Assembly (NCBI RefSeq): GCF_002093745.1
Contig: NZ_MTSB01000002.1
Span: forward strand, 248,001 to 312,000
Source of the DNA: Pseudomonas graminis
GTDB taxonomy: Bacteria; Pseudomonadota; Gammaproteobacteria; Pseudomonadales; Pseudomonadaceae
DNA length: 64,000 nucleotides
Reading direction: 5' to 3'
A program made the position numbers and the translations under genes. This document shows positions 1 to 64,000 of this stretch, one piece after another. The first letter of the stretch is position 1. The number at the start of each line of letters is the position of its first letter. The notes beneath the pieces are model-generated. The model had not been told where the DNA came from. It saw only the letters and a list, made by a program, of their open reading frames with translations, and ran no database searches.

Positions 1-66
1 CTGCATCCGACCGTCGATGCGCGTTAGGATGGCCCGATGTCAAAAATGGCGGCAAGCGAGAATTCC

Positions 67-684
67 ATGACCCAGACCACACGCACTGAACCCAAGGCTT
101 TTGAAACGATCAGCCGCGAAAACTGCTTCAAAGGCTTTTACAGGCTGGACAAGTTACACGTGCGTCACGAACTGTTCGCCGGTGGCATGAGCAAGGAAAT
201 CAGCCGCGAGCTGTTCGTTCGTCATGACGCTGTTTGCGTGCTTCCTTATGACGCCAAACGCGATGAAGTGGTGCTGATCGAGCAGTTCCGCGTCGGCGCC
301 ATGAAAAAGACCCAGAACCCTTGGCTGATCGAACTGGTCGCCGGTCTTATCGACAAGGATGAGCAGCCGGAAGAAGTTGCTCATCGTGAGGCAGAAGAGG
401 AAGCTGGGCTTGTGTTCGACGCGCTGTGGCCGATCACCAAATATTTCCCTTCGCCGGGCGGCAGTGACGAATTCGTTCACTTGTACATGGGGCGCTGCAG
501 CAGCGAAGGGGCGGGTGGGTTGCACGGCCTTGAGTCCGAAGGCGAAGACATCCGCGTGACGGTCTGGTCCTTCGACGACGCGATGCAAGCCATGAAAGAC
601 GGAGAAATCAAGAACGCTTCAACGATCATTGCCTTGCAATGGCTGGCGTTGAACCGCGCTGAAATAAGGGGGTTATGGTCGTGA
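67..684 (+). CDS. nudF: ADP-ribose pyrophosphatase (Nudix hydrolase)
   Basis: Predicted cytosolic Nudix enzyme that hydrolyses ADP-ribose to AMP and ribose 5-phosphate. The Nudix box is visible at about residues 93-115 (G, then E, then REAEEEAG), fitting the GX5EX7REUXEEXGU pattern. At 205 residues it is close to the roughly 209 residues of E. coli NudF. I chose the ATG at 67 because it removes ten unconserved residues; an in-frame ATG at 37 is the alternative. It heads the nudF-DUF1249-cpdA-yqiA-parE order also found in enterobacteria, which supports the name. It overlaps the next gene by 10 bp. The family is secure, the exact substrate is inferred. Confidence 0.9.
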   Translation: MTQTTRTEPKAFETISRENCFKGFYRLDKLHVRHELFAGGMSKEISRELFVRHDAVCVLPYDAKRDEVVLIEQFRVGAMKKTQNPWLIELVAGLIDKDEQPEEVAHREAEEEAGLVFDALWPITKYFPSPGGSDEFVHLYMGRCSSEGAGGLHGLESEGEDIRVTVWSFDDAMQAMKDGEIKNASTIIALQWLALNRAEIRGLWS

Positions 685-1127
685 ATCTATTGCGTGACCG
701 CTATCGTGTCGACCTTGCCGGGCTGCAGGCTGCGTGCGAGGCGAACTATGCACGCCTGATGCGTCTGCTGCCCGACATGCGCAACGAACAGCGTTCACGC
801 CGCGTCGCCGTTACCCAGGGCGACCAGATGCTGGGCGTGCTGGCCGTCGAAGTGCTGCTCGACTGCCCGTACACCACCACGCTGCAAGTCCGGCAGGAAC
901 ACAGCCTGCCCTGGCTGCCGGTGCCGGTGCTTGAAGTGCAGGTCTACCACGACGCGCGCATGGCCGAAGTCATCGGCGCCGAACACGCGCGCCGCTTTCG
1001 TGGCATCTATCCGTACCCGAACGCCGATATGCATCAGCCGGATGAAAAGGCCCAGCTCAATCTGTTTCTCGGCGAATGGCTGAGTCATTGCCTGGCGTGC
1101 GGGCATGAGTTTGAAGCGGTGCGTTGA
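675..1127 (+). CDS. DUF1249 family protein (YqiB-like)
   Basis: A 150-residue cytosolic protein without signal peptide or membrane segment. It matches the YqiB/DUF1249 family, whose members sit between nudF and cpdA in gamma-proteobacteria. The start overlaps the end of nudF (ATG at 675, nudF stop at 684), so the two are probably translationally coupled. Visible features are aromatic and acidic segments such as VQVYHDARMAEV and a C-terminal CLACGHEF stretch with two cysteines. No catalytic motif is recognisable and the molecular function is not known. Identity rests on length, position and overall character. Confidence 0.8.
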   Translation: MVVNLLRDRYRVDLAGLQAACEANYARLMRLLPDMRNEQRSRRVAVTQGDQMLGVLAVEVLLDCPYTTTLQVRQEHSLPWLPVPVLEVQVYHDARMAEVIGAEHARRFRGIYPYPNADMHQPDEKAQLNLFLGEWLSHCLACGHEFEAVR

Positions 1128-1154
1128 TTGTTTTGCGGCTCATCCTGATGACTG

Positions 1155-1349
1155 ATGCCGTGGACCGTTCATCTGGCGGGGCTAGCTCTCAGCGTTGTTT
1201 CTGCATCTGTAATGGCAGGACATATCAGCCCTGACAAGCCTCATGAGCACGCACTTGATGACCTCTTGGGTGCCGCGCTGGCAGGCATGCTGGTGGTGTG
1301 GCTGGTGGCTTCAATTGCGCTCAAGCGCCGAGCGAATCAGCAAATGTGA
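1155..1349 (+). CDS. Possible small membrane protein, hypothetical
   Basis: A 64-residue open frame in the gap between the DUF1249 gene and cpdA. It has a hydrophobic N-terminus (about residues 6-22) that could be a signal anchor, a His/Asp-rich middle, and a second hydrophobic stretch (about 40-55) followed by a basic KRRANQ tail, as expected of a small inner-membrane protein. No good Shine-Dalgarno sequence precedes the ATG and I recognise no family. It may be a chance open frame; the membrane-like layout is the only support. Confidence 0.3.
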   Translation: MPWTVHLAGLALSVVSASVMAGHISPDKPHEHALDDLLGAALAGMLVVWLVASIALKRRANQQM

Positions 1350-1436
1350 CCAAATGCTCATTCGCCCCCACATTCCCGGTTTACCCATTCGTTGCCACAT
1401 CACATAATCGCGCTGAATCCTCCTTGGGAGACGGTC

Positions 1437-2243
1437 TTGCCGAGCGCAGCCCCTAAATCGTCAGTCCTGCTGGTCCAGCTATCCGACAGCCACCTGTTCG
1501 CCGAGGCGGACGGGGCGTTGCTGGGTATGAGTACCCGGGACAGTCTGGAAAAAGTCGTTGACCGGGTGCTGGCCGAGCAGCCTCAAGTGGATCTGGTGGT
1601 GGCCAGCGGGGATATTTCCCAGGATGGCAGCGTCGGGTCCTACGAGGCGTTTCGCCAGATCAGTGCGCGAATCGAAGCGCCTGCGCGCTGGTTTGCCGGC
1701 AATCACGACGAGTTGCCGCAGATGGAGCATGTCGCCGAGCGCGACGGGCTGTTGAACCCGGTGGCCGATGTCGGTCAGTGGCGGATCACGCTGCTGGACT
1801 CGGCCGTGCCCGGCTCGGTGCCGGGGTTTCTGGCGCAATCACAGCTGCAACTGTTGGAACGGTCGTTGAGCGAAGCGCCTGACCGGCATCATCTGGTTTG
1901 CCTGCACCATCATCCGGTGGCCATCGGCTGTGAGTGGATGGCGCCCATCGGCCTGCGCAATGCCGACGCGCTGTTCGCGGTGCTGGACCGGTTTGCCCAG
2001 GTCCGGGCTGTGCTGTGGGGGCATGTGCATCAGGAGTTCGACCAGGTGCGCAACGGCGTGCGCCTGCTGGCATCGCCTTCGACCTGCATCCAGTTCGCAC
2101 CGGGCAGTGTGGATTTCAAGGTGGACACGTCGGCGCCAGGGTATCGCTGGCTGCGGCTGCACGATGACGGACGGCTGGAGACCGCCGTGTCCCGCGTGGT
2201 CGGCATGACGTTCGAGGTGGACTACGGCGGAACCGGGTATTGA
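1437..2243 (+). CDS. cpdA: 3',5'-cyclic-AMP phosphodiesterase
   Basis: Calcineurin-like metallophosphoesterase predicted to hydrolyse cAMP to AMP and so lower Vfr/CRP signalling. All metal-binding blocks are present in order: DSHLF (D-x-H), GDISQDG, GNHDE, HHHP and GHVHQ. With a TTG start at 1437 the protein has 268 residues; a GGGAG ribosome site about 7 bases upstream supports this start over the TTG at 1392, which would add an unconserved leader. It lies between nudF and parE as in other gamma-proteobacteria. The TTG start may keep its level low. The family is certain; cAMP as substrate is inferred from context and similarity. Confidence 0.9.
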   Translation: MPSAAPKSSVLLVQLSDSHLFAEADGALLGMSTRDSLEKVVDRVLAEQPQVDLVVASGDISQDGSVGSYEAFRQISARIEAPARWFAGNHDELPQMEHVAERDGLLNPVADVGQWRITLLDSAVPGSVPGFLAQSQLQLLERSLSEAPDRHHLVCLHHHPVAIGCEWMAPIGLRNADALFAVLDRFAQVRAVLWGHVHQEFDQVRNGVRLLASPSTCIQFAPGSVDFKVDTSAPGYRWLRLHDDGRLETAVSRVVGMTFEVDYGGTGY

Positions 2244-2334
2244 AGAATGAGCGGGCCGACACGTTTCCGGTGAGGTGTTGTAGCGTGAGTCCCTGTAAAC
2301 TACACGGCTTTGCCTTGCACCCGGGAGCGATAGC

Positions 2335-2943
2335 GTGACCAGCGACACACCTTCATTGCTGTATATACACGGCCTGAACAGCTCGGCCCTGTCGAGAAAG
2401 GCCTGTCAGCTGGTGACGCTGATGACATCACTGGGCCTGGCAGATCGCCTGCAAGTGCCTGAACTGCATCACCATCCGCGTCAGGCCATGCTTCAACTCG
2501 AGTCGGCCATAGACGCGCTGGGCCGCCCTTTGCTGGTCGGCAGCTCTCTCGGCGGCTACTATGCGACTCATTTGGCGCAGCGTCACGGGCTCAAGGCTGT
2601 GCTGATCAACCCGGCGGTCAACCCGCATCAGCTTTTTGACGGGTTCCTCGGCACGCAGCAGAACCTGTACACCGGTGAGCAATGGCAACTGACCGAAGAC
2701 CATATTCAGGCGCTGGCGGAGCTGGAAGTCCCGGCCCCGCAAGACCCGCAGCAGTTTCAGGTGTGGCTGCAGACCGGTGACGAGACCCTCGATTACCGTC
2801 GCGCCGAAACGTTTTACCGGCATTGCGCGCTGCGCATTCAGTCAGGGGGCGACCACAGCTTTCAAGGTTTTGCCGAGCGGTTGCCTGCGCTGCTGAGTTT
2901 TGCCGGATTTGCACCCGATCTGCTGCAGAAGATCGACCTGTGA
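2335..2943 (+). CDS. yqiA: YqiA-type esterase (alpha/beta hydrolase)
   Basis: A 202-residue alpha/beta-hydrolase. The nucleophile elbow is GSSLGGYYA, near residue 65, and the catalytic histidine is in GGDHSFQGF near the C-terminus. The N-terminal YIHGLNSS stretch would form the oxyanion-hole region. YqiA proteins are small cytosolic esterases with an unknown natural substrate. The start is GTG at 2335. The gene sits directly before parE, as in E. coli, which is the main reason for naming it. Confidence 0.87.
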   Translation: MTSDTPSLLYIHGLNSSALSRKACQLVTLMTSLGLADRLQVPELHHHPRQAMLQLESAIDALGRPLLVGSSLGGYYATHLAQRHGLKAVLINPAVNPHQLFDGFLGTQQNLYTGEQWQLTEDHIQALAELEVPAPQDPQQFQVWLQTGDETLDYRRAETFYRHCALRIQSGGDHSFQGFAERLPALLSFAGFAPDLLQKIDL

Positions 2944-3005
2944 CCGATGCCCGGTCATGTGAATGCAAGAACATTGAATCCCGAAATTTCATGAAAGATT
3001 GATAA

Positions 3006-4918
<1,913 letters not shown>

Positions 4919-4919
<1 letters not shown>

Positions 4920-5904
4920 TGCGAGCGTGGCTCGCTGCGTTGGGCTGCGTTTTTCTGGCTTTTCTGGCGGCTCCGGTTCTTGCTGCGCCGCTTGAGGTCC
5001 TGACGCTGCAATCCGAGCATCCGGTTGACGGCATGGTCGGCGGCAATCTGTCGGGTCTGGCCATGTGCAATGGTCGGCTCTGGACAGTCTCGGACCGTGA
5101 CGACAACCTGCTGTACAGCCTTGATGTGTCCGAAAACACCTGGAAGGCCGAGCCGCAACGCATCGACGCGCCAGCGCCGCAGAGCTTTCTGCCGCTGAAT
5201 TTGCGTTCGCTCGCGCATCTGTCATCCGTGGTGCGAGGCGGTGATCTGGATTTCGAAGGCATCAGTTGTGACGCCGCCGGTAATCGCTATCTGGTCAGCG
5301 AGGCGTATGGCACGGTCCTCAAGGTGCCCGTCAGCGGCACGCCGTCATGGCTGCCGCTGCCTGAAGAACTGATCGAACAGGCCCGTGCGCAAGGCATGTT
5401 GCAGCACTTCAATGCGATCTTCGAAGGTATCGCGGTGAATGCCGAAGGCAATCGCCTCTGGCTGGCCGCCGAGCGCGAGAAACGTGGTTTGTTGAGGGTG
5501 CAACGTGACGGGGGCCAGTGGAACTGTGGGCAAGGCTGCGTGATGTTGTCCGAGTCGGGCAAAGACCGGTTGCCGGCAGAACAGGGTGGCAAAAGCGTTT
5601 CCACGGATTTTTCCGATCTGTCGCTGTACAACGGCAAGCTGTTCACGCTGGAGCGCGCGGTGTACCGGATTTGTCGTCGGGATGTGCAGACAGGGCAGGT
5701 CGAACGCTGCTGGTCGTTTGCCAGGGAAGCGATGGTGCCGTCCCGCCGCTACAATCAGCCCTATGGCCTGACCGAAGCGCTGGTGGTGGACGAGACCGGC
5801 GCCTGGGTCGGCATCGACAACAACTTCGGCGCTCGCGCCGACGGCGAGAAACGCCCGATTGTCTGGCGTTTCGCCGCGCCACAGGACGGCTGGAGTGCAG
5901 GTCA

Positions 5905-5908
<4 letters not shown>
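4919..5908 (+). CDS. Esterase-like activity of phytase family protein, secreted
   Basis: A 329-residue protein with a clear Sec signal peptide (basic MRAW, hydrophobic core, AxA-type site near residue 22), so probably periplasmic or exported. The body carries repeated blade-like motifs (LWTVSDRDDNLLYSL, DLDFEGISCD, FEGIAVN, DFSDLSLYNGKLFTL) typical of the esterase-like phytase beta-propeller family. The ATG overlaps the parE stop, implying translational coupling. The gene also occurs between parE and parC in other pseudomonads, as I recall. Substrate and role are unknown; the link to topoisomerase IV is probably only co-transcription. Confidence 0.8.
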
Positions 5909-8692
<2,784 letters not shown>

Positions 8693-8872
8693 AAACATTG
8701 ATCTGGGACCAGTGTTCTTCGTTTTGCCACGAAGTACGATGCATAATCGCTGGAGTCAGACTGCATATTCACGGATGATATGGGGTCTTGGGGTGCATGC
8801 GTGGCTCAGTGCCTGCATGGGTCTTGAAAGCACTTATACCGTGGCTAGTCTCTGGGCGGCCACTTGGATGGG

Positions 8873-9571
8873 ATGATGAATTTTCTACGCCTTCCCCTGA
8901 TCTTGCTGATGACAGGCGTGCTGGGTCTGGCTGGTTGCAGTGTGCGCCAGCCGACCGCGCTGTATCAGCTTGATAGCGGTGAGCCTGGTCAGCCGAAACA
9001 GAGTAGTGGTCTGGCAGTATTGCTGGGTCCTGTTTCGGTGGCCGACTATCTGCAACGCGAAACCCTTCTGCAACGCCAGCCTGATGGCACCCTGACCGCA
9101 TCGCCGGATGGGCGCTGGGCAGGCAACCTGTCTTCGGACATCGATCAACTGCTTTTGCGTCAGCTGGCCTGGAAACTCGACAGCCAGCGTGTCGTGATGG
9201 CGCCAGCGGTTGCCAATTTCACGCCGGACGTTCAGGTCGTGCTCTCGATCACCCGACTGGACTCCGGCGCCAAACAGCCTGCCGTTCTGGATGCGCAATG
9301 GCGTCTTCTGGACCGCAAAGGCCATGTGCGTGACAGCCGGCTGGTACACCTTGAACAGGTCCACGCTGGCAGCTCTGCCGATCAGGTCAAGGCACAAGGC
9401 ATGCTGTTGCAACGCCTGGCCGACCAGGTCAGCACCGCCATCAAGCCTATTTCATGGCAACCGCTTGAAGAGCCGAAAAAGGCCCCGGTCGCCAAGGCCA
9501 AAGAGCCTGACAAGCCACGGATCCCGATGGCATCGCCGATACGTACCGACCTTGAAGTGTTCCGCTTCTAA
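8873..9571 (+). CDS. PqiC/YmbA-like ABC transport auxiliary lipoprotein
   Basis: A 232-residue protein with a lipoprotein signal: hydrophobic stretch ending in the lipobox LAGC with Cys22. The segment after it (PTALYQLDS, VLLGPVSVADYLQRE, RWAGNLSSDIDQLL) matches the PqiC/DUF330 type of membrane-associated lipoproteins, which accompany MCE/Pqi lipid-transport systems. No pqiA or pqiB neighbour is visible, so this copy is an orphan. The C-terminus is Lys/Pro-rich (KKAPVAKAKEPDKPRIP). Start is one of two adjacent ATGs (8873 or 8876). A strong terminator follows directly. Confidence 0.75.
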   Translation: MMNFLRLPLILLMTGVLGLAGCSVRQPTALYQLDSGEPGQPKQSSGLAVLLGPVSVADYLQRETLLQRQPDGTLTASPDGRWAGNLSSDIDQLLLRQLAWKLDSQRVVMAPAVANFTPDVQVVLSITRLDSGAKQPAVLDAQWRLLDRKGHVRDSRLVHLEQVHAGSSADQVKAQGMLLQRLADQVSTAIKPISWQPLEEPKKAPVAKAKEPDKPRIPMASPIRTDLEVFRF

Positions 9572-9583
9572 CATCGGACAAAC

Positions 9584-9612
9584 AAAAAAGCCCGCAGCGA
9601 TGCGGGCTTTTT
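9584..9612 (+). terminator. Rho-independent terminator after the lipoprotein gene
   Basis: Perfect hairpin AGCCCGCA / TGCGGGCT with a GCGA loop, flanked by an A-run on the left and a T-run on the right, 12 bp after the stop codon. It can act in both directions, so it may also serve the reverse-strand gene ending at 9767. Confidence 0.85.
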
Positions 9613-9655
9613 GTTGGGTGTTCGGCGCAACACTTCTTGTTCTGAACGCTTCAGC

Positions 9656-9745
9656 GCGGGAACGCCTCTCGCTACGCTGTGCGTCGCTGGTGGGCGCACA
9701 ATGTCCCGAACGGCATGCCCACGCAGAGCATGGGCACGATAGGTG
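9656..9745. repeat. Divergent copy of the intergenic palindromic repeat family
   Basis: The stretch contains 'GAACGCCTCTCGCTACGCTG' and a 'CGGCATGCCCACGCAGAGC' segment followed by ATGGGCACGATAGGTG. The latter closely resembles the repeat units at 60221 and 60344 (GGCATGCCCATGCGGAGC, then GGGGCACGAGAGGTG). It includes the palindrome TGCCCA/TGGGCA. It fills most of the gap between a terminator and the 3' end of the reverse-strand gene. Confidence 0.55.
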
Positions 9746-9766
9746 TTGGGGTGCGAGAGGCGGTGG

Positions 9767-11311
9767 TCAGGCTTTGTTGGCGTCGTGCATGCGCGCCAGT
9801 TGGCGTTCGAGCATTGACGGGTAAGGCTCCATCAGGCGCTCGACGCAGCAGGCGCCTTCAGGGCTGGCGATGGGGCGGATGCGGGCGCGTTGGCGGATCA
9901 GCGGATCATCGTTGATTCGCCGCTCGACCAGCAGCAGATTGCGGCTGTGCTGAGACAGGGCCAATGCGTTCTGGGCGGTTTCGGTCAGCAGCAGGTCGAT
10001 CTGGCTCAGGTCGCTCAGGTTTTCACCCAGGGTCAGGCCCAGTTGCAATTGCAGGGTGATGCCGCTGTCCGCCACTTCAATCTGCAAGGCGTGGCTCAGT
10101 GCCCGCAGCAGTTCGCCGCAGCAGATGGCGTTGGTCAGGTAATCGTCGCCGCTTTCATGGCTGTGAAACAGCATCAGCGTGCTGCCGTCATTCAAGGTGT
10201 GCAGTTCACCTTCATACACCGACGCCGCCTGATCAAGGCAGTCGCGATAACGTTGCAGCAATTCGGTCAGACGCGCACGAGGCAGGCGGCGCAACTGGTC
10301 CTGCGAACCAAGTTGCACGGCCAGCACGGCGCTGTCGTGGGGTTCACGCTGAACGACCGCAGCGGCTGCGGGACGCACGGCTGACGAGTTGCTGGAATGG
10401 TCGCGAAGGTCAGCGAACGGGTCTTCTTCGTCCTCTTCATCTTCTTCGGCGACGATGCGGCGCTGCACGGGCGGCGCTGGCAGGCGAGGCTTCGGTTCGC
10501 TGAGCGTCGAACTGCGTGTGGTGACAGGCGGCGCAGGCTTTTCTTCAGGCTCCAGATACGGATCGTCGCCGTCGTCTTCGTCATACTCCGGTTCGGGCAA
10601 CGGTTCCGGTTCGGGAATCGGCGGCGCGAACGAGGCGCGCAACTGCCGGGCGAGATCGCCGATCTCGTCCTGACGATCAGTGGCCGGCGTGTACGGGTCG
10701 ATGTTCCGCAACCAGATGCGCATCTGCATCAACGGCGTGGAGATATGCCGGCCAAGGCGCAGGCTGAGGGCCAGCGCCAGTGCCAGCAGAATACCCGCCA
10801 GAATGCCCATGCTCTGCAGGCTGATGGTCATCGGCTGCTGGAACTGTGACATGTCGAGGCTGATGCGCAGATGACCTGCCATCACATCCTGGAACGTGAT
10901 CTTGATTTCATACAGGCCCTGAGCCTCACCCAGAATCCCGTTTTTCGGGCGCTGGCCGGCTTCCGCGAGGATGCGGTTATCCACACTGTAGATAGCGGCG
11001 TGCGCTACCAGCGGGTTTTTGACCAGATTGCCCAGCAGCACGTTGAGACTGAGGATGTCGTTGGACACCAGCAGTTCGGTAGCCGACGTAGCCGTCTGGG
11101 TCGTCAGGGCCTGCCCCAGTGCGTCAGCCTGTTCATGCATGGCCTGCTTGAACTGCAGGCCCATGACACCGGCGTAGATCACCAGCGCCAAAGCGACCAG
11201 GATCACGTTATGGCTGGCAATGCGCAAAGCGATCGGTACACGGCGATGACGCAGGGCACGAAAGATGAGCAGGAAGAAATTATCGGTTTTAACGGGCGTG
11301 GGCCGGTTCAC
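9767..11311 (-). CDS. AhpA/YtjB (Smp)-like membrane protein
   Basis: A 514-residue inner-membrane protein divergent from serB, as ytjB/smp is in E. coli. Two membrane segments (about residues 35-53 and 168-186) bracket a roughly 115-residue periplasmic region. A HAMP-like stretch (ISTPLMQMRIWLRNI) is followed by a long Pro/Glu/Asp-rich linker (PEPEPLPEPEYDEDDGDD, EEDEEDEED). A C-terminal domain of about 180 residues has the look of a degenerate nucleotide-cyclase or GGDEF-like fold (LTELLQRYRDCLDQA, LNDGSTLMLFHS). The chosen start is GTG at 11311; upstream frame runs into the divergent promoter region. Function unknown; the architecture suggests sensing. Confidence 0.75.
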   Translation of the reverse strand: MNRPTPVKTDNFFLLIFRALRHRRVPIALRIASHNVILVALALVIYAGVMGLQFKQAMHEQADALGQALTTQTATSATELLVSNDILSLNVLLGNLVKNPLVAHAAIYSVDNRILAEAGQRPKNGILGEAQGLYEIKITFQDVMAGHLRISLDMSQFQQPMTISLQSMGILAGILLALALALSLRLGRHISTPLMQMRIWLRNIDPYTPATDRQDEIGDLARQLRASFAPPIPEPEPLPEPEYDEDDGDDPYLEPEEKPAPPVTTRSSTLSEPKPRLPAPPVQRRIVAEEDEEDEEDPFADLRDHSSNSSAVRPAAAAVVQREPHDSAVLAVQLGSQDQLRRLPRARLTELLQRYRDCLDQAASVYEGELHTLNDGSTLMLFHSHESGDDYLTNAICCGELLRALSHALQIEVADSGITLQLQLGLTLGENLSDLSQIDLLLTETAQNALALSQHSRNLLLVERRINDDPLIRQRARIRPIASPEGACCVERLMEPYPSMLERQLARMHDANKA

Positions 11312-11441
11312 AGAGCACGGCTCTTTCGGTGAAGTTGTCGCGCAGTATAACGAGCGACCCAGTAGCGGCAAAGCGCTGCCTGTGCCCGATGGTCACTGAA
11401 AGTGGTTAGAATGCGGTTTTTTTCCACTGCGGGGGTGCGCC

Positions 11442-12656
11442 TTGCGCGAAATCGTCCTGATTAACATCACTGGTGTCGACCGTCCCGGTCTCACCGCTGC
11501 CATCACCGGCGTCCTCGCCCAGGGTGGCGTGAACATTCTCGATATTGGTCAGGCGGTGATCCACGACACCCTGTCGTTCGGCATCCTGGTTGAAATTCCG
11601 GATACCGTCGAAGGTTCGTCCGTGCTCAAGGACATCCTGTTCACAGCCTATAAGCTGGACCAACAGGTGCGCTTCACGGCGGTGTCCGAAAAGGATTATG
11701 AGCACTGGGTCGAAGGCCAGGGCAAGTCGCGTCATATCGTGACGCTGTTGACCCGCAAGGTGACCGCCGAGCAATTGCAGTGTGTCAGCGCCATTACGGC
11801 GAAGTACGGGTTGAATATCGATCAGATCGATCGTCTGTCCGGTCGCATGCCGCTCGACACGCCTGCCGACAAGGGCAAGGGCTGCATCGAGTTCACGGTG
11901 CGCGGCGAGCCTGCCGATCCGAAAGCCATGCAGGCCGAGTTTCTTGCGGTGGCGCAGGAGCTGAACGTCGATATCGCATTCCAGCAGGACTCGCTGTTTC
12001 GCCGCAATCGGCGTCTGGCGGTGTTCGACATGGACTCGACCCTGATCGAAGCCGAAGTGATCGACGAGCTGGCCAAGGCCGCAGGCGTCGGCGAGCAGGT
12101 TTCCGAGATTACCGAGCGTGCGATGCGCGGCGAGCTGGATTTCAGTGAAAGCTTCAAGGAGCGTCTGGCCTTGCTCAAGGGGCTGGATGTCAGCGTGCTG
12201 GACGAAATCGGCGCTTCGCTGCGGCTGACCGAAGGCGCTGAAACCCTGTTCGCCGAACTCAAGCGTCTGGGCTACAAAACAGCGATTCTGTCAGGTGGCT
12301 TTACCTACTTCGCCAAACAACTGCAGGCAAAGCTGGGCATCGATTACGTGTATGCCAATGAACTAGAAGTGGTCGACGGCAAGGTCACGGGCGTCGCCGT
12401 CGAGCCTATCGTCAATGCTCAGCGCAAGGCAGACCTGCTGCGTGAACTGGCTCATAAGGAAGGCTTGAGCCTGGAGCAGACCATTGCGGTCGGCGACGGG
12501 GCCAATGACTTGCCGATGCTGGCGATTGCCGGGCTGGGTGTGGCGTTCCGTGCCAAACCGCTGGTCAAGCAGTCGGCCAAACAGGCGATCTCGACACTGG
12601 GGCTGGACGGGGTTCTGTATTTGCTGGGCTTCCGCGACCGCGAAGCACAGCGCTGA
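11442..12656 (+). CDS. serB: Phosphoserine phosphatase with N-terminal ACT region
   Basis: Catalyses the last step of serine synthesis, phosphoserine to serine. The 404-residue protein has an N-terminal ACT-type regulatory region (residues 1-180, with EIVLINITGVDRPGL). A HAD phosphatase domain follows, with FDMDSTLIEAEVIDELA (two catalytic Asp), LSGGFTYFA and GDGANDLPML. The N-terminal extension is typical of pseudomonad SerB. The start is a TTG at 11442 preceded by a GGGGG ribosome site; no upstream ATG is in frame. Probable feedback by serine through the ACT region is inferred from the family. Confidence 0.95.
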   Translation: MREIVLINITGVDRPGLTAAITGVLAQGGVNILDIGQAVIHDTLSFGILVEIPDTVEGSSVLKDILFTAYKLDQQVRFTAVSEKDYEHWVEGQGKSRHIVTLLTRKVTAEQLQCVSAITAKYGLNIDQIDRLSGRMPLDTPADKGKGCIEFTVRGEPADPKAMQAEFLAVAQELNVDIAFQQDSLFRRNRRLAVFDMDSTLIEAEVIDELAKAAGVGEQVSEITERAMRGELDFSESFKERLALLKGLDVSVLDEIGASLRLTEGAETLFAELKRLGYKTAILSGGFTYFAKQLQAKLGIDYVYANELEVVDGKVTGVAVEPIVNAQRKADLLRELAHKEGLSLEQTIAVGDGANDLPMLAIAGLGVAFRAKPLVKQSAKQAISTLGLDGVLYLLGFRDREAQR

Positions 12657-12701
12657 GCCTGGCGTTGCGGGCCGTCGTGACAGCGCAATCTGTTGCGACG
12701 G

Positions 12702-14486
12702 CTACAGCGTGCCCCACAACGAATCGAACTCCTGATCAGGTTTCGCTTTTTCTTTCGGGGCAGCTTTGGGCGCCTCGTAAACCTGATACTCGAACTGATT
12801 GTAACTGGCGCTGCTGATGCGCCGGTTGCTCAGTGACGCGCGCCGCTCTTCGCCATTGATATTGATCATCACTTTGCTGCCTTCCTGAAAAGGCAGTCGT
12901 GGTGCGAGCACGGTCGGCGGTTTTTCCATCGCGCGCACTTCCGGCAGCATCAGCGTCCGCAGGTACTGGCTGTTCTGCTGTTCGCGTATCAGTTGCATGC
13001 CGCAGGGCTGGGCAAAAGGCGCAATCAGCTCGATGCCCATCTGCGTGCCGCCACTGCGCACCTGGCGAACCCAGCGTACGATGGCGATGCTCCAGCCTTG
13101 CCCCGAATCATCCTGAATGCCCACCAGCTCGCCCGCCTGCAACTGCTGCGGGACTTCCTTCTGCCATGCCAGGCAGTAACCGCCCGGACTATGGTTGACG
13201 ATGTTCAGGTCGTAAGTCGGGAACGTGTGCTGGTTATTGGATGACGAGTCACTGTCACCGTCGCTTTTCGGGTACTCGATCTCTTCGTACGGCAACAGGA
13301 CGGATGAGGTATTGCCTCGCTGCGTGTCGAAGGCAGAGGACCAGGGATCGTCCTCGGTCTCGTTGACAATCTTCAGCGAAAAATTCGCCGCGCTGCTGGC
13401 GCCACTCAGTTGCAGCAGTTCGCTGAACGACTTTTGACCAGCGACGTAAAAATGCAGCGCACTCATGCCGATGCACAGCTTCAGCGTGCCTTGGCCCGCT
13501 GTGCGCTGAAACGTACGCTCGGCCACATCGCCCCAGGCCGCTGCCAGATGTTGCAACAGGTCAGTGTTGATTCCGGTGGGGATCAACAACTTTGAAGGCG
13601 AGCGCTGGTCGTCGGGCAACGCCAGGTACTGGTTGATCGCGTCGGCCAGCGCCAGGGTGTTGATGCCCAGCAGTCTGGGAGATTGCTCGTCGGTGAACAG
13701 GGTGCGGTACAGCGGCGGTTTATCAACCGTTGGCTCCAGCGCGAAAAGGCTGCTGTCCTCCGCGGGCGATCGCAGCCTGACCAACGGGCTCCAGGCCTCC
13801 AGCGCGTCGGCCAGTTTGCCGATGTTCAACTGGCGCATCTGATTGCAGCGCGAGCATCCCATCAGCAGCGCGATCACGTACGTCTGCTCAACGCTCAACG
13901 CTTTGGTGTGATGAGCCAGCGGTTCGTCGATCAGCGTGTTGTGTAACTGGTACTGGCGAGCGATCTGGTAGATCTGATGCAGTTCCAGCCACAGGCCGTC
14001 CTGAACCGGACAGTAAAGCTGATTGGCGCGAATCAACGGCCCGTTGAGCCCGTGCAGTGCGCGTTGCAGTGCCGTGCCGAACAGCGTGGATTGATCTTTG
14101 CTGTAACGCGGCGCGACCTGCTGGATGATCTGTTTGTAACCGGTTGCCAGATGGTTTTGCAGCGCCTGGCAGAGGTTGGCTACTTTGCGCGGTCGCTCGT
14201 CGAGCACGATGGCCTGATTGAGGAAGTGGCGTTCCAGGTGTTTGCAGACGAAATACACCTCGGACCGCAGCAACTCGAGCATTTGCAGGCGATTGTCACT
14301 GGGGGTGATCAGTTGGTTCAGCTCGGTCAGCCCCTGATAAAGCTGACGTGCCATTTCTCCGAGGTTGGCCTTGGGCAGTCTGGAGATCCAGCGTTTGAGG
14401 TCGCGGGGCGTTGCTTCACAGAATGTCAGGCTCGACTGCGCCGGCGTAGGGGCACGCAGCAGCAGAGGGAGGCTAAAATTACTCAT
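12702..14486 (-). CDS. PilZ-like c-di-GMP effector candidate (PA4958/FimW-type)
   Basis: A 594-residue protein without signal or membrane segment. The C-terminal third holds a PilZ-like region: the NHSPGG motif (form [D/N]xSxxG) lies within YDLNIVNHSPGGYCLAW, followed by VGIQDDSGQGWSIAIVRW and GTQMGIELIAP. The N-terminal 400 residues are helical and unrecognised. Gene position (after serB, before psd) matches the P. aeruginosa gene PA4958, which I recall being described as the surface-sensing effector FimW; that link is from memory. Start ATG at 14486; in-frame codons further upstream lack conserved character. The Arg-rich part of a classical PilZ motif is not obvious. Confidence 0.65.
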   Translation of the reverse strand: MSNFSLPLLLRAPTPAQSSLTFCEATPRDLKRWISRLPKANLGEMARQLYQGLTELNQLITPSDNRLQMLELLRSEVYFVCKHLERHFLNQAIVLDERPRKVANLCQALQNHLATGYKQIIQQVAPRYSKDQSTLFGTALQRALHGLNGPLIRANQLYCPVQDGLWLELHQIYQIARQYQLHNTLIDEPLAHHTKALSVEQTYVIALLMGCSRCNQMRQLNIGKLADALEAWSPLVRLRSPAEDSSLFALEPTVDKPPLYRTLFTDEQSPRLLGINTLALADAINQYLALPDDQRSPSKLLIPTGINTDLLQHLAAAWGDVAERTFQRTAGQGTLKLCIGMSALHFYVAGQKSFSELLQLSGASSAANFSLKIVNETEDDPWSSAFDTQRGNTSSVLLPYEEIEYPKSDGDSDSSSNNQHTFPTYDLNIVNHSPGGYCLAWQKEVPQQLQAGELVGIQDDSGQGWSIAIVRWVRQVRSGGTQMGIELIAPFAQPCGMQLIREQQNSQYLRTLMLPEVRAMEKPPTVLAPRLPFQEGSKVMININGEERRASLSNRRISSASYNQFEYQVYEAPKAAPKEKAKPDQEFDSLWGTL

Positions 14487-14635
14487 GTGACAGGCAAACT
14501 CCAACGACTCACTGGACCGGGCGGCAACATTAAATGGCTGCCTGACACCATCGCCCGACAGAGAGGTGTCCAGCATACGCCGCTAATGTGCGAAGTGTCC
14601 TACAGCACCGAATGAGCGACTCTACCAGTATCGGC

Positions 14636-14660
14636 AAAGCCACGCAGCAAATGTGGCTTT
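14636..14660 (-). terminator. Possible hairpin downstream of psd
   Basis: AAAGCCAC and GTGGCTTT form an 8-bp stem with a 9-base loop, 90 bp after the psd stop on the reverse strand. There is no convincing T-tract, so it may be only a stabilising hairpin. Confidence 0.4.
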
Positions 14661-14749
14661 GTGCCAGCCTTGCTCCCGTTCGACGCTGGAAGAGCGCAGC
14701 CGTTCAGGCCGCGCCCCTTTATTTTTCTGCCCGGCCCGGTTATCGGGTG

Positions 14750-15613
14750 TCAGGCCTGTTTCGGAACGGCCAGCGCCTGCCCCATCTGAACCTTGGACCC
14801 CGCGGTCAGTTGTTCAGCCCATTTGACCTGATTCGGCCCGAACAGAACGATTGCGGTCGAACCCAGCTTGAAGCGACCCATCTCGGCGCCTTTTTCCAGA
14901 TGGATAGGCGCACGCGCTGCTTCATCGTAGCTGAATGTCTTCAATTCGCGCTTGGGCGGCGTCACCAGCCCGGCCCAGACCGTCTCGACCGACGCCACAA
15001 TCATCGCGCCCACCAGCACCACGGCCATCGGCCCACGCTCGGTGTCGAACAGACATACCACGCGCTCGTTACGGGCGAACAGCTCCGGCACGTTTTCAGC
15101 AGTGGTCTGATTGACCGAAAAGATGCGGCCCGGTACGTAAACCATTTCGCGCAGCGTGCCGGCCAGCGGCATGTGAACGCGGTGGTAGTCTTTGGGCGAC
15201 AGGTAGACCGTTGCGAACTCACCCCCCATGAACGGTGCAGACAGCTTCGGATCGCCGCCCAGCAGTTCAAGCACGCTGAAGCTGTGGCCTTTGGCCTGGA
15301 AGATGCGGCCATGATCGATCGGCCCCAACTGACTGATTGCACCGTCAGCGGGTGACAGAATCGCGCCAGGCGTGGTGTCCAGCGGGCGCGCATCGGGTTT
15401 CAGTGCGCGGGTGAAGAAGGCGTTGAAATGCTCGTAGGATGTCAGGTCTTCAACCAGTGCCTGCGACATGTCTACCTGGTAGCGACGGGCAAACCACGCG
15501 GTGAAAGCGTTTTTGAACCAGCGCACGCGGCATTCGGCAACGCAGCCGGCCAGTCGGGACAGCAGGTGATGCGGCAGCAGGTACTGACTGAGAATAAACA
15601 AGCGATCTTTCAT
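14750..15613 (-). CDS. psd: Phosphatidylserine decarboxylase, internal-start product
   Basis: Converts phosphatidylserine to phosphatidylethanolamine at the inner membrane. Starting at the ATG at 15613, this 287-residue product is the normal length of Psd proenzyme. The LGST motif near the C-terminus is the site where Ser becomes the pyruvoyl cofactor, splitting the protein into beta and alpha chains. Conserved segments include [13 protein letters not shown] and [21 protein letters not shown] lies about 6 bases before the ATG. It is given separately because it is the likely catalytic unit whether or not it is also translated as the C-terminal half of the rhodanese frame. Confidence 0.85.
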
Positions 15614-16573
15614 TGAGGGTCCTGAAGATGAGTGTCCTGAAAATGAATGCCCTGCCGATTTCTGAGACGTTCCGGCCGGCTCGCTGACGCTGACAGGTTC
15701 GATGGCCTCGGCGGGCTGTGCCGGCTGGAATGGTTCAGCGGGGGCGGCCGCTGCGTTCGATGTTTCAACCGGCGTGTCCGGATGGTTGCCCCATTCTCCC
15801 CACGAGCCGGCGTATGCCTTGACCCTTGGGTAGCCCAACGCTTTCGCCACCAGGTACGTGAAGCCCGAGCGGTGGTGGGTTTGGCAATGGGTGATCACTT
15901 CCTTGTCCGGGGTAATGCCCAGCTCGCGCAGAACCTGCGGCATGTCCTGACGAATGCGCAGGTTGCGCGTCTTGTCCATGCCCGCGGTCCATTCGAAATT
16001 GACGGCCCCTGGCACATGACCGCCTTTGGCGGAGACCACTTTTTCGCCCGAATATTCAGTCGGCGCGCGCGCATCCCAGATCGCCAGGTCGGCTGCACCC
16101 AGGCGGCTTTGCAGGTATTCACGGGTGGCCGTCGGTTCTTCATGCAGCGTCAGCGTGACCGGACCGCCTGCAACGGGCGGAACCTCGGTACTCATGGGCA
16201 GCGATTCTGCTTCCCAGGCCAGCACGCCGCCGTCCAGGTAGTGATAGCGGTGATGGCCGATGACATCCAGCAGCCAGATGAAGCGACCGGCCCAGCCGCC
16301 GCCTTCGTCATCGTAGACGACATAAACTGCATCGGGGTTATGGCCCAGTTCACCGAACAGTTGCTCCAGGCTGGCGGTGTCAGGCAGCAGGCCGGGGGCG
16401 GGCGGTTTGCCCAGCTGTGTGCGTTTGGGGTCGACGAAGCGAGCGCCGCGAATATGACCGGCTTCGTAGCGAGCGCTGCTGGTCAGATCCACGAGAATCA
16501 GTTCCGGGGCGTCGAGACGCTCAAGCAGATCGTTGGGTTCGATGACCAGCGACAAGCCAGTGAATTCGGACAT
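14750..16573 (-). CDS. rhdA-psd: Thiosulfate sulfurtransferase (RhdA) fused in frame to phosphatidylserine decarboxylase
   Basis: One uninterrupted 607-residue frame contains two enzymes normally encoded separately. Residues 1 to about 273 are a tandem-domain rhodanese with the RhdA active-site loop CQTHHRSG in the second domain, ending [12 protein letters not shown], where stand-alone RhdA stops. Residues about 274-320 are an Ala/Pro/Ser-rich linker ([17 protein letters not shown], then [13 protein letters not shown]). Residues 321-607 are complete Psd, beginning [14 protein letters not shown] and carrying the self-cleavage LGST motif near the C-terminus. A ribosome-site-like AGGA precedes codon 321, so Psd may also be made alone. 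Whether a true fusion protein exists is inferred from the open frame only. Confidence 0.85.
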
Positions 16574-16618
16574 TTGCAGCCTCCGATGGAGAGAAAGAGG
16601 CGAATTGTACGCCAGGCC

Positions 16619-18154
16619 TCATGCTTTGCGATGACTAAAGATGCCAAGTGCCCGTTCAATACATTGCGCGGTTTTTCCGAACGCTTGCACGGAAATTTCC
16701 GACAATGCGCCCCCGCCCTGATCGGCGATGACCAGCAGCATGACTTTGCCGTTATTGCTCAGCGAACGAATCAACCAGTGCTGGCCGCTGAACAATGCTT
16801 TGAGTGGCGCGGGCAATAGCGCTGAAAACTGCGCAATATTGGCTGGCGTCATGCGCAACTGTGTCGGCTGGGTCAGCAGGCGTTGCAGCACCGTGCTTTC
16901 CTTGATGAGCAGCTGCAAGGCAGCGGCTTCCTTGGGCAGGCCGGCGAGCTGATTGACGCGCAGCACGGTCGTGGTCTTGTCCAGCATCAGCAGCATGACC
17001 CGCTCCATGCCGCAGGCGGTCAGGGCTTCTCGGGCAGAGGTGGTCAAGTGCATGGCGTTGATGAACGGGCTGGGCTCTTGCAACAACTCGGCGCACAGCT
17101 TGCGCCAGAGCTGAAGGGCATCAGCCGAAGGCGGTGGCGCGGGCTCGTTGTCGCGCCTGATTCGGCGCGTGTCCCAAGGCCAGATCAGCGATTCGGCCGG
17201 GTGCCACAGGTCCTTTTCCGCATGGATGCGTGCGCTGCTGGCGGCGTTCTGATGCGCCTGCTGCTGCACTTCGCTGATGGACTGTTGCAGATAAAGGCTG
17301 GTCAACCGCTCCCAGCGCAGGCAATGCGGGCTGTTCCAGGCATTCTGTGCCGCCAGCGCAAGACCATTTCCCAGCAGGACGGTGTTGGCCGGCTGATTCA
17401 GCCAGCGTCGCAGGTTGGGGTCGGCGTCCATGAGCTGTTGCTGTTCCAGCGAACTGCGATCCGCCCGCGCAACGCGCAGTGCCTTGGCCAGTTCGCGTCG
17501 TTCATTGATCAGCAGTTTATAGCCGCGGGTGACCCATACCGGCAGGCGCCAGAACTCGGCCAGCGCCAGACACAGCTCCAGCAGGTTGACGCCGAACAGT
17601 TCTTTTTCCACCGCGACGCTGGAGTGCCCCTTATGGATAACTCGTACTTCAAGCTCCTCCAGCAGTTTCGGGTAAGCGAGCGCCAGGGGCCAGAGCGGTG
17701 CAAGAAACAGCAGGCTGCCCAGGTGGATGTCCTGCCACAGCCGCGCCAGACGGCTGGCAAACAGACCGTTGGCCTGTTGCGTGGCGTGCTGGCTCACCAA
17801 TAGCAGTTGACGGTAGGCGGCAGGAATGTCTTCAGGCGGCTTGGCCGGCAGACGGCCTAGCAGGATTTCGGTGCGTGCCAGCCCCAGGCGGTTGATCGCG
17901 ATTTCCAGGCTCTCGGCCTGCTCGGTCATGCCGTGGGTGTGATGGTTGGCCTCGCGCATCACGCTCAGTACCAGCGCAGGACTTTCCTGCATCATTTCGG
18001 CGATGTCCCGCAGCGAGCGGCGGCTGTCATTGAGTGCGGAACGCACGTGCGCATGATTGGCTGCGGGAACCGGCAACGCGATACCGTCAAGCTGTTTGAC
18101 CCAGGCGTCGAGCGTCTTCGGAACGAGATGATGAGATGTATGTACTGTCGACAT
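16619..18154 (-). CDS. HDOD domain-containing protein
   Basis: A 511-residue cytosolic protein. The first 270 residues resemble the HDOD signalling domain (LDAWVKQLDGIALPVP, SRRSLRDIAEMMQESPALVLSVMREAN, LEIAINRLGLARTEILLGRLP), a degenerate HD domain used in bacterial signal transduction. The C-terminal part (residues 330-511) looks like a GAF-type sensory fold (MLLMLDKTTTVLRVNQLAGLP, GQHWLIRSLSNNGKVMLLVIAD). It sits between rhdA and motA, as in other pseudomonads, suggesting but not proving a link to motility. The ATG at 18154 begins the conserved part; open frame continues far upstream antisense to motAB and is not coding there. Confidence 0.75.
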   Translation of the reverse strand: MSTVHTSHHLVPKTLDAWVKQLDGIALPVPAANHAHVRSALNDSRRSLRDIAEMMQESPALVLSVMREANHHTHGMTEQAESLEIAINRLGLARTEILLGRLPAKPPEDIPAAYRQLLLVSQHATQQANGLFASRLARLWQDIHLGSLLFLAPLWPLALAYPKLLEELEVRVIHKGHSSVAVEKELFGVNLLELCLALAEFWRLPVWVTRGYKLLINERRELAKALRVARADRSSLEQQQLMDADPNLRRWLNQPANTVLLGNGLALAAQNAWNSPHCLRWERLTSLYLQQSISEVQQQAHQNAASSARIHAEKDLWHPAESLIWPWDTRRIRRDNEPAPPPSADALQLWRKLCAELLQEPSPFINAMHLTTSAREALTACGMERVMLLMLDKTTTVLRVNQLAGLPKEAAALQLLIKESTVLQRLLTQPTQLRMTPANIAQFSALLPAPLKALFSGQHWLIRSLSNNGKVMLLVIADQGGGALSEISVQAFGKTAQCIERALGIFSHRKA

Positions 18155-18268
18155 TGGATGGCCTGTGCGACTGATTATCCGGGCGGAAAGACCGCCAGTG
18201 TGCGGGTCGGAGCGGCCATTTTCACCTGTTGATTCCGCAGGTGAAATGGGTTTTTCACAAGAACCGGC

Positions 18269-18295
18269 TATAGTCTGGACCAGATGGGCCGATAA
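18269..18295 (+). promoter_or_regulatory. Sigma-28 (FliA) promoter of motAB
   Basis: TATAGTCT, an 11-base spacer, then GCCGATAA. The -10 element is a perfect match to the FliA consensus and the -35 agrees at 6 of 8 positions with TAAAGTTT. Position (67 bp before motA) and the known FliA control of stator genes agree. Confidence 0.85.
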
Positions 18296-18361
18296 GGAGA
18301 AGAAGAGATTCATGAACTTCCGCACTGTCCCTGAACCCGACTCAGTAAAGTATTTTCTCCT

Positions 18362-19213
18362 ATGGCTAAAATTATCGGCATCATCGTCGTTATCGCGAGT
18401 GTCCTCGGCGGGTATGTGTTGTCCCATGGCAAGGTCATGGCGCTGTTCCAGCCCTACGAGGTCTTGATCATCGGCGGTGCTGCACTGGGCGCGTTCCTCC
18501 AGGCCAACCCTGGCTATATGACGATGCACGTGTTCAAGAAGTCGCTGAAGATGTTCGGCAGCCGCTTCACTCACGCCTACTACCTTGAGGTGCTGGGTCT
18601 GGTGTACGAGATCCTCAACAAGAGCCGCCGTGAAGGCATGATGGCTATTGAAGGGGACATCGAAGACGCGGCCTCCAGCCCGATTTTCACCAAATACCCG
18701 GGTGTCCTGAAAGATGAGCGCATGACGGCGTACATCTGTGATTACCTGCGCATCATGTCGTCCGGCAACATGGCTCCCCATGAGCTGGAAGGTCTGTTCG
18801 ACATGGAGCTGCTGAGCATGAAAGAAGAGCTCGAGCACCCCTCGCACGCCATCACCGGTATTGCCGACGGTATGCCCGGTTTCGGTATCGTGGCGGCGGT
18901 ATTGGGTATCGTAGTGACCATGGCGTCCCTGGGGTCGGGCGACAAGGCGGCCATCGGCATGCACGTAGGTGCGGCACTGGTGGGAACGTTCTTCGGTATT
19001 CTGGCGGCGTACGGCTTCTTCGGCCCTCTGGCCACCTGCCTTGCGCACGATGCCAAGGAAGAAATGAACGTCTACGAGAGCATCAAGGCGTCTTTGGTGG
19101 CTTCGGCCTCCGGCATGCCGCCTTCGCTGGCCGTGGAGTTCGGCCGCAAGGTTCTTTATCCGTTGCATCGCCCCAGCTTCAGTGAGCTGGAACAAGCGGT
19201 TCGCGGTCGCTAA
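18362..19213 (+). CDS. motA: Flagellar motor stator protein
   Basis: Inner-membrane ion-channel subunit that with MotB drives flagellar rotation. The 283-residue protein has four hydrophobic segments (about 4-22, 32-50, 170-190, 202-222) and a large cytoplasmic loop with acidic and basic residues that would contact FliG. The N-terminus AKIIGIIVVIASVLGGYVLSHG is diagnostic. The start codon has no Shine-Dalgarno sequence (preceding bases TATTTTCTCCT), which is unusual. A FliA-type promoter lies upstream and motB follows after 3 bp. Confidence 0.95.
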   Translation: MAKIIGIIVVIASVLGGYVLSHGKVMALFQPYEVLIIGGAALGAFLQANPGYMTMHVFKKSLKMFGSRFTHAYYLEVLGLVYEILNKSRREGMMAIEGDIEDAASSPIFTKYPGVLKDERMTAYICDYLRIMSSGNMAPHELEGLFDMELLSMKEELEHPSHAITGIADGMPGFGIVAAVLGIVVTMASLGSGDKAAIGMHVGAALVGTFFGILAAYGFFGPLATCLAHDAKEEMNVYESIKASLVASASGMPPSLAVEFGRKVLYPLHRPSFSELEQAVRGR

Positions 19214-19216
19214 GTC

Positions 19217-20239
19217 ATGGAAAATAATCAGCCGATAATCATCAAGCGCGTAAAGCGCTTCGGTGGCGGACATCACGGCGGCGCCTGGAAAATCGCCTTT
19301 GCCGACTTCGCGACGGCGATGATGGCGTTCTTTCTGGTGCTGTGGCTGATGTCGTCTGCCACGCCTGAACAGTTGCTGGCTGTCGCGGGTTACTTCAAGG
19401 ACCCGGTGGGCTTTTCGGACAGCGGTTCGCCCTATGTGATCGATCTGGGCGGCTCGCCGGAGATGTCGCCGAACCAGACCCTCAACCCCGAGGTCAAGAC
19501 CACGCCTTCCCCGGACACCGTGCCCATCGAGGCCGAGACCTCGGAAACCAAGGCCGAAGCGGTCGAGCAGGAGCGTCTGGAGATGCTGTTGCAAGAACTG
19601 CAGAACAAGGTCGAAGAAAACCCGCAACTGCAGAAGTTCAAGGATCAGATTCTGTTCGAGATCACCCAGGACGGCTTGCGTATCCAGATCATGGACGCCG
19701 AGAACCGGCCAATGTTCGACTCGGGCAGCGCGCGGCTCAAACCTTATTTCGAAGATATTCTGCTGGCCTTGGCTGACACCATCAAAAGTGTGCCGAACAA
19801 GATCAGCATCAGTGGCCATACCGATGCGACGCCTTTTGTGGGCAGTGGCGGCTTTGGCAACTGGGAGTTGTCGGCCAACCGCGCCAACGCCGCACGCCGG
19901 GCGCTGGTCGCCGGGACGTATCCGGATTCACAGGTGGCCAGGGTGGTGGGCTATGCCTCGTCGGCTCTTTATGACCACGATAACCCTACCAACCCGGTCA
20001 ACCGCCGCATCGATATCGTGGTCCTGACCAAAAAGGCCCAGCACCGTATCGAGGGCGATCAAAACTCCGGCGGCGCGCCACCCGCCAAGCCTGCGCCGGC
20101 AGCACCAGGAACGCCAGCTGCGCCAGCTTCGAGCGGCACGCCGCCCGATCCGCAGGCGTACGCTCAGCCGCACGAGATACGGCAGAAGCTGAACATCTTC
20201 GACGACGGCAAGTTACGGGTCGATCCGGCCCAGAACTGA
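19217..20239 (+). CDS. motB: Flagellar motor stator protein, peptidoglycan-anchored
   Basis: Second stator subunit, 340 residues. After a basic N-terminus (IIIKRVKRFGGGHHGGAWK) comes the single transmembrane helix with the proton-conducting Asp in FADFATAMMAFFLVLWLM. A coiled, acidic linker (residues 95-145) leads to an OmpA-type peptidoglycan-binding domain (ISISGHTDATPF, ELSANRANAARRAL). A Pro/Ala-rich tail completes it. It follows motA after 3 bp and shares its promoter. A strong bidirectional terminator follows the stop. Confidence 0.95.
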   Translation: MENNQPIIIKRVKRFGGGHHGGAWKIAFADFATAMMAFFLVLWLMSSATPEQLLAVAGYFKDPVGFSDSGSPYVIDLGGSPEMSPNQTLNPEVKTTPSPDTVPIEAETSETKAEAVEQERLEMLLQELQNKVEENPQLQKFKDQILFEITQDGLRIQIMDAENRPMFDSGSARLKPYFEDILLALADTIKSVPNKISISGHTDATPFVGSGGFGNWELSANRANAARRALVAGTYPDSQVARVVGYASSALYDHDNPTNPVNRRIDIVVLTKKAQHRIEGDQNSGGAPPAKPAPAAPGTPAAPASSGTPPDPQAYAQPHEIRQKLNIFDDGKLRVDPAQN

Positions 20240-20249
20240 GCCACAACAG

Positions 20250-20286
20250 ACACAAAAACGCCGCGATGATCGCGGCGTTTTTGTGT
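20250..20286. terminator. Bidirectional terminator between motB and rsgA
   Basis: Long perfect hairpin: ACACAAAAACGCCGCGAT pairs with ATCGCGGCGTTTTTGTGT around a GA tip. It lies between convergent motB and rsgA and provides A/T runs on both sides. Confidence 0.9.
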
Positions 20287-20301
20287 GCGGCGTTTCAGGC
20301 G

Positions 20302-21333
20302 TCAGTAGCTGTCTTGCGGCAGGCTGGCGATGATCGAGCGATAGCTGTTCATGCGCTGCTGTTGCACGCGGCCGTCTTCAAGCCCGGCGAGCAGGGCGCA
20401 GCCTGGTTCGCGGTCATGCTTGCAGTCGCGGAAACGGCAGGTGCCGATCAGGTCGTTGAACTCGATGAAGCCCGCCTCTACGTCGGCACGGCTGACGTGG
20501 CCCAGGCCGAACTCACGAATACCCGGTGAGTCGATCAGATCACCGCCCCGCGGGAAGTGAAACAGCCGTGCGGTCGTGGTCGTGTGCGTGCCCTGACCGG
20601 ACACCTCGGACAACGGCCCGACACGGGTATCGGTTTCCGGCAGCAGGCTGTTGACCAGCGATGACTTGCCGACACCGGACTGACCGACGAACACGCTGAT
20701 ATGGCCATCAAGCTGGCTTTGCAGCTTCTGCATGCCGTCGCCGTGGTGCGCGGAGACTTCCAGTACCGGGTAACCCAGGGTGCGATAGACCGCCAGCAGC
20801 GCATTCAGCGCAGGCGCGTTCTGCTCGTCGATCAGGTCTGCCTTGTTGAGCAGCAGCAGCGGGTGAATGCCTGCATGCTCGGCGGCGACCAGATAGCGGT
20901 CGATCAGGTTGGCATGCGGCTCTGGCATCGGCGCGAAGACGATCACGATCAGGTCGACGTTGGCGGCCACGGGCTTGAGCTGGCCGCGAGAATCGGGGCG
21001 GCGCAGTTCGGTGGAGCGCGGCAGTTGCGCGACGATCACGCCGATGCCCTGATTACCGGCCCGCCAGACCACGCGATCGCCGGTTACCAGTGCAGGCAGG
21101 TTGGCGCGCAGGTGGCAGCGGAAGACCTGACCGGCTGTTTCGCCTTCCTGGGCTTCGACTTCGACCTGTACACCGAAGTGAGCAATCACCAGGCCTGTCT
21201 GCTCGGGGCCGAGGTCGCCGCCCTCCAGTGTTTCAAGCGTGACAGACTCGCGCTTTGCTGCGCGGGCTGCACGTTCGCCCTGGATTTTTTCGATGCGCCA
21301 GTTCTGACGACGATTGAGTTGGCGTTTGGCCAT
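20302..21333 (-). CDS. rsgA: Ribosome small-subunit-dependent GTPase A
   Basis: Late 30S-subunit maturation GTPase. 343 residues with an OB-fold N-terminal domain (residues about 40-115) and a circularly permuted GTPase domain: LLLNKADL (G4) precedes the Walker [15 protein letters not shown] (G1), then DSPGIREFG (G3). The C-terminal zinc-binding domain has [15 protein letters not shown] basic N-terminus ([16 protein letters not shown]) fits ribosome binding. It is convergent with motB and divergent from orn, an arrangement also seen in other gamma-proteobacteria. Confidence 0.95.
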
Positions 21334-21441
21334 GGGTGTTCCGATGTGAAGTAAGCAATGAATTAAGCAGTACGTTTGATCCGCAGGAGTCTATCACGGC
21401 AGGGTGAGCTAAACTGCGCGCCTACGCTGAGGAGTCGACAC

Positions 21442-21978
21442 ATGCAGAACAAGCAGAACCTGATCTGGATCGATCTGGAAATGACCGGTCTGGACCCGGA
21501 TACCGATGTCATCATCGAAATGGCCACGATCATCACCGATAGCGAGCTGAACACGCTGGCGGAAGGGCCGGTGATCGCTGTGCATCAGAGCGACGAGACG
21601 CTGGCGAAAATGGACGAGTGGAACACTCGCCAGCACGGCGGCTCGGGCCTGACCCAGCGCGTGCGGGAAAGCACCATCAGCATGGCTGAAGCCGAAGCGC
21701 AGACCCTTGAATTCATCAAGCTGTGGGTGCCCGAGCGCAGTTCGCCGATCTGCGGCAACAGCATCTGTCAGGACCGTCGCTTCCTTTATCGCCACATGCC
21801 GACGCTGGAAAACTACTTCCACTACCGCAACCTCGACGTCTCGACGTTGAAGGAGCTGGCCGCGCGCTGGTCTCCGGAACTCAAGTTCAAGAAAGGCAGC
21901 ACGCATCTGGCGCTGGATGACATCCGGGAATCAATCGCCGAACTGCGTTTCTACCGCGAGCATTTCATCAAGCCGTGA
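21442..21978 (+). CDS. orn: Oligoribonuclease
   Basis: DEDDh 3'-5' exoribonuclease that degrades very short RNAs and, in pseudomonads, pGpG from c-di-GMP breakdown. The 178-residue protein shows the DEDD motifs: [10 protein letters not shown] (Exo I), [12 protein letters not shown] in the central region and [11 protein letters not shown] (Exo III with His and Asp). The ATG at 21442 is preceded by GAGGAG at good spacing, which decides the start. It is divergent from rsgA. Confidence 0.95.
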
Positions 21979-22084
21979 TCTAGTGAATGCAAGGCATCAG
22001 CGTGCGGTGAATAATCTTCGCTGCACTCTTTCAGTGCGCCGGTCCGCTGGTTAGACTGCGCGCCTTTGTCGCAGAGTCGCCGCC

Positions 22085-22696
22085 ATGTTGCTGATGCTTT
22101 ATCTGATCGCCATCACTGCTGAAGCCATGACCGGCGCCTTGTCGGCCGGGCGGCGCGGCATGGACTGGTTCGGTGTGGTGCTGATCGCCTGCGTGACTGC
22201 GTTGGGCGGCGGGTCGGTGCGTGACGTGCTGATCGGTCATTACCCGCTGACCTGGGTCAAGCATCCGGAATACCTGATACTGACCAGCGTGGCCGCCTTG
22301 GTGACGATCTTCATTGCGCCGCTGATGCGCCACCTGCGTTCGCTGTTTCTGGTGCTCGATGCCTTGGGGCTGGTCGCCTTCACACTGATCGGCTGCATGA
22401 CCGCCCTGGAGGCCGGGCACGGTCTGGTGATCGCGTCGGTGTGCGGCGTCATCACCGGTGTCTTCGGCGGGATCCTGCGCGACATCTTCTGCAACGACAT
22501 CCCGCTGATCTTCCGCCGCGAGCTTTACGCCAGCGTGTCGTTTCTGGCCGCGTGGTGCTTTCTGCTCTGCCAGTACCTGCAACTGCCGAATGAACAAGCG
22601 GTGCTGATCACCCTGTTCGGCGGCCTGCTGCTGCGTCTGCTGGCCATCCGGTTTCACTGGGAAATGCCCAAGTTCGTCTATAAAGACGAGCCTTGA
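22085..22696 (+). CDS. Trimeric intracellular cation channel family protein (UPF0126)
   Basis: A 203-residue integral membrane protein with about seven hydrophobic helices arranged as two related halves. Each half carries a glycine-rich signature: ALGGGSVRDVLIGH in the first and GVFGGILRDIFCNDIP in the second, the hallmark of the YicG/TRIC-like family. Bacterial TRIC homologues form trimeric K+-permeable channels. No operon partner is obvious and a REP-like palindrome follows. The family is clear; its ion and role here are not shown by sequence. Confidence 0.85.
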   Translation: MLLMLYLIAITAEAMTGALSAGRRGMDWFGVVLIACVTALGGGSVRDVLIGHYPLTWVKHPEYLILTSVAALVTIFIAPLMRHLRSLFLVLDALGLVAFTLIGCMTALEAGHGLVIASVCGVITGVFGGILRDIFCNDIPLIFRRELYASVSFLAAWCFLLCQYLQLPNEQAVLITLFGGLLLRLLAIRFHWEMPKFVYKDEP

Positions 22697-22700
22697 AGCT

Positions 22701-22729
22701 TGTGGGAGCGAGCTTGCTCGCGAAGAGGC
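22701..22729. repeat. REP-like palindrome
   Basis: TGTGGGAGCGAGCTTGCTCG followed by CGAAGAGGC, the common Pseudomonas REP core with the internal palindrome GCGAGC-TT-GCTCGC. It lies just after the channel gene stop, between convergent genes. Confidence 0.75.
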
Positions 22730-22747
22730 CAGCAAACGCGCTGCCAA

Positions 22748-23836
22748 TTAAAGCGTCGCAACACCATGCCGCCCCAACGCCCATTCCACATGCTCCCTGA
22801 CCAGTTCAGACGGGTAGTCGCGCCGCGCTTGCAGGGCCTCGAGCACCGGAATGGTGGAGGGCGCATTGCCGAGGCCGACGGCCAGGTTGCGCAGCCAGCG
22901 TTCATACCCGGCACGGCGCAGGGGCGAGCCTTCTGTGCTGCTGAGGAATTTTTCTTCATCCCATAAAAACAGTTCGGCCAGCCCGGCGTTGTCCAGGTTA
23001 TGGCGCGGCTGAAAGTCACTTTGTTCGGTCGGGCGAGCGAAGCGGTTCCACGGACAGACAATCTGGCAGTCGTCACAACCGAACACCCGATTGCCTATCA
23101 AGGGCCGCAGTTCTTCGGGAATGGCCGTCTTCAGCTCGATGGTCAGGTAGGAAATACAGCGTCGCGCGTCCAGCACGTAAGGCCCGACGAAGGCGGCTGT
23201 CGGGCAGATGTCCAGGCAGGCCGAGCAGCGACCACAATGTTCCGTTGCGTGAGGCGCGTCGACCGGCAGCGGAATATCGACAAACAGTTCGCCGAGAAAA
23301 AAGAAGCTGCCGGCCTTGCGGTTGAGCACCAGTGTGTTTTTGCCGATCCAGCCCAGCCCGGCCTGCTCGGCAATGGCCTTTTCCAGCACCGGCGCGCTGT
23401 CCACGAAGGCGCGAAAGCCGAACGGCCCGATGGCCTGCTGAATGCGCTCGGCCAGTTGCTGCAAACGCTTGCGGATCAGCTTGTGATAATCGCGGCCCAG
23501 GGCGTAGCGTGAAACGTAGGCCTTTTCCGGTTCTGTCAGGCGTTGCGCCATCTCGGTGTCGCCGGGCAGGTAGTCCATACGCAGCGACACCACCCGCAGT
23601 GTTCCCGGCACCAGTTCATCCGGGTGGGAACGTTTGCTGCCGTGGGCTGCCATATAGTCCATTTCGCCGTGATAACCAGCATCGAGCCAGCGTTGCAGGT
23701 GCTGCTCATGCTCTGCCAGGTCCAGGCCGCTGATCCCGACTTCCTGAAAACCCAACTCGCGCCCCCACGCCTTGATCGACAGGGCGAGAGCGGCAAGATC
23801 ATCGGAAGTGGGAAGTACAGCAGTAATAGCGGACAT
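22748..23836 (-). CDS. queG: Epoxyqueuosine reductase
   Basis: Catalyses the final step of queuosine formation in tRNA using cobalamin and iron-sulfur clusters. The 362-residue protein carries two ferredoxin-like 4Fe-4S motifs, CGRCSACLDICPTAAF and CDDCQIVCPWNRF, and the N-terminal region (HPDELVPGTLRVVSLRMDY) typical of QueG. A HEAT-like C-terminus (PLRRAGYERWLRNLAVGLGN) is present. The ATG at 23836 begins the conserved part; an in-frame start further out at 23920 would overlap the divergent nnr. queG and nnr diverge with a 63-bp gap. Confidence 0.93.
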   Translation of the reverse strand: MSAITAVLPTSDDLAALALSIKAWGRELGFQEVGISGLDLAEHEQHLQRWLDAGYHGEMDYMAAHGSKRSHPDELVPGTLRVVSLRMDYLPGDTEMAQRLTEPEKAYVSRYALGRDYHKLIRKRLQQLAERIQQAIGPFGFRAFVDSAPVLEKAIAEQAGLGWIGKNTLVLNRKAGSFFFLGELFVDIPLPVDAPHATEHCGRCSACLDICPTAAFVGPYVLDARRCISYLTIELKTAIPEELRPLIGNRVFGCDDCQIVCPWNRFARPTEQSDFQPRHNLDNAGLAELFLWDEEKFLSSTEGSPLRRAGYERWLRNLAVGLGNAPSTIPVLEALQARRDYPSELVREHVEWALGRHGVATL

Positions 23837-23899
23837 GCGCAGAGAGAAACCGGGGCCAAGGTGCGTATAATTCTGCCAGACATCGGAGCCTACAGACGC

Positions 23900-25390
23900 A
23901 TGTTCGACACTAAACCTCATTTACCCGACGCGCTGTACAGTGCCGAGCAGGTCCGCGACCTCGACGCCCGGCTGATTGCCGCCGGCACGCCAGGCTTCGA
24001 ATTGATGCAGCGTGCGGCTCACGCCCTGTGGCGAGCGATACGTCGGCGCTGGCCCGAGGTGAGCCAACTGACGGTGCTGGCCGGGCGTGGCAACAATGCG
24101 GGCGACGGGTATCTGGTGGCGGCGCTGGCGCACAAGGCTGGTTGGCAGGTTCGCGTGCTGGCGGTCGATGACCCGGCAGCGCTGGCAGGTGATGCGGCAT
24201 CGGCGCATGCAGCGGCATCGCAGGTGGATATTCAGGCCTGGGCAGGTCAGCCACTCAATGGCGTGGTGCTGGATGCGTTGCTGGGCACCGGTCTCAAGGG
24301 CGACGTGCGTGAGCCTTATCGTTCAGCCATTGAAGCGATCAATGCCAGCGGTCTGCCGGTTGCGGCGGTGGACATCCCGTCAGGCTTGAGCGCAGACACC
24401 GGGCAGGCCCTCGGCGTGGCGGTGCGCGCCGATCTCACGGTGACGTTCATTGGCCTGAAAGCCGGGCTGCTGACCGGCGAGGCGGCCGACTGTGTCGGCG
24501 AACTGGTTTTTGACGACTTGCAAGCCGATCCGGCGCTGGTTGCGCAGACGCCGGTCACCGCGAAACGTCTTGATACACACAATTTGCCGTCTCTGGCGCC
24601 ACGTCCGCGTACTGCTCATAAAGGCATGTTCGGGCGAGTACTGGTCATCGGTGGCGATCACGGCTTCGGCGGCGCCGCCTTGCTGAGTGCCGAAAGCGCC
24701 TTGCGCAGCGGCGCAGGCATGCTGACCCTGGCGACCCGTGCCGAACACATCCCGGCAGCGTTGACGCGCATGCCGGAAATCATGAGTGCGGCGATCCGCT
24801 CGGCAAACCAGTTGATGTCGCTGATCGAGCCCGCCAGTGTGCTGGTGGTCGGTCCAGGGCTGGGGCAGGCCGCCTGGGGGCGCAGCCTGTTGTCGGCTGC
24901 CGCCAACGCGGATCGGCCGCAAGTCTGGGACGCCGACGCCCTGAACATGCTGGCGGCCGGGCAGGCAAGTTTGCCGGCAAACAGCGTCATCACGCCGCAT
25001 CCGGGTGAAGCGGCGCGCCTGCTGGGTGTCGGCATCAAAGACATTCAGAACGATCGCCTCGCCGCTGTCCGGGCGCTGGCCCGCACATTCAACACCGTTT
25101 GCGTGCTCAAGGGCTCCGGCAGCCTGATTGCCGATGCGCACGGGCAAGTGGCGTTGTGTGATCGCGGTCATCCGGCAATGGCCACCGCCGGGCTGGGTGA
25201 TGTGCTTGCCGGCCTGATCGGCGCGTTGATGGCGCAACATCTGTCGCCCTTCGAGGCGGCGTGTCTGGCGGTATGGCTGCACGCCAGTGCCGGTCAGAAC
25301 GTCGGTGAAGCCGGTCGCGGGCTGGCCGCCAGCGACATTATTCCCGCCATTCGTCAGTTATTGGAGGAGCTGCAACCGTGTCTGATTTAA
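23900..25390 (+). CDS. nnr: Bifunctional NAD(P)H-hydrate epimerase / ADP-dependent dehydratase
   Basis: Repairs damaged NADH and NADPH hydrates. The 496-residue protein joins a YjeF-N epimerase domain (about 1-215, with AGRGNNAGDGYLVAAL and DIPSGLSADTG) to a ribokinase-like dehydratase domain (about 225-490, with VLVIGGDHGFGGA, WDADALNML, ITPHPGEAARLL and GLGDVLAGLIGAL). Both domains look intact. The gene starts the nnr-tsaE-amiB-mutL-miaA-hfq-hflX series and its end overlaps tsaE by 13 bp, indicating coupling. Confidence 0.94.
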   Translation: MFDTKPHLPDALYSAEQVRDLDARLIAAGTPGFELMQRAAHALWRAIRRRWPEVSQLTVLAGRGNNAGDGYLVAALAHKAGWQVRVLAVDDPAALAGDAASAHAAASQVDIQAWAGQPLNGVVLDALLGTGLKGDVREPYRSAIEAINASGLPVAAVDIPSGLSADTGQALGVAVRADLTVTFIGLKAGLLTGEAADCVGELVFDDLQADPALVAQTPVTAKRLDTHNLPSLAPRPRTAHKGMFGRVLVIGGDHGFGGAALLSAESALRSGAGMLTLATRAEHIPAALTRMPEIMSAAIRSANQLMSLIEPASVLVVGPGLGQAAWGRSLLSAAANADRPQVWDADALNMLAAGQASLPANSVITPHPGEAARLLGVGIKDIQNDRLAAVRALARTFNTVCVLKGSGSLIADAHGQVALCDRGHPAMATAGLGDVLAGLIGALMAQHLSPFEAACLAVWLHASAGQNVGEAGRGLAASDIIPAIRQLLEELQPCLI

Positions 25391-25848
25391 CGCTGCATGT
25401 GGTTGGCGAAGAGGCAATGATGCGTTTTGGTGCGCGTCTGGCGCAGGTGACCGAGGGCACAGGCGTCATCTTTCTCGACGGCGATCTGGGCGCGGGGAAA
25501 ACCACCCTGTCGCGGGGAATGATTCGCGGGTTCGGGCATGCCGGGGCTGTCAAGAGCCCGACTTTCACGCTGGTCGAGCCTTACGAAATCGGTGAGATCC
25601 GGGTGTTCCACTTCGATCTGTATCGGCTGGTCGATCCCGAGGAGCTGGAGTTCATGGGCGTGCGTGATTACTTCGACGGCCAGGCACTTTGTCTGATTGA
25701 ATGGCCCCAGCGTGGTGCAGGCTTTTTGCCAAAGCCTGACCTGACCATTACCATTGGGCCGCACGGAGAAGGTCGGTCCGTGATATTGAGCCCACTGGGC
25801 TCGCGTGGCGAACGCTGGTGTGCCACTTTGGCTTTGGAATTCAAATAG
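25378..25848 (+). CDS. tsaE: tRNA N6-threonylcarbamoyladenosine biosynthesis ATPase TsaE
   Basis: ATPase required with TsaB, TsaC and TsaD for the t6A37 tRNA modification. 156 residues, with Walker A GDLGAGKTTLSRGMIRG near residue 39, the conserved KSPTFTLVEPYE loop, and HFDLYRLVDPEELEFMG. The start is a GTG inside the end of nnr, preceded by GGAGGAG. The family is small and these motifs are unambiguous. Confidence 0.94.
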   Translation: MSDLTLHVVGEEAMMRFGARLAQVTEGTGVIFLDGDLGAGKTTLSRGMIRGFGHAGAVKSPTFTLVEPYEIGEIRVFHFDLYRLVDPEELEFMGVRDYFDGQALCLIEWPQRGAGFLPKPDLTITIGPHGEGRSVILSPLGSRGERWCATLALEFK

Positions 25849-25850
25849 AT

Positions 25851-27277
25851 ATGGGGTTAGGTATGCGCATGCGCGCGCTGGTTACTGTAGTTGGTCTGCT
25901 GTTGATGGCCCTGGCTGTCGAGGCGGTTGCCGCTACGCAAGTACGAAGTGTCCGCTTATGGCGAGCGCCGGATAACACGCGTCTGGTATTCGACCTGACG
26001 GGGCCGGTCCAGCACAGCGTATTCACCCTGACGTCGCCCGATCGTCTGGTCATCGATATCAATGGGGCGACACTGGCCGGTCCGCTGAATGTGCCGACCG
26101 CCAATACGCCGATCAGCAGCATGCGCTCTGCCCAACGTACGCCTTCCGATCTGCGCGTGGTCATCGACCTGAAAAAGGCGGTGACGCCGAAGAGCTTCAC
26201 GCTTGCGCCCAACCAGCAATATGGCAACCGTCTGGTGGTCGATCTGTTCGACAATGCCGCAGATGCCAACCCGACGCCTGTGATTCCGGACACCGCCGCC
26301 AACACCGCGCCAGCGGTTCCGGTGAGTCCTGCCAAACCTGAAATCAAACTGACCCCGGTGCCCAACGGCAAGCGCGATATCGTGATCGTGATCGATGCCG
26401 GGCACGGTGGTGAAGACCCGGGCGCCTCGGGTGGTGCGGGTCAGAAAGAGAAAAACGTGGTGCTGTCGATTGCCAAGGAGTTGCAGCGCCAGGTCAACGC
26501 TGAAAAAGGCTACCGCGCCGAACTGACACGGACGGGCGACTATTTCATTCCGTTGCGTAAACGTACCGAGATCGCCCGCGCCAAAGGTGCCGACCTGTTT
26601 GTGTCCATTCACGCCGACGCCGCGCCTTCCACCGCCGCTTTCGGTGCGTCGGTGTTCGCTCTTTCTGATCGCGGGGCCACGTCCGAAACGGCGCGCTGGC
26701 TGGCGGACAGTGAAAACCGTTCCGACCTGATCGGCGGGGCCGGTGCCGTCAGCCTGGATGACAAAGACCGCATGCTGGCGGGCGTGTTGCTGGACTTGTC
26801 CATGACCGCCTCGTTGTCGTCGAGTCTGAACGTCGGCCAGAAAGTACTGAGCAATATCGGTCGCGTCACTTCATTGCACAAATCCCGTGTCGAGCAGGCA
26901 GGCTTCATGGTGCTCAAGTCGCCGGATATCCCGTCGATTCTGGTGGAAACCGGCTTCATCTCCAACGCCAACGAAGCCAACAAGCTCGGCTCTGCGTCGC
27001 ACCAGCAAGCGTTGGCCCGTTCGATCACTTCCGGTGTGAAGCAGTTCTTCCAGCAGAATCCGCCGCAGGGCACTTACATCGCCTGGTTGCGTGACAACGG
27101 CAAGCTGGCGCAGGGGCCGCGTAACCATGTGGTTCGCTCGGGCGAAACCCTGGCCATGCTCGCGGCACGCTATGACATGAACATCGCCACCTTGCGCAGT
27201 GCCAACAACCTGAAAACCGATGAATTGAAAATCGGCCAGGACCTGCGCATTCCGAGTTCCGAGGTTGCTACACAGTA

Positions 27278-27278
<1 letters not shown>
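25851..27278 (+). CDS. amiB: N-acetylmuramoyl-L-alanine amidase with LysM domain
   Basis: Periplasmic amidase that splits septal peptidoglycan during daughter-cell separation. The 475-residue protein has a Sec signal peptide (cleavage near residue 28). An AMIN domain (about 30-130, with [19 protein letters not shown]) targets the septum. The zinc amidase_3 domain (about 178-405) has [11 protein letters not shown] and [10 protein letters not shown], and a C-terminal LysM repeat (about 425-470, with [16 protein letters not shown]) follows. The ATG at 25851 is used; one at 25863 is equally possible. Its TAA overlaps the mutL ATG. Confidence 0.92.
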
Positions 27279-29221
<1,943 letters not shown>

Positions 29222-30193
29222 ATGAATGCTTTACCTCCGGCCATCTTTCTCATGGGGCCAACCGCCGCAGGCAAGACTGACCTTGCCATCGAACTGAGCA
29301 AAGTACTGCCTTGCGAGCTGATCAGCGTCGATTCGGCACTGGTCTATCGCGGCATGGACATCGGCACCGCCAAGCCCTCCAAAGCACAGCTGGCCGAATT
29401 TCCGCACCGCCTGATCGACATTCTCGACCCTGCGCAGAGCTACTCGGCTGCCGACTTTCGCACCGATGCGCTGGCGGCCATGGCGGAAATTACCGCACGC
29501 GGAAATATTCCTTTGCTGGTCGGCGGCACTATGTTGTATTTCAAGGCTCTATTGGACGGGCTGGCAGATATGCCGGCCGCCGATGCAGAGGTTCGGGCGC
29601 AGCTTGAAGCCGATGCACAGGCCTTTGGCTGGCAGTCGTTGCATGACCAGTTGGCGGTGGTCGACCCGGTGTCGGCGGCACGTATTCACCCCAACGATCC
29701 GCAACGTCTGATCAGGGCGCTGGAGGTTTATCGCGTCAGCGGAATGAGCATGACCGCACACCGCGAGCAACAAACTGCGCAAAGTACCGAAGCAGCCGCA
29801 TCAGGGCGTCAGCAATTGCCCTATACTGTCGCAAATCTTGCAATCGCCCCGGCTGATCGCAAGGTGCTGCACCAACGCATCGCGCTACGTTTTGAACAAA
29901 TGCTGGACCAGGGGTTTGTGGACGAAGTACTGGCATTGCGCTCTAGAGGCGACCTGCATTCCGGGTTGCCATCGATAAGGGCAGTGGGTTATCGCCAGGT
30001 CTGGGATCATCTGGACGGAAAGCTGACGCGGGATGAAATGCAGGAGCGGGGCATCATTGCAACGCGCCAGCTGGCCAAAAGGCAATTTACCTGGCTACGC
30101 AGCTGGGAGAATTTGCACTGGCTGGACAGTCTGGCCAGCGACAATCTGCCGCGCGCCTTGAAATACATGGGATCGGTCTCCATATTGAGCTGA
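29222..30193 (+). CDS. miaA: tRNA dimethylallyltransferase
   Basis: Transfers a dimethylallyl group to A37 of tRNAs reading UNN codons. 323 residues with Walker [13 protein letters not shown], the [19 protein letters not shown] substrate-binding segment, [20 protein letters not shown] and the C-terminal [14 protein letters not shown] motif. It starts directly after the mutL stop and precedes hfq, the standard order in gamma-proteobacteria. Confidence 0.96.
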
Positions 30194-30284
30194 GTCCCTG
30201 CAATAGCCGTCTATCCTTGGGGGGTGGCCGGTCAAGCCAATCGAATTCGATTTATTATTATTGATCCTTAAAGGAGTGCGGCAC

Positions 30285-30545
30285 ATGTCAAAAGGGCATT
30301 CGCTACAAGACCCTTACCTGAATACCTTGCGTAAAGAGAAGGTCGGGGTATCGATCTATCTGGTCAACGGTATCAAGCTGCAGGGTACGATCGAGTCTTT
30401 CGACCAGTTCGTCATTTTGCTGAAAAACACTGTCAGCCAGATGGTCTACAAACACGCCATTTCCACCGTTGTACCGGTTCGTCCGATCCGCCTGCCTAGC
30501 GCTACAGACGCTGACGGCGCGGACGCCGAGCCAGGTAACGCCTGA
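30285..30545 (+). CDS. hfq: RNA chaperone Hfq
   Basis: Hexameric Sm-like protein that promotes small RNA-mRNA pairing. 86 residues: Sm1 (about 20-50, [25 protein letters not shown]) and Sm2 with YKHAIS. The C-terminal tail is short and acidic ([14 protein letters not shown]), as in Pseudomonas, lacking the long tail of E. coli Hfq. AAGGAG ten bases upstream fixes the ATG at 30285. It is followed after 12 bp by hflX. Confidence 0.97.
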
Positions 30546-30557
30546 TAGGAGTCTGCC

Positions 30558-31859
30558 TTGTTCTTTGAGCGCCACAGTGGTGGTGAACGGGCCATACTCG
30601 TTCACCTGGATGGTCAGGACCCTGAGGCGCGCGAAGATCCGCAGGAGTTTCAGGAGCTGGCCATATCGGCCGGTGCTGATACCGTTGCGTTCATCAACGT
30701 GCCGCGTCATCGGCCATCGGCCAAATACCTGATTGGCTCTGGCAAGGTCGAGGAACTTCGCGACCAGGTCAAAGCCGAGCAGGCTGATCTCGTGATATTC
30801 AATCACACCCTCACGCCCAGTCAGGAACGTAACCTCGAACGCGTTTTCGAGTGCCGCGTGCTTGATCGTACGGGCTTGATTCTCGATATCTTTGCGCAAC
30901 GAGCGCGTACTCACGAAGGCAAGTTGCAGGTCGAACTGGCCCAGCTCGAGCACATGAGTACCCGTCTGGTGCGTGGCTGGACTCACCTTGAGCGACAGAA
31001 AGGTGGTATCGGCCTGCGCGGTCCGGGTGAAACCCAGCTTGAAACCGACCGACGTCTTCTGCGGGTTCGCCTGCGGCAGATCAAAGGGCGACTGGAGAAG
31101 GTTCGCAGTCAGCGGGATCAGGCGCGTCGCGGGCGTCAGCGTGCCGATATCCCGTCGGTTTCACTGGTGGGCTATACCAACGCCGGCAAATCGACCCTTT
31201 TCAACTCGGTGACCGATTCGGACGTGTTCGCGGCTGACCAGTTGTTCGCCACGCTTGATCCGACCTTGCGTCGTCTGCAGCTCGACGACCTGGGTCCCAT
31301 CGTGCTGGCTGACACCGTGGGCTTCATTCGCCATCTGCCTCACAAGCTGGTAGAAGCCTTTCGCGCGACACTTGAAGAATCGAGCAATTCCGATCTGCTG
31401 CTGCATGTCATCGATGCGCACGAGCCTGATCGCATGTCGCAGATCGAGCAGGTCATGGCGGTGCTCGGTGAGATCGGTGCCGAGGGCTTGCCGATCCTCG
31501 AGGTCTATAACAAACTCGATCTGCTCGAAGGGGTGGAACCTCAGATACAGCGCGATGCCGATGGCAAGCCGCAGCGTGTCTGGGTGTCGGCCCATGACGG
31601 TCGTGGTCTGGATCTGCTCAAGCAGGCTATTGCCGAGCTGCTCGGCAATGACCTGTTTGTCGGCACACTGCATTTGCCACAGAGTCTCGCCCGGTTGCGT
31701 GCGCAGTTTTTCGAGCTGGGCACGGTGCAGAGCGAAACCCATGACGAAGAAGGTGCCAGCTTGCTGGCGGTGCGAATACCGCGCGTTGAACTCAATCGAC
31801 TGGTGAGTCGCGAAGGATTGCAGCCGCTGGAGTTCATCGAGCAACACACTTTGCAATAA
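30558..31859 (+). CDS. hflX: Ribosome-associated GTPase HflX
   Basis: GTPase that splits stalled ribosomes, 433 residues. The N-terminal HflX domain (about 1-190, with VGSGKVEEL-like IGSGKVEELRDQV and GPGETQLETDRR) precedes the GTPase domain with GYTNAGKSTLFN, DTVGFIRHLPHKLVEAF and NKLD. The start is TTG at 30558 with AGGAG upstream, a weak initiation codon. It lies in the usual hfq-hflX-hflK-hflC order. A hairpin lies just after the stop. Confidence 0.94.
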   Translation: MFFERHSGGERAILVHLDGQDPEAREDPQEFQELAISAGADTVAFINVPRHRPSAKYLIGSGKVEELRDQVKAEQADLVIFNHTLTPSQERNLERVFECRVLDRTGLILDIFAQRARTHEGKLQVELAQLEHMSTRLVRGWTHLERQKGGIGLRGPGETQLETDRRLLRVRLRQIKGRLEKVRSQRDQARRGRQRADIPSVSLVGYTNAGKSTLFNSVTDSDVFAADQLFATLDPTLRRLQLDDLGPIVLADTVGFIRHLPHKLVEAFRATLEESSNSDLLLHVIDAHEPDRMSQIEQVMAVLGEIGAEGLPILEVYNKLDLLEGVEPQIQRDADGKPQRVWVSAHDGRGLDLLKQAIAELLGNDLFVGTLHLPQSLARLRAQFFELGTVQSETHDEEGASLLAVRIPRVELNRLVSREGLQPLEFIEQHTLQ

Positions 31860-31867
31860 AAGCACGG

Positions 31868-31888
31868 GAAAGCCGTTGTACGGCTTTC
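31868..31888 (+). terminator. Hairpin after hflX, possible attenuator
   Basis: GAAAGCCG and CGGCTTTC pair around TTGTA, 8 bp after the hflX stop. There is no T-tract, so it may reduce rather than stop read-through into hflKC or protect the 3' end. Confidence 0.4.
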
Positions 31889-31955
31889 GCGAGCATTCTG
31901 TAGCATTGGTCGGCGCGCCGCGGGCGCGTCTTTGCTTTATCAGATGGAGAGCGCT

Positions 31956-33152
31956 ATGGCTTGGAATGAGCCGGGTGGCAACTCGAATAATCAAGATCCC
32001 TGGGGTGGCAAACGCCGTGGCGGCGACCGCAAGGGACCACCTGATCTCGACGAGGCCTTCCGTAAGCTGCAGGAAAGCCTGAAGGGGTTGTTCGGCGGCG
32101 GTAACAAACGTGGCAGCGATGGCGGCGGCAGTGGCAACGGTGGCGGCTCGGGCAAGGGCGGTGGCTTTGGCCTGCTCGGCATCGGCCTGGTCGTACTCGT
32201 CGCTTTCTGGCTCTACAGCGCTATCTATGTTGTCGATGAGCAAGAGCAGGCGGTCGTGCTGCGTCTCGGCAAATACCACGATACCGTGGGGCCGGGCCTC
32301 AACATCTACTTCCCGCCGTTCGACCGCAAGTACATGGAAAACGTGACTCGCGAACGTGCCTACACCAAGCAGGGCCAGATGCTCACCGAAGACGAGAACA
32401 TTGTCGAAGTGCCTCTGACCGTGCAATACAAGATCAGCGATCTAAGGGCCTTCGTTGTGAACGTCGATCAGCCTGAGATCAGCCTGCAGCACGCGACCGA
32501 AAGCGCGTTGCGCCACGTCGTGGGTTCCACGGCGATGGATCAGGTGCTGACTGAAGGTCGTGAACTGATGGCCAGCGAGATCAAGGAGCGTCTGCAACGT
32601 TTCCTCGACACCTACGGCACCGGTATCACCGTCACTCAGGTAAACGTACAGAGCGCTGCTGCGCCACGTGAAGTGCAGGAAGCCTTTGACGACGTGATCC
32701 GCGCCCGTGAAGACGAGCAACGCGCACGCAATCAGGCCGAAAGTTATGCCAATGGCGTGATTCCGGAAGCGCGCGGTCAGGCTCAGCGCATTCTTGAAGA
32801 TGCCAACGGCTACCGTGATGAAGTGGTTTCGCGCGCCAAAGGTGAGGCTGATCGCTTTACCAAGCTGGTCGCCGAATACCGCAAGGCGCCAGAGGTCACT
32901 CGCCAGCGTCTGTATCTGGACACCATGCAGGAAGTCTTCAGCAACACGAGCAAGGTCCTTGTGACCGGCGACAAAGGGCAGAACAATCTGCTTTACCTCC
33001 CGCTCGACAAGATGATCGAAAGCAGCCGCAGCAGTACTGGCAACGGTTCCAATACGGGCACGTCGTCTCAGTCCGCTACTGATGCTGCCGCTGCTGCCCG
33101 GGCGACTGAGGCTCAGCAGCGCGGTGAAGTACGTACCAGGGAGACTCGCTGA
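31956..33152 (+). CDS. hflK: FtsH protease modulator HflK
   Basis: Membrane-anchored SPFH protein that forms the HflKC cage around FtsH. 398 residues: a Gly/Asn-rich cytoplasmic N-terminus (GGGNKRGSDGGGSGNGGG), one membrane helix (about 72-92), then the SPFH/band-7 domain with VVDEQEQAVVLRLGKY and a long alpha-helical region. A Ser/Thr/Ala-rich C-terminus ends the protein. The ATG at 31956 begins the conserved part. The stop overlaps the hflC ATG (TGATG). Confidence 0.95.
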   Translation: MAWNEPGGNSNNQDPWGGKRRGGDRKGPPDLDEAFRKLQESLKGLFGGGNKRGSDGGGSGNGGGSGKGGGFGLLGIGLVVLVAFWLYSAIYVVDEQEQAVVLRLGKYHDTVGPGLNIYFPPFDRKYMENVTRERAYTKQGQMLTEDENIVEVPLTVQYKISDLRAFVVNVDQPEISLQHATESALRHVVGSTAMDQVLTEGRELMASEIKERLQRFLDTYGTGITVTQVNVQSAAAPREVQEAFDDVIRAREDEQRARNQAESYANGVIPEARGQAQRILEDANGYRDEVVSRAKGEADRFTKLVAEYRKAPEVTRQRLYLDTMQEVFSNTSKVLVTGDKGQNNLLYLPLDKMIESSRSSTGNGSNTGTSSQSATDAAAAARATEAQQRGEVRTRETR

Positions 33153-34021
33153 TGAGTAACAAGTCACTGATCACCCTTATTGTCGGCGTGGTGCTGGCCG
33201 TCATCGCCTGGAACAGCTTTTACATAGTGTCCCAGACCGAGCGCGCGGTTCTGCTGCAGTTCGGGCGTGTGGTTCAGGCGGATGTCAAGCCGGGCCTGCA
33301 CGTGAAGGTTCCTTACGTGAACCAGGTGCGCAAATTCGACGGGCGTCTTCTGACGCTGGACGCGCCCACCCAGCGTTTTCTGACGCTGGAGAAGAAAGCG
33401 GTCATGGTCGATGCCTACGCCAAATGGCGCGTGAAGGATGCAGAGCGTTTCTATACTGCGACTTCCGGCCTCAAGCAGATTGCCGACGAACGTCTTTCGC
33501 GTCGTCTGGAATCCGGCCTGCGCGACCAGTTCGGCAAGCGCACCCTGCACGAAGTCGTGTCGGGTGAGCGAGACGCGCTGATGGCGGACATCACCGGTTC
33601 GCTGAATCGCATGGCTGAAAAAGAGCTGGGCATCGAAGTAGTGGATGTCCGGGTCAAGGCCATCGACCTGCCGAAGGAAGTGAATCGCAGCGTGTTCGAG
33701 CGGATGAGTACCGAGCGTGAGCGTGAAGCGCGTGAGCATCGTGCCAAGGGTAACGAGCTGGCTGAAGGTATTCGTGCCGATGCCGATCGTCAGCGCCGTG
33801 TGCTGCTGGCAGAAGCCTATCGCGAGTCGGAAGAAGCGCGTGGTGACGGTGATGCCCAGGCTGCTGCGATCTACTCCAAGGCCTACGGTCAGGACCAGGA
33901 GTTCTACGCGTTCTACCGTAGCCTGCGTGCCTACCGCGAAAGCTTTGCGAACAAGAGCGACGTGATGGTGCTTGATCCGAACAGCGAATTCTTTCGCTAC
34001 ATGGAAAAAGCCAAGCCGTAA
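33152..34021 (+). CDS. hflC: FtsH protease modulator HflC
   Basis: Partner of HflK in the FtsH-regulating complex. 289 residues with an N-terminal membrane helix (about 5-22), the SPFH domain (FYIVSQTERAVLLQFGRV, GLHVKVPYVNQVRKFD) and a C-terminal segment VMVLDPNSEFFRYMEKAKP. It overlaps hflK by one base, so the 1:1 complex is probably made by coupled translation. A terminator follows 70 bp downstream. Confidence 0.95.
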   Translation: MSNKSLITLIVGVVLAVIAWNSFYIVSQTERAVLLQFGRVVQADVKPGLHVKVPYVNQVRKFDGRLLTLDAPTQRFLTLEKKAVMVDAYAKWRVKDAERFYTATSGLKQIADERLSRRLESGLRDQFGKRTLHEVVSGERDALMADITGSLNRMAEKELGIEVVDVRVKAIDLPKEVNRSVFERMSTEREREAREHRAKGNELAEGIRADADRQRRVLLAEAYRESEEARGDGDAQAAAIYSKAYGQDQEFYAFYRSLRAYRESFANKSDVMVLDPNSEFFRYMEKAKP

Positions 34022-34291
34022 TTAATCACCCGCCGGGCGGCAAAACCGCCTGGTGGGGTGAACGTACGGTGAAACGTGTGTATCATGCGGCAGCCGGGAA
34101 ATTCCCGGCTTTTTTGCGTCTGCACGATTGATTGGCCGCATCTGGTTCAGACAGCGGCAAAGTTTTTCGAGGAGAGTGGTCTGCAAAGCCTGTCTCGGGC
34201 ATTTGTCGTGCCCGCCATACGGCGCACCACTTTCTGCTTCACTCAAGGCCGGCCTTCAGGCTGGCCGCCTGGATCACAGGGGATAGGCGTA
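34022..34291. other. Intergenic region hflC-hisZ, no gene seen
   Basis: 270 bp containing one terminator and, further on, an inverted repeat GGCCGGCCTTCAGGCTGGCC near 34250. Many pseudomonads carry a small DUF2065 membrane-protein gene here; I find no matching hydrophobic frame in either strand. Confidence 0.5.
34092..34115 (+). terminator. Rho-independent terminator after hflC
   Basis: AGCCGGGA and TCCCGGCT pair around AAT and are followed by a run of five further T, 71 bp downstream of hflC. It probably ends the hfq-hflX-hflK-hflC transcript. Confidence 0.85.
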
Positions 34292-35479
34292 ATGGCAACG
34301 GTTGACCGCTGGCTGCTACCAGATGGCATCGAAGAAGTACTGCCACCGGAAGCGGCGCGCATTGAAGTAGCGCGCCGTCAGGTGCTGGATCTGTTTCAGA
34401 GCTGGGGCTATGAGTTCGTCGTCACCCCGCATATCGAGTATCTGGAGTCCCTGCTGACTGGCGCGGGTTCGGATCTGGATCTGCGCACCTTCAAGGTCAT
34501 CGACCCGCAGTCGGGTCGGCAGATGGGCTTTCGCGCCGATATCACGCCGCAGGTTGCTCGCATCGATGCACACACCCTGAAACGTGAAGGCCCGAGTCGC
34601 CTGTGCTATGCGGGCAGCGTTCTGCATGCTCAGCCCCGGGCACTGTCTTCTTCGCGCAGCCCGATTCAGCTCGGCGCCGAGCTGTATGGCGACGCAAGCC
34701 CGAGCAGCGACGTCGAGGTCATCAGTCTGATGCTGTCCATGCTGCAACTGGCTGAAGTGCCGGATGTACACATGGACCTCGGGCACGTAGGCATCTACCG
34801 TGGGCTGGCACGTGCGGCCGGGCTGTCGGGCGAAGTCGAGCAGCAGTTGTTCGATGCCCTGCAGCGCAAGGCCATCGACGAAGTAATTGCCCTCACCGCC
34901 GATCTGCCGCAAGAGCTGGCTTCGATGCTGCGTGCGCTGGTAGGGCTGTGCGGTGGGCGTGAGGTGCTGGATGCGGCGCGTGATCGTCTGGCGGGCGCGC
35001 CTGCACCGGTACTGGCGGCACTGGATGACCTGCTGGCCATTGCAGACCGCCTCGCAACACGCTTCCCGCAGTTGCCGCTGTATTTCGATCTTGGCGAGCT
35101 GCGCGGCTACCATTACCACACCGGTGTGGTGTTCGCGGTGTTTGTTCCTGGCGTGGGTCAGTCCATTGCTCAGGGTGGTCGTTACGATGACATCGGTGCC
35201 GATTTTGGTCGTGCCCGCCCGGCGACCGGCTTTTCCACTGACCTGAAAACCCTGGTAACGCTGGGGCAGGCAGAAATCGTATTACCGTCTGGTGGCATCT
35301 GGGTGCCGGACAGTACGGATGCGGCACTCTGGCAGCGGGTTTGCCAGTTGCGCAGCGAAGGTCAGCGTGTGGTTCAGGCGTTGCCTGGGCAGCAGGTAAG
35401 CGCCGCGCGTGAAGCCGACTGTGACCGGCAATTGATTCAGCATGGCGAGCACTGGCAGGTCATGCCGCTGGCTTCTTGA
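34292..35479 (+). CDS. hisZ: ATP phosphoribosyltransferase regulatory subunit
   Basis: HisRS paralogue that activates the short-form HisG at the first step of histidine synthesis. 395 residues with class II synthetase-like motifs ([21 protein letters not shown] [58 protein letters not shown]), but no anticodon-binding domain. GGGGATAG precedes the ATG at 34292. It precedes purA, the usual Pseudomonas order. Confidence 0.94.
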
Positions 35480-35518
35480 GTATTCCTGCCGGCCGCCGCC
35501 GGCACCAAGTTTGCGTGA

Positions 35519-36826
<1,308 letters not shown>

Positions 36827-36844
36827 TCCATCGCCGGGCGTTAC

Positions 36845-36872
36845 AAAAAGGGTCGCATTTGCGGCCTTTTTT
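36845..36872 (+). terminator. Probable terminator after purA
   Basis: AAAAAGGGTCGC pairs (with one G-T pair) with GCGGCCTTTTTT around ATTT, 19 bp after the purA stop, with a six-T run. Confidence 0.75.
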
Positions 36873-36995
36873 GCTTTCGGCGTGTAAGGCGGTTCATCGT
36901 AAAAAGTGAGACTTGTGTCACGGCACGGCGCTTGCTACAAAGATGACAGAAAAGTGCCATCATTTTAATGGCGCTCAAGGTGGAGGGATTCTCCT

Positions 36996-38930
36996 GTGTC
37001 AGCTGTCCTGTCTCTTTTGCAAAGTCGTCTGCTGCGCCCCGTGTTCATTGCGCTGGGCATCGCACTTTTGGTGCAGGTGGTGGTAGCGGTTGCGCTCACC
37101 CGGAGCACGGTCACTGCGCTGGAGGCTGATCTTGCCAATCGCCTCGGGGTAGATTCGCAACACCTTTCCGCCGAGCTGGAGCTGGCGAGTAGCGAAGTGA
37201 CGTCGAGTCTGGATTCGCTGTCGACCAGTACCCGCCAACGTCTGAGCGTCGGGCTCTCTGAGCGCTTGAAAGGTGAGCAGGCGCAACTGCGCGCTACGTT
37301 GGAAAAAGACCTCCATGATTCTGCGACCGACATGGCTGAATTGCTGGCTGCCGTCGCCCCGCGAGCGATGTGGGACAACGACACGCCAACCCTTTCCGAA
37401 TTCGCGCGACGTGCGCAGCGTAATCCGAACGTGCTGTTCGTGGTTTACGACGATGCAGCTGGCGAGCACTTGACCCGCTACATGAACCGGGATAACCCTC
37501 TGGTCAAGGCATTGCTGGCCAAAGGCGAGGGTGAGCGGGCGATGGACAAGATTCTGAACGCCGCGAAAAACGATCCATCCGTTTATTACGTCGAGGCCTC
37601 CATCAGCCCTAACGGCGTCGAGATCGGCAAAGTGCGCATGGGTGTTTCCACGGCGACAGTCGAGGAAAATCTCGCGGCACTGGACAAGCGCTTCGCCACG
37701 CTGATCACCAGTGGCGAGCAGCTGGTTTCCGACAGCCTCGCCAGTGCGTCGAAGGACAGCTCCGCGGCCTTGCGCACGCGCCTGCAATCCGCTCAAACCG
37801 CCGCGACAGCCATGACCGGCAACACGCGTGTCGCGGTTCAGGAGGCGGCTGAAACCTTGCGCTGGCGGATCGGTCTGGGCCTGGCGCTGGTGGGGCTGGG
37901 CGTGCTGCTGTTGCTGGCCGTGGTTCTGGGGCGTCGAGTGGTCAGCAAGCTGCACCTGTTGATCGCCGCGCTGAATGATCTGGCGGCGGGAGAGGGCGAC
38001 CTGACCAGGCGCGTCAAGCTGGACAGCAATGATGAGATCGGCGATATGTCGGCCGCGGTCAATCGCTTCATCGACAAGCTGCAACCCATCGTGCGCGAAG
38101 CCGGTGAAGTTGCGCAACTGACGGGTGTCGAGATTGGTGCGATGAGCCAGCGCAATGCCGGTGCCGATGCAGCAGCCGAATTGCAGCGAGATGAAGTGGC
38201 GGCCAGTCTGAAAGCGCTGGAGCAAATGGCTGACGAGGCGCAGTCGGAAAGTCATGCGATGCAAGCGGCCTTGCGTCAGGTCATCGACATCAAGCAGGCC
38301 ACCGATGAAAACACCCGCACCTCCAATCAGGTGGGCGGTTTGATTGAGGCGCTGGCCGGACAGGTCGAGACTGGCGCGCAAGTGATCGAGCGTCTGGCGC
38401 AGCAAAGCCAGCAGATCGAGGTGGTGCTGGAAGTTATCCACGGCATTGCCGAACAAACCAACCTGCTGGCACTGAACGCGGCCATCGAGGCGGCGCGTGC
38501 TGGCGAGACGGGCAGGGGGTTTGCGGTTGTCGCGGACGAGGTGAGGGCGCTGGCCAGCAAGACGCAAAGTTCGACCGGAGACATTCAGGAACACATCGTC
38601 GCCTTGCAGCGCGGCGCGAAAGAGGCCGTCGCCGCCATCGGCATCGCCGGTCGCCAGGCCAAGGAAGGTCTTGAGGTGCTGCGTGAAAGCGTCAAGCGGC
38701 AGCAGACGGTGCAGACCTCGGTGGAGCAGGTACACGCCGCCATCGGGTTGGCGACCAAGGCTGCCGTGCATCAGGCAGAAGGTGCCCAGGCAGTGCGTGG
38801 TCGGGTAGAGGTGATTCACGCTCAAGCCGAGCGAGCGGCCAAGGCCGTGGTGGAAACGACCGCCAGTGGCAAGGTCCTCAACGGGCTTGCTGCACAGTTG
38901 AAGGCAAGTCTGGGGCAGTTTCGGGCTTGA
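36996..38930 (+). CDS. Methyl-accepting chemotaxis protein
   Basis: A 644-residue transmembrane chemoreceptor. The first membrane helix (about 14-36) is followed by a mainly helical periplasmic ligand domain (about 37-285) containing a PAS/Cache-like part ([38 protein letters not shown]). A second membrane helix (about 288-308), a HAMP domain and the cytoplasmic signalling hairpin follow. The hairpin tip carries [18 protein letters not shown] and [13 protein letters not shown], which bind CheA and CheW. The start is GTG at 36996 with GGAGGG upstream. No C-terminal CheR-tethering pentapeptide is seen. The ligand cannot be deduced. Confidence 0.92.
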
Positions 38931-39000
38931 GTTTGCGGTGTTCGGCGCTACGGCTGTAGCGCTGAATACGCGGGAAGGAATTTCACAGCGTCTTAAATGC

Positions 39001-39030
39001 AAAAAACCGAGCCATTGGCTCGGTTTTTTT
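39001..39030 (-). terminator. Terminator of the left tRNA-Leu gene
   Basis: AAAAAACCGAGCC and GGCTCGGTTTTTT pair around ATT, 4 bp from the 3' end of the reverse-strand tRNA. A/T runs on both sides could also stop transcripts from the chemoreceptor gene. Confidence 0.85.
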
Positions 39031-39034
39031 GAAT

Positions 39035-39121
39035 TGGTGCCCAGAAGAAGACTCGAACTTCCACGACCTTGCGGTCACCAGCACCTGAAGCTGGCGTGTC
39101 TACCAATTTCACCATCTGGGC
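39035..39121 (-). tRNA. tRNA-Leu (anticodon CAG), left copy
   Basis: On the reverse strand, 87 bases from GCCCAGATGG to the encoded CCA. The anticodon arm is CCAGC-TTCAGGT-GCTGG, giving anticodon CAG for CUG codons. The long variable arm (TGACCGCAAGGTCG) and the T-arm with GTTCGAGTC are typical of tRNA-Leu. CUG is the dominant leucine codon in GC-rich pseudomonads. It appears identical in sequence to the copy at 39282 and has its own promoter and terminator. Confidence 0.95.
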
Positions 39122-39155
39122 AGCATCAGCAGCGTCTCCGCCGTTGATGGGGCGC

Positions 39156-39184
39156 ACTATACGGCGATCGTTTTGCTCTGTAAA
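39156..39184 (-). promoter_or_regulatory. Promoter of the left tRNA-Leu gene
   Basis: Read on the reverse strand: TTTACA, a 17-base spacer, TATAGT, then a GC-rich discriminator GCGCCCC. The GC-rich discriminator is typical of stable-RNA promoters under stringent control. Confidence 0.8.
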
Positions 39185-39221
39185 CCCCTGTTTTGATTTA
39201 ATAATCAAAACCCAAAAATGC

Positions 39222-39245
39222 AAAAACCCGCTTTCGCGGGTTTTT
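39222..39245 (-). terminator. Terminator of the right tRNA-Leu gene
   Basis: AAAAACCCGC and GCGGGTTTTT pair around TTTC, lying between the two tRNA genes, 37 bp after the right copy ends. It would separate the two transcripts. Confidence 0.85.
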
Positions 39246-39281
39246 GTGAGGCTTGAGACTGTTGTAGTCTGTTGCCTGAAT

Positions 39282-39368
39282 TGGTGCCCAGAAGAAGACT
39301 CGAACTTCCACGACCTTGCGGTCACCAGCACCTGAAGCTGGCGTGTCTACCAATTTCACCATCTGGGC
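39282..39368 (-). tRNA. tRNA-Leu (anticodon CAG), right copy
   Basis: Same 87-base tRNA-Leu(CAG) as the left copy: acceptor GCCCAGA, D-loop AAATTGGTAG, anticodon loop TTCAGGT, long variable arm and CCA encoded. It lies 160 bp upstream of the other copy on the reverse strand and has a separate promoter and terminator. Confidence 0.95.
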
Positions 39369-39402
39369 AGTATCGAATGGCATCAGCCTGCCGATGGCGC
39401 GC

Positions 39403-39431
39403 ACTATACGGAGCGCTTTTTAGGCTGTAAA
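39403..39431 (-). promoter_or_regulatory. Promoter of the right tRNA-Leu gene
   Basis: Read on the reverse strand: TTTACA, a 17-base spacer, TATAGT, then a GC-rich discriminator GCGCGCC. Same -35, -10 and spacing as the promoter of the left copy, but with a different spacer sequence. Confidence 0.8.
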
Positions 39432-39593
39432 CCCCGGCGGCGAAAAAAAGTCTAAAAAATTCGCGGGCGGTGTGTTTCGGGTGTTGCAGCGGGGTCAGGC
39501 AGGCTTTTTGTCGAGCGGTTTGAGCGTGAAATTTCCCGTTTCATGAGGTCTATGCCAAACTAACCCCTATATATACAAGGTGAAAACTATCTA

Positions 39594-42227
39594 ATGGCCG
39601 ATTGGCAGTCCCTCGATCCCGAGGCCGCTCGTGAAGCGGAAAAATACGAAAACCCTATTCCCAGCCGCGAGCTGATCTTGCAGCACCTGTCCGAGCGCGG
39701 TTCGCCGGCCAGTCGCGAGCAACTGGTCGAAGAATTCGGCCTGACCACCGAAGATCAATTCGAGGCCCTGCGCCGTCGCCTTCGTGCGATGGAGCGTGAC
39801 GCCCAGTTGATCTATACCCGTCGTGGCACTTACGCACCGGTAGACAAGCTTGACCTGATTCTTGGTCGCATCTCCGGCCACCGCGACGGTTTCGGTTTCC
39901 TGGTGCCCGATGACGGCTCCGATGACCTGTTCATGAGCCCGGCGCAGATGCGTCTGGTGTTTGACGGTGATCGGGCGCTGGCGCGGGTTTCCGGTCTTGA
40001 TCGTCGTGGTCGTCGCGAAGGCGTGATCGTCGAAGTGATCTCGCGTGCTCATGAAACCATCGTGGGTCGCTATTTCGAAGAAAGCGGCATTGGTTTTGTG
40101 GTGCCCGATAACCCGAAAATCCAGCAGGAAGTGCTGGTGACGCCGGGTCGCAACAACAGCGCCAAGATTGGCCAGTTCGTCGAGGTGAAGATCACTCACT
40201 GGCCTACTCCGCGCTTCCAGCCTCAAGGTGATGTGGTCGAAGTGGTCGGCAACTACATGGCGCCGGGAATGGAAATCGATGTCGCGCTGCGCACGTACGA
40301 CATTCCGCACGTCTGGCCGGAAGCCGTCCTCAAAGAGGCCGCCAAGCTCAAGCCGGAAGTCGAAGACAAGGACAAGGAAAACCGCGTCGATCTGCGCCAC
40401 TTGCCGTTCGTGACTATCGACGGCGAAGACGCACGCGACTTCGACGATGCGGTTTATTGCGAAGCCAAACCTGGCAAGCTGCGCTTGTTCTCTGGTGGCT
40501 GGAAGCTCTACGTAGCCATCGCCGACGTGTCGAGCTACGTGAAGATCGGTTCCGCGCTGGATGCAGAATCCCAGGTACGCGGCAACTCGGTGTACTTCCC
40601 CGAGCGCGTCGTGCCGATGCTGCCTGAGCAGTTGTCCAACGGCCTGTGCTCGCTGAACCCGCATGTCGATCGTCTGGCCATGGTGTGCGAGATGACCATC
40701 TCCAAGACCGGCGAGATGACCGACTACGTGTTCTACGAAGGCATAATCCACTCCCATGCTCGCCTGACCTACAACAAGGTCAGCACTATCCTGGAACAGC
40801 CGAAAACCGCCGAGGCGAAAAGCCTGCGCGGTGAATATGGCGACGTGGTGCCGCACCTCAAGCAGCTTTACGCGATGTACAAGGTATTGCTGGGTGCGCG
40901 GCATGTGCGTGGCGCGATCGATTTCGAAACGCAGGAAACCCGGATCATCTTCGGTTCCGAGCGCAAGATTGCCGAAATCCGTCCAACCACCCGCAATGAT
41001 GCTCACAAGCTGATCGAAGAGTGCATGCTGGCCGCCAACGTGGCCACCGCGCAGTTCTTGAAAAAGCATGAAATTCCTGCGTTGTACCGCGTTCACGATG
41101 GTCCGCCACCTGAGCGGCTGGAAAAGCTGCGTGCCTTCCTGGGCGAGCTGGGTCTGAGCCTGCACAAGGGCAAAGACGGTCCGACACCGAAGGATTATCA
41201 GGCGCTGCTCGAAACCGTTCGTGATCGTCCTGACTACCACCTGATCCAGACCGTGATGCTGCGTTCGTTGAGTCAGGCGGTCTACAGCTCGGATAACAAC
41301 GGCCACTTCGGCCTGAACTACGAAGCGTATACGCACTTCACGTCGCCGATCCGCCGTTACCCGGATCTGCTGACCCACCGTGCGATTCGCAGCGTTATCC
41401 GTTCCAAGCAGGATACCCCGCACGTACGCCGTGCCGGTGCCGCAACGATTCCGAAAGCGCGCATCTATCCGTACGACGAAGCGCTGCTGGAGCAGTTGGG
41501 CGAACAATGCTCGATGAGCGAGCGCCGTGCCGATGAAGCCACGCGTGACGTGGTCAACTGGCTCAAGTGCGAATACATGAAAGATCGCGTGGGCGAGTCG
41601 TTCCCGGGTGTGATCACGGCCGTCACCGGCTTCGGTCTGTTCGTCGAACTGACCGACATTTATGTCGAGGGTCTGGTCCACGTTACGGCCTTGCCGGGGG
41701 ATTACTACCATTTCGATCCGCTGCATCACCGCCTTGCCGGCGAGCGCACCGGGCGTAATTTCCGCTTGGGCGACACCGTTGAAGTGCGTGTCATGCGTGT
41801 CGATCTGGATGAACGCAAGATCGATTTCGAAATATCCGAAACGGCAGCGGCAGCTACGCCGGTCGGTCGCAAGCGTCGTGGTCATGACACGGCTCCGCCT
41901 GCAGCCGCTGCGGCTGAGAAAGACAAGGCGCCTGCAGCCAAGTCGGGACGTCGTACGTCTTCGACGAAAGAGACGGGCTCCGAGGCTTATCGCCCAAGCG
42001 ATGCGGCTGCCAAAAATGCCGAAGTGCGTAAAAGCCGAGAGCTGAAAAAGGCTCTGCTGGCAGACGCGAAGGGCGGTAGCAAGGCGACGTCGGGAAAGTC
42101 TGACAGGTCGGGTTCTGCTCCTTCATCGAGCAAACCGGCCAGCAAACACCGTAAAGGCTCGTCAAAAACGGGCTCCGCGCCAACTGCAAAAAGCAGTGGC
42201 GCTCGTAAACCCAAGGCCAAGTCATGA
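39594..42227 (+). CDS. rnr: Ribonuclease R
   Basis: Processive 3'-5' exoribonuclease that degrades structured RNA. The 877-residue protein has an N-terminal helix-turn-helix-like region, cold-shock domains (with GRISGHRDGFGFLVPDDG), and the RNB catalytic domain with DGEDARDFDDAVYC (catalytic Asp cluster). An S1 domain (about 645-730, FPGVITAVTGFGLFVELTD) precedes a long Lys/Ser/Ala-rich basic tail. The ribosome site is weak (AAGGTGA). It overlaps rlmB by 4 bp, as in many relatives. Confidence 0.96.
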   Translation: MADWQSLDPEAAREAEKYENPIPSRELILQHLSERGSPASREQLVEEFGLTTEDQFEALRRRLRAMERDAQLIYTRRGTYAPVDKLDLILGRISGHRDGFGFLVPDDGSDDLFMSPAQMRLVFDGDRALARVSGLDRRGRREGVIVEVISRAHETIVGRYFEESGIGFVVPDNPKIQQEVLVTPGRNNSAKIGQFVEVKITHWPTPRFQPQGDVVEVVGNYMAPGMEIDVALRTYDIPHVWPEAVLKEAAKLKPEVEDKDKENRVDLRHLPFVTIDGEDARDFDDAVYCEAKPGKLRLFSGGWKLYVAIADVSSYVKIGSALDAESQVRGNSVYFPERVVPMLPEQLSNGLCSLNPHVDRLAMVCEMTISKTGEMTDYVFYEGIIHSHARLTYNKVSTILEQPKTAEAKSLRGEYGDVVPHLKQLYAMYKVLLGARHVRGAIDFETQETRIIFGSERKIAEIRPTTRNDAHKLIEECMLAANVATAQFLKKHEIPALYRVHDGPPPERLEKLRAFLGELGLSLHKGKDGPTPKDYQALLETVRDRPDYHLIQTVMLRSLSQAVYSSDNNGHFGLNYEAYTHFTSPIRRYPDLLTHRAIRSVIRSKQDTPHVRRAGAATIPKARIYPYDEALLEQLGEQCSMSERRADEATRDVVNWLKCEYMKDRVGESFPGVITAVTGFGLFVELTDIYVEGLVHVTALPGDYYHFDPLHHRLAGERTGRNFRLGDTVEVRVMRVDLDERKIDFEISETAAAATPVGRKRRGHDTAPPAAAAAEKDKAPAAKSGRRTSSTKETGSEAYRPSDAAAKNAEVRKSRELKKALLADAKGGSKATSGKSDRSGSAPSSSKPASKHRKGSSKTGSAPTAKSSGARKPKAKS

Positions 42228-42985
42228 GTCAGCTGGAAAAAATCTACGGCGTGCATGCCGTAGAAGCATTGCTTCGTCACCACCCCAAGCGCGTCAAGCA
42301 CATCTGGCTGGCGGAGGGTCGTAACGACCCTCGTGTCCAGACGCTGGTCGCGTTGGCGAGTGAAAACCGCGTCACCATCGGCCAGGCCGAGCGTCGCGAA
42401 ATGGACGCCTGGGTCGAGGGCGTCCATCAGGGTGTGGTTGCCGATGTCAGCCCGAGCCAGGTCTGGGGCGAAGCGATGCTCGACGAGCTGCTGGATCGCA
42501 GTGAAGGCTCGCCGTTGTTGCTGGTGCTCGATGGCGTTACCGATCCGCATAACCTGGGTGCTTGCCTGCGTACTGCCGATGCGGCAGGCGCGCTGGCTGT
42601 CATCGTGCCCAAGGACAAGTCTGCAACGCTGACGCCTGCGGTGCGAAAAGTCGCCTGTGGTGCTGCGGAAGTCATTCCGCTGGTGGCCGTGACCAATCTG
42701 GCTCGCACGCTGGAAAAGCTTCAGCAGCGCGGCTTGTGGGTTGTCGGTACGGCCGGCGAGGCGGAAGTCGAGTTGTATCAGCAAGACCTGACCGGGCCTA
42801 CGATCATCATCATGGGTGCTGAAGGCAAAGGCATGCGGCGCCTGACCCGCGAGCACTGCGATTATCTGGTGCGCCTGCCGATGGCGGGCAGCGTCAGCAG
42901 CCTTAACGTGTCGGTTGCTACCGGCGTGTGTCTGTTCGAAGCGTTGCGCCAGCGCAGCGTCAAGGCTACCGGCAAGAAGGCCTGA
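42224..42985 (+). CDS. rlmB: 23S rRNA (guanosine-2'-O-)-methyltransferase RlmB
   Basis: SpoU-family methyltransferase that modifies G2251 of 23S rRNA (E. coli numbering). 253 residues with an N-terminal substrate-binding domain (KIYGVHAVEALLRHHPKRV). The knotted SAM domain carries the three SPOUT motifs: DPHNLGACLRTADAAG, GAEGKGMRRLTREHCD and SSLNVSVATGVCLFEALRQR. Its ATG overlaps the rnr stop (ATGA), so the two are co-translated. Confidence 0.95.
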   Translation: MSQLEKIYGVHAVEALLRHHPKRVKHIWLAEGRNDPRVQTLVALASENRVTIGQAERREMDAWVEGVHQGVVADVSPSQVWGEAMLDELLDRSEGSPLLLVLDGVTDPHNLGACLRTADAAGALAVIVPKDKSATLTPAVRKVACGAAEVIPLVAVTNLARTLEKLQQRGLWVVGTAGEAEVELYQQDLTGPTIIIMGAEGKGMRRLTREHCDYLVRLPMAGSVSSLNVSVATGVCLFEALRQRSVKATGKKA

Positions 42986-43006
42986 TCTTCTCGCTGTCTG
43001 CCGAGT

Positions 43007-43033
43007 GAGCAGGTCGCGCTCTGCGATCTGCTC
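43007..43033 (+). terminator. Hairpin downstream of rlmB
   Basis: GAGCAGGTCGC and GCGATCTGCTC form an 11-bp stem (one G-T pair) with a 5-base loop, 21 bp after the rlmB stop. No T-tract follows, so it may be an mRNA 3'-end structure or weak terminator. Confidence 0.5.
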
Positions 43034-43051
43034 AGAAATTCACCAATTGCC

Positions 43052-43080
43052 TTGCGCCTCCAGCGACCCTTCTCTACAAT
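43052..43080 (+). promoter_or_regulatory. Sigma-70-type promoter of the rpsF cluster
   Basis: TTGCGC, a 17-base spacer, TACAAT, followed by a GC-rich TGCGCCCC. It lies 120 bp before rpsF and after the rlmB hairpin, giving a 5' leader of about 110 bases. Confidence 0.7.
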
Positions 43081-43159
43081 TGCGCCCCTTGCTGTCACGG
43101 CAGGCGCGCATGTGCCTGTCCCTGAGCAAGACCAACAGTGTCATTCACTCCTTGTCTGA

Positions 43160-43173
43160 CCGCTTTTGAGCGG
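43160..43173 (+). promoter_or_regulatory. Leader hairpin before rpsF, candidate S6:S18 site
   Basis: CCGCT and AGCGG pair around TTTG in the rpsF leader, 26 bp before the ATG. The S6:S18 complex is known in several bacteria to bind a hairpin with an exposed CCG in the rpsF leader for autoregulation. Assigning that role to this hairpin is inference. Confidence 0.3.
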
Positions 43174-43199
43174 CAGGCTACAACCCGTAAGGAGCATTC

Positions 43200-43625
43200 A
43201 TGCGTCATTACGAAATTATCTTTTTGGTCCACCCGGATCAAAGCGAGCAAGTCGGCGGCATGGTAGAGCGTTACACCAAGCTGATCGAAGAAGACGGCGG
43301 CAAAATCCACCGTCTGGAAGATTGGGGCCGTCGTCAACTGGCCTACGCAATCAACAATGTTCACAAGGCTCACTACGTGATGCTGAACGTTGAATGCACT
43401 GGCAAGGCCCTGGCCGAGCTGGAAGACAACTTCCGTTACAACGATGCTGTGATCCGTAACCTGGTCATCCGTCGCGACGAAGCCGTAACCGGCCAGTCCG
43501 AGATGCTCAAGGCTGAAGAGAACCGCAGTGAGCGCCGTGAGCGTCGTGACCGTCCTGAGCACTCCGACAGCGCCGATGGCGATGACGGCGACAACAGCGA
43601 CGTTAGCGATAACGCTGACGAGTAA
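43200..43625 (+). CDS. rpsF: 30S ribosomal protein S6
   Basis: Platform protein of the small subunit, binding 16S rRNA with S18. 141 residues: the N-terminus [18 protein letters not shown] and [19 protein letters not shown] are diagnostic. The C-terminal tail is acidic and Asp/Ser-rich ([19 protein letters not shown]), the region modified by RimK glutamylation in relatives. AAGGAG lies six bases before the ATG. It starts the rpsF-rpsR-DUF2232-rplI cluster. Confidence 0.97.
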
Positions 43626-43653
43626 TCCACGGACCTTTTGAGGAGCCAATTAC

Positions 43654-43884
43654 ATGGCACGTTTCTTCCGTCGTCGTAAATTCTGCCGCTTCACCGCTGA
43701 AGACGTCAAAGAGATCGATTACAAAGATCTCAACACTCTGAAAGCCTACGTATCCGAGACCGGCAAAATCGTTCCAAGCCGTATCACAGGTACCAAAGCA
43801 CGTTATCAGCGTCAGCTGGCCACCGCTATCAAGCGTGCCCGCTTCCTGGCCCTGCTGGCCTACACCGACAGCCACGGCCGCTGA
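43654..43884 (+). CDS. rpsR: 30S ribosomal protein S18
   Basis: 76-residue basic protein with the N-terminal [18 protein letters not shown] and the conserved [26 protein letters not shown] region, binding 16S rRNA next to S6. GAGGAG precedes the ATG. Length and sequence match the family exactly, with no anomalies. Confidence 0.97.
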
Positions 43885-43923
43885 GACCAGGTAGTCGACA
43901 AAACGTAACAAAGGATAGAAAGC

Positions 43924-44820
43924 ATGCGTGCCCTGGCTGAATTCATCATGCGCGGCCGTATGCAGGCCACTCTCGTAGTGGCTGGATGTGCGGCATTGCC
44001 GCTGTTGTTCTGGTTGAGTGCTGCCGCAGGGTGCCTTGTGCTCCTGCGACGCGGGTTCAGTGATGCCGTTGGTGTCCTGTCCTGGGCTCTGCTGCCGGCT
44101 TTGGTCTGGTGGTATTTCGGCGAACCTCGTACAGCCATGGTGCTGCTGGGTTCGCTGAGTTTGGCAATGGTTTTGCGTGCCAGCGAGTCCTGGGTCCGCG
44201 TGCTGCTGGTCAGCGTGGCGTTGGGTGTGGTGTATGCAGTAGTTCTGGGCACGGTTTTTCGCGAACCTCTGGAAGCAATGTCGCAGGAGTTGCAGAAACA
44301 TCTGCCGACAATGCTGGCCGGGCTCTACGAGCAGTTGAACGTAGAAGAGCGAGCGCGTCTGGGATCACTGATTGCTCCCGTCCTGAATGGCCTGATAGCG
44401 GCTGTGTTGCAGATCGTCAGTGTGCTGTGCCTGATGCTTGGGCGGTACTGGCAAGCGATGTTGTACAACCCGGGTGGTTTCGGGCGTGAATTTCGCGCCG
44501 TGAAACTTCCACTGGTGCCTGCGTTGGCGCTGTTGGTGTGCATGCTGGTGGGGCCGAATTTCGGTCCTCAGATAGCGATGATTACACCGCTGTGCAGTGT
44601 GCCGCTGGCATTTGCCGGGCTGGCCCTGATTCATGGACTGGTCGCTGAAAAGCGCCTCTCCAGGTTCTGGCTGGTAGGGATGTACATCACGCTGCTGGTG
44701 TTCATGCAACTGATTTATCCGTTGCTCGTGGTAATTGCCATTGTCGACAGCCTGATTGATTTTCGCGGTCGCCGGGGTTCGAAAGATTCCGGCAATGGTC
44801 CTGCGAACGGTGAAGGTTAA
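43924..44820 (+). CDS. DUF2232 family membrane protein (YybS-like)
   Basis: A 298-residue integral membrane protein with about eight hydrophobic helices and a short basic C-terminus (FRGRRGSKDSGN). It sits between rpsR and rplI, the position where pseudomonads carry a DUF2232 membrane protein. It begins 39 bp after rpsR and ends 19 bp before rplI, so it should be expressed with the ribosomal proteins. No catalytic motif is seen and the role is unknown. Confidence 0.85.
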   Translation: MRALAEFIMRGRMQATLVVAGCAALPLLFWLSAAAGCLVLLRRGFSDAVGVLSWALLPALVWWYFGEPRTAMVLLGSLSLAMVLRASESWVRVLLVSVALGVVYAVVLGTVFREPLEAMSQELQKHLPTMLAGLYEQLNVEERARLGSLIAPVLNGLIAAVLQIVSVLCLMLGRYWQAMLYNPGGFGREFRAVKLPLVPALALLVCMLVGPNFGPQIAMITPLCSVPLAFAGLALIHGLVAEKRLSRFWLVGMYITLLVFMQLIYPLLVVIAIVDSLIDFRGRRGSKDSGNGPANGEG

Positions 44821-44839
44821 AAGTTAAGAGGATTTCCAC

Positions 44840-45286
44840 ATGCAACTGATCCTTCTGGAAAAAGTCGCCAACCTGGGCAACCTGGGCGACAAAGTAAACG
44901 TTAAGGCCGGCTACGGTCGTAACTACCTGCTGCCTTATGGCAAAGCAACCGCTGCAACCGCTGCCAACGTGGCTGCGTTTGAAGAGCGTCGTGCCGAGCT
45001 GGAAAAACTGGCTGCAGACAAGAAAGCATCTGCCGAAACTCGCGCTGCCCAACTGGCTGAGCTGGAAGTGACTATCACTGCCACCGCTGGTGACGAAGGC
45101 AAGCTGTTCGGTTCGATCGGCACCCACGACATCGCTGATGCACTGACCGCCTCTGGCGTTGAAGTTGCAAAAAGCGAAGTTCGTCTGCCGAACGGCACTA
45201 TCCGCAACGTTGGCGAATTCGACGTAGCCGTGCATCTGCACAGCGACGTAGAAGCGACCGTGCGCGTTGTCGTAGTGGCTGCTTAA
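44840..45286 (+). CDS. rplI: 50S ribosomal protein L9
   Basis: 148-residue 23S rRNA-binding protein of the L1-stalk region. The N-terminal rRNA-binding domain ([34 protein letters not shown]) leads through a long helix (residues about 41-75) to the C-terminal domain ([16 protein letters not shown]). GAGGA lies before the ATG. It is the last gene of the cluster; a large hairpin follows. Confidence 0.97.
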
Positions 45287-45332
45287 GCAACACCGAATCG
45301 TCTGGCGGCATTGTCGTCAGGGGATTAACATC

Positions 45333-45366
45333 GGGCACGATCCTGTTTACAGGTCGTGCCCTTTGT
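45333..45366 (+). terminator. Terminator between rplI and dnaB
   Basis: GGGCACGA and TCGTGCCC form the outer stem, with an inner CCTG-TTTA-CAGG stem and a single-base bulge, followed by TTTGTCTTT. It lies 47 bp after rplI and would separate the ribosomal cluster from dnaB. Confidence 0.8.
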
Positions 45367-45409
45367 CTTTGTGCCATCCTCATTCTGCAAACCCCGAATT
45401 AAAGTGGCC

Positions 45410-46804
45410 ATGAACGATATATCCGCCCCCGAGCAATACGATCTGCAAACCGCTGCCCTGAAGGTGCCGCCCCATTCCATCGAGGCCGAACAGGCTGTGC
45501 TCGGTGGTCTGATGCTGGACAACAACGCCTGGGAGCGGGTGCTTGATCAAGTGTCCGATGGCGATTTCTATCGACATGACCACCGCCTGATTTTCCGCGC
45601 CATCGCCCGTCTGGCCGATCAAAACAGCCCGATCGACGTGGTCACGCTGGCTGAGCAACTGGACAAGGAAGGGCAGACCTCGCAAGTCGGTGGCCTGGGC
45701 TATCTCAGTGAGCTGGCGAAAAACACGCCGTCCGTCGCCAACATCAAGGCCTATGCGCAGATTGTTCGAGCGCGTGCCACGTTGCGGCAGTTGATCGGTA
45801 TCAGTACCGAGATCGCCGACAGCGCGTTCAACCCCGAAGGTCGAACCGCCGAAGAGATTCTGGACGAGGCCGAGCGGCAGATCTTCCAGATTGCCGAAGC
45901 GCGCCCCAAGACCGGCGGCCCGGTCAGCGTCAATGATTTGCTGACCAAAGCCATCGACCGCATCGATACCCTGTTCAACAGCGACAACGCCATTACCGGC
46001 CTATCAACCGGTTATACCGACCTTGATGAGAAAACCAGCGGCTTGCAGCCGTCTGACCTGATCATCGTCGCGGGCCGTCCGTCGATGGGTAAAACCACGT
46101 TCGCAATGAACCTGGTCGAAAACGCCGTGTTACGCAGCGACAAGGTAGTGCTGGTCTACTCGCTGGAGATGCCAGGTGAATCGCTGATCATGCGTATGTT
46201 GTCGTCGCTGGGGCGTATCGACCAGACCAAGGTGCGTGCCGGTCGCCTGGACGATGATGACTGGCCGCGTCTGACTTCTGCGGTCAATCTGCTCAATGAC
46301 CGTAAGCTGTTCATCGACGATACCGCAGGCATCAGTCCTTCGGAAATGCGCGCGCGCACCCGCCGGATCGTTCGTGAGCACGGCGACATTGCCATGATCA
46401 TGATCGACTACCTGCAGTTGATGCAGATTCCCGGTTCAAGCGGCGACAACCGTACCAACGAGATTTCCGAGATTTCCCGCTCGTTGAAGGCGCTGGCCAA
46501 AGAGTTCAACTGCCCGGTCATTGCCCTGTCGCAGCTTAACCGCTCGCTGGAGCAGCGCCCGAACAAACGCCCGATCAACTCCGACCTCCGGGAATCCGGA
46601 GCGATCGAGCAGGATGCCGACGTCATCATGTTCGTGTACCGGGATGAGGTGTATCACCCGGAGACCGAACACAAGGGTATCGCCGAGATCATCATCGGCA
46701 AGCAGCGTAACGGCCCCATCGGCACTACGCGCCTGGCGTTCATCGGCAAGTACACCCGCTTCGAGAATCTGGCGCCGGGCAGTTATAACTTCGACGACGA
46801 TTGA
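45410..46804 (+). CDS. dnaB: Replicative DNA helicase
   Basis: Hexameric fork helicase, 464 residues. The N-terminal DnaG-interacting domain (VPPHSIEAEQAVLGGLML) is joined by a linker helix to the RecA-like domain with Walker A GRPSMGKTTFAMN, Walker B IAMIMIDYLQLM, and LSQLNRSLEQRPNKRP. The ATG at 45410 begins the conserved MNDISAPEQYDL; upstream frame overlaps the terminator. No intein or insertion is seen. The next gene downstream is convergent, with no room for alr, which I recall following dnaB in P. aeruginosa and E. coli. Confidence 0.97.
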   Translation: MNDISAPEQYDLQTAALKVPPHSIEAEQAVLGGLMLDNNAWERVLDQVSDGDFYRHDHRLIFRAIARLADQNSPIDVVTLAEQLDKEGQTSQVGGLGYLSELAKNTPSVANIKAYAQIVRARATLRQLIGISTEIADSAFNPEGRTAEEILDEAERQIFQIAEARPKTGGPVSVNDLLTKAIDRIDTLFNSDNAITGLSTGYTDLDEKTSGLQPSDLIIVAGRPSMGKTTFAMNLVENAVLRSDKVVLVYSLEMPGESLIMRMLSSLGRIDQTKVRAGRLDDDDWPRLTSAVNLLNDRKLFIDDTAGISPSEMRARTRRIVREHGDIAMIMIDYLQLMQIPGSSGDNRTNEISEISRSLKALAKEFNCPVIALSQLNRSLEQRPNKRPINSDLRESGAIEQDADVIMFVYRDEVYHPETEHKGIAEIIIGKQRNGPIGTTRLAFIGKYTRFENLAPGSYNFDDD

Positions 46805-46863
46805 TCTCGCCGTCAGATGCTGTTCCCGTTTCATCATGGCTCATGGTGAGACGGCGGCAGCAT

Positions 46864-49734
46864 CTATCGGTGCGTATCCCCGATTCGGTGTGGACGCCAT
46901 TGCCCTGTTTTGTCGTCTTTTGCCAGTAGCAAGCGGATTTTGCCTCTGCCTTTGGCGCTGGCTACCCCGGCAAGATCCAAGGAGATTTCCTTGCGTACCT
47001 TGTGTGCTGATGCGCCCTTAAAGCCTCGCTCATTGAAACTGTCGATCGCTTTGGTGACGGCTGATTCCAGATCATTCTGGCTATATTTATTTTTGGCATC
47101 CTCGAACACTGGGGAGCTAAAAAAGTCGCCAATATCAACGTTGATGACGAATTTTTTCTTTTGGGTTTTTTGTGCTGGGGTGTCAGGGCTGGGGGTCGCA
47201 GACGTGGATTTACTTGTTGTTCCACCTTCACGGTACTTCTTTTTTTCTGCAGTAGAGATGTCGAATTCCGACATCTGACTAAGAGACGTCAAGTTGCTTA
47301 AGTTGCTTATGGCACTCGCTCTGCGCGATGGCCTATATTCCTCCTCAGGGTACACGGGCCCTCTGATTTCACTTTGGAAGAGCACTTTTGTTGTTGAAAG
47401 GCTCATGAAGAGGGGGGACTGTTGGTTGTTTTTAAAATACTCTTTTTGCTTCAGGCTGGTCAGGTAGAACGCATTCAGGGCGTTAGTGGTGCTGTCATGC
47501 CGGAATGCAATATCCGAGGGCATTGCATTAATGCGGGTCATGAATACGTCAAGTTCCTCAATCTCTTTGCGGTCAAGATTATAGGCGTCGGCCGCTTGAT
47601 CGAAAAAATCCGCATAGGCCTCTATCTTGGCGTTTTGCTTTGCCCACGCGCTGTACTTTTGAACCGCCCATAATGTCAGTCCTGTAATGATGACTCCCAT
47701 AAAACCGCCCGCAGCAAGGGTGCCCATGTCATCGAAGTCAACGCTGATCCCGCCCTGCGAGTCGACTCTGCTGATGGGGTTGTTTCGGGTCATTCGGTAA
47801 AGATTCAGTCCTTCAACGTCGCCTAAAGGGTCCGCACTTATCCAGCGCATCAGCCAAGGCGCGTAATACCTCATACCGTAGTAGTAAAGCCCTGTGCTGT
47901 CCCGCTCCACTCCCGAGTAACGGATGACTTTGCAGGACGCTTCAACCGCTGAGTGCGCAGCCCACCAAGCCGTCCCTCCGAACGGGTAATATCCTTCATA
48001 ACTGATCAGTCTTGCTTCGGCATCCAGCTCCAGTGTGCTGGAACCCAAGTGGTCATCGACGCTATAGCGCAGCTGATCGTTGTCTATGGCCTCCGGTTTG
48101 CCCTGAACCCAATGCAGGTAGCGCACGTTGCTCCGTCCGGCTTGCACGGTGATGACTTCAAGGTGCTCGCCTGTGGCGCTGTCTGTGCGGATTTCCAGGC
48201 CTGGGAGATAGCGCACATCGCGTATGTGCCGGACCGTCCGGGCCATGGCTGTTGCCGTTTTACGCAGGCGCTTGCCGCCAGCGTCGTAAGCATAGTGTTC
48301 GCTGTCGTCTGGTTGATCGGGCCGAGTAACGGCATCCGCCTTGATCAGACGGTTTCGTGAGTCCCAGTACAGCGCTCGCCCCGCAATCAACACCTGCTGA
48401 TTGCCATTGGCGTCGAACGCTTTATCGAAGTCTGGTGGCGCGTCACCCTCGTTCCAAGGCAAAGCCCGGTTGCTTTTGGTATCGACGAGCATGTGACGGG
48501 TATACGCTTGTGTACCCTCGTGGCTGAGCCTTAGAAGGTTGCCCGCTTCGTCGTAGCAATACCGTTGGATGTAATTGAGCAGCTGACTTTTATCCACGGG
48601 CAGTTGGACAAGCTCCGGCAGTTCAGGGCGGATCCCCGCACGGGCGGTTTCGCGACCACTCGCTTTGATCAACTGGTAAAGGCTGTCGTATTCGTATTCA
48701 TTGACCGCATCAATGCGCTGGCCTGAAAAGTGTCTTACAGGCTGTGCCTTATCCTCAATTCGGGTGACATTACCCGTCTGATCGTAACCATACAGCAGGT
48801 GCTGCAGAGGCTTGGCGCCCGGACGTTTGGTGATTAGTTCGTGCAGACGGCCATCGGCAGGGTCAAAACTTGCGCGGCTGATGACTCCGTTACCGGCCGT
48901 TTGCGACTCGGTACGGCCAAGAGCGTCGTACCTCAACTCATGCACCAGTACTTGATCGCTTCCGTTCATTGGCTTCAGGCGGAGGGTCTTTAGCTGGCCC
49001 GACACGTCATAGGTGCAGGTACGACGATTGCCTGATGCGTCGATCTGGGCCAGTACCTCGCCCATGACGTCGACGTGTGCGTTGCTTGAGAAGCCGGGGC
49101 CTGACTCCAGCAACGCCTCTTGGTTTAAAGAGTCTTCAGGCCAGTTCGGTAAATCGGTTGTCCGGAGAAAACGACGGGTCTGGCGCAGAATGTGTCCTGA
49201 AATGCCGCACGCCTCAATGAGGTCGGTACCCGCGCCGTCGCACGTCCGAATCAGACTCCCACAAAGGTTATTGGCAGCAGCCAGCTCTGAACTATCAGCA
49301 TAGGAGAAACGTTCGGACGTTCGGGAGGCTTGCCCCCAGAGCTGTTCGCTTACCGCCGAGGGACGGTGCAGTTCGTCGTAGCGGGTTTTCCAATGGGTGC
49401 CACGTGCGTCCCAGTGCTCCAGCAAATGACCTGCCTCGCCATAGAGGAAAACCTGATAGCCTGCGTCGACACTGTCTACTGCCAAAGGCGCTCCGGTGAG
49501 GCTGAATACAGTAGTCAGATTCGGGCGGGTCAATGGCTCGGTGGTCAATTGCCTGAATCGTCTGGCGTCCCATTTTGCGACGGGTCTTGCCGCTGCATCA
49601 TATTGCTGGCGTTCCGGGCGCCCCTCTGGGGTTTCACCCTGTGTGCCGCGGTACTGACTCACGCTGCGGATTGACAGCCCCCGACTGTCATTAACCAGTA
49701 GCGAGGGTGTATGTCGGTGCATGGCGTCAGTCAT
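46864..49734 (-). CDS. TccC-type RHS-repeat toxin with variable C-terminus
   Basis: A 956-residue RHS/YD-repeat protein. The N-terminus HRHTPSLLVNDSRGLSIRSV is the signature of TccC, the C component of ABC insecticidal toxin complexes, not of type VI Rhs proteins. YD repeats fill residues about 100-590 (YDVSGQLKTL, YDALGRTES, YDQTGNVTRI). The conserved RHS core ends near 661 with STGLYYYGMRYY, RWISADPLG and GLNLYRMTRNNP, where family members self-cleave. The variable tail (662-956) has one membrane-like helix (672-691), a low-complexity Ser/Thr/Pro linker and a final unit (862-956) with no family I recognise. No TcA or TcB gene is nearby. Start could be the ATG at 49722. Confidence 0.85.
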   Translation of the reverse strand: MTDAMHRHTPSLLVNDSRGLSIRSVSQYRGTQGETPEGRPERQQYDAAARPVAKWDARRFRQLTTEPLTRPNLTTVFSLTGAPLAVDSVDAGYQVFLYGEAGHLLEHWDARGTHWKTRYDELHRPSAVSEQLWGQASRTSERFSYADSSELAAANNLCGSLIRTCDGAGTDLIEACGISGHILRQTRRFLRTTDLPNWPEDSLNQEALLESGPGFSSNAHVDVMGEVLAQIDASGNRRTCTYDVSGQLKTLRLKPMNGSDQVLVHELRYDALGRTESQTAGNGVISRASFDPADGRLHELITKRPGAKPLQHLLYGYDQTGNVTRIEDKAQPVRHFSGQRIDAVNEYEYDSLYQLIKASGRETARAGIRPELPELVQLPVDKSQLLNYIQRYCYDEAGNLLRLSHEGTQAYTRHMLVDTKSNRALPWNEGDAPPDFDKAFDANGNQQVLIAGRALYWDSRNRLIKADAVTRPDQPDDSEHYAYDAGGKRLRKTATAMARTVRHIRDVRYLPGLEIRTDSATGEHLEVITVQAGRSNVRYLHWVQGKPEAIDNDQLRYSVDDHLGSSTLELDAEARLISYEGYYPFGGTAWWAAHSAVEASCKVIRYSGVERDSTGLYYYGMRYYAPWLMRWISADPLGDVEGLNLYRMTRNNPISRVDSQGGISVDFDDMGTLAAGGFMGVIITGLTLWAVQKYSAWAKQNAKIEAYADFFDQAADAYNLDRKEIEELDVFMTRINAMPSDIAFRHDSTTNALNAFYLTSLKQKEYFKNNQQSPLFMSLSTTKVLFQSEIRGPVYPEEEYRPSRRASAISNLSNLTSLSQMSEFDISTAEKKKYREGGTTSKSTSATPSPDTPAQKTQKKKFVINVDIGDFFSSPVFEDAKNKYSQNDLESAVTKAIDSFNERGFKGASAHKVRKEISLDLAGVASAKGRGKIRLLLAKDDKTGQWRPHRIGDTHR

Positions 49735-49925
49735 GGGCTTCGATTTCCATCAGGTATCGAAATCAGGGTATTCCCACTTGATAAGTGCCGGTACTGTCAT
49801 AAATGGCAGTGAGGCACGTCAGACGAATCATCTGGCATTTCCGACCATCGCCGTCGGACTTGATCAAAAAATGTGCTATATTCCGCACCCGCGATTTTTC
49901 CAACGTGCAAACGTAGGTCCTGAAC

Positions 49926-52235
49926 ATGCAAGCAGCCAAGCCGTTATTTGACTATCCCAAGTACTGGGCCGAATGTTTCGGACCAGCACCTTTCCTGCCC
50001 ATGAGCCGGGAAGAAATGGATCTGCTTGGCTGGGATTCCTGCGACATCATCATTGTGACCGGTGATGCCTACGTCGATCACCCGTCTTTCGGCATGGCAA
50101 TCATTGGTCGCCTGCTTGAGTCCCAGGGCTTTCGGGTCGGGATCATTGCGCAGCCGAACTGGCAGTCCAAAGACGACTTCATGAAGCTCGGCGAGCCGAA
50201 CCTGTTTTTCGGTGTCGCTGCCGGCAACATGGACTCGATGATCAACCGCTACACCGCCGACAAGAAAATCCGCTCCGACGACGCCTATACGCCCGGCGGC
50301 ATGGCCGGCAAGCGTCCGGATCGCGCGAGTCTGGTTTACAGCCAGCGTTGCAAGGAAGCCTATAAGCACGTGCCTATCGTGCTGGGCGGCATCGAGGCTT
50401 CGTTGCGCCGCATCGCCCACTATGACTACTGGCAGGACAAGGTTCGCAACTCGATCCTGATCGACGCCTGCGCCGACATCCTGCTTTATGGCAACGCCGA
50501 GCGGGCCATTGTCGAAGTCGCCCAGCGTCTGTCCTACGGCCACAAGATTGAAGACATCACCGATGTGCGCGGCACCGCGTTCATTCGGCGCGACACGCCA
50601 CAGGGCTGGTACGAAGTCGATTCGACCCGCATCGATCGTCCGGGCAAGGTCGACAAGATCATCAACCCGTACGTCAACACCCAGGACACTCAGGCCTGCG
50701 CCATCGAGCAGGAAAAAGGCAACGTCGAAGACCCGAACGAAGCCAAGGTGGTGCAGATTCTTGCCAGCCCGCGCATGACCCGTGACAAGACGGTTATCCG
50801 TCTGCCATCGGTGGAAAAAGTGCGCAACGATGCCGTGCTGTACGCACACGCCAACCGCGTGTTGCACCTGGAAACCAACCCGGGCAACGCCCGCGCGCTG
50901 GTGCAAAAGCATGGCGAAGTCGACGTCTGGTTCAACCCGCCGCCGATTCCGATGACCACCGAAGAAATGGACTACGTGTTCGGCATGCCTTACGCGCGCG
51001 TCCCGCATCCTGCGTACGGCAAGGAAAAAATTCCTGCCTACGACATGATCCGCTTCTCGGTGAATATCATGCGTGGCTGTTTCGGCGGCTGCACGTTCTG
51101 CTCGATCACCGAGCACGAAGGCCGGATCATCCAGAACCGCTCTGAAGAGTCGATCATTCGCGAAATCGAAGAGATCCGCGACAAGGTGCCAGGCTTCACA
51201 GGGGTCATCTCCGACCTGGGCGGGCCGACTGCGAACATGTATCGCATCGCCTGCAAAAGTCCGGAAATCGAGTCGGCCTGCCGCAAGCCATCGTGTGTGT
51301 TTCCTGGCATCTGCCCGAACCTGAACACCGATCACTCGTCACTGATTCAGCTGTACCGCAGCGCCCGCGCCTTGCCGGGCGTGAAGAAGATCCTGATCGC
51401 CTCCGGGTTGCGTTACGACCTGGCGGTCGAGTCGCCGGAATACGTCAAGGAACTGGTCACGCACCACGTTGGCGGCTACCTGAAGATTGCCCCGGAACAC
51501 ACCGAGGAAGGTCCGCTCAACCAGATGATGAAACCGGGCATTGGCAGCTATGACAAGTTCAAGCGCATGTTCGAGAAGTACACCAAGGAAGCGGGCAAAG
51601 AGCAGTACCTGATTCCTTACTTCATCGCCGCCCACCCGGGCACTACCGATGAAGACATGATGAACCTGGCGCTGTGGCTCAAGGGCAACGGCTTCCGGGC
51701 GGATCAGGTGCAGGCGTTCTACCCGTCGCCGATGGCAACGGCCACCGCCATGTACCACTCGGGCAAGAACCCGCTGCGCAAGGTGACTTACAAAAGTGAT
51801 GGCGTCACGATTGTGAAGAGTGAAGCCCAGCGTCGCCTGCACAAGGCGTTTCTGCGCTATCACGACCCGAAAGGCTGGCCGATGTTGCGTGAGGCGCTGG
51901 AGCGTATGGGGCGTGCCGATCTGATCGGGCCGGGCAAGGATCAGTTGATTCCGTTGCATCAGCCAGCGACCGACACCTACCAGAGCGCCCGCCGCAAGAA
52001 TTCGACGCCGGCGGGTAGCCATAAGGTGGGCAAGAACACCAAGACCACGCTGATCCAGACCCAGCACACCGGTCTGCCGCCACGCGCAAGCGACGGCAGC
52101 AAACCGTGGGACAAGCGCGAAGAAGCCAAGGCTGCGGCAATGGCGCGCAACAAGCAGGCTGCCAAAGAACGTATGGACGCAGCCAAAGGCAAAGGCCCCA
52201 AGCCAGCCAAGCGCAAACCGGTAGTGCCGCGCTGA
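49926..52235 (+). CDS. YgiQ family radical SAM protein
   Basis: A 769-residue radical SAM enzyme. The cluster-binding CxxxCxxC motif is in [17 protein letters not shown] near residue 385, within the pattern of UPF0313/YgiQ. The N-terminal region ([32 protein letters not shown]) resembles a cobalamin-type fold. The C-terminal 100 residues are Lys/Ala-rich and probably disordered. The family is widespread and its reaction is, to my knowledge, not defined. It diverges from the RHS gene across 191 bp with a TATATT -10-like element at 49877. Confidence 0.9.
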
Positions 52236-52294
52236 CGCGAGGTACCAGGGCAGACGCAGAGCGTTGCACGATAGTTGAGATTATCGTTCCTCAC

Positions 52295-52384
52295 TCTGTG
52301 GGAGCGACCGGGGTGGCGATCCACATTGCTCGGGAAAGCGATTGTTCAGTGATGACGCTTTCGCGAGCAAGCTCGCTCCCACAG
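52295..52384. repeat. 90-bp palindromic repeat, copy 1
   Basis: Begins CTGTGGGAGCGACCGGGGTG and ends with CGAGCAAGCTCGCTCCCACAG. The outer TGTGGGAGCGA/TCGCTCCCACA arms are inverted repeats around a core (CGATCCACATTGCTCGGGAA) with smaller inverted segments. It is a paired REP-type structure that could fold into a long hairpin. Confidence 0.8.
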
Positions 52385-52469
52385 GGGGCAATGTGTGCCT
52401 GTCATGCGTTCGTGTGCTGATGTGCCGGAAATCTAGGATCGGGCAGTGCTGAAACCCGCCTGCGATTTC

Positions 52470-52559
52470 CTGTGGGAGCGACCGGGGTGGCGATCCACAT
52501 TGCTCGGGAAAGCGATTGTTCAGTGATGATGCTTTCGCTAGCAAGCTCGCTCCCGCAGG
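52470..52559. repeat. 90-bp palindromic repeat, copy 2
   Basis: Near-identical to copy 1 in the same orientation, 175 bp away. About three base differences are visible (GATGATGCTTTCGCTAGC against GATGACGCTTTCGCGAGC, and CCCGCA against CCCACA at the end). The 85 bp between copies is unrelated. Confidence 0.8.
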
Positions 52560-52832
52560 GGGGATGTATCGGGTGAAGCTGCGCATCACACACCTGCAAC
52601 GCGTCGGATGCGTATCCAGACCGCTCCACAATTCTTTACCCCCCATTCAATCCCTCTGCCACACTGTCTGCCTTATTACTGTGCAACCCTTGCACCGTCT
52701 GCTCAGGCGGACACGATTTTGGTGCTGCGCCTTGCGGGGCGGGCAGTGCTGGTGTCGTTGGCGCCTGACTTTGACTGGATGGCATAAGTCTTGCGCGGCT
52801 CATTTACCGTTCAGGCTCGCAGGAGGCACGCC

Positions 52833-55800
52833 GTGTCGATTCATATTGCCTTGCACCATGTCACGCATTATCGCTACGAACGCGCGGTCGAACTGGGCCC
52901 TCAGATCGTTCGCCTGCGCCCGGCCGCCCACAGCCGCACCCGCGTGCTGTCGTACTCGCTGAAAGTCCTGCCTGAAAACCACTTCATCAACTGGCAACAG
53001 GACCCCCAGGGGAATTATCTGGCGCGCCTGGTCTTCCCGGAAAAGACCAACGAGTTTCGCGTGGAAGTCGACCTGGTCGCCGAGATGGCGGTGTTCAACC
53101 CGTTCGACTTCTTTCTGGAGCCGTACGCCGAGAACATTCCTTTCACGTATGCCAGCGAAGAACAGCGTGAGCTGGCGCCGTACCTCGAAAAGCTGCCGCT
53201 GACGCCGAGATTCCAGGCCTATCTGGACAGCATCAGTCGCGAGCCGATTCCCGCCATTGATTTTCTGGTCGGTCTCAACCAGCGCCTGAGCCAGGACGTC
53301 GCGTACCTGATCCGCATGGAGCCGGGTGTTCAGACCCCGGAATTTACCCTCGAAAATGCGTCGGGCTCATGCCGTGACTCTGCATGGCTGTTGGTGCAAC
53401 TGCTGCGTCATCTGGGCATGGCTGCGCGGTTTGTGTCGGGCTATCTGATCCAGCTCAAAGCCGATGTCGAGGCGCTGGACGGGCCTTCTGGCACCGAGGT
53501 CGATTTCACTGACCTGCATGCGTGGTGCGAGGTGTATCTGCCGGGCGCAGGCTGGGTCGGGCTGGATGCCACCTCCGGCCTGTTTGCAGGCGAAGGGCAC
53601 ATTCCGCTGGCGTGCAGCCCCGAGCCATCCTCCGCCGCACCGATCAGCGGGCTGGTCGAACCGTGCGAAACCGACTTCAGCCACGAAATGTCGGTCGAGC
53701 GCATCTGGGAGGCGCCGCGCGTCACCAAGCCTTACACCGAAGCGCAATGGCAAGACATCCAGACACTGGGCCGGCAGATCGACGCCGATCTGGTGCGTGA
53801 CGATGTGCGCCTGACCATGGGCGGCGAGCCGACGTTCGTGTCGATTGATGATCGCGACGGCGCTGAATGGAATACCGCAGCGCTGGGGCCTCGCAAGCGC
53901 GAGCTGTCTGCCGAGCTGTTTCAACGCATGCGGGCGCATTACGCACCGCTGGGGATCGTGCATTTCGGTCAGGGCAAGTGGTACCCCGGCGAGCAACTGC
54001 CGCGCTGGTCGCTGAACTGTTTCTGGCGCAAGGATGGCAAGCCGGTGTGGCGCAATAACGCGCTGATCGCCGATGAAACACAGGATTACGGCGCGACGGG
54101 TGAGCTGGCCGGGCGTTTCCTGGCCAGCGTTGCCGAGCGCTTGAAACTGCCGAGCCGTTTCGTTTTTCCGGCTTACGAAGACAATTTCTATTACCTGTGG
54201 CGCGAAGGTGCGCTGCCCGTGAACGTGACCGCTGAAGATTCAAGGCTCGGCGACGAGATGGAGCGGGCACGTCTGCGCAAAGTCTTCGCGCAAGGTCTGG
54301 ACAAAATGATAGGTCAGGTTTTGCCGCTGGCCCGTAGCGCTGACAGCGAAAGCTGGCAGAGCGGTCGCTGGTATCTGCGCGACGAGCACTGCCGTCTGGT
54401 GCCGGGCGATTCTGCGTTGGGCTATCGACTGCCGCTGGCGTCGCAGCCGTGGGTCAAGGCAGCGGAATATCCGTTCATTCATCCGACCGACCACAATCAG
54501 GACTTCCCTGAACTGGCAGACAGCGACTCGCTGACCGCGCAACTCCGGTCCACAGACACCGATGCCGAGCGCGCACCGAAGGTTGACGAGTCCGCCGACT
54601 GGCTGACCCGCACGGCGTTGTGTGCCGAGGCGCGTGACGGGCGTTTGTACCTGTTCATGCCGCCGCTGCAGAAGCTTGAGGAATACCTTGAGCTGGTGGC
54701 TGTGATCGAAGCGACCGCCGAAGAACTGCAGTGCCCGATTTTGCTGGAAGGCTATGAGCCTCCGAGTGATCCGCGTCTGTGCAACTTCCGCATCACACCT
54801 GACCCGGGCGTGATCGAAGTCAACGTGCAGCCGTCCGCCAGTTGGGACGAACTGGTTGAACGCACCGAGTTTCTTTACGAACAGGCCCGCCTCACGCGCC
54901 TGACCACGGAAAAATTCATGATCGATGGCCGGCACACCGGCACCGGCGGCGGCAACCATTTTGTGCTGGGCGGGGCGACGCCTGCGGACTCACCGTTTCT
55001 GCGTCGTCCGGACCTGCTGCGCAGCCTGATCAGCTACTGGCATAACCATCCTTCGCTGTCGTACCTGTTTTCCGGCCTGTTCATTGGGCCGACCTCCCAG
55101 GCGCCGCGTATCGACGAAGCGCGCAACGATTCGCTGTATGAAATGGAAATCGCTTTCGCGCAGATGCCTGAACCCGGCGAAGACGTCGCGCCGTGGGTCG
55201 TGGATCGCCTGCTGCGCAATCTGCTGATCGACGTCACCGGCAACACGCACCGCGCCGAGTTCTGCATCGACAAACTGTACTCGCCGGATGGCGCGACCGG
55301 ACGTCTTGGCCTGCTGGAACTGCGTGCGTTCGAGATGCCACCCCATGCGCGCATGAGCCTCGCCCAGCAATTGCTGCTGCGGGCGCTGGTCGCACGTTTC
55401 TGGCGTGAGCCTTATGCACCGGCCAAGCTGGCGCGTTGGGGCACGCAGTTGCACGACCGCTTCATGCTGCCGCACTTCATCGAGCAGGATTTTGCCGACG
55501 TGGTCGCCGACCTCAACGCCGCCGGTTACCCGGTCAAGGCCGACTGGTTTGCCGCGCACCTGGAGTTCCGCTTCCCGAAAGTGGGCGACTACGCTGTCAA
55601 CGGTATCGAACTGGAACTGCGTCAGGCGCTGGAACCCTGGCATGTGCTGGGCGAAGAGGGCTCGGCCGGTGGTGCGGTGCGCTATGTCGATTCGTCGCTG
55701 GAACGCCTGCAAGTGCATCTCACCGGGCTGCCGCCGCAACGCTACCTGCTGACCTGCAACGGCATACCCGTGCCATTGCAGCCGACCGGCCGGGTCGGTG

Positions 55801-56111
55801 AGTTTGTCGCGGGCGTGCGCTATCGCGCCTGGCAGCCTGCCAACTGCCTGCAACCGACCATCGGTGTGCATGCGCCGCTGGTATTTGACCTGCTCGACAC
55901 CTGGATGCATCGCTCGCTGGGCGGCTGCGAGTATCATGTCGCCCACCCGGGCGGTCGTAACTACGAAACCTTGCCGGTCAACGCCAACGAAGCGGAAAGC
56001 CGTCGCCTGTCACGTTTCTTCCGCATTGGTCATACACCCGGCAAACTGGACGTCCCGTTGCTCAACATTAACGACGAGCTGCCGATGACGCTGGATATGC
56101 GTCTGCATTAA
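52833..56111 (+). CDS. Transglutaminase fused to DUF2126 putative amidoligase
   Basis: A 1092-residue two-part protein. Residues 1-300 are a bacterial transglutaminase-like protease domain with an intact triad: Cys180 in SGSCRDSAW, His229 in DLHAWCEVY and Asp245 in GLDATSG. The remaining roughly 780 residues match DUF2126, which Pfam labels a putative amidoligase; visible landmarks are LTMGGEPTFVSIDDRDG, GQGKWYPGEQLPRW, VIEVNVQPSASWDELV and FMIDGRHTGTGGGNHFVLGG. The start is GTG at 52833 behind a perfect AGGAGG; longer frames lack conservation. No signal peptide. It heads a three-gene operon of predicted peptide ligase and peptidase-like proteins. Substrate unknown. Confidence 0.88.
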   Translation: MSIHIALHHVTHYRYERAVELGPQIVRLRPAAHSRTRVLSYSLKVLPENHFINWQQDPQGNYLARLVFPEKTNEFRVEVDLVAEMAVFNPFDFFLEPYAENIPFTYASEEQRELAPYLEKLPLTPRFQAYLDSISREPIPAIDFLVGLNQRLSQDVAYLIRMEPGVQTPEFTLENASGSCRDSAWLLVQLLRHLGMAARFVSGYLIQLKADVEALDGPSGTEVDFTDLHAWCEVYLPGAGWVGLDATSGLFAGEGHIPLACSPEPSSAAPISGLVEPCETDFSHEMSVERIWEAPRVTKPYTEAQWQDIQTLGRQIDADLVRDDVRLTMGGEPTFVSIDDRDGAEWNTAALGPRKRELSAELFQRMRAHYAPLGIVHFGQGKWYPGEQLPRWSLNCFWRKDGKPVWRNNALIADETQDYGATGELAGRFLASVAERLKLPSRFVFPAYEDNFYYLWREGALPVNVTAEDSRLGDEMERARLRKVFAQGLDKMIGQVLPLARSADSESWQSGRWYLRDEHCRLVPGDSALGYRLPLASQPWVKAAEYPFIHPTDHNQDFPELADSDSLTAQLRSTDTDAERAPKVDESADWLTRTALCAEARDGRLYLFMPPLQKLEEYLELVAVIEATAEELQCPILLEGYEPPSDPRLCNFRITPDPGVIEVNVQPSASWDELVERTEFLYEQARLTRLTTEKFMIDGRHTGTGGGNHFVLGGATPADSPFLRRPDLLRSLISYWHNHPSLSYLFSGLFIGPTSQAPRIDEARNDSLYEMEIAFAQMPEPGEDVAPWVVDRLLRNLLIDVTGNTHRAEFCIDKLYSPDGATGRLGLLELRAFEMPPHARMSLAQQLLLRALVARFWREPYAPAKLARWGTQLHDRFMLPHFIEQDFADVVADLNAAGYPVKADWFAAHLEFRFPKVGDYAVNGIELELRQALEPWHVLGEEGSAGGAVRYVDSSLERLQVHLTGLPPQRYLLTCNGIPVPLQPTGRVGEFVAGVRYRAWQPANCLQPTIGVHAPLVFDLLDTWMHRSLGGCEYHVAHPGGRNYETLPVNANEAESRRLSRFFRIGHTPGKLDVPLLNINDELPMTLDMRLH

Positions 56112-56200
56112 AAAAACAGTGGTTTTGTGCGTCAGATGCACACGGACGTGACATCTGGCTGCACTACTCTGAAGTCCTTACGTTGCCTGCCGAGCCTTCC

Positions 56201-58696
56201 ATGCCTGACCTGCTTGACCGCTACCCTCTTTCCGAGGGTACTTACCACGAGATGCTCGACGCTGACGGTGCCGTTCGCCCGCATTGGCGACGCCTGTACG
56301 AGCACATGCAACGCAGCACTTCAGCGCAATTGATCCAGCGCCAGGCCTTGTTGACCCGGCAAATTCAGGAAAACGGCGTCACCTACAACGTTTACGCCGA
56401 CCCCAAAGGCGCAGACCGGCCGTGGGAGCTGGACCTGTTGCCGCACATTATTGCGGCGGATGAGTGGCAGCACGTCGCGGCAGGGATTGCCCAGCGTGCG
56501 CGGCTGCTCAACGCCGTGCTGGCTGACCTGTACGGCCCGCAAACCCTGATCGCCAATGGCTTGCTGCCCGCTGAACTGGTGTTCGGTCACAACAATTTTC
56601 TGTGGCCGTGCCAGGGCGTCAAACCGCCGGAAGGCACCTTTCTGCACATGTACGCCGTGGACCTGGCGCGCACGCCGGACGGGCGCTGGTGGGTCACCGC
56701 CGACCGGACTCAGGCCCCGTCGGGTGCCGGCTATGCGCTGGAAAATCGCCAGAGCGTTGCGCGCGCCTTGCCGGAAACCTACCGCGACTTGCAGGTCAGG
56801 CATCTGTCAGGCTTTTTCGACACCCTGCAACAGACCCTGGCCCGTCAGGCGCCGACCAGCAGCGAAGCGCCGCTGGTGGTGTTGCTGACACCGGGACGCT
56901 TCAACGAAAGTTATTTCGAGCATCTGTATCTGGCGCGGCAGTTGGGTTATCCGCTGGTCGAGGGCGGCGACCTCACCGTGCGTGATGCGACTGTCTACCT
57001 GAAAACCCTCAGCGGCCTGCGCCGGGTTCACGCGATCATGCGCCGCCTGGACGATGACTTCTGCGACCCTCTGGAATTGCGTACCGATTCCGCACTTGGC
57101 GTGCCGGGCTTGCTGGAGGCGGTGCGTAGAGGCAATGTGCTGGTCGCCAATGCGTTGGGCAGCGGCGTTCTGGAGTCCCCGGGCCTGTTGGGCTTTTTGC
57201 CGAAAATCAGTCAGTACCTGTTTGGCGAGGACCTGATCCTGCCCTCGGTTGCGACCTGGTGGTGCGGAGAGCCGACAGTGCTGGCGCAAGCGCTGGAGAA
57301 ACTGCCTGATCTGCTGATCAAACCGGCCTTCCCCTCGCAGCACTTCGCCCCCGTGTTTGGTCGCGACCTCAACGAAGAGCAACGTAATGCGCTCGCCCTG
57401 CGCATGCAGTCGCGGCCTTACGCTTATGTTGCCCAAGAGCTGGCACAGTTGTCTCATGCGCCGGTCCTGCAAGCAGACGGCACCGGCCTGCAACCCCGCG
57501 CCATTGGCATGCGGGTGTACGCCGTGGCCAGCCTCGACGGCTATCGCGTGTTGCCGGGCGGTCTGACCCGCGTCGCCGCTGAAGCCGATGCCGATGTAGT
57601 GTCGATGCAGCGCGGCGGTGCGAGCAAGGACACTTGGGTGCTGGGCGAGCGTTCGCACCTTGGCGAACCCTGGAAAGGCCAGCGCACCCTGGGCGTCTAT
57701 GATCTGATCCGCCGCGATCCTTACCTCCCGTCGCGAGTGGTAGAGAACCTGTTCTGGTTCGGGCGTTATTGCGAGCGTTGCGACGACAGTGCGCGTCTGT
57801 TGCGCATCATGCTGACGCGCTATGTCGATGATGACGATCCTCTCGCGTTGCAGGCCGCCGTGGCTCTGGCGGAAAGCCTGGGCATGCTGCCGGAAGCGGA
57901 GGAGGACGAAGAACTGAAGGACCGTCTGCTCGTTGCCTTGCTGGGTGACGAGTGGCCTTTCAGCCTGCGCGCCAATTTGCAGCGCCTGCAATGGGCTGCG
58001 TCGCAAGTGCGTGGCAAGCTTTCACGGGAAAACTGGCAGACGCTGGTCGAGTTGCAGCGTGAAGCCCTGAGCCTGGAAACCGACGAGCCGGATTTCGGCG
58101 AATTGCTGGACTTCCTCAACCGTCTGGTGATGTCGCTGGCGGCCCTTTCCGGTTTCGCGCTGGACGACATGACCCGCGACGAAGGCTGGAGCTTCCTGAT
58201 GATCGGTCGGCGTATCGAGCGATTGAAATTCCTCAGTACCAGCCTCGCGGCGTTTCTGCGCGGTTCGGTGGCTTCGGAACAGGCCGGGCTGGAATGGCTG
58301 CTGGAGCTGGGTAACAGCAGCATCACCTACCGTTCGCGTTACATGGCCGTTCCGCACCTTATTCCGGTGCTGGACCTGCTGTTGCTCGATGAGCAAAACC
58401 CGCATGCCGTGCTGTTTCAGCTCAAGCTGGTCCAGCGCTCGCTGCGCCGCCTGAACGATGAGTTCGACGCGCCGCGCGATAACAGCCTGGCGGTACTGGC
58501 CCAGCGTCTCGCCGCCTTCGATCTGGGCAGCCTGGAAAATCCGCTGTTTGGTCAGAGCAGCATCGACGCTGTCCTCGACGGGCTGGCGGATCTGCTGCAC
58601 AGCATCGGCGACAGCAGTGGGCAGGCTTCAGACCGTCTGGCCCTGCGCCATTTTGCCCACGTCGATGACGTCAGCCAACGCACGGTATCTGTCTGA
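56201..58696 (+). CDS. Circularly permuted ATP-grasp protein fused to alpha-E domain
   Basis: An 831-residue protein joining two families often encoded separately. Residues about 60-460 are a circularly permuted ATP-grasp type 2 ligase (NGVTYNVYADPKGADRPWELDLLPHI-type start, LLTPGRFNESYFEHLYLARQLGYPLVEGGDL, LLIKPAFPSQHFAPVFG). Residues about 510-815 are the helical alpha-E domain with its ER-type motifs (NLFWFGRYCERCDDSARLLRI, MIGRRIERLKFL). Family knowledge suggests peptide-bond or amide ligation with ATP. The ATG at 56201 is preferred to a TTG at 56183. It lies 89 bp after the DUF2126 gene and its stop overlaps the next ATG (TGATG). Confidence 0.88.
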   Translation: MPDLLDRYPLSEGTYHEMLDADGAVRPHWRRLYEHMQRSTSAQLIQRQALLTRQIQENGVTYNVYADPKGADRPWELDLLPHIIAADEWQHVAAGIAQRARLLNAVLADLYGPQTLIANGLLPAELVFGHNNFLWPCQGVKPPEGTFLHMYAVDLARTPDGRWWVTADRTQAPSGAGYALENRQSVARALPETYRDLQVRHLSGFFDTLQQTLARQAPTSSEAPLVVLLTPGRFNESYFEHLYLARQLGYPLVEGGDLTVRDATVYLKTLSGLRRVHAIMRRLDDDFCDPLELRTDSALGVPGLLEAVRRGNVLVANALGSGVLESPGLLGFLPKISQYLFGEDLILPSVATWWCGEPTVLAQALEKLPDLLIKPAFPSQHFAPVFGRDLNEEQRNALALRMQSRPYAYVAQELAQLSHAPVLQADGTGLQPRAIGMRVYAVASLDGYRVLPGGLTRVAAEADADVVSMQRGGASKDTWVLGERSHLGEPWKGQRTLGVYDLIRRDPYLPSRVVENLFWFGRYCERCDDSARLLRIMLTRYVDDDDPLALQAAVALAESLGMLPEAEEDEELKDRLLVALLGDEWPFSLRANLQRLQWAASQVRGKLSRENWQTLVELQREALSLETDEPDFGELLDFLNRLVMSLAALSGFALDDMTRDEGWSFLMIGRRIERLKFLSTSLAAFLRGSVASEQAGLEWLLELGNSSITYRSRYMAVPHLIPVLDLLLLDEQNPHAVLFQLKLVQRSLRRLNDEFDAPRDNSLAVLAQRLAAFDLGSLENPLFGQSSIDAVLDGLADLLHSIGDSSGQASDRLALRHFAHVDDVSQRTVSV

Positions 58697-59589
58697 TGAG
58701 CGCCTTCTACCAGATTTTTCACGACACGCATTACAAGTACGACAGTCCGGTTTCCCTGGCTCAGCAACTGGCGCATCTGTGGCCGCGCAGCAGTCCGTGG
58801 CAGCGTTGCACCGAGCAGGCACTTGAGATTTTTCCGACGCCCACAACGCGTCGCGATGAACTGGATGTGTTCGGCAATCCGCTGACCCGCCTGGCATTCG
58901 AGCGCCCGCATGATGAACTGCAGGTCAATGCCCGGCTGCGTATCGAGGTGCTGGAACGGCCATTTCTGGATTTCAACCTGTCGCCGGAATGGGAAGTGAC
59001 CCGCAGTGCGCTGACTTACAGCGCCAAGCCGATGACCGAGGATATTCTTGAAGCCTGCCGCTACCGCTTTGAATCACCTTACGTCCACCTGAAGCGTTCG
59101 TTCGTCGAGTTTTCTCAGGATTGTTTTCCTGCGGGGCGGCCTTTGCTGCTGGGCGCGCAGGCCCTGATGGAGAAGATCTTTACCGAATTCACCTTCGATG
59201 AAGAGGCGACTCAGGTCGCTACGCCGCTGGTGGAGGTGCTGGAGCGGCGACGCGGCGTGTGCCAGGACTTTGCGCACTTGATGCTGGCGTGCCTGCGCTC
59301 ACGCGGGCTGGCGGCGCGTTACGTCAGCGGTTACCTGCTGACCCAGCCACCGCCTGGCCAGCCCCGGTTGATTGGCGCGGACGCTTCGCATGCCTGGGTG
59401 TCGGTGTTCTGCCCGGCGTCGGGCTGGGTCGATTTTGACCCGACCAACAACGCCCAGCCTGCGCTGGAGCACATCAGTCTGGCCTGGGGGCGGGACTTCT
59501 CGGACGTTTCACCGTTGCGAGGCGTTATTCTGGGTGGCGGCAACCACGATCCCGAGGTTCGGGTCACGGTCATGCCTGTCAGCGCCTAA
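58696..59589 (+). CDS. Transglutaminase-like cysteine peptidase family protein
   Basis: A 297-residue protein with the N-terminal beta domain (FYQIFHDTHYKYDSPVSLAQQ, residues 1-90) and a transglutaminase core (about 145-270). The triad is complete: Cys189 in RRGVCQDFAHLML, His232 in DASHAWVSVF and Asp248 in DFDPTNN. No signal peptide or membrane helix. Such proteins act as peptidases or amide exchangers, not necessarily as cross-linkers. Its ATG overlaps the stop of the ATP-grasp/alpha-E gene, so equimolar production with it is likely. Confidence 0.9.
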   Translation: MSAFYQIFHDTHYKYDSPVSLAQQLAHLWPRSSPWQRCTEQALEIFPTPTTRRDELDVFGNPLTRLAFERPHDELQVNARLRIEVLERPFLDFNLSPEWEVTRSALTYSAKPMTEDILEACRYRFESPYVHLKRSFVEFSQDCFPAGRPLLLGAQALMEKIFTEFTFDEEATQVATPLVEVLERRRGVCQDFAHLMLACLRSRGLAARYVSGYLLTQPPPGQPRLIGADASHAWVSVFCPASGWVDFDPTNNAQPALEHISLAWGRDFSDVSPLRGVILGGGNHDPEVRVTVMPVSA

Positions 59590-59734
59590 TTCACGGCCTT
59601 CGCGAATCGTTCTTCAGGGGTGCAATGGCGACGAGGGCCTTTCGACGTACGTCCTTGGAACCCCGGCCCTGATCGGGCACTCTCTTGTAACGTCAATTCT
59701 TACGTTTTTTAAATAGCCTGCCCTGGAGATTCAA

Positions 59735-60181
59735 ATGATTCGCAAGCTCGTAGCGATTTCGCTGTTGTCGTTGGCCAGTGGTCAGTTGTTGGCTGCCGAG
59801 TGCTCGGCCACAGTCGATTCGACCGATCAGATGATGTACGACACCAAAGCCATCCAGATCGACAAGAGCTGCAAGACGTTTACTGTCAACCTGACGCACT
59901 CCGGCAACCTGCCGAAGAATGTCATGGGGCATAACTGGGTATTGGGCAAGAAAGCCGATGCTCAGGCGATCACCAACGATGGCATGGCGGCAGGCATCGA
60001 CAAGGATTACCTGAAGCCGGACGACGACCGCATCATCGCCCACACCAAAGTCATTGGCGCCGGTGAAAAAGACTCGGTGACGTTCGATGTGTCGAAACTG
60101 GACCCGGCGCAGGAATATGAGTTTTTCTGCACCTTCCCGGGGCACATCAGCATGATGAAAGGCGCCGTGACCCTCAAGTAA
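59735..60181 (+). CDS. azu: Azurin, periplasmic blue copper protein
   Basis: Small electron carrier. 148 residues with a Sec signal peptide ending LLAA, giving a mature protein beginning [13 protein letters not shown]. The copper ligands are seen in the family positions: His in MGHNWVL, and Cys, His and Met in [12 protein letters not shown]. The disulfide cysteines (ECSA, KSCK) are also present. CTGGAG precedes the ATG. No clear ANR box (TTGATNNNNATCAA) was found upstream, although azurin is ANR-regulated in P. aeruginosa. Confidence 0.96.
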
Positions 60182-60220
60182 CGATACGTTTCCAGAGTCG
60201 GACGCAGAGCGTCCAGAACG

Positions 60221-60326
60221 GCATGCCCATGCGGAGCGGGGGCACGAGAGGTGTTTTTCCCGGACACCGCTCGTTCCTCACGCTCCAGCGTGGGAATGCC
60301 TTGCGTGACGCTCCGCGTCACAGATC
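60221..60326. repeat. 106-bp intergenic repeat, copy 1
   Basis: Starts GCATGCCCATGCGGAGC and ends GCGTCACAGATC. It contains at least two small palindromes: TTCC-CACGCT/AGCGTG-GGAA and GTGACGC-TCC-GCGTCAC. It is a direct repeat of 60344-60449 with one visible mismatch. It is non-coding. Confidence 0.85.
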
Positions 60327-60343
60327 TGCGCCGCGCCCATCCG

Positions 60344-60449
60344 GCATGCCCATGCGGAGCGGGGGCACGAGAGGTGTTTTTCCTGGACACCGCTCGTTCC
60401 TCACGCTCCAGCGTGGGAATGCCTTGCGTGACGCTCCGCGTCACAGATC
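60344..60449. repeat. 106-bp intergenic repeat, copy 2
   Basis: Same 106 bases as copy 1 apart from one C-to-T difference (TTTTCCTGGACAC against TTTTCCCGGACAC). Period 123 bp, with an unrelated 17-bp spacer. The second copy ends 18 bp from the nadE stop. A diverged relative is at 9656. Confidence 0.85.
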
Positions 60450-60466
60450 CTTGCCGTGCCAATCCC

Positions 60467-61294
60467 TCACGGGGCGTAGGGCAATTCGCGTTTGTGCTGG
60501 GTCTTGTCGTAGGTTTCGCAAATGATCCTGAACGCTTCCTCACGCACCGGCTCGCCGTGCAGGAAGGCGTCGATCTCGGCGTAGGTGATGCCGTGTGAGG
60601 CTTCGTCCGGTTTGCCGGGTGACAGGTCTTCCAGGTCGGCCGTCGGTACTTTTTCCACCAGTGACTCCGGCGCGCCGAAATGGCGGGCGATGGCGCGCAC
60701 CTGATTTTTCACCAGACCGCTCAACGGTGCGAGGTCGCAGGCACCGTCGCCGAACTTGGTGAAGAAACCCATGACGGCTTCGGCCGCGTGATCAGTGCCG
60801 ATCACCAGGCCCTGATAAGCCCCGGCGACGGTGTATTGGGCAACCATGCGCATGCGGGCCTTGGTGTTGCCGAGTACGAAGTCCACGGAACTGGCCGGCA
60901 GCCCGTCGAAGGCTTTCACTTCAGCAGCCAGCGCCTTGACGCTGGAGCCGATATTGATGGTGTGACGCTCGTCCGGCTCGATGAAGTCCACGGATGCCTG
61001 AGCTTCGTGTTCGTCGGCCTGCACGACGTAGGGCAGGCGCACGGCGACGAAGCGATAACCGGCGTCACCCGTGCTGGCGCGCAGCTCTTTGACGGCGCGT
61101 TGTGCGAGCAGGCCGGCCGTCAGGGAATCGACCCCGCCGCTGATGCCCAGCACCAGCGTTTTGAGGCGTGCGTTCTGCAGGCACTCCTTGATGAAGTTGA
61201 CGCGGCGGGCGACTTCGGCCTGCAATGCGTTCTGGTCCGCAAAAGGTGGCTGGACCTTGAGCTGTTCAGCAATCTGGCGCTGTACGGCGTGCAT
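60467..61294 (-). CDS. nadE: NH3-dependent NAD+ synthetase
   Basis: Last step of NAD synthesis, amidating deamido-NAD with ammonia. 275 residues with the PP-loop [19 protein letters not shown] near residue 53, and conserved [26 protein letters not shown] and [20 protein letters not shown]. No N-terminal glutaminase domain is present, so it is the short ammonia-dependent type. pncB lies 26 bp upstream in the same direction, so the two salvage genes are likely co-transcribed. Confidence 0.95.
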
Positions 61295-61320
61295 GATTCA
61301 CTCCTCGTAAATAGGACAAT

Positions 61321-62544
61321 TCAAGCGGGTGTGTCAGGCGTCGGCAAGGCGGGCACCTTGAACACATGCCGCAGGTAGGCGACAAAATTCGGGTCCTTGC
61401 ATTGCGTCTTGCCGGGCTCGTCGGAAATTTTCGCGACGGCCTGACCTGCGCAAGCGGTCATTTTCAGCACCATGTTCATGGGCGCGATGCCTGGGATGTC
61501 GGCGGTCAGGTTGGTGCCGATGCCAAAGCTGACATTGATGCGCCCGCGCAACGCCCGAAAGATCTCCAGCGATTTGGGCAGATTCAGGCCATCGGAAAAC
61601 ACCAGCGTTTTGCTCATCGGGTCGATGCCCAGTTTCTGGTAGTGCGAGATGCATTTTTCGGCCCACTTCACCGGGTCACCCGAATCGTGGCGCAAACCGT
61701 CGAACAGCTTGGCGAAGTACAGATCGAAGTCGTTCAGAAACGCGTCGGTGGTGATGCAATCCGTCAATGCGATGCCCAGCAGGCCTCGGTACTCGCGAAC
61801 CCAGCAGTCGAGCGCGGCGATCTGGCTGTCGATCAGGCGCGGCCCCAATTGCTGGTGAGCCATGATCCACTCGTGAGCCATTGTGCCCAGCGGTTTCAGG
61901 TCAAGCTGGCGCGCCAGATGGACATTGCTGGTGCCGACGAGTTGGCCCGGAAAATCCTTTTTGAGTACGCAGAGGATTTCTTCCTGAACCCGGTAGGAAA
62001 AGCGTCTGCGAGTCCCGAAGTCCGCGACTTTCAGCTCGGCCAGTTCATCAGGTGTGGCGTGAGTGCTCAGCCATTCGAACTTGTCATACAGGCGGTCGCG
62101 GGCCTGGCTGAGCAGGGTGTCCGGGTAACGGTGGCGGTTCCGGACTTCGCTGACAATTGCCAGCAGTGGCACCTCGAACAGAATGACGTGCAGCCACGGC
62201 CCATGCAGGCGGATGCACAGCTCACCGTCTTCGATGCTGGTTTTGACATAGCGGGTGTTGAAGCGGAACAGCCCCAGAAACCTCAGAAAATCCGGTTTGA
62301 GAAACGTGATGCGCTCCAGAAAGCCCAAGTGCTCAGGGGTCAGCGACAGCTCGCACAGCAACTCGATCTGATGCTTGATCTCGTCCAGATAGGGGCGAAG
62401 GTCTTCCCCGTTGCGGCAGCGAAACTCCCACTCGACGTCCACGTTGGGGTAGTTGTGCAGGACGGCCTGCATCATGGTCAGCTTGTAGAAATCGGTGTCG
62501 AGCAGGCTTTGCACGATACGATTTGAAAAGGCGCTCTCGCTCAT
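61321..62544 (-). CDS. pncB: Nicotinate phosphoribosyltransferase
   Basis: Salvage enzyme joining nicotinate and PRPP to give nicotinate mononucleotide. 407 residues with [20 protein letters not shown] at the N-terminus, [23 protein letters not shown] including the phosphorylatable His region, [18 protein letters not shown] and [15 protein letters not shown]. It precedes nadE in a short operon for NAD salvage, with Nnr elsewhere in the window adding a repair step. Confidence 0.95.
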
Positions 62545-62643
62545 TGAATCGGGCTCTCCAGAGCAGCCGGATAATGTCGGACCCGCGACTTCCTGTCTGT
62601 CACCACGGAAAGCTCACGGCCGGATGGGTGTGCATTGTCGCCC

Positions 62644-63549
62644 TTAACGTGGCGATTGTTCCAACTGTTCCAGCATCCACTGCAGAAAAACCCGGATTTT
62701 GGGCACGTCGGCAGTGTGTTCCGGATAGGACAGGTAATAGGCGCTGTTAGTGCTGGGCAATGGGTAATCCCATGGAATGACCAGCTTGCCCTCGGCCAGT
62801 TCTTCCTCCACCAGAAAGCGCGGCAGCAGCGCAACACCGCAGCCGACCTGGGCGGCGCGGATGCACATGTAGAAGGTTTCAAAACGTGGGCCGTGATAAC
62901 TGTGATCAGTATGAAAGCCCTGGCTTTCGAACCATTCATGCCAGGCCTGAGGGCGAAAAGCGTTCTGCAACAGGACCAGTTCGCTCAACTGGGTCGGGTC
63001 GGTGAAGGGCGTATCAGGAAGGCTGTCGGGGGCGCAGACCGGTACCAGTTCCTCGCCAAACAGCTTCACGCTCTCCGCACCGGGAATGGCGGCCTGACCG
63101 AAATAGAACGACACGTCGCACCGGCCCTTGATCAGGTCATCGGATTCCTGCTCGTTGATCAGGTCCAGGTGGATGTGCGGATGACGCAGGCGCCAGCCCT
63201 TCAGGCGCGGCACCAGCCAGCGGGCGCCGAAGGTGGAAGGTGTCGAGACCCGCAGCACCTCGGTTTCGCCGCCGTAGGAGCGCAGAAAGTGGGTGGACAT
63301 CTCGATCTGAGTAAGAATCTTGCGCACTTCCGCCAGGTACAACGCGCCGGCCGGTGTGAGTTGCAAGCGACGCCGCACCCGCTGAAACAACAGGTGCTGG
63401 ACCAGCTCTTCAAGCTGCGCGACCTGTTTGCTGACGGCGCTCTGGGTCAGGTTGAGTTCTTCTGCGGCGCGGGTGAAGCTCAAATGCCGGGTCACCGCCT
63501 CAAAGCATTGCAGGGCGGCGATCGAGGGCAGATGACGTTTGTTCAGCAT
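62644..63549 (-). CDS. LysR family transcriptional regulator
   Basis: 301 residues. The N-terminal winged helix-turn-helix (residues about 6-65, AALQCFEAVTRHLSFTRAAEELNLTQSAVSKQVAQLEE) is GcvA/AmpR-like. The effector domain (about 92-295) has LRVSTPSTFGARWLVPRLKGW and GCGVALLPRFLVEEEL. The ATG at 63549 begins the conserved part. The gene faces away from a sigma-54 promoter and repeat array to its right, so it may control itself or the gene beyond the window. The effector is not deducible. Confidence 0.92.
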   Translation of the reverse strand: MLNKRHLPSIAALQCFEAVTRHLSFTRAAEELNLTQSAVSKQVAQLEELVQHLLFQRVRRRLQLTPAGALYLAEVRKILTQIEMSTHFLRSYGGETEVLRVSTPSTFGARWLVPRLKGWRLRHPHIHLDLINEQESDDLIKGRCDVSFYFGQAAIPGAESVKLFGEELVPVCAPDSLPDTPFTDPTQLSELVLLQNAFRPQAWHEWFESQGFHTDHSYHGPRFETFYMCIRAAQVGCGVALLPRFLVEEELAEGKLVIPWDYPLPSTNSAYYLSYPEHTADVPKIRVFLQWMLEQLEQSPR

Positions 63550-63771
63550 GATGACTTCTCTGTATTCCAGCGCGAGCGTGCGTGAGCACCATGAATAATC
63601 GGAATGATATCTCGCTTAAAGGTTGTTTGTCGGCCAGGCCCCTCTCGCATTATTAATGCTCAAGGGATCCGCACCTGCTTTTTCTGACAAATCCACTAGC
63701 CTCAAATGGTGCGTCTCGTAGCGTTCGCGCACCGGGCGTGTGCAATTCGGTGACGTGTGTTGTTACAGGGG

Positions 63772-63887
63772 GGTTGCACGACCTGTGCTTTGCCGGTTGC
63801 TATGCAGTCCGGTCAAGGTTGCTCTTTTTCTTGGGTGGGTTGCACCTTTTGCGTTCTAGAGGGTTGCACGGCCACGGCGCGGGTTGA
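63772..63887 (+). promoter_or_regulatory. Phased array of GGTTGC boxes
   Basis: GGTTGC occurs at 63772, 63795, 63817, 63838 and 63862, with a degenerate GGTTGA at 63882. Successive distances are 23, 22, 21, 24 and 20 bp, close to two helical turns. Three copies extend to GGTTGCAC. The spacers share no sequence, so the boxes are likely protein-binding half-sites. Confidence 0.7.
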
Positions 63888-63940
63888 TCAGGTCCTTGAA
63901 TGAAAAGAAAAACACGACATTTTCAATAATGAAAAAGTGA

Positions 63941-63956
63941 TGGCACGCGCCTTGCT
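63941..63956 (+). promoter_or_regulatory. Sigma-54 (RpoN) promoter
   Basis: TGGCACGCGCCTTGCT matches the -24/-12 consensus TGGCAC-N5-TTGCW exactly. It reads rightward toward a gene beyond the window. Sigma-54 promoters need an upstream-bound activator, and the GGTTGC array ends 54 bp before it. Confidence 0.88.
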
Positions 63957-64000
63957 CTACGCAATTCTGTAGTTGAGCAAGCCGGTATCCGAGCAGTCAC

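What the first reader, a model, noticed from the sequence alone, without database searches (positions are those of the whole stretch)
52833..59589. Complete, tightly coupled transglutaminase / DUF2126 / ATP-grasp-alpha-E / transglutaminase operon
Seen: three forward genes, the last two overlapping as TGATG, encode two transglutaminase-like enzymes with intact Cys-His-Asp triads (C180/H229/D245 and C189/H232/D248), a DUF2126 putative amidoligase domain and a circularly permuted ATP-grasp fused to an alpha-E domain. Known: comparative genomics predicts such sets form amide- or peptide-ligating systems, but I know of no defined substrate or product. Inference: two ligase-type and two peptidase-type activities in one cytosolic operon suggest a cycle that builds and trims or transfers a small peptide tag or metabolite. 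The two fusions make this an unusually compact version.
Basis: partly seen in the sequence, partly recalled or inferred. Interest (0 to 1): 0.72.

Follow-up and report, generated by a model that had tools for sequence, protein, structure and literature searches.

The report
Nitrogen-starvation operon with a dead ligase
A common but uncharacterised Pseudomonas operon appears to be switched on by nitrogen starvation, and one of its two supposed bond-forming enzymes seems to have lost the residues it would need to work, which narrows down what the system could do and how to test it.

Summary
The three genes, domains and Cys-His-Asp triads are as reported, but the layout is common: 17 of 20 loci that I chose outside the genus have it, and the TG-ligase fusion was described in 2008. 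Three things are added. (1) Control: a perfect sigma54 element lies 53 bp before gene 1 and stands before the gene in all 80 named (the closest 80 of 583) and 29 unnamed Pseudomonas loci read; an NtrC-like dyad lies upstream in 73 of 81. The genome's Anbu-type trio has the same layout, and a published Burkholderia ntrC mutant loses expression of the like cluster. (2) Chemistry: the ATP-grasp half of gene 2 lacks the metal-site signature of its intact paralog (Glu 0 of 25, Asn 0 of 25) yet is under purifying selection: probably a pseudo-ligase. DUF2126, with GS-like motifs intact, is the plausible ligase. (3) Dependence: all 120 DUF2126-bearing genomes (of 398) carry Alpha-E. Best reading: a nitrogen-limitation module in which one GS-like ligase and two TG-type cysteine enzymes make and break an amide bond on a pseudo-ligase/Alpha-E scaffold. 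Substrate unknown; the key 2009 paper was not held, so priority is unchecked.

The parts
52711..52725 (+). NtrC-like dyad ACACGATTTTGGTGC (8 of 9 positions of GCAC-N6-GGTGC), 69 bp upstream of the sigma54 element
   Evidence: 8-9 of 9 positions in 73 of 81 Pseudomonas promoters against 2.2% of mononucleotide shuffles; NtrC consensus recalled
52780..52794 (+). sigma54 (RpoN) -24/-12 promoter TGGCATAAGTCTTGC
   Evidence: perfect TGGC-N7-TTGC; at -52 to -54 in 78 of 78 scored named Pseudomonas loci, 76 with the identical 15-mer; 15-mer also before the gene in the 2 unscored ones; perfect in 29 of 29 unnamed Pseudomonas loci
52821..52826 (+). ribosome-binding site AGGAGG
   Evidence: conserved in the 26-locus upstream alignment
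52833..56111 (+). gene 1: transglutaminase-like domain fused to DUF2126 GS/GCS-like carboxylate-amine ligase, 1092 aa, GTG start
53259..53570 (+). Transglut_core of gene 1, triad C180/H229/D245
   Evidence: triad invariant 27 of 27
53658..56102 (+). DUF2126 domain with invariant E332, E662, N664, H709, E829, R831
   Evidence: 1352.8 bits; 27 of 27; 23 of 50 structural rows are glutamine-synthetase type
56183..58696 (+). gene 2: circularly permuted ATP-grasp (degenerate) fused to Alpha-E
56699..56707 (+). A167-D168-R169 (numbered from the ATG at 56201), replacing the E-D-N signature of the intact paralog
   Evidence: Glu 0 of 25, Asn 0 of 25 in gene 2 orthologs
57320..57361 (+). remnant of the ATP loop (KPAFPSQHFAPVFG in place of K-P/E-x-x-E/G-S/A-GGYG...G)
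   Evidence: Lys 11 of 25, first Gly of GGYG 5 of 25
57725..58654 (+). Alpha-E helical domain
   Evidence: no clear solved relative
58696..59589 (+). gene 3: transglutaminase-like enzyme, 297 aa, triad C189/H232/D248, one-base overlap with gene 2

Best explanation
This is a nitrogen-limitation operon. When nitrogen is short, phosphorylated NtrC bound near 52711-52725 activates sigma54-RNA polymerase at 52780-52794 and the three genes are transcribed together (conserved cis-elements shown; NtrC binding inferred). Gene 1 is the working ligase: DUF2126, assigned in print to the carboxylate-amine ligase superfamily of glutamine synthetase and GCS2, activates a carboxylate with ATP and joins it to an amine, most likely of a small amino-acid-like or peptide substrate (domain and conserved motifs shown; activity inferred). 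The TG domain fused to it and the separate gene 3 TG are papain-like cysteine enzymes that hydrolyse or transfer the amide (triads shown; reaction inferred). Gene 2 is not a second canonical ligase: its ATP-grasp half is a pseudoenzyme that, with Alpha-E, acts as a scaffold or substrate-binding subunit (loss of signature residues and purifying selection shown; scaffold role inferred). The set is an add-on to the CP-ATP-grasp/Alpha-E/TG trio, whose intact ATP-grasp is encoded elsewhere in this genome under the same promoter layout, so the two probably act in one pathway (inferred).
For: Promoter. Same layout on the genome's trio and on 13 of 16 other Pseudomonas trios that I chose. B. cenocepacia ntrC mutant: I35_5080-5083 down 6.0- to 9.4-fold, named among common sigma54 and NtrC targets (passages); B. 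multivorans gene order matches that cluster. Caballeronia has a perfect dyad plus sigma54 element before the cluster. P. putida trio with Anbu is nitrogen-limitation induced (passages). Pseudo-ligase; 3n6x keeps the signature; YgiC-like proteins show E-I-N and K-P...R-E-G at matching motifs by eye. Purifying selection. DUF2126: and the 2008 profile work (passage). Dependence.
Confidence: 0.6

Rival explanations
1. Gamma-glutamylation-type amine scavenging, by analogy with GmaS or PuuA: DUF2126 attaches glutamate (or another acid) to an amine and the TG enzymes release it, freeing nitrogen.
For: GS-type ligase (one search lists GmaS, 7cqw, among its rows); nitrogen-starvation type promoter; association of the wider domain set with urea-metabolism domains in marine metagenomes (passage of PMC3597751).
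Against: No oxidase or dehydrogenase is among the genes found to recur; but neighbours were scored only for my nine query proteins and only the Caballeronia region came annotated, so this was not tested widely. Two TGs plus a pseudo-ligase are more than such a pathway needs (PuuA pathway recalled).
Confidence: 0.2
2. Protein or peptide tagging system related to Anbu, as proposed for the Anbu operon: ligases add a tag, TG or Anbu removes it.
For: Trio genes lie beside DUF2126 in 9 of 20 chosen loci and Anbu itself in 2 of 20; shared promoter layout; tagging hypothesis as reported in PMC6376114 (passage).
Against: Anbu was not found in this genome or in 33 of 36 genus members by protein search; the 2008 paper found no small Pup-like gene near the fusion family (passage).
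Confidence: 0.2
3. Gene 2's ATP-grasp is active with non-canonical chemistry rather than dead.
For: Purifying selection (median dN/dS 0.079), several other invariant charged residues, and Lys of the loop kept in 11 of 25.
Against: Glu and Asn of the signature are gone in 25 of 25 and the GGYG loop is lost.
Confidence: 0.15
4. The promoter answers to a sigma54 activator other than NtrC.
For: The window's dyad is 8 of 9, not perfect; 8 of 81 promoters score only 7; the site's position differs by about one helical turn between species.
Against: The same dyad is perfect and exactly 67 bp before the sigma54 element in 14 of 14 trio promoters that have the element, and those genes are attributed to NtrB/NtrC in P. 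putida (passage).
Confidence: 0.12

Closest known systems
Transglutaminase / carboxylate-amine ligase fusion family (M. tuberculosis Rv2566), Iyer, Burroughs and Aravind 2008, PMC2588565 (one passage seen)
   Same: Same fusion of an N-terminal TG-like papain fold to a C-terminal carboxylate-amine ligase domain.
   Different: The passage seen says nothing of nitrogen control or of the partner ATP-grasp.
Anbu operon (CP-ATP-grasp, Alpha-E, TG, Anbu), PMC6376114 and PMC5666114 (passages seen)
   Same: Homologous CP-ATP-grasp, Alpha-E and TG genes; nitrogen-starvation expression reported there.
   Different: The Y. bercovieri ATP-grasp released phosphate from ATP; here the ATP-grasp is degenerate and fused to Alpha-E, a DUF2126 ligase is added and Anbu is missing.
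B. cenocepacia I35_5080-5083, PMC5491218 (passages seen)
   Same: DUF404/407, DUF403, TG and 'large' TG genes, NtrC- and sigma54-dependent; listed there among genes potentially involved in nitrogen metabolism.
   Different: No enzyme function is discussed in the passages seen; by the B. multivorans order, trio and DUF2126 gene share one cluster there.
Eukaryotic-type glutathione synthetase, GspSA and YgiC/YjfC
   Different: Gene 2 lacks the E-x-N and K-P..E-G type signatures.

Membership tests
TG-DUF2126 (Rv2566-type) amidoligase system | TG-like domain fused N-terminally to DUF2126 | tested here: met
   also 80 of 80 named loci and 19 of 20 chosen unnamed loci
TG-DUF2126 (Rv2566-type) amidoligase system | Glutamine-synthetase/GCS superfamily fold in DUF2126 | tested here: inconclusive
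TG-DUF2126 (Rv2566-type) amidoligase system | Intact TG catalytic triads | tested here: met
   27 of 27 and 22 of 22
Active circularly permuted ATP-grasp ligase | Metal and ATP signature of the intact paralog (E-D-N; K-P/E-x-x-E/G-S/A-GGYG) | tested here: not met
   Glu 0 of 25, Asn 0 of 25, Lys 11 of 25, loop lost
Anbu operon | Anbu gene in the operon | tested here: not met
   None in the window operon and no match in the genome by Anbu protein search
NtrC-sigma54 regulon | sigma54 -24/-12 element at a fixed distance before the first gene | tested here: met
NtrC-sigma54 regulon | NtrC dyad upstream | tested here: met
   8 of 9 in the window; 8-9 of 9 in 73 of 81; consensus recalled
NtrC-sigma54 regulon | Loss of expression in ntrC or rpoN mutants of this organism | not testable with these tools
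   Published data seen only for B. cenocepacia homologues

The most novel reading that the evidence does not exclude
A two-tier, nitrogen-starvation amide-ligation machine: the intact trio ATP-grasp and the DUF2126 ligase act in sequence on one substrate that is carried by a dead ATP-grasp/Alpha-E scaffold, with TG enzymes transferring rather than merely cutting the bond, giving a so far unknown nitrogen-storage or protein-tagging modification.
Probability: 0.2. Interest if true: 0.85.

Novelty: new variant of a known kind. Interest (0 to 1): 0.57.

Why it matters
These genes are widespread (DUF2126 in 120 of 398 sampled Pseudomonadota genomes); their chemistry was predicted in 2008 and I found no reported substrate. 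Nitrogen-starvation control says when to look. A probably dead second ligase says which protein to assay first. The tie to the Anbu-type trio says what to delete together. The open question of what this system makes becomes directly testable in ordinary laboratory pseudomonads.

Tried and rejected

Searches behind 'not found'; several listings were capped (searches showed 40 of 17,680, 25 of 33, 30 of 50 and 25 of 376 papers). Supplementary files could not be opened.
Full report
What is there. Three + strand genes lie at 52833-56111, 56183-58696 and 58696-59589. Pfam puts all named domains above cut-off. Gene 1 is TG + DUF2126, gene 2 CP-ATP-grasp + Alpha-E, gene 3 TG. Genes 2 and 3 overlap by one base. 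Both Cys-His-Asp triads are invariant: 27 of 27 aligned gene 1 sequences and 22 of 22 gene 3 sequences. The closest named relatives by gene 1 are P. syringae-group and related strains at 95-98% identity; the window's own record may be left out of that list.

It is an ordinary member of a widespread set. DUF2126 occurs in 120 of 398 Pseudomonadota genomes, and in 32 of 57 relatives, of which 27 of 36 in the genus. In 115 of the 120 its reading frame is at least 1000 aa, as expected for the TG fusion (rows counted by hand; the others are G109, G151, G206, G320 and G442). Of 20 loci that I chose outside the genus, 17 carry TG-DUF2126 / CP-ATP-grasp-Alpha-E / TG; the exceptions are L205, L211 and L212. 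Of 80 named Pseudomonas loci, 77 show all three genes, 1 two and 2 one; I did not check which three, but L157, L171 and L178 are short enough to end within the operon. The TG-ligase fusion was in print in 2008 (one passage of PMC2588565).

Promoter. A perfect TGGC-N7-TTGC sigma54 element lies at 52780-52794, 53 bp before the GTG. The pattern alone is not rare: the window holds 11 perfect matches on both strands against 5.2 expected, and 2 of 100 shuffles reach 11. Its place is what is conserved. In the 78 of 80 named Pseudomonas loci that the script could score, a perfect element stands at -52 to -54, 76 with the identical 15-mer; mononucleotide shuffles of the same 150 bp give 0.6%. The two unscored loci, L173 and L175, have the 15-mer 53-55 bp before the match start. 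Among 29 unnamed Pseudomonas loci, the window's own included, 26 have the identical 15-mer and L018, L029 and L033 a perfect variant. The unnamed loci are the best-scoring ones kept, and the two sets overlap (three contig lengths are shared). Flanking bases are diverged while the 15-mer and two bases after it are invariant in the 26-row alignment, which points to selection.

Upstream lies a dyad GCAC-N6-GGTGC, the classical NtrC-site shape (consensus recalled). At least 8 of 9 positions match in 73 of 81 promoters against 2.2% of mononucleotide shuffles; spacers of 4, 5, 7 or 8 reach 8 in 8, 2, 10 and 1 of 81. The species are related, so these are not independent trials. The best site sits 58-59 or 68-70 bp before TGGC in 80 of 81, two places about one helical turn apart. 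The window's copy scores 8 of 9. In order-1 Markov sequence of the same make-up such a composite occurs 0.125 times per 64 kb; the window holds three, the operon's and two at 63941 (+) and 22746 (-).

The same layout recurs on the sister operon. The genome has a second CP-ATP-grasp/Alpha-E/TG trio on contig C2. Of 17 Pseudomonas trios examined (this one and 16 chosen), 14 have a perfect sigma54 element 49-52 bp before the first gene and, in all 14, a perfect 9 of 9 dyad exactly 67 bp further up; L100, L101 and L107 have no such element. The P. putida trio with Anbu is induced by nitrogen limitation and attributed to NtrB/NtrC (passages of PMC7801951 and PMC8050072). In B. cenocepacia the cluster I35_5080-5083, annotated DUF404/407, DUF403, TG and large TG, falls 6.0- to 9.4-fold in an ntrC mutant and is named among common sigma54/NtrC targets (passages of PMC5491218). 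B. multivorans shows the matching order CP-ATP-grasp, Alpha-E, TG, TG-DUF2126, so I take I35_5083 as TG-DUF2126 (inference). Caballeronia has a perfect dyad and sigma54 element before the cluster, B. multivorans neither by the same scan.

Results against. Directly before DUF2126 in the 20 loci outside the genus only L206 has a perfect element and L210 a one-mismatch one; the starts of L196, L209 and L213 were assigned imprecisely. Where trio genes lead the cluster, L195 and L196 have a perfect core and L197 and L199 one mismatch; of the trios that are divergent or downstream, L209 has a perfect core and L198, L206 and L210 none. Under the strict composite rule none of the 20 loci has it before these genes; L198 has one elsewhere. 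L199 has a perfect dyad near its one-mismatch element. So sigma54/NtrC control is firm in Pseudomonas, likely in Burkholderiaceae, and unproven elsewhere.

Gene 2's ATP-grasp looks dead. I aligned 25 gene 2 sequences with 20 intact paralogs from trios. The paralogs' VLEDNLR signature becomes DRTQ-like: the Glu is never Glu (0 of 25), the Asn never Asn (0 of 25; Arg in 21), the Arg becomes Gln in 23. The ATP loop K-P/E-x-x-E/G-S/A-GGYG is lost (Lys 11 of 25; first Gly 5 of 25). The HxDLR Asp is gone (0 of 25) and NSSQ becomes SMQR-like. Many other columns are shared (for example D109, R157, E240 and D289, 25 of 25). The solved homologue 3n6x, 34% identical, keeps LEDN and GSGGYG. YgiC-like proteins of the same fold show YEINADTPT and RKPYFSREG at matching places by eye; that such E and N bind metal in glutathione synthetase and GspS is recalled. 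The gene is not decaying: median dN/dS against eight Pseudomonas loci is 0.079 for this half, 0.119 for Alpha-E and 0.079 for DUF2126, while the intact trio ATP-grasp is at 0.020. Y. bercovieri's trio ATP-grasp released phosphate from ATP (passage of PMC6376114). Ten of the loci gave both forms, so the contrast holds side by side.

Dependence. All 120 DUF2126-bearing genomes also have Alpha-E, and 111 have two or more copies; the 9 with one are G092, G105, G119, G139, G151, G206, G265, G320 and G398. A further 92 genomes have Alpha-E without DUF2126, 12 of them with two copies (compared). Among the 57 relatives all 36 genomes with the fused gene 2 frame also have a separate Alpha-E (counted by hand). 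Four Pseudomonas without DUF2126 keep gene 2 and gene 3 at that locus. Trio genes sit beside DUF2126 in 9 of 20 chosen loci and Anbu in 2 of 20. The nested pattern suggests that the DUF2126 set was added to the trio.

Other print. A growth-impairing insert in a P. aeruginosa antisense screen mapped to PA4926 (table passage of PMC3922391), and PA4925 is listed as changed in a transcriptome table (passage of PMC10413270); that these tags are this operon's orthologs is recalled, not tested. Three further papers that hold PA4925 were seen only in the listing.

Mechanism. I take the operon as a nitrogen-limitation amide-bond module: DUF2126 ligates, two TG enzymes cut or transfer, gene 2 scaffolds, and the trio's live ATP-grasp supplies or shares the substrate. 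Rough step probabilities, my judgement: sigma54/NtrC control in Pseudomonas 0.93, gene 2 not a canonical ligase 0.85, DUF2126 an ATP-dependent ligase 0.75, shared pathway with the trio 0.55. The substrate is unknown.

Novelty. The gene set is known. I found no paper on the degenerate ATP-grasp or on NtrC control of the Pseudomonas operon in the searches listed under Tried and rejected, but listings were capped, supplements closed, and the key 2009 paper is not held and could say it.

Noticed in passing
G000 contig C2, L003:4239-7447: The trio operon (intact CP-ATP-grasp, Alpha-E, TG) is kept without Anbu. By protein search Anbu is in only 3 of 36 genus genomes, while 33 of 36 have a separate Alpha-E.
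   Followed up: partly
L095-L098: Four Pseudomonas genomes keep the pseudo-ligase/Alpha-E gene and gene 3 but lack DUF2126, leaving no canonical ligase at that locus; three of the four have a perfect sigma54 core upstream.
   Followed up: partly
52297 and 52471 onward, about 90 bp each: Two near-identical copies beginning TGTGGGAGCGACCGGGGTGGCGATCCACATTGCTCGGG lie upstream of the operon, probably a Pseudomonas intergenic repeat (recalled).
   Followed up: no
60223-60525: A repeated segment gives the same peptide twice in one frame, probably another intergenic repeat; the gene before it, 59735-60181, looks azurin-like by eye.
   Followed up: no
63941 (+) and 22746 (-): Two other composite sigma54/NtrC-like matches in the window; possible promoters or chance.
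   Followed up: no
L196, L205: Clusters in which DUF2126, trio genes and Anbu lie together, linking the two systems physically.
   Followed up: partly
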